From NCBI GenBank assembly GCA_902558095.1, contig CACECP010000005.1:1-64000 (forward strand): a DNA stretch of 64,000 nt, in the 5' to 3' direction. Made by a program: the position numbers and the translations under genes. Origin of the DNA: an uncultured SAR86 cluster bacterium. Its GTDB lineage: Bacteria; Pseudomonadota; Gammaproteobacteria; Magnimaribacterales; D2472. The notes under the pieces are model-generated. The model ran no database searches and was not told the DNA's origin. It saw nothing but the letters and a program-made list of their open reading frames with translations. Shown in pieces: positions 1 to 64,000 of this stretch; position 1 is the stretch's first letter; the number at the start of each line of letters is the position of its first letter.

Positions 1-568
1 ATTCTTGCTGATAAAAATGTTCTCTTTTCGAAATTTCAATCATTCGGGAAGATCCACCCTCTTTTCGCCAATTAAAATCCCAAAAACTAACATCCTCATA
101 TCTTGCTGCAGATCTATGGCCAGAGTCATTAATTTGATTCATGTCTTTCCATCTGGAAATTCCTAATGTGGTAGCAAATACATTAAATCTATTTTCATAA
201 GCAAATAATGCAGATCTTTCAAATCTCATATCAAAGCATTTTGTGCATCTTTCTCCTCTTTCTGGTTCATCCTCCAGACCTTTAACTCTATCGAACCAAT
301 TGTCTTTATCATAGTCACCATCAATACATTCAAAACCAACTTTCTCGCAAAATCTTCTATTTTCATCTTTTCTAATTTCGTACTCGTCAATAGGATGAAT
401 ATTTGGATTATAAAAATATACTGTAGTCTTAATATCTGAGGCAGCAATTGCCTCTATAATTTCTCCAGAGCATGGAGCACAACAGCTATGTAATAAAAGC
501 CTATCTTCATCATTTGGTAGCTGAAGTTCAGGCCGCTTGTAATTATCTAATTTATACTTTTCACTCAT
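1..568 (-). CDS. queH: Epoxyqueuosine reductase QueH (DUF208 family), C-terminus truncated by window edge
   Basis: Absent from the ORF track because it runs off the left edge; manual reverse translation from ATG at 568: [76 protein letters not shown]...[40 protein letters not shown]; the HSCCAPCS and RCxxCFxMR motifs are typical of QueH. Confidence 0.88.
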
Positions 569-1175
569 TATTGGCGTAAATTGAATTTGCTAGTATTGCT
601 TCTTCAAGATCATTATAACTATCAAAAGAATCAATTTCAGGATGCAATGATGATATTTTCAATGGAGCATTCATAAAGAAACCTTTATCTGCTATCTCAA
701 ACATTTGAATATCATTATGAGAATCACCTGCCGCAAAACACCTGTATCCCATTTCTTTAAAAAATGAAATTGCTTGATGTTTTGCCTTTGGATGTCTAAG
801 TTTATAAGAAATAATTTCATCATTTTTTACTTCTAAAGTATGACAAAGTAAAAAAGGAAATCCTAATTTTTGCATTAAAGGTTTTGCAATATCGTGAAAT
901 GTATCTGAGAGTATAACTACTTGAAAATTTTTCTTTAAGTTCGAAACAAAATCTAAAGCACCTGGTAAAAGTTCAAGCGATGCTGCAGCATTCTGAACAT
1001 CAGATAGTTTAATACCTTTTTTGGACATAATTTCTAACCTCATATCCATAAGCTTTTCATAACTTGGTATATCTCTGGTTGTTTGCCCTAATTCTTCTAT
1101 ACCGGTGTTATTAGCAACTCTTTCCCAAATTTCAGGGGTAAGTGTTCCCTCCATATCTAAACATACTATTTCCAT
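561..1175 (-). CDS. thrH: Phosphoserine phosphatase / homoserine phosphotransferase ThrH-like, HAD superfamily
   Basis: 204 aa; [27 protein letters not shown]-terminus and HAD motifs ([13 protein letters not shown]). Confidence 0.85.
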
Positions 1176-1178
1176 AAT

Positions 1179-2081
1179 TTACTCATTTTTAATCCCATAT
1201 GGAACATGACCAGATGTAGTGTTATCTAATGCACCCATAATATGCTTTTTTTGATCATCAAAGAAGATATCTGCATCAAAAGATTCAAGAAAATTACTTT
1301 TTGACATGCCGCCTAAAAATAGTGACTCATCAATTCTAACACCCCATTCTCTCAATGTTTTTATAACTCTTTTATCTGAAGGTGCCGATCTTGCTGTTAC
1401 AAGTGCTGTTCTGATTGGACACTCATTAATTGCAAAATCATTTTGAATTTTATTTAATTCAACTAAAAATGATTTAAAAGGGCCTTCTTTTAAATTTGTC
1501 TTTGCATTGGCCTCGTTCTCTATAAATGCTTTAAGCCCTTTTTCATGATAAATTTTTTCGGAATCATCTGAGAATATTACTGCATCTCCATCAAAAGCTA
1601 TTTTTAATAAGTCTGATTTTGATTCTTTATGATTTTCGACAGACCTTGATATGATAGTTGCAGCGGCAACATCACTCTCAATTGCAAGTTTTACATCTTC
1701 TATGCTGCTAGATAAAAATAAATGAACACCAAAGTCCTTTACATATCTATGAGGACTTTCGCCACCACAAAATGCCGCCCTTGATATATTTAAATTGTGA
1801 TCTTCAATTGAATTTCTTATTCTCAACCCAGTATCAGATGTATTTCTTGATAAAAGAATAACTTCTACTCGATCTGAATTTTCATATAGTTTATTTATTT
1901 TTAAAATCTTTTTTACTAGATTAAAAGCTTCTCCAGGATCGAGAGTATTGTTCTCATTCTCAATCTGATAGTCCTGATATGACTTTAAGCCCTGTTTTTC
2001 ATATATTTCGTGGCTTTCATCGAGATTAAAGAGAGCTCGTGAAGAGATTCCAATTATTAATTTAGATATTTTATTATTCAT
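1179..2081 (-). CDS. Cytosolic 5'-nucleotidase family protein
   Basis: 300 aa; ISSRALFNLDESHEIYEKQGLKSYQDYQ, VALVTARSAPSDKRVIKTLREWGVRIDESLFLGG-type motifs of the 5'-nucleotidase (NT5C1-like) family. Confidence 0.8.
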   Translation of the reverse strand: MNNKISKLIIGISSRALFNLDESHEIYEKQGLKSYQDYQIENENNTLDPGEAFNLVKKILKINKLYENSDRVEVILLSRNTSDTGLRIRNSIEDHNLNISRAAFCGGESPHRYVKDFGVHLFLSSSIEDVKLAIESDVAAATIISRSVENHKESKSDLLKIAFDGDAVIFSDDSEKIYHEKGLKAFIENEANAKTNLKEGPFKSFLVELNKIQNDFAINECPIRTALVTARSAPSDKRVIKTLREWGVRIDESLFLGGMSKSNFLESFDADIFFDDQKKHIMGALDNTTSGHVPYGIKNE

Positions 2082-2114
2082 AATTATTGAAAATATATTA
2101 TATTTAGTATTATA

Positions 2115-2130
2115 CTGTACATATATTCAG
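2115..2130 (+). promoter_or_regulatory. Putative LexA-binding SOS box (CTGTACATATATTCAG)
   Basis: 16-mer matches gammaproteobacterial consensus CTGT-N8-ACAG with one mismatch; 14 bp upstream of the lexA start and 34 bp upstream of the divergent 5'-nucleotidase start. Confidence 0.8.
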
Positions 2131-2143
2131 TATATTTATTATT

Positions 2144-2761
2144 ATGAAAGAAATAACCTCACAACAACAAAGAGTATTAGATTGTATTCAAATTTACATA
2201 AATAAAACAGGTTTTCCTCCTACTAGAGCAAATATCTGCAAAGAGTTAGGTTTTAAGTCGCCAAATTCTGCAGAAACTCATCTAAGAGCTCTTGAGAAAA
2301 AAGGGTTTATTTCAATTGAAAGTGGAGCTTCAAGAGGAATATCAATAATAAATAATCAAGAACATATATCAAACAATAATGAGTATCCTGTCATTGGCCT
2401 TGTCGCAGCTGGTTCGCCTACTTTGGCTGAAGAAAATATTGAAAGAACAATAAATTGTCCCAATTCATTTTTTGAGTCAAGTTTTGATTATTTTTTAAAA
2501 GTAAAAGGCCTTAGTATGAAAGATGCAGGAATTATGGAAGATGATTTAATTGCTGTTAAGAAAACAACTGATGTAAGAAATGGTGATATTGTTGTAGCAA
2601 GGCTTGATGATGAGGTAACTGTTAAATTCTTTAAACGAAAATCTCCAAAAATAATCGAGTTAGAACCAGCAAATGAAGAATTCGAAAATATTACTATTAA
2701 TCTTGAGCGTGATGAACTTCATATTGAGGGAAAAAGTATAGGTTTATTAAGAAAAAACTAA
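2144..2761 (+). CDS. lexA: LexA repressor
   Basis: 205 aa; N-terminal wHTH (QQQRVLDCIQIYINKTGFPPTRANICKELGFKSPNSAETHLRALEKKGFI), cleavage-site region VAAGSP, catalytic S (VKGLSMKDAGI) and K (VKKTTD). Confidence 0.95.
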   Translation: MKEITSQQQRVLDCIQIYINKTGFPPTRANICKELGFKSPNSAETHLRALEKKGFISIESGASRGISIINNQEHISNNNEYPVIGLVAAGSPTLAEENIERTINCPNSFFESSFDYFLKVKGLSMKDAGIMEDDLIAVKKTTDVRNGDIVVARLDDEVTVKFFKRKSPKIIELEPANEEFENITINLERDELHIEGKSIGLLRKN

Positions 2762-3051
2762 TGGATAGTGGTTTGCTTCTTTGAAAACTCTTCTCTTTGC
2801 TTATCAAAAAAATCATCCAAATCACTAACATTGCCACTTACACTTTCTATACCAGCTCTAATCATCTCTTTTGCTACTGTAAGTTCTTGACCTTGAAGAA
2901 AATCTTTAGATTCTTTTGAAAATTCTATCTTTACAATAGGATTATCATGATCATCGGACCTTCTTAAAACAATACTTCCGTCAGGTAGTTGTGCCAATTC
3001 TAGATAATTTGAAGTCTTTTTCATATATTCCTTAAGCTTAACACTCATCAA
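2758..3051 (-). CDS. Hypothetical protein
   Basis: 97 aa ORF between lexA and the topA-linked small ORF; no recognised domain. Confidence 0.55.
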   Translation of the reverse strand: MMSVKLKEYMKKTSNYLELAQLPDGSIVLRRSDDHDNPIVKIEFSKESKDFLQGQELTVAKEMIRAGIESVSGNVSDLDDFFDKQREEFSKKQTTIH

Positions 3052-3460
3052 GAGTTTTGCGAAGCAACTCTTTAAATGCTTTATACCTATCTATTATTAA
3101 ATTGAATTTTTTCAAGTCATTTATCTCAGAAGTAGTTATTAAATTCTTGTTATCTTCTCTAAAAAAAATACTTTTAGATTTTTCTAAAATGCTAAATAGC
3201 CCTTCCGATGATAACTCTTTCGTAATAATATTTCTGAGAGCGATTGAGTTTGAAAGCTCTTTCCATTTATATAAATAATTCAAATGCTCTATGGGTTTCA
3301 AATCAATTGTAGAATTATCATATATATCGTCTGCAAGGTAAGACAAGCTTTTTTCAACGCAAACAATAAATATTAATTCTTCACTATTATTTATTAATGA
3401 TTTGCCCAAAATTTCTTGAGAAATATCAAGATAAAGGTTAGATAGTTCTATGTTTTTCAC
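3038..3460 (-). CDS. Conserved hypothetical protein, topA-linked (possibly DUF6586-like)
   Basis: 140 aa ORF abutting topA; family suggested by position and helical composition only. Confidence 0.5.
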   Translation of the reverse strand: MKNIELSNLYLDISQEILGKSLINNSEELIFIVCVEKSLSYLADDIYDNSTIDLKPIEHLNYLYKWKELSNSIALRNIITKELSSEGLFSILEKSKSIFFREDNKNLITTSEINDLKKFNLIIDRYKAFKELLRKTLDEC

Positions 3461-6075
3461 TAACTTTTTAGTTTTTCAACCCATTCACCATTGGAGAATG
3501 TTGCAGTCCATTTTGTTTTCTTTCCATCTTTTTCAGAAGCAACATAATGAACATCATCAGTACGATTATATCTGATAACATACGGATTCCCATCTTTGTC
3601 TTTTAAAGGAGCATCAAGTAAATACAAGTGCTTATCTTTATCAGGCAAAAATCGGCATGCATTTTGAAGTTCTTCTTTCAAATCTTTAATTTCGTTTACC
3701 TTTGGAGCTCTAGTTTCTCTATTCTTAGGATATTGGCTAGCAGCTAAAAACAATCCTTTCATACTATCTCTAAGTAAATAATGATCCTCACATTTTACGC
3801 ACTTTAAATCAAAAAGCTCTATTGGTTCCATTGTTAATGGTTTAGGTTCTCCATTTCTTTGCAATGCTCTTGTGGCTCCACAATTATCATTTAAACATCC
3901 AAAATACTTTCCAAATCTTCCAGTCTTAAGTTGCATGTCAGCCCCACATTTATGACATTCAAGGGTTGGGCCATCGTATCCTTTAAGTTTAAATTGACCT
4001 TCTTCAATTAAATATCCATCACAGTCTGGGTTTTTGCCACAAACATGAAGTTTTCTTTTTTCATCAATAAGATAGTTATCCATACTGGTGTCGCACTTAG
4101 GACATCTTTTCTTAATTAAAAGATTTTCTGCTTCTTCAGTATCATCTATGCTGATGGCCTCATCACCTGATATCAAATTTAGTGTCTCTTTGCATTTATC
4201 ATCTCCAATATTTTGATATCCTGAGCATCCCAAAAAAACACCATTTGAGGAATTTCTAATTACCATATTAGCTTTTTCACATAACGGGCATGTGACATCA
4301 GTTGCAGTTGGTTGATTTCCTCTCATGCCATTTTCATTTGAGGCTGAAATTAGGTCTTTTTGAAAAGCGCTATAAAAATCATCTAAAACATTTCGCCAAT
4401 CAAGTTCTCCTCTGGCTACTCTGTCTAAATTATTTTCTAAGTTGGCTGTAAATTCATAATCCATAATGTCATCAAAACTTTCTATCAATCTCTCAGCAAC
4501 AATGTGTCCTATTTTTTTTACAAAAAATCTTCTATTTTGAATTTCAACATATCCTCTATCTTGTATAGTAGAAATAATATTTGCATATGTTGATGGTCTG
4601 CCAATGCCTTTCTTTTCTAATTCTTTTACAAGAGCTGCTTCTGAATATCTTGAGGGTGGTTTCGTGAATTTCTGATCAAGATTTACGCTACTTAGATTAA
4701 GAATCTCTCCTTCTTCAAGAGGAGGCAAAATATCATCATTATCTGATTTAGAGGATTGATAAATCTTTGTGTATCCATCAAAAACAACCTCTCTTCCTTT
4801 GGCTGAAAAAGTGTATTCAGAAATATTAATTTTTGCTGATGTAGATAAATATTCTGCATCTGGCATTTGACAAGCAATATATTGCTGCCAGATTAGTTGA
4901 TAAAGTCTTTTTTCTTCCTCTGTTTGATTCATAAGATCATCTGCAGTCATGTATGCGTTGGTCGGCCTAATGGCTTCATGAGCCTCCTGAGCATTTTCAG
5001 TACTAGAATAAATCCTGGGAGCATTGGTTAAATAGCTTTCACCAATTCTTTCTGCAATAAAATTTCGAGCATCTTGAATTGACTCCTTACTAAGACTTGG
5101 AGCATCAGTCCTCATATAAGTAATATGGCCAGCTTCATAAAGTTTCTGAGCAACTCTCATTGTCCTTTTAACGTTAAAACTTAATTTTGTACTTGCAGCT
5201 TGTTGAAGTGTTGATGTTATAAAAGGAGCTCTTGGTTTTGTTTTTACTGGTTTTTTGGTTATTTCATCTATATTTAAAGTTGATGTTTTAATTAATGATT
5301 CTATCTTTTTTGCTTCATCTTCTTTTAACAAAGGATCTGATTTTTTTCTATTTAAGTAAAAAGGAATGCTTAGCTGATGTTTCAACAAGTTCATAGAAAC
5401 TTCCCAAAATTCTTCTGGTATAAACTCTTGAATCAATCTTTCTCTCTCATCTAAAACTCTCAAAGCAACAGACTGTACTCTTCCAGCTGAAAGACCTCTA
5501 GCAATTTTTTTCCACAATAAAGGAGATAACTCAAATCCAATTACTTTATCTAAGAACCTTCTTGCTCTATAAGCTTTAACTAAATCTAAATCTATATCTT
5601 TTGGATCATTGAAAGAATCAACGATTGAAGATTTTGTAATTTGATTAAACCTTACTCTGGAATACTCATATTTTTCTGGACCAAGAGCCTCTTTAAGATG
5701 CCATGCTATAGCTTCACCCTCTCTATCAAGATCAGTTGCAAGATATATATGCTCGACACTCTTTGCAGCCTTTTTTAATGATTTAATAACTTTTTCTTTT
5801 TCTGGAATTATTTGCCAGTCAGCAGTCCAGCCATTATCAGGATCTATTCCCATTCTTCTTATAAGCCTATTTCTATCATTAATAGTTTTGAGTCTTAGCT
5901 TTTCCTCTGGGGAAATATCTTTAGGAATTGATGCTCTTTTAGTGTTTGGTGAGGCTTTTTTTGGAAGATCTCTTATGTGACCAACACTTGATTCAACAAT
6001 AAAATCAGACCCTAAATACTTTGAAATAGTTTTTGCTTTTGCTGGAGATTCAACTATTACTAATGATTTTGCCAT
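3460..6075 (-). CDS. topA: DNA topoisomerase I
   Basis: 871 aa; MAKSLVIVESPAKAKTISKYLG, YMRTDAPSLS active site, C-terminal zinc-finger cysteine pairs. Confidence 0.97.
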   Translation of the reverse strand: MAKSLVIVESPAKAKTISKYLGSDFIVESSVGHIRDLPKKASPNTKRASIPKDISPEEKLRLKTINDRNRLIRRMGIDPDNGWTADWQIIPEKEKVIKSLKKAAKSVEHIYLATDLDREGEAIAWHLKEALGPEKYEYSRVRFNQITKSSIVDSFNDPKDIDLDLVKAYRARRFLDKVIGFELSPLLWKKIARGLSAGRVQSVALRVLDERERLIQEFIPEEFWEVSMNLLKHQLSIPFYLNRKKSDPLLKEDEAKKIESLIKTSTLNIDEITKKPVKTKPRAPFITSTLQQAASTKLSFNVKRTMRVAQKLYEAGHITYMRTDAPSLSKESIQDARNFIAERIGESYLTNAPRIYSSTENAQEAHEAIRPTNAYMTADDLMNQTEEEKRLYQLIWQQYIACQMPDAEYLSTSAKINISEYTFSAKGREVVFDGYTKIYQSSKSDNDDILPPLEEGEILNLSSVNLDQKFTKPPSRYSEAALVKELEKKGIGRPSTYANIISTIQDRGYVEIQNRRFFVKKIGHIVAERLIESFDDIMDYEFTANLENNLDRVARGELDWRNVLDDFYSAFQKDLISASNENGMRGNQPTATDVTCPLCEKANMVIRNSSNGVFLGCSGYQNIGDDKCKETLNLISGDEAISIDDTEEAENLLIKKRCPKCDTSMDNYLIDEKRKLHVCGKNPDCDGYLIEEGQFKLKGYDGPTLECHKCGADMQLKTGRFGKYFGCLNDNCGATRALQRNGEPKPLTMEPIELFDLKCVKCEDHYLLRDSMKGLFLAASQYPKNRETRAPKVNEIKDLKEELQNACRFLPDKDKHLYLLDAPLKDKDGNPYVIRYNRTDDVHYVASEKDGKKTKWTATFSNGEWVEKLKS

Positions 6076-6134
6076 CTTTTACGCACTTCCCTTTTTATGA
6101 ATATCATTAAAATAACCTGATATGCAAGATAAAT

Positions 6135-6578
6135 TTAAAAATAATTTATTTTTCTAATCTTATTTAATATTATTTTTAAGTTATCAATTCCGCTTATTTC
6201 ATTCCATAAAAATAATATCGAAGATTTTGTATAAATAACTTCAAATAAACTATCAGAAACATCCTCAAGTTGTTTTTTTATGCTTTCAAAACTTTCAGAA
6301 TATTTTAATTTGACAGGAGAATACAAGATTAATTGATTTTTGTCTCTAATAAAATGAGCTTCTTTTAAATTTGTTTCATTTTTTATTTGATAGTATGCAG
6401 TAAAAGAATTTTCATTTTTAAATTCATTTTTACCATATAAAGTTGATGAAATTTTACAACCTAATAATTTAGACTCCATTCGAATTTTTGAAATTTTTTT
6501 TGAAGATTTGGATGGCATTGCCAATGATATAGAGCCAACCAACAATAAAATCGCAATAGAAAATACGATATATTCCAT
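6135..6578 (-). CDS. Hypothetical protein with one N-terminal TM segment
   Basis: 147 aa ORF; MEYIVFSIAILLLVGSISLAM hydrophobic N-terminus. Confidence 0.5.
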   Translation of the reverse strand: MEYIVFSIAILLLVGSISLAMPSKSSKKISKIRMESKLLGCKISSTLYGKNEFKNENSFTAYYQIKNETNLKEAHFIRDKNQLILYSPVKLKYSESFESIKKQLEDVSDSLFEVIYTKSSILFLWNEISGIDNLKIILNKIRKINYF

Positions 6579-6579
6579 A

Positions 6580-7569
6580 CTAATTATTTAAAACTTCGGT
6601 TATTAAATTTGGTCCTTTTAAAATAAAGCCTGTATAAATTTGAACTAGGCTTGCACCAGCATTAATTTTTTCATTAAAGTCTTCTTTTGATAGAACGCCT
6701 CCCACCCCAATTAGCGGTATATCTTTTGATTTAGATTTAATAAAAGACAAGCGTTGAGTCGATTTATTCATTATTGGTTCTCCGGATAAACCTCCATCGA
6801 TTGATTTAATTTTTTCATTCACAAGCATTGATTTATCAATTGTTGTATTTGTTGCAATGATTCCTGATAGTGAAGAATTTTCTATATGCGTAATTATATT
6901 AATTATTGTTTTGTCTGATTCATCTGGAGAAATCTTTAAAAAAATAGGTTTGATTATATTCAAATCTTTTATACTCTTATCAATTGCATCAATTAACAAA
7001 GTCAAGTTTTCTCTATTATGCAGATCTCTTAAATTTGGTGTATTTGGAGAGGATATGTTGATAGTAATATAGTCAGCATACTTGTTAACCTTCTCGAGAC
7101 AAACTATATAATCATTAATCCTTTGATCACCAATTGAATGTTTATTTGCCCCTATATTTACTCCTAAAATTCCTTTGTAATTTCTCCTTTTTAAATTATT
7201 CACTAAGTAATCAACGCCTTTATTGTTAAAGCCAAGTCTATTAATAATTGAATTTTCTTTGTAATTTCTAAAAACCCTCGGCTTTGGATTTCCTGATTGA
7301 GCTAGAGGTGTAACTGTTCCGACCTCTAAAAATCCAAATCCAAGCTCACCCAGTGCATCAATATAATCGCCATTTTTATCAAGACCTGCTGCAGTTCCAA
7401 GTCTATTTTTAAAATTCATTCCCAAAAAAATTATATTTTCATCTTGATATGTTTTATTGTAAATTAGTTTCAAAATTTTAAGTTTATGAAGTAATTTTAA
7501 AGAATTTAGAGAAAAAGAATGGGCTAATTCAGGTGGTAATAACTTAAAAAGTTTAAGAAAAAAACTCAA
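6580..7569 (-). CDS. pyrD: Dihydroorotate dehydrogenase (quinone), class 2
   Basis: 329 aa; FKNRLGTAAGLDKNGDYIDALGELGFGFLEVGTVTP, NISSPNTPNLRDL, IGVGGV. Confidence 0.95.
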   Translation of the reverse strand: MSFFLKLFKLLPPELAHSFSLNSLKLLHKLKILKLIYNKTYQDENIIFLGMNFKNRLGTAAGLDKNGDYIDALGELGFGFLEVGTVTPLAQSGNPKPRVFRNYKENSIINRLGFNNKGVDYLVNNLKRRNYKGILGVNIGANKHSIGDQRINDYIVCLEKVNKYADYITINISSPNTPNLRDLHNRENLTLLIDAIDKSIKDLNIIKPIFLKISPDESDKTIINIITHIENSSLSGIIATNTTIDKSMLVNEKIKSIDGGLSGEPIMNKSTQRLSFIKSKSKDIPLIGVGGVLSKEDFNEKINAGASLVQIYTGFILKGPNLITEVLNN

Positions 7570-8426
7570 ATAATTTCCTTTATAATTTTTTTAATATCCT
7601 TGCTGATTGATTTATCTTTCAAAGCGAGTGCAATGGTAGCATGAACAAATCCCTTTTTACTACCACAATCATATTTTTCACCTTCGTACATTCTTGCATA
7701 CACTTCTTCCTCTTCTAAAAGAGCTTTTATCGCATCAGTTAATTGTATTTCTCCAGATTTATCAAATTTGGTTGTTTTTAAAAACTTAAATATAGTTGGT
7801 TTAAATATATATCTTCCACAAACTGCTATATCAGACGGAGCATCATCTAAGGATGGTTTTTCTACTATATCCTCAATTTGTATCGACTTATTTTTAATTA
7901 CTCCTGGGCTTATTACTCCATATTTGTGAACATCTTCTTTGCTTACTTTATTGACAGCAATAACAGACGAGTTTGTTTCTTGATGTGAGTTTAATAATTG
8001 ATCTAAACAAGACTCTGCAGAAAAGAATAAATCATCTGGTAACAAAACTGCAAAAGTATTTTCTCCTACGAGCTCTTCGGCATGAAGAATGGCATGCCCC
8101 AAACCTTTTTGCTCTTTTTGATCGATATAGTGAAATTTAATTCCACTAAAAATTTCAGGATTTAATTTTTTAATCATTTCAATCTTGCCTGAATTTTTAA
8201 GCCTGTCCTCAAAATTTATATTTTTATCAAAATGCTTCTTTATAGAATATTTTTCTGGGCTAGTAATAAAGATTATTTCATCAACTCCAATATTTATTGC
8301 TTCCTCAACAGCATATTGAATCAGAGGCTTGTCTATAATTGGGAGCATCTCTTTTGGAATTGCTTTTGAAGCAGGCAAAAATCTTGTTCCAAGCCCTGCA
8401 ACTGGAAGTACGGCTATTTTAACCAT
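7566..8426 (-). CDS. galU: UTP--glucose-1-phosphate uridylyltransferase
   Basis: 286 aa; AVLPVAGLGTRFLPASKAIPKEMLPIIDKPLIQYAVEEA. Confidence 0.95.
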   Translation of the reverse strand: MVKIAVLPVAGLGTRFLPASKAIPKEMLPIIDKPLIQYAVEEAINIGVDEIIFITSPEKYSIKKHFDKNINFEDRLKNSGKIEMIKKLNPEIFSGIKFHYIDQKEQKGLGHAILHAEELVGENTFAVLLPDDLFFSAESCLDQLLNSHQETNSSVIAVNKVSKEDVHKYGVISPGVIKNKSIQIEDIVEKPSLDDAPSDIAVCGRYIFKPTIFKFLKTTKFDKSGEIQLTDAIKALLEEEEVYARMYEGEKYDCGSKKGFVHATIALALKDKSISKDIKKIIKEII

Positions 8427-8427
8427 A

Positions 8428-9027
8428 TTAATATAATTTTTTCATAAAATTTCTGTATATCATAGCAAACAAAATGCCTGAGACTAAGCCACCTAAATGT
8501 GCAAAATTTGCAACTTTACCAAAACCAAAAAGATCAAGTATTCCCATAAAACCTAATATCAACCATATAACCATAAATAAATATAAAGCAGGAGGTAGTC
8601 CATATCTATCAAATTTAGATTCCATTTCAATAATCATACAAAATCCAAGCAGGCCATATATAACACCAGAAAGTCCTCCAAAAAGGTGTGGTCCTTGTGA
8701 ATAATATTGAAAAAAATTACTTAAAATTGATGAAATAATTACAATTAAGACAAAAGTTATCCTGCCATCAATCATTTCAATTTTTTCACCCAAAACATAA
8801 ATCCATAAACAATTAAAGGCAAGATGAGCAATTGAAAAATGCATGAAAATTGGACTTATTAATCTCCACCATTCACTCTCTTCTAAATAGGTGTAATTGA
8901 AGGCTGAATAACCTTTAGTAAAAGTGAGTATCTCTATAACATCATAATTCGAACCAAAATTAGAAAATATTGAAATAGCAACTGCAATTACTATTAATGG
9001 GATATATAAATTTCTAGATACTTTCAA
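8428..9027 (-). CDS. Rhomboid family intramembrane serine protease
   Basis: 199 aa; HFSIAHLAFNCLWIYVLG, catalytic GLSGVIYG, FAHLGGLVSG. Confidence 0.85.
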   Translation of the reverse strand: MKVSRNLYIPLIVIAVAISIFSNFGSNYDVIEILTFTKGYSAFNYTYLEESEWWRLISPIFMHFSIAHLAFNCLWIYVLGEKIEMIDGRITFVLIVIISSILSNFFQYYSQGPHLFGGLSGVIYGLLGFCMIIEMESKFDRYGLPPALYLFMVIWLILGFMGILDLFGFGKVANFAHLGGLVSGILFAMIYRNFMKKLY

Positions 9028-9028
9028 G

Positions 9029-9892
9029 TTAATTTTTTGAAATATTTAGACTCCAGCCTAATTTTTCTCTACAAGCCTCAAAAAAGTCATTATCTTTGGG
9101 ATGAACAAGTTTCAGTGTTTTTTTCATTTTAGATATTGCTATTTTTACTCCATACGGAACATCAATATCGTCCTGTCCATCAACACAAATTTTGGCATTA
9201 TCATTTGGACCTTCAAATAACTCAACCACCACACTCTCGTCAGAAGAAATTATAAAAGGTCTTGAAGACAGGCTTTGTGGTAGCATCGGGAGTATTGTCC
9301 AAACATCAAGACTGGGATGAATAATTGGCCCTCCTGCTGATAGAGAATAAGCAGTTGATCCTGTTGGAGTTGCTATTATTAATCCATCAGATCTTTGCTC
9401 ATAAACAACTCTATTATTTACATTTAGTCTGTACCTCATGAGCTGTGCATATGCTCCAGAATGAACAACAACTTCGTTTAGGCCATAAATTTGACTTCCA
9501 TTAAATTCTGCTGAAACTAGATTTCTTTCCTCAATCTTGTAATTACCTTCAAGTATATCTTTGATAGCCATATCAAAATTACTTACTTTTATATCTGTCA
9601 AAAATCCAACGTTTCCCATGTTCACACCCAATATTGGAATTTCATGCTCAAGATATTCCCTTGCTGAGTTTAGTAATGTCCCGTCACCACCAAATACAAT
9701 TATTAGGTCAACCTTATTAACAAAATCTTTATATTTTAAAGCACTAACTTTTTCATTTTTATATGCAAAAGACTCATCAATATATAAATTGATGTTATTA
9801 CATGAAAGTGATGTAATTAAGGTTTCAAGAGTTTTATCATCAAAGTCTTGAATAATGCTTTTTTTTATAAAAATTCCAATATTTTTAAACAT
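9029..9892 (-). CDS. nadK: NAD kinase
   Basis: 287 aa; VFGGDGTLLNSAR, GNVGFLTDI, IATPTGSTAYSLSAGGPIIHP. Confidence 0.93.
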   Translation of the reverse strand: MFKNIGIFIKKSIIQDFDDKTLETLITSLSCNNINLYIDESFAYKNEKVSALKYKDFVNKVDLIIVFGGDGTLLNSAREYLEHEIPILGVNMGNVGFLTDIKVSNFDMAIKDILEGNYKIEERNLVSAEFNGSQIYGLNEVVVHSGAYAQLMRYRLNVNNRVVYEQRSDGLIIATPTGSTAYSLSAGGPIIHPSLDVWTILPMLPQSLSSRPFIISSDESVVVELFEGPNDNAKICVDGQDDIDVPYGVKIAISKMKKTLKLVHPKDNDFFEACREKLGWSLNISKN

Positions 9893-10009
9893 AACTTGAA
9901 TTATACCCTTATTAAAAGGGACTATTAATAAGCTTAATCAAATACACAATACTCGAAAAATTAAATATGACATATAATATTCGAGAAAAATAATAAAACT
10001 ACCTTAAAT

Positions 10010-11203
10010 ATGAATGATTTAAATAAATTTCGTGAAAGTACTAAAAAATGGCTAGATGAAAATTGTCCCCCATCAATGAGAAGTGGAGCTGATCCAAGCA
10101 TACCAATTGATGAAGTCTGGGGAGGCAGAAATGCTAAATATAAAAATCCTGAATCCAAGCTATGGTTAGATAGAATGGGTGAAAAAGGATGGACCATGCC
10201 AACAGTTCCTAAGGAGTATGGCGGTGGTGGACTCACAAAAGAAGAAGTAAAGATATTAAATGAGGAAATGTTTCTTATTGGGGCTAAAGCCCCTTTATTG
10301 AGTTTTGGTATATGGATGTTGGCTCCTGTCCTTCTGGAATATGGAACTGAAGAGCAGAAGAAAGAGCATCTTCCAAAAATTATAAAAGGTGAAATTAGAT
10401 GGTGTCAGGGTTATTCCGAACCTGGTTCTGGATCAGATCTTGCAAGCCTGGCAACAAAAGCAGAAGATACAGGTACTAATTTTCTTGTTAATGGACAAAA
10501 AGTATGGACATCATATGCCGATAAGGCAGATTGGATTTTTGCACTTGTAAGGACTGGACCAAAAGAACCAAAGCATGATGGAATCAGTTTTCTCCTGATT
10601 GATATGGAAACTAAGGGAGTGAGCACAAAGCCAATAACTTTGATTTCAGGCAAATCGCCTTTTTGTGAAACTTTTTTTGATGACGTTAAAGTTCCTAAAA
10701 AGAATCTTATAGGCGAACTGAATGCAGGTTGGACGATAGCAAAAAAACTACTTCAACATGAAAGAGCTTTTATATCTAATTTTGGTCTAGCTGCAGGCAT
10801 GGGAAGCAGTAAAGATGTTGTTTCAATTGCTAAAAAACATCTTGGTGAAGAGAATGGCAAAATTAAAAATACTTTTTACAGATCTGAAATTTCTTCACAC
10901 AAAATTAAAGAGCATGCATTTGGATTAACTTTAAAACGAGCTGGAGATGAGGGAGGTAAAGCAAGTGCAACTGCTTCAATGTTTAAGTTATATGGAACAG
11001 AGCATAATAAAAAACGACATGAATTAATGGTTGCAGCATCTGGTATTAATGGAGTTGCATGGGATGGAGATGAATTTGAAGATGATGATAAAAACTTAAC
11101 TAGAGCATGGTTAAGAACTAAAGGAAATTCAATTGAAGGAGGGACTTCTGAGGTTCAATTAAATGTTATATCTAAAAGAGTACTTGGTCTCCCTACTCAG
11201 TAA
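10010..11203 (+). CDS. Acyl-CoA dehydrogenase
   Basis: 397 aa; WCQGYSEPGSGSDLASLATKAE, GNSIEGGTSEVQLNVISKRVLGLP. Confidence 0.9.
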   Translation: MNDLNKFRESTKKWLDENCPPSMRSGADPSIPIDEVWGGRNAKYKNPESKLWLDRMGEKGWTMPTVPKEYGGGGLTKEEVKILNEEMFLIGAKAPLLSFGIWMLAPVLLEYGTEEQKKEHLPKIIKGEIRWCQGYSEPGSGSDLASLATKAEDTGTNFLVNGQKVWTSYADKADWIFALVRTGPKEPKHDGISFLLIDMETKGVSTKPITLISGKSPFCETFFDDVKVPKKNLIGELNAGWTIAKKLLQHERAFISNFGLAAGMGSSKDVVSIAKKHLGEENGKIKNTFYRSEISSHKIKEHAFGLTLKRAGDEGGKASATASMFKLYGTEHNKKRHELMVAASGINGVAWDGDEFEDDDKNLTRAWLRTKGNSIEGGTSEVQLNVISKRVLGLPTQ

Positions 11204-11208
11204 TAAAA

Positions 11209-12348
11209 ATGAAATTAGTTTTAACAGAAGAAGAACAGTTTTTAAAGGATACTGCTAAAAACTTTGCTGATGAAAGATCTCCAATAACTCATTTTAGAGC
11301 TCTAAGAGATAACAATGATCCACTTCTATGGGATAAAGATTTATGGAGTGAAATGACCAAATTAGGATGGCCAGGGATATTGATACCAGAAGATTATGGT
11401 GGCTCTAATTTTGGTGTAACTGGTATAAGTGTTATTTTGAATGAATGTGCTAAAACTCTGACTCCCTCTCCATTGTTCGCTACTGGAGTTATAGGCGCAT
11501 ATTCAATTACAAATTATGGTACTGAAAAACAAAAAGAATTTTATCTTCCAAAGATTGTAAACGGTGAATTAACTACCGCTTTAGCTATAGATGAATCGAG
11601 TCATCACAATCCAGCTGATACAGAAATAATTGCTAAAAAACAAGGTTCTAGTTTTATTATTAATGGCAAAAAGACCTTTGTAATTGATGGAGCAAGTGCA
11701 GATTTAATAATTCTTCTGGCTAGAACTTCAGGAATCAAAGGCGATATGACAGGACTAACCTTATTTTTAGTCGATGCAAATTCTAATGGAATAGATAGAA
11801 GAAAACTCGATATGGCAGATTCTAGAAATTACGCCAATATAAATTTTAAAAATGTGGAAATACCTGACTCTGATATCTTAGGAGATCTTGAAACAGGTGG
11901 TGAAACTATAGAAAACATTCTTGATATTGGAAGAATAGCAATGGCATCTGAAATGCTAGGAAATGCAGAAGCGGCCTTTGAAACAACATTAGATTATTTA
12001 AAGCAAAGAAAACAATTTGGAGTTCTTATTGGTTCATTTCAAGCACTTCAACATAGAGCTGCAGAAATGTTTTGTGAAATAGAGCTTACAAAATCTTCTG
12101 TTATGGGAGCTATGAAAGCTGCAGATGAGGGATCTAATGAATTACAGAGGTTATCAAGCTTAGCAAAGACTATGGCTGGTGAAACTCTTCATTTGGTTTC
12201 CAATGAGGCAGTCCAAATGCATGGTGGTATAGGAGTCACAGACGAATATGATATTGGCTTCTTTCTTAAGAGAGCAAGGGTTGCTGAGCAAATATTTGGA
12301 AGTTCAAAATATCATACTGAAAGGTATGCCAATCTTAGTGGTTTTTAA
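11209..12348 (+). CDS. Acyl-CoA dehydrogenase
   Basis: 379 aa; RKQFGVLIGSFQALQHRAAEMFCEIE, VQMHGGIGVTDEYDIGFFLKRARV. Confidence 0.9.
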   Translation: MKLVLTEEEQFLKDTAKNFADERSPITHFRALRDNNDPLLWDKDLWSEMTKLGWPGILIPEDYGGSNFGVTGISVILNECAKTLTPSPLFATGVIGAYSITNYGTEKQKEFYLPKIVNGELTTALAIDESSHHNPADTEIIAKKQGSSFIINGKKTFVIDGASADLIILLARTSGIKGDMTGLTLFLVDANSNGIDRRKLDMADSRNYANINFKNVEIPDSDILGDLETGGETIENILDIGRIAMASEMLGNAEAAFETTLDYLKQRKQFGVLIGSFQALQHRAAEMFCEIELTKSSVMGAMKAADEGSNELQRLSSLAKTMAGETLHLVSNEAVQMHGGIGVTDEYDIGFFLKRARVAEQIFGSSKYHTERYANLSGF

Positions 12349-12362
12349 AAATTCAAACTAAT

Positions 12363-13250
12363 ATGAATATTATTAAATCTAATTTAATTGGGTTTATAAC
12401 GTTCATATTAATAATTGTTAATCTAACAATTGGATTTGGCATATTGGCTATTGTAAATATCCCCAGAATTATTATTCCATTTAATGCTTTTAAGATTGCT
12501 TTAAGTAAATTTTCTAATGTTCTAGGTGACTTAACCGTATATGGATTAAAACTTATCATGTTGTTGATGCATGGAAATACTATTCAAGTAACTGGTAATG
12601 AGGATGGTTTTGATAAATCAAAGTGGTATATGGCTATGTCAAATCATCAATCATGGGCTGATATTTTTGTATTATTGGTAACAGCAAACTATAAAATTCC
12701 ATTACTTAAATTTTTTATGAAAAAAGAATTAGCATGGATTCCTTTTATATTTCTAGCCAATAAAACTCTTAACATGCCTTTTGTAAATAGGCATTCTAAG
12801 AAAGCTATCGAAAAAAATCCTTCACTTAGATTTAAGGATTATGAAAATACATTAAAATCATGTAAAAGATTTCTAAGATGTCCTTCCACTATTTTTAGTT
12901 ATGCAGAAGGAACGAGATTTACAAAAGAGAAATATAAAAATCAAAACTCAACTTATAAAAATTTACTAATTCCTAAAACTGGTGGTATGGCAACGGCTTT
13001 ATCTGCAATGCCAAAGATAGATACATTGGTAGATTATTCTGTAGTCTATAAAAGTAATAAAAGAGGAGCATGGTCATTCCTTACAGGTGAAATGAAAGAT
13101 GTAAAAGTATTAATAAAGAAACATAAAATTCCTGAAAATCTTAAAGGAAAAAATTATTCAACTGACAGTCAATATAGAAAAGATTTTAAAAAATGGATTG
13201 AAGAAATTTGGGTTCAAAAAGATGCAGAAATTGAAAAATTAAAGCTCTAA
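12363..13250 (+). CDS. 1-acyl-glycerol-3-phosphate acyltransferase family protein
   Basis: 295 aa; SNHQSWADIFVLL (HxxxxD-type) and YAEGTRFT motifs. Confidence 0.82.
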   Translation: MNIIKSNLIGFITFILIIVNLTIGFGILAIVNIPRIIIPFNAFKIALSKFSNVLGDLTVYGLKLIMLLMHGNTIQVTGNEDGFDKSKWYMAMSNHQSWADIFVLLVTANYKIPLLKFFMKKELAWIPFIFLANKTLNMPFVNRHSKKAIEKNPSLRFKDYENTLKSCKRFLRCPSTIFSYAEGTRFTKEKYKNQNSTYKNLLIPKTGGMATALSAMPKIDTLVDYSVVYKSNKRGAWSFLTGEMKDVKVLIKKHKIPENLKGKNYSTDSQYRKDFKKWIEEIWVQKDAEIEKLKL

Positions 13251-13724
13251 TTCTTCTTTATTAACAACCCATCCATTAGTATCAACATATATCCAATAAC
13301 CAGGTTCTATATGGGCATTTCCTATTTTAATTGGTACGTCTTTTTCTCCAATTCCCTTTGATTTATCAGTTTTTTTTGGAAAAGAATTAAAAGCATATAT
13401 GCCAATATTAATATTTTTAATAACTTCAATATCTCTGATATAACCATTGGTAATAATACCAGCCCAATTATTTTCAAATGCAGTTTGAGCAATTTGATCT
13501 CCAACCATTGAACATAATTCTGATCCTGTATGACTAATGCATAAAACTTTTCCTTCTCCATTATTTTGAACTAATTCTTTTACAACGCTATTAGAATGCT
13601 CACATTTTGCAGTATGAATCTGGCCATAAAATTTATTTATTGCTCCATAAGAATTAAGAAATAATTCTCCAATTTGAATCTCATTATTTTCATCACAAAT
13701 ATCAGGCACTGTAAAATCTTTCAT
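13239..13724 (-). CDS. rraA: Ribonuclease E activity regulator RraA family protein
   Basis: 161 aa; TVPDICDENN..., GGTxx-like MVGDQIAQTAFENNWAGIITNGYIRDIEVI; overlaps the convergent upstream CDS by 12 nt. Confidence 0.85.
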   Translation of the reverse strand: MKDFTVPDICDENNEIQIGELFLNSYGAINKFYGQIHTAKCEHSNSVVKELVQNNGEGKVLCISHTGSELCSMVGDQIAQTAFENNWAGIITNGYIRDIEVIKNINIGIYAFNSFPKKTDKSKGIGEKDVPIKIGNAHIEPGYWIYVDTNGWVVNKEELEL

Positions 13725-13798
13725 AATGAATATTTTAATTCATTCTAAATTTAAAGTAAGTAATATAAACTATGATTAAAGGTTTTTAGGGAGCAATT

Positions 13799-14953
13799 AT
13801 GAAATCACAGATTTGCGATATTTTAAATATTGAATTTCCATTAGTAGCGTTCAGCCATTGTAGAGATGTAGTAGCAGCTGTATCAAAAGCGGGAGGAATG
13901 GGCGTCCTAGGTGCTGTTGGCCTTACTCCTGAAAAATTAGAGATAGAATTAAATTGGATTGATGAAAATGTTGGGGGTAAACCTTATGGTGTAGATGTGC
14001 TAGTACCAAACTCCTATGTTGGCAAAGGAGAAAATCTGACAACTGATGATCTTAGAGCCATGATTCCTCAAGAACATAGAGAATTTAGAGCAGATATTCT
14101 TGATAGACATGATATTGATTCATCTGATCTTAGAGGTGATACAGAATCTCAGAAAGCAGAACAAGGTTCAAATCAAGTCCTAGGTGCAGGTCTTGATGGG
14201 GCCAAAGAGGTGCTGGAAGTTGCATTTTCACATCCCATTGGTCTTGTTGCTAATGCCTTAGGAGTTCCACCTAAATGGATGCTAGATATGGGTAAAGAAA
14301 ATAACGTGCCAGTGGCAGCCCTTGTTGGTGCTAAGCAACATGCGGTTAAGCAAGCTGAAGCTGGGGTAGATATAATTGTTGTATCAGGAACTGAAGGTGG
14401 TGGTCATTGTGGAAGTGTATCAACTATGGTTTTAGTCCCAGAGGTGCGTCGAGCACTTAATCCTTATGGAAATGTCCCAATTCTTGCTGCTGGAGGTATT
14501 TGCACAGGCGAGCAAATGGCAGGAATAATGGCTATGGGTGCTGATGGAGTTTGGTGTGCATCGGTTTTTCTTCCAACTATCGAAGCTGAAACATCTGATA
14601 ATATAAAAGAAAAATTAGTAGCTGCATCTTCAAGTCACACTGTTAGATCAAAAAGTAGAACTGGAAAACACTCTAGACAATTAACATCTCCCTGGGTTGA
14701 AGCATGGGAAGATAAAAATGCTCCTGAGCCTCTTCCAATGCCACTTCAAACAATGGTTAGCGAGCCTGCGCTGAAAAAAGTTGCCGATCAAGCGGCTATT
14801 GGACATGAAGGAGCAAAACAACTTGAAACATATTGGGTCGGCCAAGGAATTGGTTTAGTTAATGAAACAATAAGTGCTGGTCAGACAGTGCAAAAATTTA
14901 AAGAAGAATTTATTGAATCTTACGAAAGGATAAACAATTTTTTTAACGAATAA
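13799..14953 (+). CDS. Nitronate monooxygenase / 2-nitropropane dioxygenase family
   Basis: 384 aa; VAAVSKAGGMGVLGAVGLTPEKL, GTEGGGHCGSVSTMVLVPEV, AAGGICTGEQMAGIMAMGADGVWCAS. Confidence 0.87.
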   Translation: MKSQICDILNIEFPLVAFSHCRDVVAAVSKAGGMGVLGAVGLTPEKLEIELNWIDENVGGKPYGVDVLVPNSYVGKGENLTTDDLRAMIPQEHREFRADILDRHDIDSSDLRGDTESQKAEQGSNQVLGAGLDGAKEVLEVAFSHPIGLVANALGVPPKWMLDMGKENNVPVAALVGAKQHAVKQAEAGVDIIVVSGTEGGGHCGSVSTMVLVPEVRRALNPYGNVPILAAGGICTGEQMAGIMAMGADGVWCASVFLPTIEAETSDNIKEKLVAASSSHTVRSKSRTGKHSRQLTSPWVEAWEDKNAPEPLPMPLQTMVSEPALKKVADQAAIGHEGAKQLETYWVGQGIGLVNETISAGQTVQKFKEEFIESYERINNFFNE

Positions 14954-14970
14954 AAAACAATAATTATATT

Positions 14971-16902
14971 TTGGTTATTATTTTAAGAAAGTTTCTAAAA
15001 TTCATCAGGCTTTTATTTCTTTTAATAATCTTGTATTTATGTCTTGATTATCTTAATCCGATAGAAAGAATAAAAATAAAAAATGCATTATATGAAGATG
15101 TTAAACCTCTAAAGATTGATGGTTACTCATTTAGAGATTTAAATAAAAATAATATTTTAGATGTTTATGAAGATCATAGATTAAATTCTAAGATTCGTAC
15201 TGAAGATTTACTTAACAAGATGACGCTTGAAGAAAAAGTAGGTCAAATGTTTCATCCTCCATTCACATTAAATCCAGATATATGGATGTTAATTTATGAA
15301 ATAGCTATAAGAGGCAATCAATTAACTGAGTCTCAGATTTTGTTTGACAATATCTCTCACTTTAATTTGTATGGCAATCCAAGCCCAGAAACTCTTGCTA
15401 AAGAAATTAATAATTTTCAAGAAGTTGCATCCAGAACAAGATTAGGTATACCAGTAACAATTAGCTCAGACCCTATCCATGAAGTTCCTAAAGGCGGTGG
15501 GGTTGCATCTTTTTCGGTTGATGGATTTTCAAAATGGCCATCACAGCTAGGGTTCGCAGCCACTAATAATCCGGATATTGTTAAAGAATTTGCTGAAATA
15601 GCAAAAGAGGAATATTTGGCTGTTGGAATTAGGACTGCTCTTCATCCTATGTCAGATTTAGCAACAGAACCGAGATGGGCTAGAAACTTCGGTACATTTG
15701 GTTCAAGCGCACAAATATCTAGTGAAATGACCATTGCTTATATGAATGGTTTTCAAGGGAAAAAAATAGATAAGAACAGTGTTTTAACAATGGTGAAACA
15801 TTTTCCTGGAGGAGGACCACAAAAGGATGGACTAGATGCTCATTTATTTAGTGGAAAAGACCAGATTTATCCAGGCAATAACTTTGAATATCATTTAATC
15901 CCTTTTAAAGAAGCCGTTAAAAACAATCTGAAAGTAATAATGCCTTATTATGGAATTCCAGTTGATCAAACCCAAGAGAATGTTGCTATGGCTTTTAATG
16001 AATACATTCTTACAGATTTATTAAGGGAGAATATTGGATTTAATGGAGTGATATGTTCAGATTGGGGAATAATTACTGGTCGACATTGGGGCGTAGATGA
16101 TCTTTCAATTGAACAGAGATATGAAAAGTCTATACAAGCAGGAGTAGATCAATATGGTGGAGAAACCGATACATCATATTTAATAAAGCTAGTCAAAGAA
16201 AATAAAATACCTGAAAGCAGAATAGATGATTCAGTTAGAAGAATCCTAATAAATAAGTTTGAGCTTGGTTTATTTGATAATCCATATGTGGATGTAAGTA
16301 AAGTAAAACATAAAGTCAATACTCAAAAAAATATTGAAGCTGGTCTTCTTGCACAAAGAAGGTCATTAGTTCTATTAGAGAACAATGGAATATTACCGCT
16401 TAAAAAAGAAAGTAAGGTTTTTATTGATGGATTGAATAAGGAGATTGGTAAAAAATTTGGTAACGTTGTAAATAGCCCTTCAGAGGCTGATGTAATAATA
16501 ATGTACATTCATACCGTTTTTAACGGAAATCAAGAATCAGGTATTAACAGAATATTTGATAATTTTTTAAGTAAACTTTTTCCAAATGGGGATTTGATGT
16601 TTGAAAATGATATAAATGATAAGGTTGATGAATATTCTAAACAAAAAGAATTAATTGTTATCGTAGATTTAAATAGGCCAGCAATCTTAGATCATATAAA
16701 AAAATCTTCATCTGGTTTAATTGGTACTTTTGGAGTTTCTGATCAGATTATTTTTGAAGGCATATATGGAAGTTTCAATCCTACTGGAAAACTACCATTT
16801 GAAATACCCTCTTCAATGGAAGAAGTTCACAATCAAAAAGAGGATTTACCAGATGATACAATTAATCCTACATATGAATTTGGTTATGGAATCAGCTACT
16901 AA
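14971..16902 (+). CDS. Glycoside hydrolase family 3 protein (beta-glucosidase-like), membrane-anchored or secreted
   Basis: 643 aa from TTG start; N-terminal hydrophobic segment, KMTLEEKVGQMFHP, VKHFPGGGPQKDGLDAH, GVICSDWGIITG. Confidence 0.85.
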   Translation: MVIILRKFLKFIRLLFLLIILYLCLDYLNPIERIKIKNALYEDVKPLKIDGYSFRDLNKNNILDVYEDHRLNSKIRTEDLLNKMTLEEKVGQMFHPPFTLNPDIWMLIYEIAIRGNQLTESQILFDNISHFNLYGNPSPETLAKEINNFQEVASRTRLGIPVTISSDPIHEVPKGGGVASFSVDGFSKWPSQLGFAATNNPDIVKEFAEIAKEEYLAVGIRTALHPMSDLATEPRWARNFGTFGSSAQISSEMTIAYMNGFQGKKIDKNSVLTMVKHFPGGGPQKDGLDAHLFSGKDQIYPGNNFEYHLIPFKEAVKNNLKVIMPYYGIPVDQTQENVAMAFNEYILTDLLRENIGFNGVICSDWGIITGRHWGVDDLSIEQRYEKSIQAGVDQYGGETDTSYLIKLVKENKIPESRIDDSVRRILINKFELGLFDNPYVDVSKVKHKVNTQKNIEAGLLAQRRSLVLLENNGILPLKKESKVFIDGLNKEIGKKFGNVVNSPSEADVIIMYIHTVFNGNQESGINRIFDNFLSKLFPNGDLMFENDINDKVDEYSKQKELIVIVDLNRPAILDHIKKSSSGLIGTFGVSDQIIFEGIYGSFNPTGKLPFEIPSSMEEVHNQKEDLPDDTINPTYEFGYGISY

Positions 16903-18148
16903 TATTCTTCCTTTCAATGAATTCCAGAACCGTCGCATTTATACAATATCTCGGCATTCCATTTGGTCCATCATCAAAAACATGACCAAGATGTATGTCA
17001 GAAGATACAGATCGTATTTCTGTTCTTTCCATACCATAACTATTATCAGGCAACTCATAAACCGAACCATCAACAGGTTTTGTAAATGAAAGCCAACCTG
17101 ATCTTGAAACAAATCTATCTTTGGTATCAAATAGAGGCTCGCCACTTAATTTATCAATAAATACTCCATCTGGAGTATCCTTAAATATTTGATATTCTTT
17201 ACAAAATCTAGCGTCAGTTCCTTTGTTAAAAGCAACATCATAAGCCTCAGTATTGCCTAATTTAAATTTTCCTAGCAATTGATAAAATTCTTTTGGTGAA
17301 AGATAGCCCTGATATCCAAATACCTCTATTCCATTTTCAATAAAAAGAATTGAAGGTGTTGCCCATGTTGGGGATTGAATTTTTAAACCATGCAGCTGAT
17401 CAGATGTTCTATAAGACAACGGTATACTTCCCTTATACTCATTTGTAATATTCTCCTTTAACTTATCACAATATGGACAATAGGTTTGTGAGTCTAAAAT
17501 TAAAATATGCTTACCTAATAAAAGACTGTCATTATTAAGCAGATCTTTATCTTTTTCAGAAAAAACAATGCCGGTAGATAAATCAGGACAATAGCCATTT
17601 GGATTTTTTTTAAGATAATCTTGATGATATTCCTCAGCTAGATGGAAGTTATCTAATGGCTCTAATTTAGTTTTAATATTGCCGTATCCAGAAGCAAAAA
17701 GTAGCTTTTGATATTCTTCAATTATCTCTAATGCAATATTTTTTTGATTCTCGTTTGAAAATAGAATTGTAGATCTATATTGGGTTCCAACATCATTACC
17801 TTGTCTATTTAATTGAGTTGGATCATGTGTTTCAAAAAAATGTTTTAATATTTCTTCAAGAGTAATTGCGTTATTGTTAAATGTAACTTTGACAACTTCA
17901 GCATAATTATTTTCATTATATTTATTTTTGAATTGAATAATTGATCTGTAATTAGGTTTTATTCCATAACCATTAGCATATCCAGATTCTGCATTAACTA
18001 CTCCTTCTAAGGACTCATAACCTTTCTCTGCTCCCCAAAAACATCCAGAACCTAAATATATTGTTTGTATATGATTTGTCTGATTTGCAGAAATATTCAT
18101 TACAGATGTAATTAAAAAACATATTAGAAATTTATTTATTTTCTTCAT
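16892..18148 (-). CDS. Peptide methionine sulfoxide reductase fusion: MsrA - thioredoxin-fold - MsrB
   Basis: 418 aa with signal peptide; MsrA GSGCFWGAEKGYESLEGV, central YCPYCDKL thioredoxin/glutaredoxin-like CxxC, C-terminal MsrB HLGHVFDDGPNGMPRYCINATVLEFI. Confidence 0.87.
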   Translation of the reverse strand: MKKINKFLICFLITSVMNISANQTNHIQTIYLGSGCFWGAEKGYESLEGVVNAESGYANGYGIKPNYRSIIQFKNKYNENNYAEVVKVTFNNNAITLEEILKHFFETHDPTQLNRQGNDVGTQYRSTILFSNENQKNIALEIIEEYQKLLFASGYGNIKTKLEPLDNFHLAEEYHQDYLKKNPNGYCPDLSTGIVFSEKDKDLLNNDSLLLGKHILILDSQTYCPYCDKLKENITNEYKGSIPLSYRTSDQLHGLKIQSPTWATPSILFIENGIEVFGYQGYLSPKEFYQLLGKFKLGNTEAYDVAFNKGTDARFCKEYQIFKDTPDGVFIDKLSGEPLFDTKDRFVSRSGWLSFTKPVDGSVYELPDNSYGMERTEIRSVSSDIHLGHVFDDGPNGMPRYCINATVLEFIERKNISS

Positions 18149-18752
18149 ATTTATAGCCTTTGCTTTTTATAAATGCTGGTCGTGAAAAAAGATTTTCTGA
18201 CCATCTTTTAATATTTGGTTTTAATGCTTGCTCAATGCCAAGAGCTTGAGCTAAATTTATTGCATAACTTACACAAATATCAGCTAGAGTAAAACGGTTT
18301 GAGCATAAATACTCTTTATTTTCTAATGAGTGCTCCAGTAACTTCAATCTTGATACAAACCACCTGCTATATCCCTCTACAGCAGCATCAGCAACACCAG
18401 GTTCTTGAAATTTATATCTTAAAACAACGGTTTGAGGAAAGGTTAAAGTTGCATCAGAATGAAATAACCAATTTAAATAATTAGGATAATCTTCCTCATC
18501 TGGTCTAACTTGCAGATCGGTTGGGCCATATTTTTCAACAAAATATTGTGAAATTGCTACTGATTCTGTCATTTCTATATCACCATCAATCATATATGGT
18601 ACGGTGCCAAGAATATTTACATTTAAATATTCTTTCATAAATACCCTTGGAGGAAATGGCATCATAATTAACTCATAATCCAAGCCCATCTCTTCAGCTG
18701 TCCAAATGGGACGCATTGCTCGAGAGTTTTCAGTACCGTAAATTTTTATCAT
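18132..18752 (-). CDS. Glutathione S-transferase family protein
   Basis: 206 aa; NSRAMRPIWTAEEMGLDYELI, GTVPYMIDGDIEMTESVAISQYF, FTLADICVSYAI. Confidence 0.85.
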   Translation of the reverse strand: MIKIYGTENSRAMRPIWTAEEMGLDYELIMMPFPPRVFMKEYLNVNILGTVPYMIDGDIEMTESVAISQYFVEKYGPTDLQVRPDEEDYPNYLNWLFHSDATLTFPQTVVLRYKFQEPGVADAAVEGYSRWFVSRLKLLEHSLENKEYLCSNRFTLADICVSYAINLAQALGIEQALKPNIKRWSENLFSRPAFIKSKGYKYEENK

Positions 18753-18845
18753 TTTTTTAATACGTGGAATTTGTATTTTACATCTTATAATTGGTAATAT
18801 TAACGATATTATATTACCATTAAGATTAATTTAGATATTAAAACT

Positions 18846-20507
18846 ATGAAACAAAAAAATATTGCGCCAAAGTTAAAATCAAATTTGGACATTAAATCTA
18901 AACAATACGTTAAAAACAAAGAAATGATGCTTGATAAGCTTAAATTTCTTGATGGGCTTCTTGATCTTGCTGAAATTGGTGGGGGCATGCATCATCATGA
19001 GCGCTTGGCAAAAAGAGGAAAAATGCCTGTTAGAGAAAGAGTTATAAATGTCTTGGATGATGATAGTCCATTCCTTGAAATTCAACCATTTGCAGCCTAT
19101 GGAACAAATAACTATAACGTAGGTGGTGGATGCGTATCTGGAGTAGGTATTATATCTGGAGTTGAATGTGTAATATTTGCAAATGATCCAACCGTAAAAG
19201 CTGGTGCGATGACAGTTTATGTTGGTGAGAAATGGAAAAGAGCGAAAGAAATTTCAAGAGAAAATAAAATTCCTTTTATTAGTTTTGTAGAATCTGCTGG
19301 GGGTGATCTTAGTGTCTCAAATTCTAATGAAGGTAACAATCCACCAATAGCACCTACACTGCAACAAGGTCATTTTGCATCAACTGGAAGATTCTTCTAC
19401 GAAATGACAGAACTATCAAAATTAAGAATACCAGTTATATCTGTTGTTTTTGGATCATCTACAGCTGGTGGTGCTTATCAACCTGGTATGTCTGATTACA
19501 ACATTTTTATTAAAGATCAATCAAAGGCATTTCTAGCAGGTCCTCCTCTTGTAAAAATGGCAACTGGTGAAGAGTCTGATGACGAGACTCTTGGAGGGGC
19601 TCAGATGCATTCTGAAGTCTCCGGTCTATCAGATTATTTAGCAGAAGATGAGATGGATGCACTAAGGATATGCAGAGAGGTTGTCTCTCATCTTAATTGG
19701 TCAAAAAATGGCCCTGAGCCAAGAATAAAATCTTCTGAACCTATTTATGATAAAGAAGAGTTATTGGGAATTTTAAGTGAAGATTTAAAATCAGCTGTTG
19801 ATATAAAAGAAATAATAGCTAGATTTGTTGATGGTTCTCGATTTGAAGAATTTAAACCTTTATATGGCTCATCTTTGGTATGTGGTTGGGCTAGTGTTCA
19901 TGGATATCAAATAGGAATTATTGGTAATAATGGTCCAATTTATCCAGAATCAGCTGAAAAAGGGGCAAGCTTCATTCAACTTTGTAATAAAAGAAATATA
20001 CCATTAATTTTTTTACATAATGTTACTGGTTTTCTCGTTGGAAAAGATTTTGAAAGACAGGGAATAATTAAGAAAGGTTCGCAATTAATTAATGCTGTCT
20101 CCAATTCAATGGTGCCTCATATTACTTTTATTGTTGGGGCATCTTATGGAGCTGGAACATATGCTATGTCCGGAAAAGCATTCAATAATAGATTTACCTT
20201 CTTGTGGCCTACAGCAAAGATTGCGGTAATGGGTCCAGAACAGATGGCTGGGGTTATGTCAATCGTAAGAAAAGCAAAAGCAAAAAGAGATGGAAAGGCT
20301 TTTGATGAAAAAGCTGACGAGCAGTTAAAAATAATGGTGGTAGATTATCTTGAAAAATTATCTCATGGCCTAGTTGCAAGCAGCATGCTTACAGATGATG
20401 GAATTATTGATCCTAGGGATACTAGAGATGTAATAGGTTTTTGCTTATCTATAGTTAGCAATAATGAGATTGAAGGTGCAAAAGAATACGGAGTATTTAG
20501 ATTATGA
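18846..20507 (+). CDS. Acyl-CoA carboxylase carboxyltransferase (beta) subunit, methylcrotonyl/geranyl-CoA type
   Basis: 553 aa; GGGCVSGVGIISGVECVIFANDPTVKAGAMT, VFGSSTAGGAYQPGMSDYNIFIKDQSKAFLAGPPLVKMATGE. Confidence 0.9.
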   Translation: MKQKNIAPKLKSNLDIKSKQYVKNKEMMLDKLKFLDGLLDLAEIGGGMHHHERLAKRGKMPVRERVINVLDDDSPFLEIQPFAAYGTNNYNVGGGCVSGVGIISGVECVIFANDPTVKAGAMTVYVGEKWKRAKEISRENKIPFISFVESAGGDLSVSNSNEGNNPPIAPTLQQGHFASTGRFFYEMTELSKLRIPVISVVFGSSTAGGAYQPGMSDYNIFIKDQSKAFLAGPPLVKMATGEESDDETLGGAQMHSEVSGLSDYLAEDEMDALRICREVVSHLNWSKNGPEPRIKSSEPIYDKEELLGILSEDLKSAVDIKEIIARFVDGSRFEEFKPLYGSSLVCGWASVHGYQIGIIGNNGPIYPESAEKGASFIQLCNKRNIPLIFLHNVTGFLVGKDFERQGIIKKGSQLINAVSNSMVPHITFIVGASYGAGTYAMSGKAFNNRFTFLWPTAKIAVMGPEQMAGVMSIVRKAKAKRDGKAFDEKADEQLKIMVVDYLEKLSHGLVASSMLTDDGIIDPRDTRDVIGFCLSIVSNNEIEGAKEYGVFRL

Positions 20508-22426
20508 TTTTTAATTCTTTACTCATTGCTAACAGAGGAGAAATTGCGTGCAGGATAATAAAAACTGCAAAAGAGATGGGAATAAGGTCTATTGCTGTTT
20601 ATGTTGATGCTGATAAAGATGCACTATTTGTTAAAGAAGCTGACGAATCTATAAGGCTAGATGATGGTGGTTATTTAGATTCTAAAGAAATTATAAGTGC
20701 AGCTAAAAAATCAGGTGCTCAAGCAATACATCCTGGATATGGGTTCTTATCAGAGAATGCCTCTTTTGCAAGAAAAGTAAAAAAAGAGGGTATTGTTTGG
20801 GTTGGGCCCTCTCCGCATGTAATATCAGTAATGGGTGATAAATTAAAAGCAAAAGAGCTCGCTATAAAAGCTAATGTGCCTACCCTTCCAATGACTTCAA
20901 AACCTTCTGAGGCAAAGACCATAGGCTATCCATTACTAATAAAAGCTGCTGCTGGAGGTGGTGGCAAAGGTATGCGAATTGTTGAAAAAGAAAAAGATTT
21001 GAAAGAATCTATTTCAAGTGCTCAAAGGGAAGCAAAAAATGGTTTTAACGATGACAGAATATTCATTGAAAGATACGTTGAAAAATCTAGACATATAGAA
21101 ATTCAAATTCTTGGAGATTCAAATGGGAATGTAGTTCACCTTGGTGAGAGAGAATGCTCAATTCAAAGAAGACATCAAAAAATTATTGAAGAATCTCCTT
21201 CTCCTAGAATTTCTAAAGATACTAGAAAAAAAATGGGGGAAGCTGCTGTAAAGCTAGCTAAAAAAATTAAATATGAATCCGCTGGAACTGTCGAATTTCT
21301 TTTTGATGATAAAACTGAAGAATTTTGGTTCTTAGAAGTCAATACTAGATTACAGGTAGAACACCCCGTTACCGAAGAAGTTACCGGTATTGATTTAGTA
21401 TGTGAACAACTAAAAATTGCAAGAGGTGAAACATTGGGCTTCAATCAAAATGAAATATCATTTAGTGGTTCCTCTATAGAAGCTAGGCTTTATGCTGAAG
21501 ATCCCAACAATGAATTTCTTCCTGAAATTGGGACATTAATTGCATTTGAAAAAAGCAAATCTGCTGATGCTAGATGGGACACAGGCGTGATGAAAGGTAC
21601 TATTGTGGGTACTGATTTTGATCCCATGCTTGCAAAAGTTATTTCATTTGCACCTAATAGAATAGATGCTGCTAGTAAGTTAGCAAAGGCACTTGAGTCT
21701 GCGCATATTGGAGGAGTAAAAACAAATAGAGATTTTTTGATCAACTGCTTAAAATCTCCTGAGTTTATTAAAGGCAATACCACTACTGATTTTATTGAAA
21801 GAGTTAATCCGAATAGAAAATTAATAATAGACAAGGATGGATTAAATCATGTGACTGCCATTGCAGCTCTATGGATTCAAATGAAAAATAGAAATGAGGC
21901 CAAAGTTGCAAAATTTATGCCAACTGGATGGACAAATGGAAGGCTGCCAAAACAAAAAATAATATTTGAATATGAAGGTCAAGAACTAAAAGTTGAATAT
22001 ATTCAAGATAGAAATGGTCAGTTTATTTTTTCAGACAATAAAATTGGACAAATTTATTCCTCAGATAACGACACAATTGATGTTATGTACGATGGCAAAA
22101 GGCATTCTTCAAAAATAACTTTATCTGGAAGTAATATCCTAGTACATATGCCTTTTGGAGATGTATTATTATTTATAAAACCAAAATTCAAGATTCCTGG
22201 ATTGGAGGTTGCAGCTGGTGGACTTGTAGCCCCAATGCCAGGAAAGGTTATTGATATAAAAGTAAAAAAAGGTAAAAAAGTAAAAGCTGGTGATACTCTC
22301 GTTATTCTTGAGGCTATGAAAATGGAACATTCTATTAAAGCATCAGAAAACGGTGTAGTTTCTGAACTTTTAATTTCAATAAACGATCAAGTTGAAAATG
22401 GCGCTCTTCTTATGGTGGTTAAGTAA
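20504..22426 (+). CDS. Acyl-CoA carboxylase biotin carboxylase/BCCP (alpha) subunit
   Basis: 640 aa; LLIANRGEIACRIIKTAKEMGI, GGGGKGMRIV, EVNTRLQVEHPVTEEVTGIDLV, biotinylation motif ILEAMKMEHSI. Confidence 0.93.
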   Translation: MIFNSLLIANRGEIACRIIKTAKEMGIRSIAVYVDADKDALFVKEADESIRLDDGGYLDSKEIISAAKKSGAQAIHPGYGFLSENASFARKVKKEGIVWVGPSPHVISVMGDKLKAKELAIKANVPTLPMTSKPSEAKTIGYPLLIKAAAGGGGKGMRIVEKEKDLKESISSAQREAKNGFNDDRIFIERYVEKSRHIEIQILGDSNGNVVHLGERECSIQRRHQKIIEESPSPRISKDTRKKMGEAAVKLAKKIKYESAGTVEFLFDDKTEEFWFLEVNTRLQVEHPVTEEVTGIDLVCEQLKIARGETLGFNQNEISFSGSSIEARLYAEDPNNEFLPEIGTLIAFEKSKSADARWDTGVMKGTIVGTDFDPMLAKVISFAPNRIDAASKLAKALESAHIGGVKTNRDFLINCLKSPEFIKGNTTTDFIERVNPNRKLIIDKDGLNHVTAIAALWIQMKNRNEAKVAKFMPTGWTNGRLPKQKIIFEYEGQELKVEYIQDRNGQFIFSDNKIGQIYSSDNDTIDVMYDGKRHSSKITLSGSNILVHMPFGDVLLFIKPKFKIPGLEVAAGGLVAPMPGKVIDIKVKKGKKVKAGDTLVILEAMKMEHSIKASENGVVSELLISINDQVENGALLMVVK

Positions 22427-22429
22427 TTA

Positions 22430-23038
22430 ATGATGCAAAAGGTTGAATATCAAAATAATTTAACAAATAAAAGGACAAAAATTTACACAAAAAAGCATCA
22501 TGAAACTATTGAAGATCTTGAGAAATTGCTTGAAAAAGGAGTTCCTGATTTAACAATGTCTGAGATTGCTTCAAAATTAAAAATTTCACTAAGAACTTTA
22601 TACGAAATCGCTCCAAGCAAAGATCAGCTTATATTAATGACAATGGATAATATTTTAAAAAGACTGGGTAAACATGCTCTTGATTCAGTATCAAATATTC
22701 AATCTCCAATAGAAAAATTGGAACAATATTTAATCATAGTAAATCAAGCTGTAGGTCCTAAATTCAATATTTTTTTAAAAGATATTGAAAAAATTAATGG
22801 CTCAAAAAAAATGGCAGACTATCATGAAAATTTTATTTCTAACTACACACAAAAATTGTTGGATGATGCAGTTAAAATAAATGAAATAAAAAAAATTGAT
22901 ACAAAAGCATTTTCAATACTTTTAGGTGGTATAGGGAGAGAGTTTTTAAAAGAAAAAAATAGATTTTTAATTAGCAATTCTCCAGAAGAATCTGCAAACT
23001 CAATAACCAGCATTATTTTAAACGGCATAAAAAACTAA
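22430..23038 (+). CDS. TetR/AcrR family transcriptional regulator
   Basis: 202 aa; N-terminal HTH LTMSEIASKLKISLRTLYEIAPSKDQLI. Confidence 0.8.
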   Translation: MMQKVEYQNNLTNKRTKIYTKKHHETIEDLEKLLEKGVPDLTMSEIASKLKISLRTLYEIAPSKDQLILMTMDNILKRLGKHALDSVSNIQSPIEKLEQYLIIVNQAVGPKFNIFLKDIEKINGSKKMADYHENFISNYTQKLLDDAVKINEIKKIDTKAFSILLGGIGREFLKEKNRFLISNSPEESANSITSIILNGIKN

Positions 23039-24811
23039 ATGAGTAAAGAGGTTATAAAAATTGCTAATTGTAGTGGTTACTATGGTGACAAATTATCTGC
23101 AGCCAAAGAATTGGTGGATGGAGGGCCAATTGATGTGCTTACTGGAGATTACTTAGCAGAACTTACAATGGCAATTTTATATGGTCAAAAAATTCAAAGA
23201 GGTGAAGATAAAGGATATGTTGGTACATTTTTGAAACAAATTAAAGATGTAGCAGCTAGTTGTAAAGAGAAGAATATCAAAATTGTAAGTAATGCAGGTG
23301 GACTTAACCCAAGCTCAATGGCACATGAGATTGAACAAATTTTGAATGATTTATCTATAGACCTAAAGGTTGCTTACATTGATGGTGATGATTTAATGCC
23401 AAGAATGAGTGAGCTTCAAGAAAACGGTGAAAGTTTCATAAATATTGAAAAAGAAATAGCCTTATATGAATCGGGTTGTAATCCTTTAACTGCAAATGCT
23501 TACTTGGGTGCCTGGGGAATTAAAGAAGCTCTAGATAATAATGCAGATATTGTTGTTTGTCCTAGAGTAACAGATGCTGCTGTGGTAATTGGTCCTGCTG
23601 CATGGAAGTTCAATTGGCAAAGAGATGATTATGATTCGCTCGCTGGAGCCTTAGCTGCAGGTCATATTATAGAGTGTGGATGTCAAGCAACGGGTGGTAA
23701 TTATGCTTTTTTTAAAGAAATCAAAAGTTTTGATAATGTGGGATATCCGATTGCAGAAATTCAAAAGGACGGAAGTTTTTATATTACAAAACATCCCGGG
23801 ACTGGAGGCCTAGTGTCAAAAGGCACTGTTACAGCTCAGCTTTTATATGAAATAAGCTCTCCGGCTTATATCAATCCAGATGTAGTGGCACATTTTGATA
23901 CATTAAAGATTAAAGATATTGAGAAAGATAGAGTATACGTATCAGGTTGCAGAGGTAGCTCGCCACCAAAAGATCATAAAGTCTGTATAAATTTATCAAG
24001 TGGGTTTAGAAATGGAATGGAGATTATTCTCACAGGTCTTGATATAGAAGAAAAAGCAAAAGTATTTACAAATACATTATTTAATTCAGTCGGAGGTAAA
24101 GAGCAATTTGATGAAGTATCGATTAAGCTTCACAGAACAGATAAAGATGATGCTAAAACAAATGAAGAGGCAATGGCTTCATTAGCAATATCGGTAAAAT
24201 CTAAAGATCCTGATTTAGTGGGTAGACTTTTTAGTGCCAAAATTATTGAACTCGCGTTATCAAATATACCTGGGTTCTTTGCACAAGGCAGTGTTAAATC
24301 TAGCGGTCCAGTAATTAAGTATTGGCCTGCTCTTATAAATAGTAAATATATAAAAGAAATAGTGCATATTAATGGAAAAAATATAGAGGTGATACCAACT
24401 AGCCAATTAAACCTTGAAGATATTTATTATCAAAAAGAGCCAATCAAGATTGAAAAAATTGATATCAAAGATGAAAAAGAAATATATTTTGGTGAGATAT
24501 TTGGAACCAGATCTGGTGATAAAGGTGGTTGCGCAAATCTAGGAGTATGGGCTAAGAATTCTCAAACTTTTTCATTTTTATATAATTTTTTGACTATAGA
24601 TAGGCTGAAAGATTTATTACCTGATCTGAGAGAATTTAAAATTGAAAGATATGAATTATCAAATATAAAATCTCTTAATTTCTATATTTATGACATATTA
24701 CAAGACGGTGTTTCTTCTAATGATAGAAAAGATGGTCAGGCTAAATCATTAGGTGAATATTTAAGGGCCAAAAAAATAAAAGTTCCTCAAAGCATAATTG
24801 GAGATTTATAA
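23039..24811 (+). CDS. atuA: Acyclic terpene utilization AtuA family protein (DUF1446)
   Basis: 590 aa; KIANCSGYYGDKLSAAKELVDGGPIDVLTGDYLAELTMAILYGQK; C-terminal RSGDKGGCANLGVWA. Confidence 0.85.
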   Translation: MSKEVIKIANCSGYYGDKLSAAKELVDGGPIDVLTGDYLAELTMAILYGQKIQRGEDKGYVGTFLKQIKDVAASCKEKNIKIVSNAGGLNPSSMAHEIEQILNDLSIDLKVAYIDGDDLMPRMSELQENGESFINIEKEIALYESGCNPLTANAYLGAWGIKEALDNNADIVVCPRVTDAAVVIGPAAWKFNWQRDDYDSLAGALAAGHIIECGCQATGGNYAFFKEIKSFDNVGYPIAEIQKDGSFYITKHPGTGGLVSKGTVTAQLLYEISSPAYINPDVVAHFDTLKIKDIEKDRVYVSGCRGSSPPKDHKVCINLSSGFRNGMEIILTGLDIEEKAKVFTNTLFNSVGGKEQFDEVSIKLHRTDKDDAKTNEEAMASLAISVKSKDPDLVGRLFSAKIIELALSNIPGFFAQGSVKSSGPVIKYWPALINSKYIKEIVHINGKNIEVIPTSQLNLEDIYYQKEPIKIEKIDIKDEKEIYFGEIFGTRSGDKGGCANLGVWAKNSQTFSFLYNFLTIDRLKDLLPDLREFKIERYELSNIKSLNFYIYDILQDGVSSNDRKDGQAKSLGEYLRAKKIKVPQSIIGDL

Positions 24812-24812
24812 A

Positions 24813-25598
24813 ATGAAAAAACTTTCTTTAGAAGGCCTGAAATTCTCAGCTACAAAGATAAACATAAAAAATAAAATCATGACAATCACACTTGATAGGC
24901 CTGAAAAAAAGAATGCTTTAAATAACGTAATGATGAATGAGATTAACTATGCATTAGCTTATGCAAAACAAGAAAAAGCTATAAGAGTAGTTATTTTTGC
25001 AGCTAATGGTGATGTTTTTTGTGCAGGTGCAGATTTATCAAGAACAGATAGTGATTCCAATGTTCCTAAGCTTGAAAATTCAGATGATATAAGCCTCTCT
25101 TTAAGACATCTTTATAAACCTGTAATATGTAAGATTCAAGGGCCAGTTCTTGCCGGTGCTCTTTTGATTGTAGCTAATTCTACTCATGCGATTGCGATTA
25201 ATGAAGCAACTTTTTCAGCACCAGAAATTCATAGGGGATTATGGCCGTTTATGGTTATGGCAGGTTTATTCAGAGTAATGCCCAAAAGAGCAGGACTTGA
25301 CTTTATCATGAGGGGTAAACCGATTGATTCAAAAAAAGCTGAGGAATGGGGTCTAATTAATGAATCTGTTAAAAAAGAGGAAATTGATAAAAAAGTTGAT
25401 AAACTAGCAATGGAACTTGCAAGTTTAGCTCCAGAGACAATGAAATTTGGTCTCGAGGCTTACGAAAAACAAGATTCAAAAAGCTTTGACGAAGCACTTC
25501 CTTATTTAAAAAAACAAATAGCAAAATGTTTTGAAGGAGAGGATGCAAAAGAAGGCATATCAGCTTTTCTTGAAAAAAGAAAACCAAATTGGGATTAA
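24813..25598 (+). CDS. Enoyl-CoA hydratase/isomerase family protein
   Basis: ORF track starts at TTG 24798; ATG 24813 preferred. MTITLDRPEKKNALNNVMMNEI, AANGDVFCAGADLS. Confidence 0.88.
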   Translation: MKKLSLEGLKFSATKINIKNKIMTITLDRPEKKNALNNVMMNEINYALAYAKQEKAIRVVIFAANGDVFCAGADLSRTDSDSNVPKLENSDDISLSLRHLYKPVICKIQGPVLAGALLIVANSTHAIAINEATFSAPEIHRGLWPFMVMAGLFRVMPKRAGLDFIMRGKPIDSKKAEEWGLINESVKKEEIDKKVDKLAMELASLAPETMKFGLEAYEKQDSKSFDEALPYLKKQIAKCFEGEDAKEGISAFLEKRKPNWD

Positions 25599-25610
25599 TT
25601 AGGTAATATT

Positions 25611-26837
25611 ATGGATTTAAATTTTGGGTCTAAATATAAAGATTTTAGAAATGAAGTAAGAGACTTTTGTAAAAAGTATTCGGGTGTTCATTTAGAGTCC
25701 TCTAAAGTTCCATTATCATCAGAGAAATCTAAATCTGGTGAAATTAAAATGAAAAGGTCAGATTGGCAAAAACTTCTTATAAAAAAAGGTTTTTTTGCTA
25801 GGTCTATCCCAAAAGAATATGGTGGTTATGGCGGCGAAATCGATCTTATTAAAAGCAGAATTATTGCAGAAGAATTTGCAAAAACAAATACACCTCCTCC
25901 AATGGGTGGCCAGGGAATTGATATGCTGGTCCCCACTCTTTTAGAGCTTGGAACTGAAGAACAAAAACAAAAATACATAGAGCCAACATTAAATGGTGAA
26001 ATTATTTGGTGCCAAGGATATTCTGAACCCAATGCTGGAAGTGATCTAGCAAGTCTTCAGACTAAAGCAGAGCTAATTAATGGTAATTGGGTTATTAACG
26101 GGCAAAAAATTTGGACAAGCACTGCTCAATATTCTCAAATGATGTTCTGTTTAGTAAGAACAGAGCCTGAAGCTCCTAAACATGCAGGAATAAGTTATAT
26201 ATTAATTCCAATGGATACTCCTGGAATTGAAATAAGGCCATTGGTGGATATGACACTAAATGCTGGATTCAACGAAGTGTTTTTCACAGATGTAACAGTC
26301 CCTGAAGAAAATATTGTTGGTAAAAGAGGAGAAGGTTGGGCTGTGGCAAATGCAACACTTGGTCATGAAAGGGGTTCACTCTCCGATCCTAATGCGATGA
26401 TGAATAGATTGAATTCGCTTATTGAAAGGATGAGGCATGAAACCATAAATGGCGAAAAAATTATTGATAATGAAGTGTATAGAGATAACTTAATGAAGAT
26501 TCAAGCTAAAGTAATTGCATTCCAATCCAATTCTTTGAGGGTTTTATCAGCAAAGTTAAATAATAACCAAGATGTAAAAATAGCTAGAATGTTACAAAAA
26601 CTTGTAGGAACAGAGCTAAGACACGAACTTGAAGGTTTCGCAGTAGATATTATGGGTGAGTTAGGCACACTCTACGAAAATAGTCCTAATTTGAGAGATG
26701 GTGGCTCGTGGCAAGTAGGATATATGTATTTTCTTGGTTTGATAATTGGTGGTGGAACAAGCCAAATACAAAAAAATATTATTTCTGAAAGAGGTCTTGG
26801 AATGCCCAAAGAACCAAAGGTTCAAAAAGGAGCTTAA
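25611..26837 (+). CDS. Acyl-CoA dehydrogenase
   Basis: 408 aa; WCQGYSEPNAGSDLASLQTKAE, GGGTSQIQKNIISERGLGMP. Confidence 0.9.
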   Translation: MDLNFGSKYKDFRNEVRDFCKKYSGVHLESSKVPLSSEKSKSGEIKMKRSDWQKLLIKKGFFARSIPKEYGGYGGEIDLIKSRIIAEEFAKTNTPPPMGGQGIDMLVPTLLELGTEEQKQKYIEPTLNGEIIWCQGYSEPNAGSDLASLQTKAELINGNWVINGQKIWTSTAQYSQMMFCLVRTEPEAPKHAGISYILIPMDTPGIEIRPLVDMTLNAGFNEVFFTDVTVPEENIVGKRGEGWAVANATLGHERGSLSDPNAMMNRLNSLIERMRHETINGEKIIDNEVYRDNLMKIQAKVIAFQSNSLRVLSAKLNNNQDVKIARMLQKLVGTELRHELEGFAVDIMGELGTLYENSPNLRDGGSWQVGYMYFLGLIIGGGTSQIQKNIISERGLGMPKEPKVQKGA

Positions 26838-26838
26838 A

Positions 26839-27927
26839 ATGTATTTTGGATTATCAGAAGATCAAATTTTTTTTCAAGATAATGTAAAAAAATTTCTATC
26901 TGAGCAAGCTCCTCTAGATCTTATTAGAGAGATAGCTGAAGATAAAGAATCTAAAATTAAAGATAAACTTCATCAAGGTATAAAAAATCTTGGTATTAAT
27001 AATATTTTAATTCCAGAGGAAAATGGTGGCCTGGGTTTAGATTTACTATTTGCAGTAGCAATAAGTCAAAGTATTGGCTCATGTATTGGGCCACTTCCAT
27101 TTGCTGGTTCATATGTCATTGCTCCCATTGCTATTGAACATGGAGCCAATCAGGAGCAAAAAGATAGACTATTTGAAGGAATGTCTAATAATTCTATTAA
27201 CTTTGCCATTGGATTTTCGGATTACTTTGGCTCTAGAGATTCAAGCAGTCTAAAGTTTTCAGATGATAAGGTAAGTGGGAGAACATTATTTGTTTTAGAT
27301 TCTGAATATGCCTCTCATGTAATGCTATGTAATGATGAAGGTCAGATTGGAATAGTTTCACTGAATTCCAAGGGAATAGACTCTATAGAACTAACAACAG
27401 TTGATAAGACAAGAGCTTTTAAAGAAATGCATTTTAAAGATACTCCTATAGAAATTTTAGAAAATTCAAAAAAATCATTTAATGCTATTGAAAAATCAAT
27501 AGATGCAGGAAGAATCGTTATTGCGGCTGATTCAGTTGGAGCATCTCAGTCCATGATTGATAAAGCAGTTGAGTATTCAAAAGAAAGAAAGCAATTTAAT
27601 AGAGTAATTGGAAGCTTTCAAGCTGTTAAACATATGTGTGCTGAAATGACAGCTGAGTTAGAGCCATGTAATGCGCTTATTTGGCATGCAGCTCACAGCT
27701 TTGATAATAATGAAAGTAATGCAAGATTAATGGCATGTCATGCAAAATCTCATGTTTCTGAGGTATCAAAAATGGTATCAAAAAAATCTACTGAAGTTCA
27801 TGGAGGCATGGGGTTTACTGATCTTTTAGGCTTACACTATTGGTTTAAAAGAATTGGTCTTAATAGACATATTTTGGGTTCTCCTGAAATAGTAAGAAAA
27901 GAAGCAGCAAAAGTACAAGGTTTATAA
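26839..27927 (+). CDS. Acyl-CoA dehydrogenase
   Basis: ORF track extends to 26746, overlapping the previous gene; ATG at 26839 after AAAGGAGC gives MYFGLSEDQIFFQDNVKKF. Contains RKQFNRVIGSFQAVKHMCAEM, HGGMGFTD. Confidence 0.88.
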   Translation: MYFGLSEDQIFFQDNVKKFLSEQAPLDLIREIAEDKESKIKDKLHQGIKNLGINNILIPEENGGLGLDLLFAVAISQSIGSCIGPLPFAGSYVIAPIAIEHGANQEQKDRLFEGMSNNSINFAIGFSDYFGSRDSSSLKFSDDKVSGRTLFVLDSEYASHVMLCNDEGQIGIVSLNSKGIDSIELTTVDKTRAFKEMHFKDTPIEILENSKKSFNAIEKSIDAGRIVIAADSVGASQSMIDKAVEYSKERKQFNRVIGSFQAVKHMCAEMTAELEPCNALIWHAAHSFDNNESNARLMACHAKSHVSEVSKMVSKKSTEVHGGMGFTDLLGLHYWFKRIGLNRHILGSPEIVRKEAAKVQGL

Positions 27928-27932
27928 AATCT

Positions 27933-29972
27933 ATGAAATATTTATATTTACTTGTTTCTATTTTAACGATTGGGATTTCAGCTTCCAATTATGAATCAAT
28001 TCATATCAGTGAAAATAAAAAAAATTTAAGTAAAGAAATTTATTCGATTTTAAAAAGAGATCACTTTGAAGCGAGATTTGATAAGACTGATTTTAATGAA
28101 AGATATATTCAAGCGATTATAGATAAACTTGATAAAAATAAAAATTATTTTACTTTAGATGAAGTAAATCATTTTATAGAAAAATCAAGATTTCAAAATG
28201 ATGATGATTTTAATATAGAACTTGGATACGAGTTAATAAATCTGTACTTCAAAAAACTAATATTATTTACAGAATATCAAATTGAATTAACTAAAAATAA
28301 TAGTTTTGATTTTAATAAAGAGGAGTATTTAGATATTTATTATGAAGATAATCAATGGGCTCTCTCTATCGATGATCTTAAGGAACAATGGAGATTAGAA
28401 ACAAAAAATGATTTGTTAATAGCACAAACCTCAGATTCATCAAGTTCTGAACCTAATAATGATCTAATAAAAAGATATGAAAATAGAATTAGGAGAGTAA
28501 ATCAGCAAAAAGAAGAAGATATCTTTTCGCTTGCTATAAATGTTTTAAGTAATCAATTTGACCCACACTCTTCATACTTATCTCCAAGATCTGCTGAAGA
28601 TTTTGATTTAAATATGAGTCTTAAGCTTGATGGCATAGGAGCTTTGCTTGGAGTTGAAGATGACTATACAAAAATAATAAGCTTAGTTGCAGGTGGTCCT
28701 GCTGAAAAATCTGGAAAGATAAAGCCAGAAGATAGAATTTCTAAGATAAGACAGCAAGATGAAGAGGAGTTTGTTGACGTTGTTGGCTGGAGAATAGATG
28801 AAGTTGTTGATTTAATTAGAGGTGAAGCAGGCTCTGAAGTAGAAATAGAGTTCATATCTTTCAATTCGGAGACTGATGCAAGGAAATTAATTACATTAAA
28901 AAGAGAAGAAATAAAATTAGAAGATAGGGCTGCAAAGTCAGAAGTAATTGAAATAAACAATAATAAGATTGGGATAATAGATCTCCCCTCATTTTATATA
29001 GACTTTGATGAATATCAGAAAGGAAATAAAAATTTTAAAAGTAGCAGCAAAGATATAAGAAATATACTTGAAGACTTCAACTCAACTAAAGTAGATGCCG
29101 TAATACTTGATTTAAGAAACAATGGCGGCGGAGCATTAATTGAAGCTAATAGAATCATAGGCCTTTTTGTCTCTTCAGGACCCACTGTCCAAGTAAAACA
29201 AAAAAGAGGTTATATACAATATTATGGTGATCGTAAAGCTGTTCAAGTTTGGAGTAAGCCATTAATTGTACTAGTAAATAGATATTCTGCATCTGCATCT
29301 GAGATTGTTGCGGGAGCGATTCAAGATTACCGGAGAGGTTTAATAGTTGGACATAGGACATTTGGAAAAGGAACAGTTCAAAGTTTAGAAAACCTTTCTG
29401 AAGGGCAAATTAAGATCACTGAATCAAAATATTACAGAGTGAACGGAATGAGTACACAAAACAAAGGAGTCGTTCCTGATATAGAGCTTCCTAGTACTTG
29501 GGATATCAATACAGTTGGTGAAAGCTCTTATCCAACTGCGCTTTCTTGGGATGTTATAAGACCATATCAACATAAGAAGTTTAAAATGGATAACGAATTA
29601 ATTAATGAGGTGGTTGAACAATATGAGTATCGATTAAGCGACGAACCAAATCTAAATTACCTCAAAAAAATAAGAAATAGATACGATTTAAATAAAAATA
29701 AAAAACTTTTGAGTTTAAACGTTGAAGATAGAGAATTGCAAAAAGAATTAAGAAAAGATTGGCTTTTAAAGATTGAAAATGAAAGAAGATTGGCAATTGG
29801 CTTAAATACCTTTGTTACATATGATGAACTAGAAGAATTTAATGAAAAAGAAGACATTAATAGTAATAATGCAATCAATTTAAAGACAGATTATCAACTA
29901 TTGGAAACAGCAAACATAATGAATGATTTTTTAAATTTAAATAAAAAAACTATATTATCTTCAATTGAATAA
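27933..29972 (+). CDS. prc: Carboxy-terminal processing (tail-specific) protease
   Basis: 679 aa; SNQFDPHSSYLSPRSAEDF, PDZ region, catalytic VNRYSASASEIVAGAIQDYRRGLIVGHRTFGKGTVQ. Confidence 0.93.
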   Translation: MKYLYLLVSILTIGISASNYESIHISENKKNLSKEIYSILKRDHFEARFDKTDFNERYIQAIIDKLDKNKNYFTLDEVNHFIEKSRFQNDDDFNIELGYELINLYFKKLILFTEYQIELTKNNSFDFNKEEYLDIYYEDNQWALSIDDLKEQWRLETKNDLLIAQTSDSSSSEPNNDLIKRYENRIRRVNQQKEEDIFSLAINVLSNQFDPHSSYLSPRSAEDFDLNMSLKLDGIGALLGVEDDYTKIISLVAGGPAEKSGKIKPEDRISKIRQQDEEEFVDVVGWRIDEVVDLIRGEAGSEVEIEFISFNSETDARKLITLKREEIKLEDRAAKSEVIEINNNKIGIIDLPSFYIDFDEYQKGNKNFKSSSKDIRNILEDFNSTKVDAVILDLRNNGGGALIEANRIIGLFVSSGPTVQVKQKRGYIQYYGDRKAVQVWSKPLIVLVNRYSASASEIVAGAIQDYRRGLIVGHRTFGKGTVQSLENLSEGQIKITESKYYRVNGMSTQNKGVVPDIELPSTWDINTVGESSYPTALSWDVIRPYQHKKFKMDNELINEVVEQYEYRLSDEPNLNYLKKIRNRYDLNKNKKLLSLNVEDRELQKELRKDWLLKIENERRLAIGLNTFVTYDELEEFNEKEDINSNNAINLKTDYQLLETANIMNDFLNLNKKTILSSIE

Positions 29973-29974
29973 AT

Positions 29975-30787
29975 ATGAAAATTGTATCTTTTAACATAAA
30001 TAGCATTCGTGCGAGACTCCATCAAATTGAGCACTTAAGGGATAGCATTAATCCTGATATTATTGGTCTTCAGGAAACTAAAGTTAATGATCCAGACTTT
30101 CCAATAGAGTCTATTAATAATATCGGATATCACGTCGAGTATCATGGACAAAAGGGTCACTATGGTGTTGCCATCTTGAGTAAAATAAAACCCCTGCAGA
30201 CAGTCAAGGGTTTTAAAAATGATACAGAAGACGATCAAAAAAGATTTATACAATCAACATTTAAGTTCGCTGATAATGAATTGGTTATTATGAATGGCTA
30301 TTTTCCTCAAGGAGAAAATATAAAACACGAAACAAAATTTCCAAAAAAAATAAAATTTTATAAAGATCTTAAAGAGCACATAATTGATATTAAAAAAAAT
30401 CATAATAATTTAATTGTTATGGGAGATTTCAATGTGTCCCCAAAAGATATTGATATCGGAATAGGCGAACAAAATGCTAAAAGATGGTTAAGAGATGGCA
30501 AAACATCATTTCAACCAGAAGAAAGAGAGATGTGGAACAGCATTAGAGACTTAGGGTTTGTAGATACCTGGAGAATAATATATCCAGATGATTCAAGAAC
30601 ATATTCTTGGTTTGATTATAGGTCAAGAATGTTTGACCAAAATCCAAAGAGAGGCTTGAGAATAGATCATATTATGCTTTCAGATAATCTTAAAGATTCT
30701 ATTAATGCTGTTGGAATTGATTATCATGCGCGTGCAATGGAAAAGCCCTCAGATCATTGTCCTATATGGCTAGATCTAAATGAATGA
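29975..30787 (+). CDS. xthA: Exodeoxyribonuclease III
   Basis: 270 aa; KIVSFNINSIRARLHQIE, IIGLQETKVNDPDFP, GDFNVSPKDIDIG, SDHCPIWLDL. Confidence 0.93.
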   Translation: MKIVSFNINSIRARLHQIEHLRDSINPDIIGLQETKVNDPDFPIESINNIGYHVEYHGQKGHYGVAILSKIKPLQTVKGFKNDTEDDQKRFIQSTFKFADNELVIMNGYFPQGENIKHETKFPKKIKFYKDLKEHIIDIKKNHNNLIVMGDFNVSPKDIDIGIGEQNAKRWLRDGKTSFQPEEREMWNSIRDLGFVDTWRIIYPDDSRTYSWFDYRSRMFDQNPKRGLRIDHIMLSDNLKDSINAVGIDYHARAMEKPSDHCPIWLDLNE

Positions 30788-31232
30788 AATAATATTTAAA
30801 ACTCCAACGAACCAAAAAGAATTTAAAGAGTACGACTTATTTAGATGGAAGATTCTTCGCAAACCGATTGGTAAAAATATAAGTTCCTTAAAAGATAAGT
30901 TTGAAAAGTCAGCATTTCATTTAATAGGTATCAAAAAAGAAGAAATTGTTGCCTGTGGTCGACTTCATTTTAATAATAAGGATGAAGCTCAAGTTAGATA
31001 TATGGCCGTTGCGCAAAATTTACAGGGGATTGGTATCGGTAAAGAGGTTCTAAGGTTACTTGAAAAAAATGCAAAAAAAAATAATGCAAAGAAAATTGTC
31101 CTTAATGCCAGAGACCATGCGATAGATTTTTATAAAGTTTCAGGCTATAAAATAGTAAAAAAATATTATGGTTCAGATACAGACATTCCACATACCACAA
31201 TGGAAAAAAATATATCTACCTTCTCAAGCTAA
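30780..31232 (+). CDS. GNAT family N-acetyltransferase
   Basis: 150 aa; YMAVAQNLQGIGIGKEVLRLLEKNAKKN acetyl-CoA binding motif. Confidence 0.85.
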   Translation: MNEIIFKTPTNQKEFKEYDLFRWKILRKPIGKNISSLKDKFEKSAFHLIGIKKEEIVACGRLHFNNKDEAQVRYMAVAQNLQGIGIGKEVLRLLEKNAKKNNAKKIVLNARDHAIDFYKVSGYKIVKKYYGSDTDIPHTTMEKNISTFSS

Positions 31233-31671
31233 AAAAATCTTTTAATAGTTTGGAGCTCTCCTCACTAAATAGGCCATTTTGGTATTGGGGATTATGATTG
31301 AGTTCCTTTTTATCAAAAAAATTGTCAATAGAAATTATGCTTCCGGTCTTTGGTTCAGGACAACCAAAAATAACTGAGCAAATTCTTGCGTCAACTATTG
31401 CTTTAGCACACATGTGACAAGGTTCTAATGTTACATACATAACGCAATCATTAAGTCGATAATTTCCAATTGTAACTGAGGCATTTCTTATGGCATTAAT
31501 TTCTGCGTGAGAACTAACGTCATTATCTGAAATAACTGTGTTACGGCCTTTTCCTAAAATTTTTTCTCCTTTTACAACTACAGCACCAACAGGAACTTCT
31601 TCAAAATCAAATGATTCTTTAGCTAAATCTAAAGCAATACTCATAAATTTTTTATCTAATGTAGAAAACAA
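31216..31671 (-). CDS. tadA: tRNA-specific adenosine deaminase
   Basis: 151 aa; SSHAEINAIRNA (HAE) and LEPCHMCAKAIVDARI (PCxxC) deaminase motifs. Confidence 0.92.
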   Translation of the reverse strand: MFSTLDKKFMSIALDLAKESFDFEEVPVGAVVVKGEKILGKGRNTVISDNDVSSHAEINAIRNASVTIGNYRLNDCVMYVTLEPCHMCAKAIVDARICSVIFGCPEPKTGSIISIDNFFDKKELNHNPQYQNGLFSEESSKLLKDFFSLRR

Positions 31672-31672
31672 T

Positions 31673-32200
31673 TTACTTATAGAATTCTATGTTTGCTATA
31701 TCTAGCTGAGCATTAAAGTCTTTTCCATATGCTGCAAGCGCAACAGTTTTGATTCTACTAATATTCATTTTTTTTCTCATATAAAAATTAGACTTTTGAA
31801 AATCACTAAATGGAACTTCGATAGTTGACCAATTTTTGCTTGGAGTAAAGCTAACAAGATATCTGTCCCATGGAAACCTACATGCTGGAGTTCTAATCCA
31901 AACATAATATTTATCTTCAGACCCTCTAACAGTTATCCTAATGCCTTTATATTCCTCATTAATATTTTTTATTTTTGCTACAGATTGAATGAATCCTCCA
32001 TTATTTGCTGTACTTACATTACCTTCAAGTCTATAAAAACTTTTATCACCTTCTTCCATTTCATAGAAATATACTTCAGAAATTCCTCCCATCACCCTAT
32101 CTGAAAATATGTCCCAGTCAGCTCTAATATCATCAAGGTTATCTATAGTCATTGAGTTAATATTTAATACAAAAAAAACTAAAATTAAAATTTTATGCAT
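31673..32200 (-). CDS. CIA30 (complex I intermediate-associated protein 30)-like protein with signal peptide
   Basis: 175 aa; DRVMGGISEVYFYEMEEGDKSFYRLEGNVSTANNGGFIQSVAKI, RTPACRFPWDRYLVSFTPSKNWSTIEVPFSDF. Confidence 0.75.
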   Translation of the reverse strand: MHKILILVFFVLNINSMTIDNLDDIRADWDIFSDRVMGGISEVYFYEMEEGDKSFYRLEGNVSTANNGGFIQSVAKIKNINEEYKGIRITVRGSEDKYYVWIRTPACRFPWDRYLVSFTPSKNWSTIEVPFSDFQKSNFYMRKKMNISRIKTVALAAYGKDFNAQLDIANIEFYK

Positions 32201-32202
32201 AG

Positions 32203-33357
32203 TTAACCTAAGTTTGTGTCTTTTTCAGCCTTAAACCATGGCATTGAAACAACCACTGATTCTAGGTCTCCATGCGGTGTTGAAACAAAAAATTTCGTAA
32301 GTTCATCAGCATAATCAATATCAACAATTCCCAATCCAATATTCTTTTGTAATCTTGGTGAGAAGAAAGCTCTTGAAACTCGACCAATTTTTTTATTATC
32401 AGAATTTCTAATTGGCCAAAAATTTTCGGGAGCTTGCCTAATTGGGTCCCCTTCTAATTCGATACCTACCAATTTTTCTGTAAGCCCTTTCTCTTTAATG
32501 GCTTTAAGTGCTTCTTTACCAATAAAATCAGCGTCCTGATCAAGGTCAACAAGCCTACCAAACCCAATTGTGAAAGGATTATGGGTTCTACCAAAATCAC
32601 TGCCATATGACAATAATCCACCTTCAATAGTCCTTATTGTATTTGGAGCTATTACTCTCCCATTAAATTCTTTTGCAGCATCATGAACTAGTTCAAAAAG
32701 CTTATTGCCTAATTTTCTATCCTGTAAATATAATTCATAACTTAATTCGCCACTCCATCCTGTCCTGGCTATTACCATTGGAATATTATTCAAAGATGTT
32801 TGTTTGGCTTTGTAGTAACCCAAATCATCATGTTCACCATTAAAAAGCTTTTGAATTAACTTGCCTGACTTAGGACCACTAATCTGAAGTGGTGATACAT
32901 CAGGCTCATGAATAGAGACATCCATTCCAGAATTTATGGCAATACCCTGCAACCATAAAATTACATCACCATCTCCTGGTGAAATCCAAAATTTGTTTTC
33001 TTCCAGTCTTAACAAGCAAGCATCATTTACTATTCCACCATTTGTATCAGTCAATAAAATATATTTACATGCGCCGATTGCACATTTTTCTAAATTTCTT
33101 GGTTGAACATAAGAAACAAATTTGTGAGCATCAGGACCATTGATTTCTACTTGTCTTTCAGCCGCAAAATCACCAAAAGTTACATCGTTTATTAAGCTCT
33201 CATATTCTTTTTCTGGACCAGAAAAACCTGTTGGTAAATACATTTTGTTGTATACCGTAAAACCAGTTACTCCGTACTTTAAATCTGATTCATAATATGG
33301 AGATTTTCTTATTCGTGTTCCAATACCAATTGTCAACGGCAATTTTGATTCCGACAT
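32203..33357 (-). CDS. Aminomethyltransferase-fold protein, DMSP demethylase (DmdA)-like
   Basis: 384 aa; AERQVEINGPDAHKFVSYVQPRNLEKCAIGACKYILLTDTNGGIVNDACLLRLEENKFWISPGDGDVILW, PDVSPLQISGPKS, GWSGELSYELYL; GcvT-type fold with DmdA-like architecture. Confidence 0.7.
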   Translation of the reverse strand: MSESKLPLTIGIGTRIRKSPYYESDLKYGVTGFTVYNKMYLPTGFSGPEKEYESLINDVTFGDFAAERQVEINGPDAHKFVSYVQPRNLEKCAIGACKYILLTDTNGGIVNDACLLRLEENKFWISPGDGDVILWLQGIAINSGMDVSIHEPDVSPLQISGPKSGKLIQKLFNGEHDDLGYYKAKQTSLNNIPMVIARTGWSGELSYELYLQDRKLGNKLFELVHDAAKEFNGRVIAPNTIRTIEGGLLSYGSDFGRTHNPFTIGFGRLVDLDQDADFIGKEALKAIKEKGLTEKLVGIELEGDPIRQAPENFWPIRNSDNKKIGRVSRAFFSPRLQKNIGLGIVDIDYADELTKFFVSTPHGDLESVVVSMPWFKAEKDTNLG

Positions 33358-33463
33358 ATTTGCTCCCTATGGTTAATTTAATGCCATTTTAATCTGAAAA
33401 TATCTCATGAGTAAATGCATTATTTTGTTATTTAGATTATTATCTACATAAGTATTTTTAGGG

Positions 33464-34573
33464 GTGATGATGGGAAAAAAAAGATTCTTCGATGATAGAC
33501 TAAAATATCTATCATTCATACAAAATACTAGTGAAAAAAAAGCCATCTCTCTGAGACTTTATCCACATATTGCCGCCCTTTCACAAAACAAATCTTATCT
33601 GAGAATACTTGATGCAGGTACAGGAGATGGCACAATTAAATCTAATGTCATTAAAAGTTTTCACCGATACCATCCTTACACTTCACTTCTAATAACTGGC
33701 AAAGAAATAAGTTATGAAGATTTAAAAAATACATTAGAAAAAATGCCTGATAGATTTGTTGAGCATCCTAATCTTTTAGTAACAATGACAAATGTTAAGT
33801 TTGCAGAATTAGGACTAATTGAGAACTCAACAAAAATAAAAAATCAAAAAGTTAAAGAATTTAATTTAATCTTAAAAAGTGATAATTCGTTTGACTTTCA
33901 CTCACAAATTACTGGCAATAAACTTAGTAATTTTATTAAAAAAAATTGGGGTATTGAAATTGATACCAAAAGCAGAACATCTTATTCAAATCCATGCATT
34001 ATCAGGGTTTATAGAGAAGATAATGAAAAACATTTAAAGCAATTCATAAAGACCGATTACAAGAATAATAATTACGATCTCATAATTGCATCACAAGCAT
34101 ATAGGGCTGCATCTTCGGTAGATGTAAAAGTGAAAAATGTTATAGGTCCATTAATGCGTTTATTAAATAAATCTGGGAAACTTCTTGTAACTCATTCATC
34201 TGGAGGAGATTCAATTCAAAAGATTCTTAAACTTGCATTTAAAGATAAAGAGCCTTTTCCTAATACTGCAAAAGATATTATTGAATATTTAAAAAACAAT
34301 CCAATAGGTGAAAACAATAAATATTCATTTGCTAAACCAATAAACTATTCTTTTAATTTTAAGAAGGCTCCTGATCAAACTGTTACAGAACTTTTTGGAC
34401 ACGATACTGATGCAAAATGGGCTAACATTTTATACGTTGGGCAAATTCCAGATAAAGATATTCAAGCCCTTGAAAAAAATACTAGGCTTCATAATAAAGT
34501 AAAGAAAACAATTGATAACTCTGGTGAAATACACTTTAAAAACGAAATTTTTAGCATAAAAAAAATAAGATAA
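33464..34573 (+). CDS. SAM-dependent methyltransferase-like protein
   Basis: 369 aa; RILDAGTGDGTIKSNVI motif I-like, NYDLIIASQAYRAASSVDVKVKNVIGPLMRLLNKSGKLLVTHSSGGDS. Confidence 0.6.
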   Translation: MMMGKKRFFDDRLKYLSFIQNTSEKKAISLRLYPHIAALSQNKSYLRILDAGTGDGTIKSNVIKSFHRYHPYTSLLITGKEISYEDLKNTLEKMPDRFVEHPNLLVTMTNVKFAELGLIENSTKIKNQKVKEFNLILKSDNSFDFHSQITGNKLSNFIKKNWGIEIDTKSRTSYSNPCIIRVYREDNEKHLKQFIKTDYKNNNYDLIIASQAYRAASSVDVKVKNVIGPLMRLLNKSGKLLVTHSSGGDSIQKILKLAFKDKEPFPNTAKDIIEYLKNNPIGENNKYSFAKPINYSFNFKKAPDQTVTELFGHDTDAKWANILYVGQIPDKDIQALEKNTRLHNKVKKTIDNSGEIHFKNEIFSIKKIR

Positions 34574-34983
34574 TGAAGATACTAATAATGGGTCTCCCTG
34601 GAAGTGGTAAAACATATCTAGCAAAAAGAATGCAGCCACTTTTAAATGCTGCATGGTATAACGCTGATATTGTTCGAGAGATGGCAAACGATTGGGATTT
34701 TTCCCCACAAGGAAGAATTAGACAAAGTCTGAGGATGAAAAATTTGGCAGACTATGAAAAAAAACATGGAAGAATTGTTATCTGCGATTTTGTTTGTCCA
34801 ACAAAAGAAACTAAAACCAATTTTGATCCTGATATTACAATATGGATGAATACAATTGAATCAGGTCGATATGAAGATACTAATAAAATGTTTGAAGAGC
34901 CAACAGATGTAGACTATAGAATTACTGAGATGAATGATGAAAATCATGAAGTATTAGCGAAAGAGATTTTAAAAAATGTTTAA
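34573..34983 (+). CDS. P-loop kinase, adenylylsulfate kinase-like
   Basis: 136 aa; Walker A GLPGSGKTYLAKRM, AWYNADIVREMANDWDFSPQGRIRQ, VICDFVCPTKE; start codon overlaps upstream stop (TAATG). Confidence 0.75.
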   Translation: MKILIMGLPGSGKTYLAKRMQPLLNAAWYNADIVREMANDWDFSPQGRIRQSLRMKNLADYEKKHGRIVICDFVCPTKETKTNFDPDITIWMNTIESGRYEDTNKMFEEPTDVDYRITEMNDENHEVLAKEILKNV

Positions 34984-35365
34984 TTGGAAGAAGCCTACTG
35001 TTCAAATGCTGGGAAGATGGCAGCCTTGGCACAAAGGTCATCAGGAATTATTTAAAAGGTGCGTAAAGAAAACAGGTCAGGTAATAATACAAGTTAGAGA
35101 TGTAGAAGGTGCATCTGGTGGTCAAGGTCAGGATGATAATCCCTTTTGTTGGGAGGATGTTTGCAAAAATATCGAAGATAATCTATTAAAAGATAATTAT
35201 AAAAGAGGAGTCGAATACGAAATAATGCTCGTACCAAATATAACAAATATCACTTATGGAAGAGGTGTTGGTTATGTATTCGAAGAAGAAGTATTTGATG
35301 AAGAAATTTCTTCAATAAGCGCTACAAAAATAAGGTCAGAACTCAGAAAAAAGGGTGAGCTCTAA
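34976..35365 (+). CDS. Nucleotidyltransferase (cytidylyltransferase/NMNAT-like)
   Basis: 129 aa; GRWQPWHKGHQELFKR (HxGH) and ISSISATKIRSEL (ISxTxIR-like). Confidence 0.75.
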   Translation: MFNWKKPTVQMLGRWQPWHKGHQELFKRCVKKTGQVIIQVRDVEGASGGQGQDDNPFCWEDVCKNIEDNLLKDNYKRGVEYEIMLVPNITNITYGRGVGYVFEEEVFDEEISSISATKIRSELRKKGEL

Positions 35366-35366
35366 G

Positions 35367-36530
35367 TTATTCTAATTTAAAAGTTAGTCCAGCATTACTT
35401 TCTAATCTTTTTATTAATTTTGTGCCCATGGATGAGGCAGGTGTATATATGCCACCAGCAAGATCTTGACAATCTTTAACAAGACAAATAGCGCTTTCAG
35501 TTATCATTTTTGATGTAGAGCCATATCCTGGATCCATATCTCCATTAACCGAAGCTTTAATAGTCTCGCCGTCAACATCTGCACAAAAAAGTACATCATA
35601 GTTTCCATTTTCTCTAGATTCTCTTGAAGGTCCTTCACCAGGTTCAGGAGCATCCCCAAGAGGATTCATAGTTGATATGAATTCAGCAGCGGCTTTGCCC
35701 TCTTCTCCAGGCCCTTGAATCCACATTTCATTATATTTGAAGCTTTCACCATAAATATGATTCATTAATTTATTAGAGCGATGGATATTTTTTGTATTGA
35801 TTGGAGCCATAAAAAACGGGGCCACCCAAGTATCTAGCTCTTCATCATAAACAGGCTTTGAATCATCATCCTGTTGTACGCCTTGAAAACCCTCACATAG
35901 CGCATGGGGATTTACTAGAACATTCAAAAGTTCTGGATCTGATTGAAGAGCGGCCATTGTTGCCTTCATTGATGCGGCTGTTCCACCAGAAAACTCTCCA
36001 TTCATATCCCTTACTCTTCCTCTTACAGAAGGTGCGTATTTATTAAGTCTGGACATTACTTCTTCTTGAACAAATAAAACTCCAAGATCAAAAGGAATGC
36101 TATCAAAGCCACAAGAAAAAACTATTCTTGCACCTGTTTGTTTTGCCTCTGCAGAACATTCGGAGATAATTTTATGCATGAAGCCAACCTCACCACACAA
36201 ATCAACATAATCTGTACCTGAAGATATGCATGCTCTTACAACCTTGTCGCCATAAAGCTGATATGGCCCAACAGTTGTTAAAACACATTTTGTTTGCATA
36301 ACTAGCGCATCAATTGAAGACTGGTCCTCACTATCAACTTGAATAATTCCAACATCATTGGTTAATTTTAGTTTTTCTTTAAGATTTTGAAGTTTTTCTA
36401 GATTTCTTCCTGCTATAGCCCATGAAATATCTTCATTTGAGTACTGGTTTAATGCATACTCAACAACAAGCTTACCGGTAAAGCCAGAAGCTCCATAAAC
36501 TACAAAATCATAATTAGCTGGATTATTCAT
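35367..36530 (-). CDS. Saccharopine dehydrogenase NADP-binding domain family protein
   Basis: 387 aa; NYDFVVYGASGFTGKLVVEYALNQY, AIAGRNLEKLQNL, TTVGPYQLYGDKVVRAC. Confidence 0.82.
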   Translation of the reverse strand: MNNPANYDFVVYGASGFTGKLVVEYALNQYSNEDISWAIAGRNLEKLQNLKEKLKLTNDVGIIQVDSEDQSSIDALVMQTKCVLTTVGPYQLYGDKVVRACISSGTDYVDLCGEVGFMHKIISECSAEAKQTGARIVFSCGFDSIPFDLGVLFVQEEVMSRLNKYAPSVRGRVRDMNGEFSGGTAASMKATMAALQSDPELLNVLVNPHALCEGFQGVQQDDDSKPVYDEELDTWVAPFFMAPINTKNIHRSNKLMNHIYGESFKYNEMWIQGPGEEGKAAAEFISTMNPLGDAPEPGEGPSRESRENGNYDVLFCADVDGETIKASVNGDMDPGYGSTSKMITESAICLVKDCQDLAGGIYTPASSMGTKLIKRLESNAGLTFKLE

Positions 36531-36599
36531 TTTATTATGTCCTATATAAAAAAGTGTGGTCGGATTATAATATAAAATTATATATATTTAATTTATAAG

Positions 36600-38408
36600 A
36601 TGTTTAAAAAAATTGCAGAATTTTTCAGAGTGATTGGGGAGTTAAGGTACATCATTCCCCTTTTAAGATATAAGTGGCCAGAATTAGATTCAAATTCATC
36701 TCTTGCCCATTCTTTTCAAGATACAGTTGAGGAACATGGTGATAAAGAATTTCTTTATTTTGAAGATGAAGTATGGACATATTCACAAACTAATGAAGCT
36801 GCAAATATTCTTGCAAATAAGCTCTCAAAAGAAGGCATAGAACATGGTGATAAAGTTGTTTTATTCATGGAAAATAGACCCAATTTTGTTATATCACTTT
36901 TAGCTATAAATAAATTGGGAGCAATTGGCGCATTAATTAATACAAGCCTTACCGGAAAACCTCTTGTACATTGTATAAATACATCTGACTCAAAGAAATG
37001 TATTTTTGGTGATGAATTATCTAATTCTTTAGAAGGTGTATTATCTGAAATTAATATAACTAATAAGTCTGATTTAATTTGGGTGGAAGATAATAATCCA
37101 TATAATTGTCCTGAATGGGCAACCAATGTAAAAGAAAGTCTTGATGAATCAAAGTCTATAAATCTTGAAGAAACTAATAATGTGATTGCTGGAGATACTG
37201 CATTCTATATATACACATCAGGCACTACTGGTGTTCCAAAAGCGGCACTATTTCCAAATGTAAAAATTGTTGCAGGATCTACAAACATAACAATAGCTGG
37301 ATATAGACTTACTAGTAATGACTGCATGTATAATTGTCTTCCTTTATATCACTCAACAGGGTTAATTCTTGGTTTATGTGCATGTATTCAAGTAGGTGCA
37401 TCTACTTTTATAAAACGTAAGTTTTCTGCTTCATCTTTTTGGGGTGAAGTTCAAAAATTTAAAACAACAGCATTCGTATATGTTGGTGAACTATGCAGAT
37501 ACTTGAGCTTTCAAGAGCCTTGTGATGAAGAGTTAAATAATCCGATTTCAAAAATGGTTGGCAATGGCCTCAGGCCAGATCTTTGGGATACCTTTAGAAA
37601 CAGATTTAATGTTGATCGAATTTGTGAAATATATGGAGCTAGTGAAGCAAATGGTATGTTTATGAATTTGCTTAACAAAGATCAAACTATTGGTATGACA
37701 AATACAGATATCAAGCTTTTTGCTTATGATGTGGCTGAAGATAAATTAAAAGTTGATGAAAATGGAAACTACATTGAAATTAAGGATCATTCTCCAGGCT
37801 TAGCTCTTATGAAGATTGGTCCCAACGCAATCTATAATGGATATACAGATGCGCAAGCAAGTGAAAAGAAAATAATTAGAGATGTTGTTGAGGATGGAGA
37901 TCGATGGTTTGATACCGGAGATCTTTTAAAAACTATGGATGTGGGTTTTGCTTTGGGTAGGCAGCATTACCAGTTTGTTGACAGAGTTGGAGATACTTTT
38001 AGATGGAAGTCTGAAAACGTCTCAACCAATGAAGTTGCTGAAATTCTGAATGCATTTGATCAAGTGAATATGGCCAATGTTTTTGGTGTTAAAGTACCAC
38101 AAAGTGAAGGAAGAGCTGGAATGGTTGCATTCAATTGTAATTTAAATGAATTTAAGTGGGATAAATTTTCTGATTTTGTATCAGAAAGATTGCCAAGTTA
38201 TGCTCAACCAGTTTTTGTAAGAATTATTGAGGAGCTTGAAACCACTGGAACATTCAAATTAAAAAAGAACGATTTAAGAGAAGAGGCTTATCATCTTGAT
38301 AAAGTTAAAGGTGACCAAATCTTTGTTAAAAAACCAGGAGAAAAAAAATACTCTTTATTAGATAATAATTATTATGGCATCATTCAAGAAGGTCGTGCTG
38401 GTTTCTAA
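36600..38408 (+). CDS. Long-chain/very-long-chain acyl-CoA synthetase (FATP-like AMP-binding)
   Basis: 602 aa; YIYTSGTTGVPKAALFPN, EIYGASEANGMFMN, GDRWFDTGDLL. Confidence 0.88.
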   Translation: MFKKIAEFFRVIGELRYIIPLLRYKWPELDSNSSLAHSFQDTVEEHGDKEFLYFEDEVWTYSQTNEAANILANKLSKEGIEHGDKVVLFMENRPNFVISLLAINKLGAIGALINTSLTGKPLVHCINTSDSKKCIFGDELSNSLEGVLSEINITNKSDLIWVEDNNPYNCPEWATNVKESLDESKSINLEETNNVIAGDTAFYIYTSGTTGVPKAALFPNVKIVAGSTNITIAGYRLTSNDCMYNCLPLYHSTGLILGLCACIQVGASTFIKRKFSASSFWGEVQKFKTTAFVYVGELCRYLSFQEPCDEELNNPISKMVGNGLRPDLWDTFRNRFNVDRICEIYGASEANGMFMNLLNKDQTIGMTNTDIKLFAYDVAEDKLKVDENGNYIEIKDHSPGLALMKIGPNAIYNGYTDAQASEKKIIRDVVEDGDRWFDTGDLLKTMDVGFALGRQHYQFVDRVGDTFRWKSENVSTNEVAEILNAFDQVNMANVFGVKVPQSEGRAGMVAFNCNLNEFKWDKFSDFVSERLPSYAQPVFVRIIEELETTGTFKLKKNDLREEAYHLDKVKGDQIFVKKPGEKKYSLLDNNYYGIIQEGRAGF

Positions 38409-38413
38409 AAAAG

Positions 38414-38935
38414 CTACCTAATTTTACTATCAATTAAAACAGCTATTAATAAAGCTGGTTCGTCTCCATTATTTACCCAAGCATGATTTGTTCCTCTTTG
38501 GACAACGACATCAAAGGGCTTTAGGTCAACTTCTTCTTGATCAAGAACTAAGGTTACATCTCCTTTAAGCAAAATAATGTAATCAATAGTTTCAGTTTTA
38601 TGCATTGCTGGATGCTTACTAGTGTCAATTCTATGATGAGCTGCGCCTATTTTTTCAAATGCATCTGCTGCAATTTCTTGCATCATTTCTTCTGGAACAC
38701 CCTCTGGTAAAGGGTTAATTTGAAAATATCTGAATTTAGTTCCGCCATCTGGTGGGGATAGGATGATTTCTTCGTCAGCCCTATCTACATAATCAGTAGA
38801 AATAATATCATTCCCATCAGTATTCCATAACTCAAAAAGTCCTCCAACATCTTCTCCGATTGATCTAGCCGGAGGCCCATCCATTGTAATGATTGATTTA
38901 CCATCTTTATTATGTCCAGTAATTATTCTCCTCAT
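38414..38935 (-). CDS. Cupin domain-containing protein
   Basis: 173 aa; HKTETIDYIILLKGDVTLVLDQEEVDLKPFDVVVQRGTNHAWVNN cupin motifs. Confidence 0.82.
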   Translation of the reverse strand: MRRIITGHNKDGKSIITMDGPPARSIGEDVGGLFELWNTDGNDIISTDYVDRADEEIILSPPDGGTKFRYFQINPLPEGVPEEMMQEIAADAFEKIGAAHHRIDTSKHPAMHKTETIDYIILLKGDVTLVLDQEEVDLKPFDVVVQRGTNHAWVNNGDEPALLIAVLIDSKIR

Positions 38936-38936
38936 T

Positions 38937-39947
38937 CTATCCTCCTATAGTTTTTAGTTTTTCTTTGACAACTGATCTTCTGTTATTTCTGGATAAATCA
39001 TCCCAATCAGTATTAGAAGTTTTTCTCATTTGATGAATTTTTTTTGAAAGATCTATATCATTTTTCTCAAAGGCCTCTATAACATTGATAGCTTCGTATC
39101 TATTGTTGCAGACTAAAATCATATCGCATCCTGCTTCTATTGACTTAACTGCCTTATTAGCAAAGCTTAAATCACCAGCTCCAAACATGCTCAGATCATC
39201 ACTAAAAATCAAACCTTTGTATTTAATTTTTTCTCTAAGAATGTCTTTTAACCAATATCTTGAATAACTCGGTATATATTTATCAATGTTTGGAAAAAGA
39301 ATATGAGCACACATAATTGCATCTAATTTATTAGATAATTCTATGTAAGGTTTAATATCAAGGCCCATAAGCTCATCAAGTTCTCTATGATCTTCAGCGA
39401 GCTCTATATGGCTATCTTCAAATATTCCCCCATGGCCTGGAAAATGTTTGCCAGTAGATTTCATGCCAGCTTCGTGCATCCCATCAATAAAATTTGATGT
39501 CAAAGAAATTACTTCTAAAGCATTATTAGCAAAAGCTCTATCCCCTATAATGCTAGAGGTTTTGTCATCAATATCTAGAACTGGCGCAAAGTTAAGATCA
39601 ATCCCAGCCGCAATCAATTCACTTGAAATTAACCAGCCAACTTCCTTTAAAAAGGACATATCATTATTTGAATTAGCATATTTGGCTACTTCTTGCATTG
39701 TAGGTATTTTTGTAAACTCTTTATTAAAGCGTTGAACTCTACCGCCCTCCTGATCAACTGCGATAATAATATTTTCTTTTATATTTCTAATCTCATGCAC
39801 AAGGTTTGTAATTTGATTAAATGACTCAAAGTTCCTTGAAAAAAAAATTAATCCTCCGACATGTTTATTCATTAACAAGTCCTTATCTTCATTAGATAAA
39901 GATGTTCCATCAATATCTAACATTAATCTTCCATATTCAATATTCAT
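38937..39947 (-). CDS. nagZ: Beta-N-acetylhexosaminidase
   Basis: ORF track starts at TTG 39953, ATG at 39947 preferred; LMLDIDGTSLSNEDKDLL, KHFPGHGGIFEDSH, LIFSDDLSM. Confidence 0.92.
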   Translation of the reverse strand: MNIEYGRLMLDIDGTSLSNEDKDLLMNKHVGGLIFFSRNFESFNQITNLVHEIRNIKENIIIAVDQEGGRVQRFNKEFTKIPTMQEVAKYANSNNDMSFLKEVGWLISSELIAAGIDLNFAPVLDIDDKTSSIIGDRAFANNALEVISLTSNFIDGMHEAGMKSTGKHFPGHGGIFEDSHIELAEDHRELDELMGLDIKPYIELSNKLDAIMCAHILFPNIDKYIPSYSRYWLKDILREKIKYKGLIFSDDLSMFGAGDLSFANKAVKSIEAGCDMILVCNNRYEAINVIEAFEKNDIDLSKKIHQMRKTSNTDWDDLSRNNRRSVVKEKLKTIGG

Positions 39948-40030
39948 AACCAAATGATATCAAAGAAAGATATTTCAGGATAAGCTTTAATGATATTGAA
40001 TAAGAATATATTTGTAATATAAGATAAATC

Positions 40031-40783
40031 ATGAGTTCTAGAGCATTAATAACAGGATCCTCATCTGGGATAGGTTTTTCGTACGCAAATTACCTGAAAA
40101 ATAAAGGATGGTATTTAGATCTTGTTTCTGAAAATAAAGAACGATTAAAAAAATCTAAAGAGAATCTAAATTATGAAAATGCTTCATTTCACTCAGAAGA
40201 CTTAAGCAAAAATGAGTCTATAAAAAATATTGTAGATAATTTTCAAACACCTGATTTAATTGTTGCTAATGCAGGCGTTGCTATTAATGGAGCTATTGGT
40301 CAATTAAGTGAACAGGAAAAAAATGATGCATATTATTTAATGTGTGGTGGCGTAATAGATTTAATCGAAGGTTTTGTTCCTAAAATGATAAAAAATGGAG
40401 GAGGAAGGATAGTAATTATTTCAAGTATAGGGGCAATAACAGCAATGCCTAAATCATCAATTTACTCAAGTATAAAATCTGGTATATACGCATATGGAAA
40501 ATCAATTTCAGCTGAGTTAAAAGATAAGAATATATCTGTAACCATTAGCCTGCCTGGATATGTTAGGACCGAGGCCCATAAAAGAGCTGGACTAGATCAT
40601 CTTGAAAAAAAAATACCAAGCTGGATGTGGGTAAATGCCTATCAAGTTGTAAAAGAAACAGAAAAAGCTTCAAAAAATGGTAAAACTGAAATAATACCTG
40701 GCAAAGTTTATAGATTTACTAAGCCATTTTTAAAGTTTAAGTCTGCTATAAGTATCTGGCAATCAATAACCAAAAGAAACTAA
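40031..40783 (+). CDS. Short-chain dehydrogenase/reductase
   Basis: 250 aa; ALITGSSSGIGFSYANYL, NAGVAINGAIG, IYSSIKSGIYAYGKSIS. Confidence 0.88.
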   Translation: MSSRALITGSSSGIGFSYANYLKNKGWYLDLVSENKERLKKSKENLNYENASFHSEDLSKNESIKNIVDNFQTPDLIVANAGVAINGAIGQLSEQEKNDAYYLMCGGVIDLIEGFVPKMIKNGGGRIVIISSIGAITAMPKSSIYSSIKSGIYAYGKSISAELKDKNISVTISLPGYVRTEAHKRAGLDHLEKKIPSWMWVNAYQVVKETEKASKNGKTEIIPGKVYRFTKPFLKFKSAISIWQSITKRN

Positions 40784-41328
40784 TAATCTATTAGAGTTTC
40801 TATTGCATAACCCTTTTCTCTAATTAATAAACTGCCGCCCAAAGCAGTTAAATCAATAACACCTAAAATTAATATATCTGAATTTTTCACATTAAAGTTT
40901 TCAGTAAATAATTCGGCGCATGCTATTGCGGTTCCTCCAGTTGCTACTAAATCATCAACAATTACAATTTTTTGATTTGAGCTCACTTTAGTATTCTTTT
41001 GGATTTCTATAGATGTGCTGCCGTATTCGAGTTCAAAACTCTTTTGAAAAGTTTCATTAGGAAGTTTTCCAGGTTTTCTTGCTAAAACAAATGGTAGATG
41101 TAAATCTCTAGCCATTGTACCAGCAAAAATAAATCCTCTGCTTTCAATACTTGCAACTAAATCTGCGCCAAATTCTTTTGTGATCCTGGTAAGCTCATCA
41201 CATGTTTTAACAAAAGCTTCTGGTGTTTCTATGAGGCTTGTAATATCCTTGAATTCAATACCGTCTATAGGAAAATTATCTACTGTTCTAATATATTGTT
41301 TAAGGTCTAATGGATCTTTGCTCATCAA
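40780..41328 (-). CDS. apt: Adenine phosphoribosyltransferase
   Basis: 182 aa; FPIDGIEFKDITSLIETPEAF, IESRGFIFAGTMA, VIVDDLVATGGTAIACAEL. Confidence 0.93.
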   Translation of the reverse strand: MMSKDPLDLKQYIRTVDNFPIDGIEFKDITSLIETPEAFVKTCDELTRITKEFGADLVASIESRGFIFAGTMARDLHLPFVLARKPGKLPNETFQKSFELEYGSTSIEIQKNTKVSSNQKIVIVDDLVATGGTAIACAELFTENFNVKNSDILILGVIDLTALGGSLLIREKGYAIETLIDY

Positions 41329-42131
41329 TTATCACCCCAATCTGGATCTCTTTTTTCAATAAAAGCATTAATCCCCTCTTTTGCATCATTTCTTAATGCA
41401 TTTTCGATCATTACCTTTGAAGTAAATTCATAAGCATCAAATAAATCCATGCCATATTGTTTATAAAAAGCTTGTTTGCCTGTTTCTATTGTTTTTATAG
41501 ATTTTTGAGAAATTTTATTTGCCAAGTCCATTACGGATTTAGTTAATTCATTTTCAGGAACATGTTCATTTATCAACGAAATTCTTTTAGCTTCGGGAGC
41601 ATTGACCATATCACCAGTCAAAAGCATTTTCAGAGCATTCTTTTTACTTACATTTCTTGATAAAGCAACCATAGGGGTAGAGCAAAATAAACCAATATTT
41701 ACCCCAGGTGTTGCAAACCTTGCATCATCCGAAGATATGGCCAAGTCACAGCTAGCAACAAGCTGACAGCCAGCAGCCGTAGCAACACCATTGACTTCGG
41801 CTATGACTGGTTTAGGAGAGTTTACAATTAATTGCATTAATGATGAGCATAGTTTAAATAAATCCATAAAATATGAAGCTCCTTCATCATCGTTATTTCG
41901 AGCATCTGTAATTTCTTTAAGGTTATGACCAGAACAAAAAACATTTCCATTTGCTGCAATAACAATCACCTTAATAGAATTATCTTTAGATGCTTTTTTA
42001 ATAGCATCAGTTAACCTTTTTATCATTTTTTCTGATAAAGCGTTTTTGTTATTCTGATCATCCATTGTAAGCCTGAGCACGCCTTTTTCATCTATGGCTT
42101 GATGAAGAATATTATTTAAGTTTTCTTTCAT
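41325..42131 (-). CDS. Enoyl-CoA hydratase/isomerase family protein
   Basis: 268 aa; LRLTMDDQNNKNALSEKMIKRLTDAI, ANGNVFCSGHNLKEI, AEVNGVATAAGCQLVASCDLAI. Confidence 0.88.
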   Translation of the reverse strand: MKENLNNILHQAIDEKGVLRLTMDDQNNKNALSEKMIKRLTDAIKKASKDNSIKVIVIAANGNVFCSGHNLKEITDARNNDDEGASYFMDLFKLCSSLMQLIVNSPKPVIAEVNGVATAAGCQLVASCDLAISSDDARFATPGVNIGLFCSTPMVALSRNVSKKNALKMLLTGDMVNAPEAKRISLINEHVPENELTKSVMDLANKISQKSIKTIETGKQAFYKQYGMDLFDAYEFTSKVMIENALRNDAKEGINAFIEKRDPDWGDN

Positions 42132-42169
42132 AGCTTTATTAGATGATAAATCTGAATATTAGTCCAATT

Positions 42170-42553
42170 TCAAGATTCTAGAATTTTTTTCGGACATTTA
42201 TTCATTACAACTTTTAGACCAGATTTTATTCCTAAAGATGCAGCATTTTCATCAACTATACCCTCTTGTATCCAAATAATATTTGCATTAATTTCTATGG
42301 CCTCATTTGTAATATCATAAATAAATTCTTTTGCTCTAAAAATATCAACCATATCAATTTTTTCTTCAATTTCCTTTAGACTTGAATAGCATTTTTGACC
42401 CAAAATATTATTTTCTTTTGGATTTACAGGAAAAACTTTATATCCATTTTTCATCAAAAATTTCATAACCTGAAAACTATCTCTATTAGGATTTGAGCTT
42501 GCTCCTACAATAGCTATATTTTTTATGTTTTCTAATAACTTTTTTAAATCCAT
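42170..42553 (-). CDS. CoA-binding domain protein (YccU-like)
   Basis: 127 aa; NIAIVGASSNPNRDSFQVMKFLMKNGYKVFPVNPKENNILGQKCYSSLKEI. Confidence 0.85.
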   Translation of the reverse strand: MDLKKLLENIKNIAIVGASSNPNRDSFQVMKFLMKNGYKVFPVNPKENNILGQKCYSSLKEIEEKIDMVDIFRAKEFIYDITNEAIEINANIIWIQEGIVDENAASLGIKSGLKVVMNKCPKKILES

Positions 42554-42628
42554 TATTGCTTAATAATATGTTTTATTTATTGGCTGTTTTGGGTTATATT
42601 ATCATTTTTCAAAACGAGTATTATTATT

Positions 42629-42952
42629 ATGAATGAACTTTCAAATCAATCGAACGAGCCTGTGCCTGCAAAAACAAGCGAACCAGCTAAAGGAATGGCA
42701 ATAGCCTCTATGGTATGTGGTATATGTAGTCTTGTACTATTCTTTATACCCTTTGCTAATATTGTTTTAGCTATAGTTGCAGTTGCACTTGGACATATTC
42801 ACCTTTCGAATATGAAGAAATTTCCAGATATGTATGACGGTCGCGGCATGGCGGTCGCTGGCTTAGCAACTGGTTACGTATTTCTTGGATTTACTATTCT
42901 TGGCTTTATTATCTTGCTTGCTACCGGTAGTGCTATCTTAGGATCACTCTAG
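42629..42952 (+). CDS. DUF4190-type small membrane protein
   Basis: 107 aa; KGMAIASMVCGICSLVLFFIPFANIVLAIVAVALGHI...GRGMAVAGLATGYVFLG. Confidence 0.72.
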   Translation: MNELSNQSNEPVPAKTSEPAKGMAIASMVCGICSLVLFFIPFANIVLAIVAVALGHIHLSNMKKFPDMYDGRGMAVAGLATGYVFLGFTILGFIILLATGSAILGSL

Positions 42953-42983
42953 TTTATAAAGATATAAATTTAATTCTTACTAT

Positions 42984-43011
42984 CCACTCATTGTTTTTTA
43001 ACAATGGGTGG
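42984..43011. terminator. Putative bidirectional terminator/stem-loop between convergent genes
   Basis: CCACTCATTGTT-TTTT-AACAATGGGTGG: 12-bp stem (one T-G wobble), 4-nt loop, located between convergent 42629..42952 and 43025..43318. Confidence 0.55.
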
Positions 43012-43024
43012 CTATGAGAGTATT

Positions 43025-43318
43025 CTATTTTCTTACGAAATCTTTTACTTCATCATTTACAACTACTTTCAAGTTGCCATCAACTAACTTTAAATATATA
43101 AAAGACATGCCATCATCACACGCCAAGGTATAAACATCTTGATCAGGACCTTCAACAGGACATATTTCACTAAAACCCTCAGCAGTAAGCCTAGCCTCAT
43201 CTCCTTTTATCTCAATTCCTATATTTGCATCTTCAACGCTTGACCAACTCCCATCAATTCCCGATGAACCACAAGCAGATAAAAATACTAAGGCACAAAA
43301 CGCATATAATTTATTCAT
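43025..43318 (-). CDS. Small lipoprotein, hypothetical
   Basis: 97 aa; signal with lipobox-like FLSACGSSG. Confidence 0.6.
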   Translation of the reverse strand: MNKLYAFCALVFLSACGSSGIDGSWSSVEDANIGIEIKGDEARLTAEGFSEICPVEGPDQDVYTLACDDGMSFIYLKLVDGNLKVVVNDEVKDFVRK

Positions 43319-43387
43319 AAATTTCTCCTATTCGTGAATTTAATATTACATAATTAAATATATACGTAAATAAAAAGCATTTCATAT

Positions 43388-43714
43388 TTAAGATATCATT
43401 GAATTAATTTTTATTTCCCAAGCGCTTCTTCCAAATAATACAAATCTATGCTCTTCCCCATTTTTGAATTTAACTGCAAGGGAATTTGGCATCATCGGTA
43501 TTAAATTAAAAACTTTAGTCCATACTTTTTCTGTTGAGGCTATATCTGATAGATCAATAATGGTGATTCCACTCTGAAAATTAAATTTATGGGATTCAAA
43601 TATCAAACGTTGATTTGTAAGATATAAAAAACCTCCAACTGCTTCAATTCCCTTTTGTAAATTTGCCCCGCCTTTTTTAATTATTTCTTCATCAATGTTG
43701 AGTTGTGTTTTCAT
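43388..43714 (-). CDS. GRAM-domain-like hypothetical protein
   Basis: 108 aa; GFLYLTNQRLIFESHKFNFQSGITIIDLSDIAS resembles GRAM/PH-like folds. Confidence 0.5.
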   Translation of the reverse strand: MKTQLNIDEEIIKKGGANLQKGIEAVGGFLYLTNQRLIFESHKFNFQSGITIIDLSDIASTEKVWTKVFNLIPMMPNSLAVKFKNGEEHRFVLFGRSAWEIKINSMIS

Positions 43715-43726
43715 GTTTAGTCGTCC

Positions 43727-44671
43727 TCAATGAGTAATAGATTTATCCAGTTTACAAACTATTTCATCATAGACTGAAGATGAAAATTTAAAATTATCTA
43801 TGAATCCGCAATGTCCTCCATATTGTTGAGGTTTAAATATTACATAATTTGTTTGATCTAATTTATTTAAGGGTTCGATAGGAACACATGGATCGTCAAT
43901 AGATGAGTATATAAGCGTGCTATGTTTTATCTTATCAAGAGTATCTTGAGTAATAGCATATCCAGAAAATAGCTCCTTAGTATTTTTGTGTGGTGAAAAA
44001 TTTTCTGTAAAAAACTCTGTCATATCCTCAAGGTTCTTATATTTTAATGCTTTTTCTACATCAGCAATTTCATATAATCTTATTTTTCTTCTTAATGTTT
44101 TCTGCCACTTATTTAAAAAATATTTTTTTAGAATCCATGAGGTATTATCCATTGCATGCATTGAATTTTCTGGATCAATTACTGGAGATAGAACAACAGT
44201 GCTTTTCAAAAAATTAATTTCTGCAGAAGCGGATATTCTTAATGCGATATTGCCTCCTAAAGAAAATCCAATTAAGTGTATTTCATTGTCTGGATATGTA
44301 TAACCAATAGATTTAACTGCTTCAATAAGGGTCTGTATATCAGTTGCTCTAAAGAAATCTTTATTTAGGTGCTCAGTATTGCCATGATCAATAGGATGAA
44401 TTCTAATAATATCAAAATTTTTAGTATGCAAAAGATTGGCTAAAGGAATTAAATATTTAGAATCCTTATGACCTAGCCATCCAGGAAGAAATATCACTTT
44501 CTTTTTAAATAAATCTGTCTGAAATATTTCAATTGACTGAGAATTAGAGGATGTAAAAATTTGTTTAGACGAAATTTTATTGATTTTTTTTCGTAAGGGT
44601 TTTTGCTGTATCTCTCTTATTGGGCTTGACGCTATTAGAGTATTAAATAAGCCGTTTTTAAAAAAACTCAT
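43727..44671 (-). CDS. Alpha/beta hydrolase (YheT-like)
   Basis: 314 aa; IFLPGWLGHKDSKYL, HLIGFSLGGNIALRISA nucleophile elbow. Confidence 0.8.
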   Translation of the reverse strand: MSFFKNGLFNTLIASSPIREIQQKPLRKKINKISSKQIFTSSNSQSIEIFQTDLFKKKVIFLPGWLGHKDSKYLIPLANLLHTKNFDIIRIHPIDHGNTEHLNKDFFRATDIQTLIEAVKSIGYTYPDNEIHLIGFSLGGNIALRISASAEINFLKSTVVLSPVIDPENSMHAMDNTSWILKKYFLNKWQKTLRRKIRLYEIADVEKALKYKNLEDMTEFFTENFSPHKNTKELFSGYAITQDTLDKIKHSTLIYSSIDDPCVPIEPLNKLDQTNYVIFKPQQYGGHCGFIDNFKFSSSVYDEIVCKLDKSITH

Positions 44672-44737
44672 TATACTTATCTCTTAAATATCTTTATGAA
44701 TATAAACCATACAAATTTTCAAAGTTATTCTAACCGA

Positions 44738-45892
44738 TTAGTTTGAATTAGTGTCTAAATAAGTCTTCGTTTTTAGTATCGCATTTTCATGTATGTCCAT
44801 ATAAAAAAGAGCGAAGTCCAAGCCATGATAATTTCCTGAAGAACCTCCAAATCCTTGAAATCTAGTTCCTGTTTGATCAGATGCGAATAAGATTCCATTT
44901 TTACACTGTGCTTGAACATATTCCTTGATTGGAGTCTCTAAAGGACCAAATATTTCTCCTTTGGCGGCATCATCTCCTCTTAACTCCAGTGAATAATTTC
45001 CTGATATATAAACAGCTCCCTTTGAATCAGATATATCAGATAATGTGCCTTCATTCTTCCAGGTAATAGGATTAACACAAATATTATTCTTATATCTAGG
45101 CATATCCTTATTAATAAGCGTCACATTCATCGTATCCCAATGAACTAAACAACCTAATTCTGTTGGGCCATCACATATATAGATATCATTCATTTTATTC
45201 ATCCAAGATTTAGAAATCTCGCCTCCAATGATATAAGCTCCAACCATTCTAGGGTATAAATTTGTTCCATCAATTTCCTCAGCAAGCAATCTAATGGAAT
45301 GATGTGTGCCCTGACTATGACTAGCAATAATAAATGGCCTTCCATTACTATAATTTTTAATAAAGTACTCAAATGCTTTTTTTACATCTTGATATACAAA
45401 TGCATGAATTTCCTCACGCAATTCATCAGTATCATAATAGCTATATATTGATGCTTGACGATAATATGGTGCATAAATACTACAACAACCATTAAAAGCG
45501 CTAGCTTGATTTGCCATCATCCATTTTGTGTTTTCTTTTGTTGCAGAATCCTTTTCAAGAGGATCAGTCCAATGATGTCCTTTTAGATATCCTGTAGGAT
45601 GAACAAAAAATACATCCACCTCTGAGTTTAGTTGGTCAACTCCAGTTTTCCCAGTAGGGATTAAATCTGCTGCATCTTCTTTGACAGGGAGTGCTGCCCA
45701 AGAACTTTCTTTTGAATAATCAAGCTGTTGTGCAGCATCTTTTGGGTTAAAAGAATGGTCTGGTCGGCCGATAAAATAATCATATGCCATTGCAAAAGTA
45801 AGGCCTTCATGACGAAGTTCTTTAATATACGGTAATGCCCATACAAGAATTACTACAAAAAGAAAGACTAAAATCAGAAAAGCTTTTTTCAT
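44738..45892 (-). CDS. DUF3089 (lipase-like alpha/beta hydrolase) protein, membrane-anchored
   Basis: ORF track uses GTG 45898 inside the guaA-end repeat; ATG 45890-45892 gives MKKAFLILVFLFVVILVWALPYIK. DVFFVHPTGYLKG, YAPYYRQAS, IASHSQGTHHSIRLL. Confidence 0.75.
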   Translation of the reverse strand: MKKAFLILVFLFVVILVWALPYIKELRHEGLTFAMAYDYFIGRPDHSFNPKDAAQQLDYSKESSWAALPVKEDAADLIPTGKTGVDQLNSEVDVFFVHPTGYLKGHHWTDPLEKDSATKENTKWMMANQASAFNGCCSIYAPYYRQASIYSYYDTDELREEIHAFVYQDVKKAFEYFIKNYSNGRPFIIASHSQGTHHSIRLLAEEIDGTNLYPRMVGAYIIGGEISKSWMNKMNDIYICDGPTELGCLVHWDTMNVTLINKDMPRYKNNICVNPITWKNEGTLSDISDSKGAVYISGNYSLELRGDDAAKGEIFGPLETPIKEYVQAQCKNGILFASDQTGTRFQGFGGSSGNYHGLDFALFYMDIHENAILKTKTYLDTNSN

Positions 45893-45910
45893 TCCCACTC
45901 AATAGTTGCA
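45889..45910 (-). repeat. Duplicate copy of the guaA 3' end (TGCAACTATTGAGTGGGAATGA), putative attachment-site copy (copy C)
   Basis: Reverse complement of 45889-45910 encodes A-T-I-E-W-E-stop in the guaA frame; 21/22 identical to 47636-47657, the sole difference being GAG to GAA. Confidence 0.85.
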
Positions 45911-45988
45911 CAAAACACCACCTCTGAAACCCTTACTGTGACTGTATTTCCGAGTGCCATTTTGTGTTTTTGCCACTTTGTCAAAGTT

Positions 45989-46477
45989 TTATAAGTATAC
46001 ATCTTCGATTTCCTTAAATTGTTTACTATTTAATATCTTTATTATTAAACTCCTGAATTCAGGTTGTGAATAAATGCTATGCCTTTTATCTATTATTGAA
46101 AAACCATTTATTTTTTCAGTATCTAAAAGTAATTCTTTAAAAATTTTAAGTGCTCTCTTCTGCTCATCTTTTTTTAAACCAATTTTTTCAACCTCAGCAG
46201 GAATCCACCCTACATGATCTGCTCCGCAGAATTCATACTCATGCCATTTACCATAATGTAATATTTCTATAATTTTTACTTGTCGTTCTAAAGTCGTGAA
46301 TAAAAAACTTTTATCATGATTTGACCTGTCATAAACATCATCACACTCTAAGTTAACTGATTCACCATCTTTATCATGCAGACCACAACAAACCTTTAAA
46401 TATTTTTCAGAATCTTTTATAACTTCTATGCCATGAAAATCTCTTAATGGTGGCAATTGATCTTTAGTTTGTTTCAA
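45989..46477 (-). CDS. Hypothetical protein (orphan ORF in guaA-adjacent segment)
   Basis: 162 aa ORF; stop codon immediately adjoins the AAAACTTTGACAAA repeat. Confidence 0.5.
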   Translation of the reverse strand: MKQTKDQLPPLRDFHGIEVIKDSEKYLKVCCGLHDKDGESVNLECDDVYDRSNHDKSFLFTTLERQVKIIEILHYGKWHEYEFCGADHVGWIPAEVEKIGLKKDEQKRALKIFKELLLDTEKINGFSIIDKRHSIYSQPEFRSLIIKILNSKQFKEIEDVYL

Positions 46478-46483
46478 AATAAT

Positions 46484-46906
46484 CTATTCTCTTGTTATGC
46501 TACATTGAGAATTAAATTTTGTTATTTCATTTTTATAGTTAAGATTAGTCCATTCCATTAGCATAGTTTTTTTGTTAAGAACTGCGGAATAAGTTTCATA
46601 TCGACCAGAATCTGAATAGGATGGCGAATGCGTGCCTTGCAGAAAGATTTTATCAGGAGTTTCCTCTGCAATTACTGCGTAATGATATGGTATTGGATAT
46701 TCAGAATATAAGAAATATATATACCATCGTGATGGCAAGTCTGGATTATATATATAAGGATTTTCTATAGTTCCATCCCTTTTTTGAATCCCAAAATATC
46801 CATTAAAACCAGAATCATGTTTGCAATGATAGTATGAACTACCCAATTTATACTCAGCAGCACTTAACGATGCTGAAAATATAAAAATAATAAATAAAAA
46901 TCTCAT
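46484..46906 (-). CDS. Hypothetical exported protein (orphan ORF)
   Basis: 140 aa with signal peptide MRFLFIIFIFSASLSAAEYK; two pairs of Cys candidates. Confidence 0.5.
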   Translation of the reverse strand: MRFLFIIFIFSASLSAAEYKLGSSYYHCKHDSGFNGYFGIQKRDGTIENPYIYNPDLPSRWYIYFLYSEYPIPYHYAVIAEETPDKIFLQGTHSPSYSDSGRYETYSAVLNKKTMLMEWTNLNYKNEITKFNSQCSITRE

Positions 46907-46914
46907 TAATGTAT

Positions 46915-46965
46915 TATGCCATTAACTTATGACTTTCAATAGTTGCAGGAATTTGTCAAAGTTTT
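46915..46965 (-). repeat. Interspersed ~51-bp repeat copy A
   Basis: tatgccattaacttatgactttcaatagttgcaggaatttgtcaaagtttt; about 45/51 identical to 47503-47553; contains 14-mer tcaatagttgcagg identical to the guaA end (47646-47659). Confidence 0.85.
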
Positions 46966-47477
46966 ATTTCTTTTAATTTCTGAATAAATGAATTTAAAAA
47001 TTCTGCTGTCATTGTTTGTGACATATTTCCTGCCTTGGCACGAAATTTAATATCGCCTTTATCATTGTTATAAGTTTTCACTTCAAAACCATCAATAGTT
47101 GCATAAGTTACTTCATAATTTTCCAATGTTGTAATATCTTTAGTCACATTAGATATATATTCTAATGCTGCAATAAGATCATTTATTTCCTTTTGATAAA
47201 CAAAAGATCTACCATTTTCTCCTTTATAATTTTGGACTGTCAATACAATTCCTTTTGTATTTACAGAAGAACCTGGAGTTTCTATGATTCTTTTTTGTAT
47301 AAAAATACCATAACGTGGATATGCAGGATCTGTTTGAACATTACCCAAATCGGTATAACCCAAGATTGTGATAGTGCCTGTTGACTCAGATAATTTCTCA
47401 AGTTCAGTTTTTTCTTGTGCTAAAGAAAAATTTGTAACAAAAATAGTACATAAAACAACAAACAATTTAAATTTCAT
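46956..47477 (-). CDS. Hypothetical exported protein (orphan ORF)
   Basis: 173 aa with signal peptide MKFKLFVVLCTIFVTNFSLAQ; its stop TGA lies inside repeat copy A. Confidence 0.5.
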   Translation of the reverse strand: MKFKLFVVLCTIFVTNFSLAQEKTELEKLSESTGTITILGYTDLGNVQTDPAYPRYGIFIQKRIIETPGSSVNTKGIVLTVQNYKGENGRSFVYQKEINDLIAALEYISNVTKDITTLENYEVTYATIDGFEVKTYNNDKGDIKFRAKAGNMSQTMTAEFLNSFIQKLKEIKL

Positions 47478-47502
47478 AATAACTCCTATTTAGAGATTAA
47501 AG

Positions 47503-47553
47503 TATGCCATAAACTTATGAATGTCTATAATTGCATGAATTTGTCAAAGTTTT
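47503..47553 (-). repeat. Interspersed ~51-bp repeat copy B
   Basis: tatgccataaacttatgaatgtctataattgcatgaatttgtcaaagtttt; imperfect direct repeat of 46915-46965. Confidence 0.85.
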
Positions 47554-47577
47554 CAAAAAAGAGATGATATTTGTTAA

Positions 47578-47598
47578 GTTTGACAAACTTTGTCAAAC
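47578..47598. repeat. 21-bp perfect palindrome GTTTGACAAA-C-TTTGTCAAAC
   Basis: 10-bp arms with 1-nt centre; the arms share TTTGACAAA/TTTGTCAAA with the interspersed repeats. Confidence 0.8.
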
Positions 47599-47600
47599 GA

Positions 47601-47623
47601 AAACCCTTTAAGAATAAGGGTTT
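47601..47623 (-). terminator. Probable intrinsic terminator of guaA
   Basis: Minus strand AAACCCTTATTCTTAAAGGGTTT followed by T-rich TTTCG, immediately downstream of the guaA stop. Confidence 0.65.
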
Positions 47624-47635
47624 CAGAGATATTTT

Positions 47636-49201
47636 TCACTCCCACTCAATAGTTGCAGGTGGTTTACTTGAAATATCATAAACAACTCTACTAACTTCCT
47701 CTATTTCATTAACAATACGGTTTGAAACACCTTCAAGAAATTCATATGGTAAATGCGCCCATCTAGCTGTCATAAAATCTACTGTTTCAACAGCTCTTAA
47801 AGCAACAACTTCTGCATATCTTCTTTCATCTCCTACAACACCAACTGATTTAACTGGAAGAAGTACTGCAAATGCCTGACTTACTTTGTCGTATAAATCT
47901 GCTTTAATAAGTTCTTGAATAAAAATATGGTCAGCCTCTTGGAGAACTTTTGTTTTTTCTTTTGTAATCTCTCCAATAATTCTTACACCTAAGCCTGGAC
48001 CAGGGAATGGATGTCTTTCTAACATTTCTTTGGGAATTCCAAGCTCTACTCCCATTCTTCTAACCTCATCCTTGAAAAGATCTCTTAGAGGTTCAACCAA
48101 ATCTAATTTCATCTCTTCAGGTAATCCACCTACATTGTGATGAGACTTTATTACTCTTGCTTCTTTTGATTCTGAGCCAGATGATTCAATTACATCTGGA
48201 TAAATTGTTCCTTGTGCTAAAAAATTAATATCTTTTAATTTAATTGCCTCAGCATCAAAAACATCAATAAAGGTTCTTCCGATAATTTTTCTTTTTTGCT
48301 CTGGGTCATCTATATCTTTTAAATGTCTTAAAAAAATTTCTGCGCTATCAGATTTAATAACATTCAGATTCATATTTTCTTTAAAGGTTTGCATAACTTG
48401 ATCTGCCTCACCCTTTCTAAGTAAACCATTATCTACAAAAACACATGTTAGTTTTTTACCGATAGCTTTATGAAGAAGGGTTGCTGTTACAGAAGAATCC
48501 ACACCGCCAGATAAACCTAATAAAACTTTTTTATCTTGAACTTGATCTTTAATTTCCTCTATTCTTTGTGATATTAAATCGTCCATTTTCCAATCAGTAC
48601 TTGCGTTGCAAATATTAAAAATAAAATTTTCTAAAATTTTCTTTCCATTATCTGTATGGGTTACTTCTGGATGAAATTGGATAGCATAAATTGGCAGACT
48701 TTTGTGCTCCATTGCTGCAATAGGAGCTGTTTTGGTTGATGCAACTAGATTGAATTCATCCGGTAAATCTTGGACCTGATCTCCATGACTCATCCAAACA
48801 TTAATTTTTTTATCTAAGTTTTTAAACATTAAAGATTCGCTTACAACCTCTAATTCAGAGTGGCCAAATTCTTTTTGATCAACAGATATAACATGACCAC
48901 CCATTTGTTCAGCAAGAGTCTGCATCCCATAACATATTCCAAGGATAGGTATTCCTATATCAAATACAAACTGAGGAACTCTAGGTGTATAGGTTTCTGT
49001 GACTGAATTAGGTCCTCCTGAGAGAATTATTCCTTTAGGGTTAAGTTCAGCTATCTTTGATTCATCTATGTCCCACGGCAAAATTTCAGAATAGACATGA
49101 CTCTCTCTTATTCTTCTTGCAATTAATTGTGTATATTGAGAGCCAAAATCCAATACCAGAATTGTATCTATTTTTTTATTGCTAATAGATAGCTTGCTCA
49201 T
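47636..49201 (-). CDS. guaA: GMP synthase (glutamine-hydrolysing)
   Basis: 521 aa; [54 protein letters not shown]-terminal KPPATIEWE. Confidence 0.97.
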
Positions 49202-49205
49202 TAAA

Positions 49206-50669
49206 TTAACTTCTTTGGTAGTTAGGTGCTTCTTTGGTAATCATTACGTCGTGCACATGACTTTCAGCCATTCCAGCATTTGTGATTTCTACAAATTGAC
49301 TATTGTTTTGCATGTCTTCAATATTTTTACAGCCAATATACCCCATACTTTGTCTAACTCCACCAACTAATTGATTAATCACATTAATTACTAAACCTTT
49401 ATATGGTACCCTTCCTTCTATTCCCTCTGGTACCAACTTATCGTTCTCAACATCTTCCTGTAAATATCTATTAGCATCATCTCTTTCAGTCATAGCTCCA
49501 ATGGATCCCATTCCCCTATATGTTTTAAAACTTCTTCCTTGGAAAAGCTCAACTTTTCCTGGAGCTTCTTCGGTTCCTGCAAAAAGACTTCCAAGCATTA
49601 CTGAATCAGCGCCAGCTGCTATGGCTTTAGCTATATCACCTGAGAATCTAATTCCTCCATCTGCAATAATATTAATATCTTTACCATCAAGAGCTTTCTT
49701 GATTTCCAAAATTGCACTAATTTGAGGCACTCCTATACCAGCAATAATTCTTGTGGTGCATATAGAACCTGGCCCCATACCAACCTTTACGGCATCTGCA
49801 CCGGCTTTCACAAGTTCTGTTGCTGCATCAGCTGTAGCAATATTCCCACCAATAACATCAATATCTTTAAATTTATCTTTTATTACTTTAATGGTATTAA
49901 TAACATTTAAAGAATGGCCATGCGCACTGTCAATCACGAAAACATCAACTCCAGCTTCAGCTAAAGCCTCCGCTCTATCAAGAGTGTCTTCTCCAGTACC
50001 AATTGCTGCTCCAACTTGAAGCCTTCCTGAAGAATCTTTTGTAGCATTAGGGTGCTGAGCAGATTTCTCTATATCTTTCATCGTAACCAATCCAGATAAA
50101 TTATTATCTCCATCAAGAACTAATATTTTTTCAATTCTATTTTTATACATCAACTTCATAACATCTTCTTGAGAAAATCCTTCCTCAACAGTTACTAACT
50201 TTTCAAAAGGTGTCATTATTGATGAAACTTTGGCATTCATATTTTCTGCATATCTAAAATCTCTACTTGTAACAATTCCTTGCAACTTTCCACTATCAAC
50301 TACTGGCATCCCAGAAATACTCAACTCACTTGTCAATTGCCTAAGTTCGCCTATGGATTTATTAGAACCAATCGTTACAGGATCTCTAACAATGCCACTT
50401 TCGTATTTTTTGACAGATTTAACTAAGACCGCTTGATCTGAAATTGAATTATTTTTGTGAATTATTCCGATACCACCAGCCTCTGCTAAAGAAATTGCCA
50501 TCTTCGATTCAGTTACAGTATCCATGGCCGCAGAAATAAGCGGAGTCTTCAGACTAATGTTTTTAGTTAATTTGGATTCGATGCATGCTTGACTAGGAAG
50601 AAAGTCGCTATACTTCGGAAGAAGTAAAACATCATCAAATGTTAGTGCTTTATATTTTAATTTTTCCAT
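49206..50669 (-). CDS. guaB: Inosine-5'-monophosphate dehydrogenase
   Basis: 487 aa; [22 protein letters not shown] domains, [32 protein letters not shown]. Confidence 0.97.
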
Positions 50670-50725
50670 GTCAGATTATAACCAAATGAAAAAAGAAAAA
50701 AAAGGTTGATAATTCTATCTAAAAA

Positions 50726-51289
50726 CTAAATTTTGTTTTTTATTTTTGAAATTAAATCGCTGAGTTGTGGTTTGTTAGCCTCTATTTCCTCTAAAGATAG
50801 GCCTTCAAGCTCATGAGGAAATACAAGCCATTGATCTGTTTCATGAATATAGTAATCTGGTTTTCTTCCAGTTTGGCTCTTATTTGGCTTGTAATATGGG
50901 GTAGCAACTTTTATATCTGGTGTATTTTTTTTACAGGCTGATGTTATGTCATTAATAATTTGAGCAATTGAATTTCCAGTATCATGAACATCGTCAACAA
51001 TTAAAAGCCTATCTTCCGACTCAAGCTGTCTTATAACATAATTTAATCCATAAACTTGCACACTATCTTTTCGGGAATCTATACCGGAATAATATGAAGT
51101 TCTTACGGCTACGTGATCAGACTTTATACCAAGAAAGCTTAAAAATTCTTGGACAGCAATACCAATAGGAGCCCCGCCCCTCCATACACCAATTATATAA
51201 TTTGGTTCAAATCCAGATTCATAAACATTCCAAGCAAGTTGTGATGAATCTTTCAATAAGCTATCTGGTTTAATAAATAGTTTTTCCAT
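50726..51289 (-). CDS. Phosphoribosyltransferase (hypoxanthine/xanthine-type)
   Basis: 187 aa; YIIGVWRGGAPIGIAVQEFL, LLIVDDVHDTGNSIAQIINDI. Confidence 0.82.
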   Translation of the reverse strand: MEKLFIKPDSLLKDSSQLAWNVYESGFEPNYIIGVWRGGAPIGIAVQEFLSFLGIKSDHVAVRTSYYSGIDSRKDSVQVYGLNYVIRQLESEDRLLIVDDVHDTGNSIAQIINDITSACKKNTPDIKVATPYYKPNKSQTGRKPDYYIHETDQWLVFPHELEGLSLEEIEANKPQLSDLISKIKNKI

Positions 51290-51296
51290 AATTTTG

Positions 51297-51319
51297 CAAA
51301 GGGCCTGTATGGCCCTTTG
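51297..51319. terminator. Putative terminator hairpin downstream of the TonB receptor gene
   Basis: CAAAGGGCC-TGTAT-GGCCCTTTG perfect 9-bp stem in the short gap between two minus-strand genes; T-tract is weak. Confidence 0.55.
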
Positions 51320-51349
51320 TGAGAATTATAACTTCTAGAGAAGAAGAAA

Positions 51350-53674
51350 TCAGAAGTTATAACTAATTCTTGTCATGAATTGTCTTGGAGGAATAAGCTC
51401 AAGTCCTGTTGAAGCAACTCCAAATACGTCAGTCATACTTGAATTTATACCATCTTCATCAGTAACATTAAGAAGCATTAAGTCTAGACCAAGATTATTG
51501 TTGTAATCTATACCAATTGTAAAGTTAACAATATCGTATCCAGGGATTGCATCCACAATTGGATTATTGCTAACTCTTTGCATAAATTTACCTCTTTTTA
51601 CATACTGAACAATAGCAGTTAAGCTGTTGCCTGACGGTAAATCAGTTTCATATATAAAATTTACATCAGCTGTGAACTCTGGAGTTTTTGCAAGTTGATT
51701 ACCTTTAACGTTTTCTCTCAATCCATATCTTAAATCCTCTTCGCCAAAGAAATATTGATAAGCATCAACATTGTCTAACACAAAGTAATCAGAAGAAACT
51801 TCAGAGTTAAGGAATGCTAGATTCATATCAAAAGTGAATGAATCAGATGCCAAAGCAGTAAATTCAATTTCAACACCAGACATTTCTGATTCAGGAATAT
51901 TAGCTACACCACCTCGATATGGATCAGGGTCAGTTGCTTGAAATTGTAGGTTTTCGTAATCATAAGAGAAGGCAGCAATATTTGCTCTAGCCTTTCCATT
52001 AAATAGATCTGTTTTAATACCAAGCTCTGTGGAGTCAACAGTTTCTGCTTCAAATGTAGGAAAAACCATTGGTGGAGCATTATCGTTATCAAAACCAAAA
52101 GTTAAATTACTTCCACCAGGCTTAAACCCACTAGCTAATGTTAAATAAATCATAGTTGCATCAGCTAAATCATATTCGCCAGTTATCCTTGTTGTTATTT
52201 CATCAGTAGTACCCTCTGCTACAAATGTTTCAGTATTTAAAAAATTTGTAACGTCTGTTCCAAAAGTATCTTCCGAATATCTCAACCCAGAAATAAGCCT
52301 AAAAGTATCGCTAAAGCTGTAGGTTGTTTGCGCATAAACAGATAAAGATTCCCTATATGGAAAAGCATCAGTAAAAAAGTCTACATCCGCAGCTGGTCCA
52401 AAAATATCAAATCTGCCTGGTATTCCATAATCATGCTCATAACAATAATTCGGATCTGCAAAAGAAGCATCGCAAACATATTTAAATACTCCATCAAGAT
52501 CATCATCTCTGTAACCTCTGATTACATTTTCAATTTCATGATCCATGTAAAAAGCACCAACTGTCCAATCAAGCTTTCCATTCATTGCAGGCTCATTAGA
52601 TATAAGGTTAACTTCAAAAGTTGTTGTTTCAACCACTGAAGTTTCAGGTCTAAACTCTGCTTGTTGATATGTTGCACCAGCGCCCAAGCCTGGAATTGAG
52701 AGAACAGAGTCTCCAAAATTGTGACGATCATTGTCTCTTGTAACCGAAATATCATCATCTTGAGAACTAGCTAAAATTTTTAAATTTGCAAATCCGAGAT
52801 CTGATTCAAAAATCATAGCAACTACCGAAGAAGTTAATTCTTGTTTTGAAATTGTATTTTGTGACAGCTTTCGCATACCTGGTGATTGATCATCTATACC
52901 TCTCAAAGCTGCACCATTTCTATCAACGTGCGCATACTGACCAAATATCCTTAAACTTGAGGTATCACTTAATTCAAAGAAAAAATCTGCTCTAAAATTG
53001 AGATTATGTGCATCATCAAGATCTTGTCCTGTAAAAATGTTTTCAGTAAAACCTTCTCGAGTCATGGCAGAAAATGATAATTTAGTGCTTGCTGTATCTG
53101 ATAATGGTATGTTTGAAGAAGATCTCAACTGCTTCATTCCATAATCACCATATGTTATGTCTGCTTTTGAAAACCTTTCTTCTGATGTTGGTTTATTGCT
53201 TATAACATTAATAGCTCCACCAGTTGAGTTTTGGCCAAAAAGAGTACCTTGTGGACCTCTTAATACTTCAATTCTTTGAACATCTAGAAAGTCTGTTTGC
53301 AATGAAAATGGTGAAGCAATAAAAATGCCATCCATATGATACGCAACTGAAGGAGCTGCAATAGCATTTTGATTTGTTTCATTACCAACACCTCTTATAG
53401 ATATAACAGTTTTATAACCTTCATTTTTTGCAACTGTTACACCAGGCACAATACTGGATAAATCAACAAAGGAATTAATATTTTTTGCCTCTATCTCTGA
53501 ATCAGTGATTGCAGTAACTGCTTGAGAAACAGATTGAAGACTTTCATCTCTCTTTTCAGCAGTAACAATTACCTCTTCAAAGACTAACTCACCATCTTGA
53601 GCAAAAATATCGTTTGAAAAAGATAATATAAGAATAGAAGCAATGGATGCTCTAAATAAAATAGTAGATTTCAT
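51350..53674 (-). CDS. TonB-dependent receptor
   Basis: 774 aa; signal peptide, FEEVIVTAEKRDESLQSVSQAVTAI (TonB box/plug), VQRIEVLRGPQGTLFGQNSTGGAINVIS, terminal aromatic (…RISYNF). Confidence 0.93.
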   Translation of the reverse strand: MKSTILFRASIASILILSFSNDIFAQDGELVFEEVIVTAEKRDESLQSVSQAVTAITDSEIEAKNINSFVDLSSIVPGVTVAKNEGYKTVISIRGVGNETNQNAIAAPSVAYHMDGIFIASPFSLQTDFLDVQRIEVLRGPQGTLFGQNSTGGAINVISNKPTSEERFSKADITYGDYGMKQLRSSSNIPLSDTASTKLSFSAMTREGFTENIFTGQDLDDAHNLNFRADFFFELSDTSSLRIFGQYAHVDRNGAALRGIDDQSPGMRKLSQNTISKQELTSSVVAMIFESDLGFANLKILASSQDDDISVTRDNDRHNFGDSVLSIPGLGAGATYQQAEFRPETSVVETTTFEVNLISNEPAMNGKLDWTVGAFYMDHEIENVIRGYRDDDLDGVFKYVCDASFADPNYCYEHDYGIPGRFDIFGPAADVDFFTDAFPYRESLSVYAQTTYSFSDTFRLISGLRYSEDTFGTDVTNFLNTETFVAEGTTDEITTRITGEYDLADATMIYLTLASGFKPGGSNLTFGFDNDNAPPMVFPTFEAETVDSTELGIKTDLFNGKARANIAAFSYDYENLQFQATDPDPYRGGVANIPESEMSGVEIEFTALASDSFTFDMNLAFLNSEVSSDYFVLDNVDAYQYFFGEEDLRYGLRENVKGNQLAKTPEFTADVNFIYETDLPSGNSLTAIVQYVKRGKFMQRVSNNPIVDAIPGYDIVNFTIGIDYNNNLGLDLMLLNVTDEDGINSSMTDVFGVASTGLELIPPRQFMTRISYNF

Positions 53675-53829
53675 AATAAATGTATCCTCTTTAATAGATG
53701 TTTATATAATTACATGCAACTTATATGCCAAATAATTATATTAAATTTAAGTTTTTGCAAGTTATAAAATTCTGATGTTATATTAACACTTTCGATGACA
53801 TCTGTACTAGATTGAATATACTTATTTGT

Positions 53830-55128
53830 ATGAAAAATTTTCTTAATAATTTCTTTCAACTTGATCGCAATAATACTGACATAAAGTCTGAAGTTATTGC
53901 TGGTTTTACAACGTTTTTAACAATGGCATATATAATTTTTGTAAATCCACAAATAATGGAAGCAAGTGGAATGGATAAGGATGCTATTTTTGTAGGCACC
54001 TGCTTAGCCGCCGCCATTGCATGCTTGATTATGGGAGTTTTTGCAAATTGGCCAATTGGTCTTGCCCCTGGAATGGGTTTGAATGCTTTTTTTACTTACA
54101 CTGTTGTTGGTGAAATGGGTTACTCTTGGGAGATTGCTTTAGGAGCTGTTTTTATTGCTGGTATTTTATTTTTTGTAATGAGTGTTACTAATCTTAGGAG
54201 CTGGATGATTGCAAGCATACCTATGAATTTAAGAATCGCGATGGGAGCTGGAGTTGGTTTATTTATTGGGATAATTGGTCTTAAAAGCGGAGGCATAATA
54301 ATTACTAATGATGCAACGCTTTTAGCATTAGGTGATTTTACTAATATTGAAACACTTCTCGCTGCAACTGGCTTTCTAATAATTTCAGCCCTATCTATCA
54401 GAAAAATACCTGGTGCAATTATTATAGGAATATTAATAATTACTTTGATTGCAATATTTGCCGATCTTATTCAGTTCAAGGGAGTAATTTCAACTCCACC
54501 TAATATAGCGCCAACTTTCATGAAGCTAGATATTCTTGGAGCTTTGAATCTTGGAATGTTGACAGTAATTATGTCTTTTCTATTTGTTAATCTATTCGAT
54601 ACAACAGGAACTTTAGTAGGTGTCGCAACAAGAGCAAATTTATTAGATGAAAATGGAGAAGCAGAAAGTCTTGATAAGGCTCTAAAAGCAGACAGTGGAG
54701 CGAGTATATTTGGTACATTTTTTGGATGCTCTCCGGTAACAAGCTATGTTGAAAGTTCTGCTGGTGTGGAAGCAGGCGGAAGAACTGGTCTTACTGCAGT
54801 TGTAGTTGGAATATTGTTTATTTTAGCAATGTTCTTATCACCGTTAGCTTCTATCATTCCAGCATACGCCACTGCAGGTGCTTTAGTTTATGTGGCCATT
54901 TTGATGCTTGGAGGTATGGAAAAATTAAACTGGTCTCATGTTACAGAACTTATACCTGCATTGATTATCCTCATAATGATACCTTTAACATTTTCAATTG
55001 CTGATGGAATTGCTTTAGGGTTTTTATCATATGTTGTTTTAAAAATAACAAATGGTGAAATAAAGAACATCACATATGCAGCTTGGTTCCTTACCATCAT
55101 TTTTATTTCAAAATTTATATTTTTATAA
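53830..55128 (+). CDS. NCS2/AzgA-like purine permease
   Basis: ORF track starts at TTG 53812; ATG 53830 gives MKNFLNNFFQLDRNNTDIKSEVIAGFTTFLTMAYIIFVNPQIM; GLAPGMGLNAFFTY; FGCSPVTSYVESSAGVEAGGRTGLTA. Confidence 0.9.
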   Translation: MKNFLNNFFQLDRNNTDIKSEVIAGFTTFLTMAYIIFVNPQIMEASGMDKDAIFVGTCLAAAIACLIMGVFANWPIGLAPGMGLNAFFTYTVVGEMGYSWEIALGAVFIAGILFFVMSVTNLRSWMIASIPMNLRIAMGAGVGLFIGIIGLKSGGIIITNDATLLALGDFTNIETLLAATGFLIISALSIRKIPGAIIIGILIITLIAIFADLIQFKGVISTPPNIAPTFMKLDILGALNLGMLTVIMSFLFVNLFDTTGTLVGVATRANLLDENGEAESLDKALKADSGASIFGTFFGCSPVTSYVESSAGVEAGGRTGLTAVVVGILFILAMFLSPLASIIPAYATAGALVYVAILMLGGMEKLNWSHVTELIPALIILIMIPLTFSIADGIALGFLSYVVLKITNGEIKNITYAAWFLTIIFISKFIFL

Positions 55129-55350
55129 AGCTAAACCCAATATATATATTATTGTCAGGCCTGCATTTAAAACTACAAGCGTCATTTCTTTCCATAAGAT
55201 CCCAACAACAACCCATAATGAATTGGCTATTATAAATGCCCAATGATGGTATTCTAAGGCCGGTATAAAGCTAGCTAATATTGCAGCTAGAATCAATATT
55301 GCTGTTGCTGTCCATGCAAGAAATTGATAGGGCTTTTCGTTTTGATTCAT
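55123..55350 (-). CDS. Small membrane protein, hypothetical
   Basis: 75 aa; two to three predicted TM segments. Confidence 0.6.
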   Translation of the reverse strand: MNQNEKPYQFLAWTATAILILAAILASFIPALEYHHWAFIIANSLWVVVGILWKEMTLVVLNAGLTIIYILGLAL

Positions 55351-55362
55351 TTAAATTTTTTA

Positions 55363-55704
55363 TTATTTAAAAAGATCGTCAGTTTTTGATGCACAAATAA
55401 AGTCATTTTTGTGAAGTCCTTTAATTTTATGCGACCACCAAGAAACAGTAACGTTTCCCCACTCAAGAACGATCTCAGGATGATGATCTTCTTGTTCGGC
55501 AAGTTCAGCTACTTTATTTGTAAAATTAACAGAATCCTCATAACTAGAAAAAGCAAAAGAACATATTAATCTTTTAATACCGTCCTCTTCATGAACTATC
55601 CAAGAAGGTATTTGTGGAGAGAGTTCTTTTATCTCTTGCTCAGAGAGAACAGGTGCATCTAATCTGCAAGCCTCACAGCTACTTTGAGAAAGTTCGTTTG
55701 ACAA
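55363..55704 (-). CDS. phhB: 4a-hydroxytetrahydrobiopterin dehydratase
   Basis: 113 aa; PSWIVHEEDGIKRLICSFAFSSYEDSVNFTNKVAELAEQEDHHPEIVLEWGNVTVSWWSHKIKGLHKNDF. Confidence 0.9.
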   Translation of the reverse strand: MSNELSQSSCEACRLDAPVLSEQEIKELSPQIPSWIVHEEDGIKRLICSFAFSSYEDSVNFTNKVAELAEQEDHHPEIVLEWGNVTVSWWSHKIKGLHKNDFICASKTDDLFK

Positions 55705-55706
55705 CT

Positions 55707-57098
55707 TTATATACCACCCTTTGCAAGTTTAGATGGATCAAGTAATTTCTCAAGCTTAGCTTTTGTTAAGTCAGTTTCTTCAGCTGCAACTTCAATTATT
55801 GGCTTATTTTCTTTATAGGCTTTTTTTGCAATCGCTGCTGCTTTTTCGTAACCAATAATTGGATTTAATGCTGTAACTAATATTGGATTTTTTGATAATG
55901 AGAGTTCTAAATTTTTATGATTAACCTTAAATGTCTTTATGGCTTTCTTCGATAAAGCATTCATTGATCCACTCAAGAGGTTAATACTCTTTAATAGGTT
56001 GTAGGCTATGACTGGCAACATTACATTTAATTGGAAATTTCCAGATTGAGCTGCAACAGTAATTGTTACATCATTACCAATAACATCTGCACATGCCATA
56101 GAAACTGCCTCAGGAATGACAGGATTAACTTTACCAGGCATGATGCTGCTTCCAGGCTGTAAGGCTTTTAATTCAATATCAGATATTCCAGCCAAAGGAC
56201 CACTATTCATCCATCGAAGATCATTTGAGACTTTCATCAATACGACCGCTAGATTCTTTAACTCTCCTGATAATTGTACTGAGCAATCTTGAGCACTAAG
56301 CTCATGATAAAAGTTCTCGGCTGGATAAAACTTAGACTTACTTCCTAATAACTTGGTCATTTCTTGGGTAAAATATTTTGAAAATTGTTTATGAGCATTT
56401 ATGCCGCTTCCAACAGCAGTTCCGCCTTGAGGAAGCTCTAGTAGTTTTTTTTCAAAAATATTTAACATCTCTTTTGAAGATTTTAACTGACTAGACCATG
56501 CTTTTAATTCTTCATAGAAATCAATAGGCATAGCATCCATTAGATGAGTTCTTCCAGTTTTAATAGTTCCTTTCAAAGATTCTGACTTATCGTCAATTGA
56601 TTTAATTAAACTATCTAAAGCTGGAAAAAGTTTCTTAGTTAAATCCATATGAGCACTAATTTTGATTGCAGTAGGAATGACATCGTTACTACTTTGGCTC
56701 ATATTTACATCATCATTTGGACTAACTTCAACTTTTGCATATTTAGTAGCTAGATTTGCTATAACTTCATTAGCGTTCATATTTGAGCTTGTTCCAGAGC
56801 CTGTTTGAAATACATCAATTGGAAATTCATTATGATGTTTTTCCTGCCAAACTTCTTTAGATGCTCTTGAAATGGCCTTAGATTTTTTTGAAGAAATAAG
56901 CTTTAATCTTAAATTAGCCTTTGCTGCAGCATCTTTTATGAATCCCAAAGAAGATACAAATGATTTTGTAAATGGGAAATCCATTTTTATACCGCTTATA
57001 GGAAAATTATTTACGGCTCGTTGTGTTTGAGCGCCCCACAATGCCTTTGAGGGAACTTTAACTTCTCCTAAACTATCTTTTTCAATTCTATATTTCAT
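55707..57098 (-). CDS. fumC: Class II fumarate hydratase
   Basis: 463 aa; SGTSSNMNANEVIAN, TGRTHLMDAMP, GSSIMPGKVNPVIPEAV. Confidence 0.94.
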   Translation of the reverse strand: MKYRIEKDSLGEVKVPSKALWGAQTQRAVNNFPISGIKMDFPFTKSFVSSLGFIKDAAAKANLRLKLISSKKSKAISRASKEVWQEKHHNEFPIDVFQTGSGTSSNMNANEVIANLATKYAKVEVSPNDDVNMSQSSNDVIPTAIKISAHMDLTKKLFPALDSLIKSIDDKSESLKGTIKTGRTHLMDAMPIDFYEELKAWSSQLKSSKEMLNIFEKKLLELPQGGTAVGSGINAHKQFSKYFTQEMTKLLGSKSKFYPAENFYHELSAQDCSVQLSGELKNLAVVLMKVSNDLRWMNSGPLAGISDIELKALQPGSSIMPGKVNPVIPEAVSMACADVIGNDVTITVAAQSGNFQLNVMLPVIAYNLLKSINLLSGSMNALSKKAIKTFKVNHKNLELSLSKNPILVTALNPIIGYEKAAAIAKKAYKENKPIIEVAAEETDLTKAKLEKLLDPSKLAKGGI

Positions 57099-57157
57099 AT
57101 TTGGTTCTTAATTTGATAAGCTATTTTAACATTATTGAGCTTAGGAGTATAAAAACT

Positions 57158-57967
57158 ATGTCAAATGTTGCACCCATAAAAATTGATATTACTAATGGTA
57201 AATTACCTATTAAGGAAAAGGGTCTTGTTTTCCAAGAATTTGCTAATCCAGCAGAAGAAAGAAGAAATCAGCTAGAAAAGCTTGCGGCCGGATTCAGGCT
57301 TTTTGATTATTTTGGTTTTAATGAAGGGGTCGCTGGTCATATTACATACAGAGATCCTGAGTTTAAAGATCACTTTTGGGTAAATCCTTTAGGTGTCCAC
57401 TTCTCTCAAATTTCTGTATCAGACTTATTATTAGTTAATCATGATGGAAAAGTTGTTCAAGGTGATAAAGATGTTAACGTTGCGGCATTTGCAATACATT
57501 CAAGACTTCATAAAGCAAGGCCAGATGTTAATGCTGCGGCTCATTCGCATTCAATTTACGGAAGAACATTTTCAACTCTTGGAAAATTATTAGATCCTAT
57601 TTCTCAAGATGCTTGTGCATTTTATGAGAATCAAGGCATATATGAAGATTTCTCTGGTGTTGTTGAAGAAGTTGATGAGGGTGATGAAATTGCAAAAGCT
57701 CTAGGTAACAAGAAGGTTGCAATACTTCAAAATCATGGAATTTTAACAACAGGACCTTCTGTAGATATAGCTCTGTGGTTTTATATGTCGATGGAAAGAT
57801 GTTGTCAGGCGCAACTAATGGCAGAAGCTGCAGGTAAGCCTAAAATTATTCCTCATGAAACTGCCATTAAAACAAGAGAATTTATTGCAAACGATATTGC
57901 TGCATGGGCAAGCTATCAGCCAGCATTTGATAAAATTGTAAAGATGCAGCCAGATCTTTTAGATTAA
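57158..57967 (+). CDS. Class II aldolase/adducin family protein
   Basis: ATG 57158 preferred over the upstream start at 57101; LAAGFRLFDYFGFNEGVAGHITYRDPE, HSHSIYGRTFSTL, LQNHGILTTG. Confidence 0.87.
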   Translation: MSNVAPIKIDITNGKLPIKEKGLVFQEFANPAEERRNQLEKLAAGFRLFDYFGFNEGVAGHITYRDPEFKDHFWVNPLGVHFSQISVSDLLLVNHDGKVVQGDKDVNVAAFAIHSRLHKARPDVNAAAHSHSIYGRTFSTLGKLLDPISQDACAFYENQGIYEDFSGVVEEVDEGDEIAKALGNKKVAILQNHGILTTGPSVDIALWFYMSMERCCQAQLMAEAAGKPKIIPHETAIKTREFIANDIAAWASYQPAFDKIVKMQPDLLD

Positions 57968-59400
57968 CTGGCTGGAACAATTATCGCTTTAGTTTCAAGA
58001 CACTCTTCAAGACCATGTTTACCATGCTCTCTTCCATTTCCAGAAGCTTTGTAGCCACCAAATGGAGCTGCATTTCCTCTGGCACCACCATTAATAGTTA
58101 TTTGTCCAGCTCTTATCTGATTTCCAACTTCTATTGCATGAGATAGCTCGCCTTGAACATACCCAGCGAGCCCATATTCAGTATCATTAGCGATTTCAAT
58201 CGCCTCTTCTTCAGTTTCATACTTCATAATGCATAAGACAGGACCAAATATTTCTTCTTTTGCAATAGTCATATCATTTGTTACATCAGCAAAAACTGTT
58301 GGTTTAATATAATAACCTTTATCGTACCCTTCGGGTCTTTCAACCCCACCTGCAACTAGTCTGGCTCCTTCTTCAATGCCGATTTCGATCATCTTAATAA
58401 TCTTTTCATATTGAGTTTTATTTGAAATAGGTCCTAACCTAAATTCGCCATTAGGATCTCCAACAGTAGTACTATTAGCGGTAGCTTCTGCAACTGCAAC
58501 AGCTTTGTCATAATTTTTTGAGGAAACCAACATTCTTGTTGGGGCATTGCAAGATTGACCAGAATTTAAAAAACAGTGACCAGCTCCACCCTTAACTGAT
58601 TTTTCTAGATCAGCAACATCATCTAATATAATGTTCGCCGATTTTCCTCCAAGCTCCTGTTGAACTCTTTTTACTGTAGTTGCAGAAGCTTGAGCAACGG
58701 CTATTCCTGCTCTTGTTGAACCAGTAAATGACATCATGTCCACTTTTTCATGTTCTGACAAAGCAGCTCCAACAATTGGTCCATACCCATTAACTAAATT
58801 AAATACTCCATTTGGAACGCCAGCTTTATGCATAACCTCTGCAAGCAACATAGAACAATAAGGTGATATTTCACTGGGTTTAAGAACCATTGTACAACCA
58901 GTTGCAATAGCTGCAGATACTTTTGTTGTAATCTGATTCATAGGCCAGTTCCAAGGAGTAATCATCCCAATAACACCAATAGGCTCCCTTCTTAAAGTGT
59001 AGCCACCCTCTTCTTTTTCAAACTCATACTCCTCTAAAGCTTCAAGAGTCTCTTTAAAGTTAATAAGACCCGTATTTGCTTGTGCTCTTTCGGACAACCA
59101 ATTAGGTGCTCCCATTTCTTTTGTAATAACTTCTACAAAATCTTTGTATCTATTTTCATATTCTTGAATAATTTTCTTTAAGAGGTCTATTCTTTCTTCT
59201 TGTGAAGACTTTGAGAATGAAACAAATGCATTACTAGCTGCATTAACTGCTGCATCAATATCTTCTTTTGTTCCAGCCGTTACTTGACCAATAACCTCTT
59301 CATTAGCTGGATTGATTACATCAATTAATTCATTTGAATCTGATTTTACCCATTCACCATTGATGTAAAAGTTTAAATCGTTGCTCATATAACACTCCAT
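57964..59400 (-). CDS. Aldehyde dehydrogenase family protein
   Basis: 478 aa; ITPWNWPMNQITTKVSAAIATGCTMVLKPSE, QELGGKSANIILDD, NSGQSCNAPTRMLV. Confidence 0.92.
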   Translation of the reverse strand: MECYMSNDLNFYINGEWVKSDSNELIDVINPANEEVIGQVTAGTKEDIDAAVNAASNAFVSFSKSSQEERIDLLKKIIQEYENRYKDFVEVITKEMGAPNWLSERAQANTGLINFKETLEALEEYEFEKEEGGYTLRREPIGVIGMITPWNWPMNQITTKVSAAIATGCTMVLKPSEISPYCSMLLAEVMHKAGVPNGVFNLVNGYGPIVGAALSEHEKVDMMSFTGSTRAGIAVAQASATTVKRVQQELGGKSANIILDDVADLEKSVKGGAGHCFLNSGQSCNAPTRMLVSSKNYDKAVAVAEATANSTTVGDPNGEFRLGPISNKTQYEKIIKMIEIGIEEGARLVAGGVERPEGYDKGYYIKPTVFADVTNDMTIAKEEIFGPVLCIMKYETEEEAIEIANDTEYGLAGYVQGELSHAIEVGNQIRAGQITINGGARGNAAPFGGYKASGNGREHGKHGLEECLETKAIIVPAS

Positions 59401-59457
59401 GAAATTTTAGACATAAAATTATAACTAAATACTTACAAATGAACTAGAAGAGTCTTT

Positions 59458-61137
59458 TTAGAATAATCCTTTTATTTCTCTTTCTTCATCCAATCCAATT
59501 GCTTCTGCAGCTGGAACTCTTGGTAATCCTGGCATTGTCATAATCTCACCACAAACCACTACAACAAATTCAGCACCAGCTGAAAGCCGAACCTCTCTAA
59601 TTGGAACATCATGGCCAACCGGAGCACCCATTAATAACGGGTCAGTTGAGAAACTATATTGAGTTTTTGCCATACAAATTGGATATTCTCCAAAACCATC
59701 ATCTTCAAGTTTTTTAAATTGATTCCTAACTCTTTTATCTGCAATAATCTCAGAAGCACCATAAATGCTTTTTGCAATATGTTCGGTTTTATCCCATAAA
59801 GTCATTTCATCTTTGTATAAAGTTTTAAAGTCAGCAGAATTTGAATCAGCAATTTTTGCAACTTCTTCTGCTAAATCTGCTGCTCCTTCTCCACCTTTTT
59901 CCCAGTGTGAAGAAATTTTGCACTGAACACCTAGATTCTTACAAAAATTAATTATTTGCTCATGCTCGCTTTTAGTATCTGTTACATAGTCATTAATTCC
60001 AACAACAACAGGAACTCCAAATTTACCAATATTTTCTATATGTTTGCCTAAATTTTCACAACCTTTTAAAACTGCATCAATATTTTCTCTGCTTAGTTCA
60101 TCTTTTTTAACACCACCATGCATTTTTAATGCTTTAGTTGTTGCTACTAAAACTACAACATCTGGTTTAAGTCCAGATTTCCTGCATTTAATATCAAAGA
60201 ATTTCTCAGCCCCAAGGTCAGCTCCAAAGCCAGCTTCCGTTACAACATAATCTGCTAACTTAAGAGCCGTTTTTGTTGAAACTACTGAATTACAACCATG
60301 AGCTATATTTGCAAATGGTCCTCCATGCATAAATGCTGGATTATTTTCCAATGTTTGCACTAGGTTTGGTTGAAATGCGTCTTTTAAAAGAGCTGTTATA
60401 GCACCATCAGCATTTAATTGTTTAGCTCTTACAGGCTTATTATTTTTTGTATATCCTATAACAATATTTCCAACTCTGGTTTGAAGATCATCCAAATCAG
60501 AAGCTAAACAAAATACAGCCATTATCTCTGATGCAACAGTTATGTCATATCCACTTTGACGTGGAATACCGTTACCGGTTCCACCAAGGCCACACGTTAT
60601 ATCTCTTAAAGATCTATCATTCATATCAACCACTCTCTTCCAAGTAATTCTTCTTGGGTCAATATTAAGTTCATTATCCCAATGAATATGATTATCTATT
60701 AGAGCAGATAACAAATTATGTGCTGCACCAATAGCATGAAAGTCTCCAGTAAAATGAAGATTAATATCCGTCATAGGGATAACCTGAGCATTGCCTCCGC
60801 CAGCAGCTCCACCTTTCATTCCGAAGCAAGGACCTAAACTTGGCTCTCTTAAACAAATCATTGCTTTTTTACCTATGTTACAGAGTCCATCGACCAAACC
60901 AACACTAGTGGTTGTTTTTCCTTCACCTGCAGGGGTTGGAGAAATAGCAGTGACGAGAATTAATTTACCATCATCATTTTTAGACAAAGATTTTACAAGA
61001 TTATGTGTAAGCTTAGCTTTATCGTCTCCAAATCTTATTAAGTCTTTTTTTTGTATACCTATTGATTCAGCAATTTCATCAATTGGTTTTTTATGAGCAG
61101 CATTAGCTATTTCTAAATCACTTGGATATGTTCCCAT
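59458..61137 (-). CDS. fhs: Formate--tetrahydrofolate ligase
   Basis: 559 aa; [64 protein letters not shown]. Confidence 0.96.
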
Positions 61138-61209
61138 TTTTCCTCCGAATACCCCTAAAATAAAATCTCAGTATACATAAGTGATTATAGGTAAACTAGA
61201 AAAATTTTA

Positions 61210-62625
61210 TTAATTTTTGGCATTATTAAAAGCATCGATTGCTCTTAATCTTGATTGTTTTAAATCTAATATCTGAGATGAATAATTACAAGAAGATCGT
61301 GTTTCATTTGATGGTTCGTGTATTTCTTGTTTATTTACATTTTTCAACTCATCTACATATTTTTTAATGAATAAACCATCTTTATCAAAATTCTTTGATT
61401 GCGTAAGTGGATTAAAAATTCTGAAATATGGAGCTGCATCAGTACCAGTAGAGCTACTCCACTGCCATCCTCCATTATTGGATGAAAAATCTCCATCAAT
61501 AAGGTTTTGCATAAAGTGAGCCTCTCCAAGACGCCAATCATGAAGCATATTTTTAGTAAAAAACATTGCAACAACCATCCTCAATCTATTATGCATCCAA
61601 CCTTCATGTTTTAACTGTCTCATGGCTGCATCTATCAAAGGAAATCCTGTATTACCGTCCTTCCATGCTTTAAACTCCTCCTCATTAAAGCGCCATTTAA
61701 TTTTATTGGTATAATCTTGAAACGGCTTGCCTTTGCTAACCCTTGGAAATGAAAACATTATATTTTTATAAAACTCTCTCCAAACTATCTCATCAATCCA
61801 CTTAGTTACTCCTTTTTCACCAGAATCTAATTCAAAATTATTTTTTTTCAATGCTTCTAAAATGCATCTATTAGGTGAAAGAATTCCTAATGCTAGATAA
61901 GGTGATAGTCTGCTTGTGCCCTCTAGAATTGGTTCATTCCTATTTTTAGCGTAATCAAATATTTTTTTATCTAAATAATTATCTAATCTTTTTAGAGCTT
62001 CTTCTTCACCAGCTGGCCATAAAGACATATCAACTTCATGATCTTTTTTAAAAGAAAAATCAATATCATTAATATTCGAACATATATCTGTTTTAGCTTT
62101 AGGGGCGTGCTTGTATTCAATATCCAATAGATCAATATCAAAATTTTCTATCCATCTCTTTTTAAAAGGTGTAAAAACTGAGTAAGGCTTGCCCTCACCA
62201 GTTTTAAAAGTCCCTGCAGGAAAAAGCGTTTGAGCATCATATGAGAAACAACTTACGTTATTACTGTTTAACAACTCTTTAGCTTTTTTATCTCTCGATT
62301 CCTCATCTATACCAAATTGATTATTCCAATGAATGCAAGTGATTGATCTTTCTTTTACTAAATCAAGAATTTTTTTTGGGTCCTCATCAAAACCATTTGA
62401 ACTAATTACTGTTAAAGGGATATTAATTTTGTTTAACGACTGTTGTAAACTTTTTAAGTTTTCAATAATGAACTCGATCTTGCAATTAGATTCATTATGC
62501 AATTTAAATTGATTCTGTGAATATATAAAGACTCCATGAACCTCTTCAGACTGAGAACATGCAGCTCTTAATGCCGGATTATCATCCATACGGAAGTCAT
62601 TTCTGAACCAAACCAAACTTTTCAT
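61210..62625 (-). CDS. phrB: Deoxyribodipyrimidine photolyase
   Basis: 471 aa; LVWFRNDFRMDDNPAL, LSPYLALGILSPNRC, GFPLIDAAMRQLKHEGWMHNRLRMVVAMFFTKNMLHDWRLGE. Confidence 0.94.
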   Translation of the reverse strand: MKSLVWFRNDFRMDDNPALRAACSQSEEVHGVFIYSQNQFKLHNESNCKIEFIIENLKSLQQSLNKINIPLTVISSNGFDEDPKKILDLVKERSITCIHWNNQFGIDEESRDKKAKELLNSNNVSCFSYDAQTLFPAGTFKTGEGKPYSVFTPFKKRWIENFDIDLLDIEYKHAPKAKTDICSNINDIDFSFKKDHEVDMSLWPAGEEEALKRLDNYLDKKIFDYAKNRNEPILEGTSRLSPYLALGILSPNRCILEALKKNNFELDSGEKGVTKWIDEIVWREFYKNIMFSFPRVSKGKPFQDYTNKIKWRFNEEEFKAWKDGNTGFPLIDAAMRQLKHEGWMHNRLRMVVAMFFTKNMLHDWRLGEAHFMQNLIDGDFSSNNGGWQWSSSTGTDAAPYFRIFNPLTQSKNFDKDGLFIKKYVDELKNVNKQEIHEPSNETRSSCNYSSQILDLKQSRLRAIDAFNNAKN

Positions 62626-62628
62626 TTT

Positions 62629-63366
62629 TTATATATGTGAATTTGAAAAAACTACGTCAACTTGATAATTATCTTGAATATTCAATATTTGCACTGACCC
62701 ACCAGCTGAACTAACAATTGCCGCACCAGCGACTATGTCCCATAAATATATTCCATTTTCTTTGTAAAGATCGCCCTTTCCAGATGCAATATAACAAGAT
62801 GCCATTGCTGCAGATCCAATCATCCTTACTTTTTTCCATAATTGCATATCAGTTAACATTTTTTTTAATGCATTATCAGAATAATCTGTGTTGTGTGGTA
62901 ATCCTGTAATTAAAATCCCTCTATTTTTTTGATCAACATTAGAAACATGTATCTCTTTTCCATTAAGGGTAGCTATCTTAAGCTCATCATTTCCAACATA
63001 AAGGTCATCATTGTTAAAATCATATATTACTCCTGCAATTGGCTTCATTTTATGAATTAACCCAATTGAAACGCAGCAAATTGGAATAGCTCTATTATAA
63101 TTTGCTGTGCCATCTAGTGGATCTATAACCCAAAAAAGTTCTCCAAGATCTTCCTGAGATTTACCACTTTCTTCTGCCAAAATGGGAAATTCAGAACTTG
63201 AGGTTATAATTTCTTTTATCAAATTTTCTGAACTTAAATCAGCTTCAAGTTTTACATCTTTTGAATTACTAGATGTTTCGTTGTTTAAATGATTTCTATT
63301 TTCTAATAGCAACTTGCCAGAGGCTTTAGCTGCTTCAATAGCTATATTTATTTCATTATCTAACAT
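62629..63366 (-). CDS. Inositol monophosphatase family protein
   Basis: 245 aa; ILAEESGKSQEDLGELFWVIDPLDGTANYNRAIPICCVSIGL; YLWDIVAGAAIVSSAGG. Confidence 0.88.
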   Translation of the reverse strand: MLDNEINIAIEAAKASGKLLLENRNHLNNETSSNSKDVKLEADLSSENLIKEIITSSSEFPILAEESGKSQEDLGELFWVIDPLDGTANYNRAIPICCVSIGLIHKMKPIAGVIYDFNNDDLYVGNDELKIATLNGKEIHVSNVDQKNRGILITGLPHNTDYSDNALKKMLTDMQLWKKVRMIGSAAMASCYIASGKGDLYKENGIYLWDIVAGAAIVSSAGGSVQILNIQDNYQVDVVFSNSHI

Positions 63367-64000
63367 TTATCCTTTATATTGAACTTTATAAATCACATCG
63401 AATTTATCATCAGAAATAAGCATTGATCCATCGCTCATAATAAATGGTGAGACTGGCCTGCCCCAATCTTTTTCATTTTGAAGCCAACCACTGATAAAAT
63501 CTTTTTGATAAAGATAATCTCCATTTGTATCTAGTTTAACAAAAATTACTTTGTAACCTGACTTACCATTATATTTATTCCAGGATCCGTGCAGTGCAAT
63601 AAATAGACTATTCTTATATTCTTCTGGGAAGATATTTTTATCATAAAATGCAATGCCTAATGGGGCTACATGAGGTCCAAGTTCTGCAATTGGATCAATA
63701 AATTCCATATTTACATTTGGAATCAATTTCCCAAATTCCGGATCAATAACATCTTTAGCATGTTTGTATGGATAGCCATAAAAACTCCCTTCTTCTTCTA
63801 TTACATTTAATTCACATGATGGAGAATTGTCACCCAACCAGTCTCTTCCATTATCAGAGAAATATAACTTATTTGTAATGGGGTGCCAGTCGAACCCTAC
63901 AGAGTTTCTAACACCAGATGCAACAGTAACCAACTTACCATTTTCGTATTTATGTATTGCCGCAAATCTTTTATCTTTAGTTTGAGGCTCGAGACAGATA
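63367..64000 (-). CDS. PQQ-dependent sugar dehydrogenase / sorbosone dehydrogenase-like, N-terminus truncated by window edge
   Basis: Frame stays open past the listed start (63933) to the edge: CLEPQTKDKRFAAIHKYENGKLVTVASGVRNSVGFDWHPITNKLYFSDNGRDWLGDNSPSCELN. Confidence 0.87.
   Translation of the reverse strand, partial: ICLEPQTKDKRFAAIHKYENGKLVTVASGVRNSVGFDWHPITNKLYFSDNGRDWLGDNSPSCELNVIEEEGSFYGYPYKHAKDVIDPEFGKLIPNVNMEFIDPIAELGPHVAPLGIAFYDKNIFPEEYKNSLFIALHGSWNKYNGKSGYKVIFVKLDTNGDYLYQKDFISGWLQNEKDWGRPVSPFIMSDGSMLISDDKFDVIYKVQYKG

Follow-up and report, generated by a model that had tools for sequence, protein, structure and literature searches.

What is recombined behind the guaA gene of a SAR86 genome, where small ORFs alternate with short repeats matching the end of guaA, and what moves the genes in between? 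SAR86 is an abundant surface-ocean group with genomes of about 1 Mb. A 2013 report called it resistant to cultivation (PMC3569297). The stretch analysed here (the window) is 64,000 nucleotides long and belongs to contig C5 of a 1.09-Mb SAR86 genome, whose relatives are named SAR86; several of them bear AG- sample codes and were taken as single-cell genomes. The initial annotation had described an array in which ~51-bp units separate single small ORFs, and had read it as a possible cassette or serial-insertion system at the guaA 3' end, with sites that match guaA and are not attC-like. Serial insertion, the cassette-like character and the nature of the sites are retained below; the 51-bp unit as the recombination site is not.

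The repeats themselves were found as described. The two 51-nt copies are 88% identical over 51 nt, and a genome-wide search returned no further copy (E = 1e-12 for the second of the two). The 14-nt match to the guaA end, CCTGCAACTATTGA, is present, as is the AAAACTTTGACAAA half, at 45976-45990, and the three ORFs of 173, 140 and 162 aa have the positions first given, with the stop of the 173-aa ORF inside a repeat. Repeats do not part single ORFs throughout, since the second stretch holds two of them (140 and 162 aa). The guaA end itself, at 47632-47657, recurs at 45885-45910 with 25 of 26 nucleotides identical, and the recombining sequence shared with guaA would be the core ...ATTGAGTGGGA. 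Features are collected in Table 1.

Table 1. Features of the window element and its flanks (positions in the window).
Feature	Position	Strand	Remark
guaA (GMP synthase), host target gene	47636..49201	-	ORF; insertions at 3' end
Left core TGCAACTATTGAGTGGGA, attL core	47640..47657	-	last guaA codons; core repeats order-wide
Inverted repeat AACCCTT..AAAGGGTT	47600..47624	-	just inside left end; possible terminator
Left arm-site pair GTTTGACAAAGTTTGTCAAAC, type A	47578..47598	-	same pair in G008, G013, G029
51-nt repeat copy 1	47503..47553	-	inner edge of left end; 122-124 bp after core in relatives
Cargo ORF, 173 aa	46956..47477	-	no family match
51-nt repeat copy 2	46915..46965	-	displaced inner edge of left end; read as fusion scar at AAAACTTTGACAAA
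Cargo ORF, 140 aa	46484..46906	-	no family match
Cargo ORF, 162 aa	45989..46477	-	no Pfam match
Type-A right end: arm AAAACTTTGACAAAG, GGCACTCGGAAAYACAGTC, inverted repeat, GTGGTGTTTTG	45911..45990	-	pattern in 15/204 genomes
Right core TGCAACTATTGAGTGGGA, attR core	45893..45910	-	18 bp, same orientation as left core
DUF3089 gene	44738..45898	-	likely ATG start inside right core

The core-to-core interval of the window measures 1.75 kb and holds three small ORFs and no integrase. It is flanked by direct repeats of the chromosomal attachment core, as a non-autonomous integrative element would be, and none of its ORFs is a recombinase. Apart from a marginal PHROG score, the three ORFs had no match to a known family; packaging or phage-interference genes, as a phage satellite (PICI, PLE or VEIME) would have, were looked for among them, and no phage family matched clearly. 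Because its ATG start probably lies in the right core, the DUF3089 gene probably adjoined guaA before the insertion. The left inverted repeat pairs with an inverted copy at 45922-45959; a consensus terminator scan found none, though the left stem folds.

Does the core recur behind guaA in other genomes? Orthologues of guaA were found in 150 of 204 SAR86-order genomes, and the DNA downstream of guaA was collected from 96 of the order's genomes (1.16 Mb) and scanned for the core with at most 2 mismatches. Extra cores were 92 on the guaA strand versus 3 on the other strand, and at least one was present at 57 of the 96 loci, up to four at some. Core-to-core intervals (n = 103, a set that also takes in further core-bearing fragments and a SAR92 locus) had a median of 1.28 kb, and their ORFs run mostly in the guaA direction (139 versus 40). 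A chance origin of the repeats is ruled out by this survey together with the 51-nt matches. Cargo comprises FkbM and other methyltransferases, acyltransferases, flavodoxin-like proteins, hydrolase proteins, proteins of restriction-modification and methylase type, MORN proteins and many unknowns; part of it, for instance the flavodoxin gene, may consist of old guaA neighbours rather than cassettes. At 55 of 203 cores, no more than about 12 nt separate the core from the start of an ORF that begins with ATG.

Some loci depart from this simple arrangement. Two cores lie 52 bp apart at L104 (genome G149). At L057 (G001), the guaA frame matches residues 1-490 only and then diverges, with TTACACG arms and another core ~100 bp further on; here the end of guaA seems to have been replaced by the insertion. 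At L189 and L190 (G448), partial guaA copies follow guaA at ~10-kb spacing.

Right ends share a common order: a pair of ~10-bp direct repeats (the arms), a GAAACCC..GGGTTTC-like inverted repeat, then the core. Arms fall into types: A, that of the window (TTTGACAAA), B (TGACACA), C (TTACAAA), D (ATACAAA) and E (TTGTAAA), with further types that include TTGTAAACT, CTACACA and TTACACG. Of 95 right ends, 55 had tandem arm pairs; the background was 1 in 350 for cassette interiors and 1 in 830 for chromosomal windows. Since the motifs had been chosen on sight of these very right ends, the 55/95 figure is in-sample, and the information lies in the background and in the spacing. The pair lies 43-44 bp (22 cases), 53-55 bp (32 cases) or 58 bp (1 case) from the core, in classes about one helical turn apart. 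No recognisable pair was seen in the other 40 right ends, and some cassettes, such as the 576-bp unit considered below, have arms on one side only. Arm sequences recur at the two ends of an interval: 375 8-mers were shared between left ends and the right ends belonging to them, against 145 ± 20 after shuffling (maximum 221 in 2000 shuffles). By its sequence, this layout is that of a tyrosine-integrase attachment site.

Two side observations concern the ends. One small ORF (95-100% identical) is found with two right-end types, one at L131, L156 and L170 and the other at L056 and L153, so that ends are exchangeable around a single gene. At L135 and L159, a 2.57-kb cassette has a tRNA-like stretch, GGTCGGAGGTTCGAGTCCCCCCGAGCCC, at its right end, and the stem and core follow immediately.

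Where does this leave the 51-bp unit? That it is itself the recombination site of a true cassette system, new ORFs entering at 51-bp sites, is what the window alone would suggest, with ORF stops and starts abutting the unit and two copies flanking the 173-aa ORF. Relatives give another picture. In them the unit is fixed within the left end, as a promoter-like and core-like motif 122-124 bp from the core (143-145 bp in two), just 5' of the first gene and not between cassettes. The guaA core is what delimits a cassette, and the displaced copy occurs in the window only. We consider entry at 51-bp sites very improbable, and take the unit as the inner edge of the left attachment end, the guaA core being the sequence that recombines. 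Copy 1 of the window holds a third arm site, a core-like CTATTGA copy and a promoter-like ATGGCATA; a sigma-70 consensus scan of the inner left end scored no better than shuffles, so that a promoter there is suggested solely by conservation.

The copy at 46915 is the only genuine-looking displaced one found, two weaker displaced matches, in L040 and L120, being devoid of arm context. It starts exactly at AAAACTTTGACAAA, which also starts the type-A right end. Judging from these junctions, it is probably a deletion scar that fuses two adjacent type-A cassettes; in the simplest history, a right end, a core and left arms would have been lost by recombination at the AAAACTTTGACAAA arm. The window would then probably represent two fused elements, and not a functional three-cassette array. 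The left end of L093 shows a comparable loss between arms. The repeat could also have been a REP-like or promoter element scattered over the genome, an option raised in the initial annotation. It is not, because the type-A right end is almost confined to DNA downstream of guaA: the 15 genomes that have it carry it mostly on the guaA contig, and two matches lie at contig ends.

A strain comparison had been proposed from the outset, and it revealed that the genes found between guaA and the conserved flank vary among relatives, and that near-identical cassettes recur in distant genomes. A 576-bp core-to-core unit with one ORF (571 bp from core start to core start) shows 0, 1 and 0 differences in G109, G122 and G173, which belong to three genera and two families (f1 and f3); the guaA ends of these genomes are 70-75% identical, and their downstream flanks are unrelated (24-34%). 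In G062, which belongs to a third family (f2), the ORF part of the unit matches over 456 bp without a difference. Families f1 and f2 also share a 2.56-kb unit, at 98% identity. Another transfer concerns a ~2.4-kb cassette encoding an EcoRI-type methyltransferase and an HNH protein, which lies behind guaA in SAR86 G010 and in SAR92 AG-916-D20 and is 97% identical over 2301 bp, versus 68% at the nucleotide level for the two guaA genes. NCBI taxonomy places SAR92 in the Porticoccaceae and SAR86 in Gammaproteobacteria incertae sedis. Non-autonomous elements of this kind thus have precise boundaries and have spread horizontally, as seen with the 576-bp unit and the SAR86/SAR92 cassette. At L056, the host form of guaA, ATAGAATGGGAG, is kept left of TGGGA, which places the exchange in or next to TGGGA.

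Such a distribution could also arise by homologous recombination between cells, guaA and a conserved downstream gene serving as anchors and the cores being fossils of old insertions. The rarity of integrases in these genomes and the conservation of guaA would fit. Yet identity between shared cassettes ends at the core, next to guaA genes that are 70-75% identical and flanks that are unrelated; the transfer between SAR86 and SAR92 took place despite a 68% identity of guaA, and the spacing of the arms is fixed. This makes anchored homologous recombination a very improbable source of the arrays.

Which integrase could act on these sites? Of the two PF00589 proteins that the window genome encodes, one was examined; XerC gave it its best score, and it stayed far below the integron-integrase cut-off. 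Two PF00589 hits at most were found in 46 of the 57 array genomes, and the three that were checked are XerC/XerD, but many genomes are incomplete, so absences of integrases could be assembly gaps. A direct scan detected a 438-aa tyrosine integrase in G051, in the 5.5-kb first element behind guaA; this element also encodes a serine resolvase, and it has ATACAAACTTCATACAAACT arms on either side. Within SAR86, homologues of this integrase were found in G167 (37% identity) and G034 (28%), with one weak match elsewhere. Both homologous genes start within about 250 bp of the guaA end, and Arg265, Arg380 and Tyr412 are common to the three proteins. At two of the three SAR86 guaA integrases (L163 and L213), a serine resolvase gene follows directly. 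In a class-wide sample, the same integrase family was met directly behind guaA in G262 and G466; a second, weaker match in G262 is not behind guaA. The G051 integrase matched no solved structure at E 0.01, and tblastn with the G167 integrase gave no phage or plasmid match.

The left end of the G167 element ties integrases to cassettes. Over 157 bp, it is 95.5% identical to the left end of a cassette in G050 (L159_2758) that lacks an integrase and has a methyltransferase-like ORF in its place; with the left ends of cassettes carrying acyltransferases, identity is 86-88%. Integrase and cargo genes therefore occupy the same slot behind the same end. Integrase-bearing elements whose ends match cassettes have arms of types D and E. 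No integrase with type-A arms was found in the 204 SAR86-order genomes, the phage and plasmid collections or the viral contigs; element end sequences matched nothing among viral contigs, phages and plasmids, where absence is not proof. A looser arm pattern did match three viral contigs devoid of the core, which were judged unrelated. Neither cores nor arm pairs were found near the Arm-DNA-bind_3 integrases of 12 SAR86 genomes or near the extra integrases of G015 and G017. Away from guaA, the islands at L098 and L097 have an integrase of ~410-420 aa, an integrase-like protein of 190-205 aa and shared neighbours.

A mobile integron or CALIN, the sites being attC relatives on which an integron integrase acts, would also give one-gene cassettes mostly in one orientation, in a tandem array with no local integrase, and the type-A right end does fold better than shuffles as single-stranded DNA (z -2.6). 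The RYYYAAC..GTTRRRY pair, however, is present in none of the 95 right ends (3 of 830 in the chromosome), and the end with TTGTAAACT arms at L131 folds no better than shuffles, which together rule out an attC identity. Since in addition the ends bear arm sites, and integrases with matching ends sit behind guaA, we give integron-type recombination almost no credit.

It is thus very probable that the guaA 3' end is an attachment site for small elements, mostly nonautonomous cassettes moved in trans by guaA-specific integrases. In full elements, a gene for a tyrosine integrase would lie immediately within the left end. The window copy and the majority of the others are without this gene; instead of it, or elsewhere between such ends, they have a single other gene or a few. 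The integrase would come from a full element, either in the same genome or in a passing one, and would recombine the guaA core with the element core, so that cassettes insert serially and the guaA end is restored each time. Action in trans is the most likely mode, considering the matching ends and the precedent of GIsul2 described below; excision products were not seen. The DNA comparisons themselves show the repeated cores, the arms paired at constant distances, the sharp boundaries, the exchange of cassettes among genera, families and orders, the full elements of types D and E with ends like those of cassettes, and a window genome with no integrase apart from Xer-type proteins.

Beyond SAR86, short tandem copies of the core were also met behind guaA in a few other Gammaproteobacteria of the class-wide sample. 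The site is therefore not peculiar to SAR86, which is its heaviest user among the groups sampled. Some of these copies hold ORFs that look toxin-antitoxin- or defence-like by eye, and CATGGTATTTTTCATGGTAT is found at several right ends. The data suggest that guaA is a shared gene-swapping site that reaches other bacterial orders too. A wider view, to which we would give slightly less than an even chance, is that guaA is a platform of integron-like gene exchange across marine Gammaproteobacteria, in which single genes travel as free cassettes of ~0.5-3 kb, guaA-specific integrases of several families, encoded by no more than a few percent of genomes, recruit them to guaA, and stop-start coupling to guaA serves the expression of many cassettes. 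On a 3,002-bp contig of a SAR86 MAG (L093), a type-A element whose left arms are partly deleted has neighbouring genes that do not look chromosomal; one of them is an ORF with a QHFHVLL motif, similar by eye to an HUH replication protein. This contig may be a small plasmid or a virus that bears a cassette.

A fixed entry site for cassettes, with a code of core and arms, would explain part of the strain-level gene turnover of SAR86. Such a code would permit cassette limits to be set exactly, the integrase class to be predicted from the arms, and transfers between families and orders to be tracked. The guaA cassettes would also be a simple natural case of single genes that are mobile without an integrase. 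In the open-licence literature we found no account of SAR86 guaA cassettes, which is weak evidence of novelty.

How do these cassettes compare with known systems? CIMEs are integrase-less elements flanked by attL and attR and stacked at the 3' end of a gene; they are decayed ICEs that move together with a neighbouring ICE. The term (cis-mobilizable element) and that of tandem accretion at ICE/IME sites are found in PMC7563491 and PMC5704250. SAR86 cassettes share the two flanks, the lack of integrase and the stacking, whereas their arrays mostly have no such neighbour, and they look like products in their own right. Integron cassettes and CALINs are likewise small, promiscuous, in tandem and mostly in one orientation, with the integrase elsewhere (PMC11389934), but SAR86 cassettes have neither attC nor IntI, and their sites consist of a protein-gene core with arms. 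The tycheposons and VEIMEs of marine bacteria are also mobile islands of streamlined hosts, with tyrosine recombinases and cargo turnover; tycheposons are described at tRNA genes, with a size of 4-200 kb and their own recombinase (PMC11389934, PMC10872708), whereas SAR86 elements lie at guaA, are much shorter and are mostly without recombinase. The window element does not combine a tRNA gene with a tyrosine recombinase of its own. For Shigella and E. coli, a GIsul2 integrase is described that both excises and integrates CR2-sul2, a unit without an integrase of its own, at the guaA 3' end (PMC9376610). GIsul2 is an island of roughly 15 kb with its own integrase beside the unit, whereas SAR86 cassettes are mostly of 0.3-3 kb, have several arm types and reside mostly in genomes without a non-Xer integrase. 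The two systems have in common the guaA 3' end as target and, with three att cores in GIsul2/CR2-sul2, cores in tandem; and CR2-sul2, like the SAR86 cassettes, is an integrase-less unit, one that is moved by the integrase of a neighbouring element (PMC9376610).
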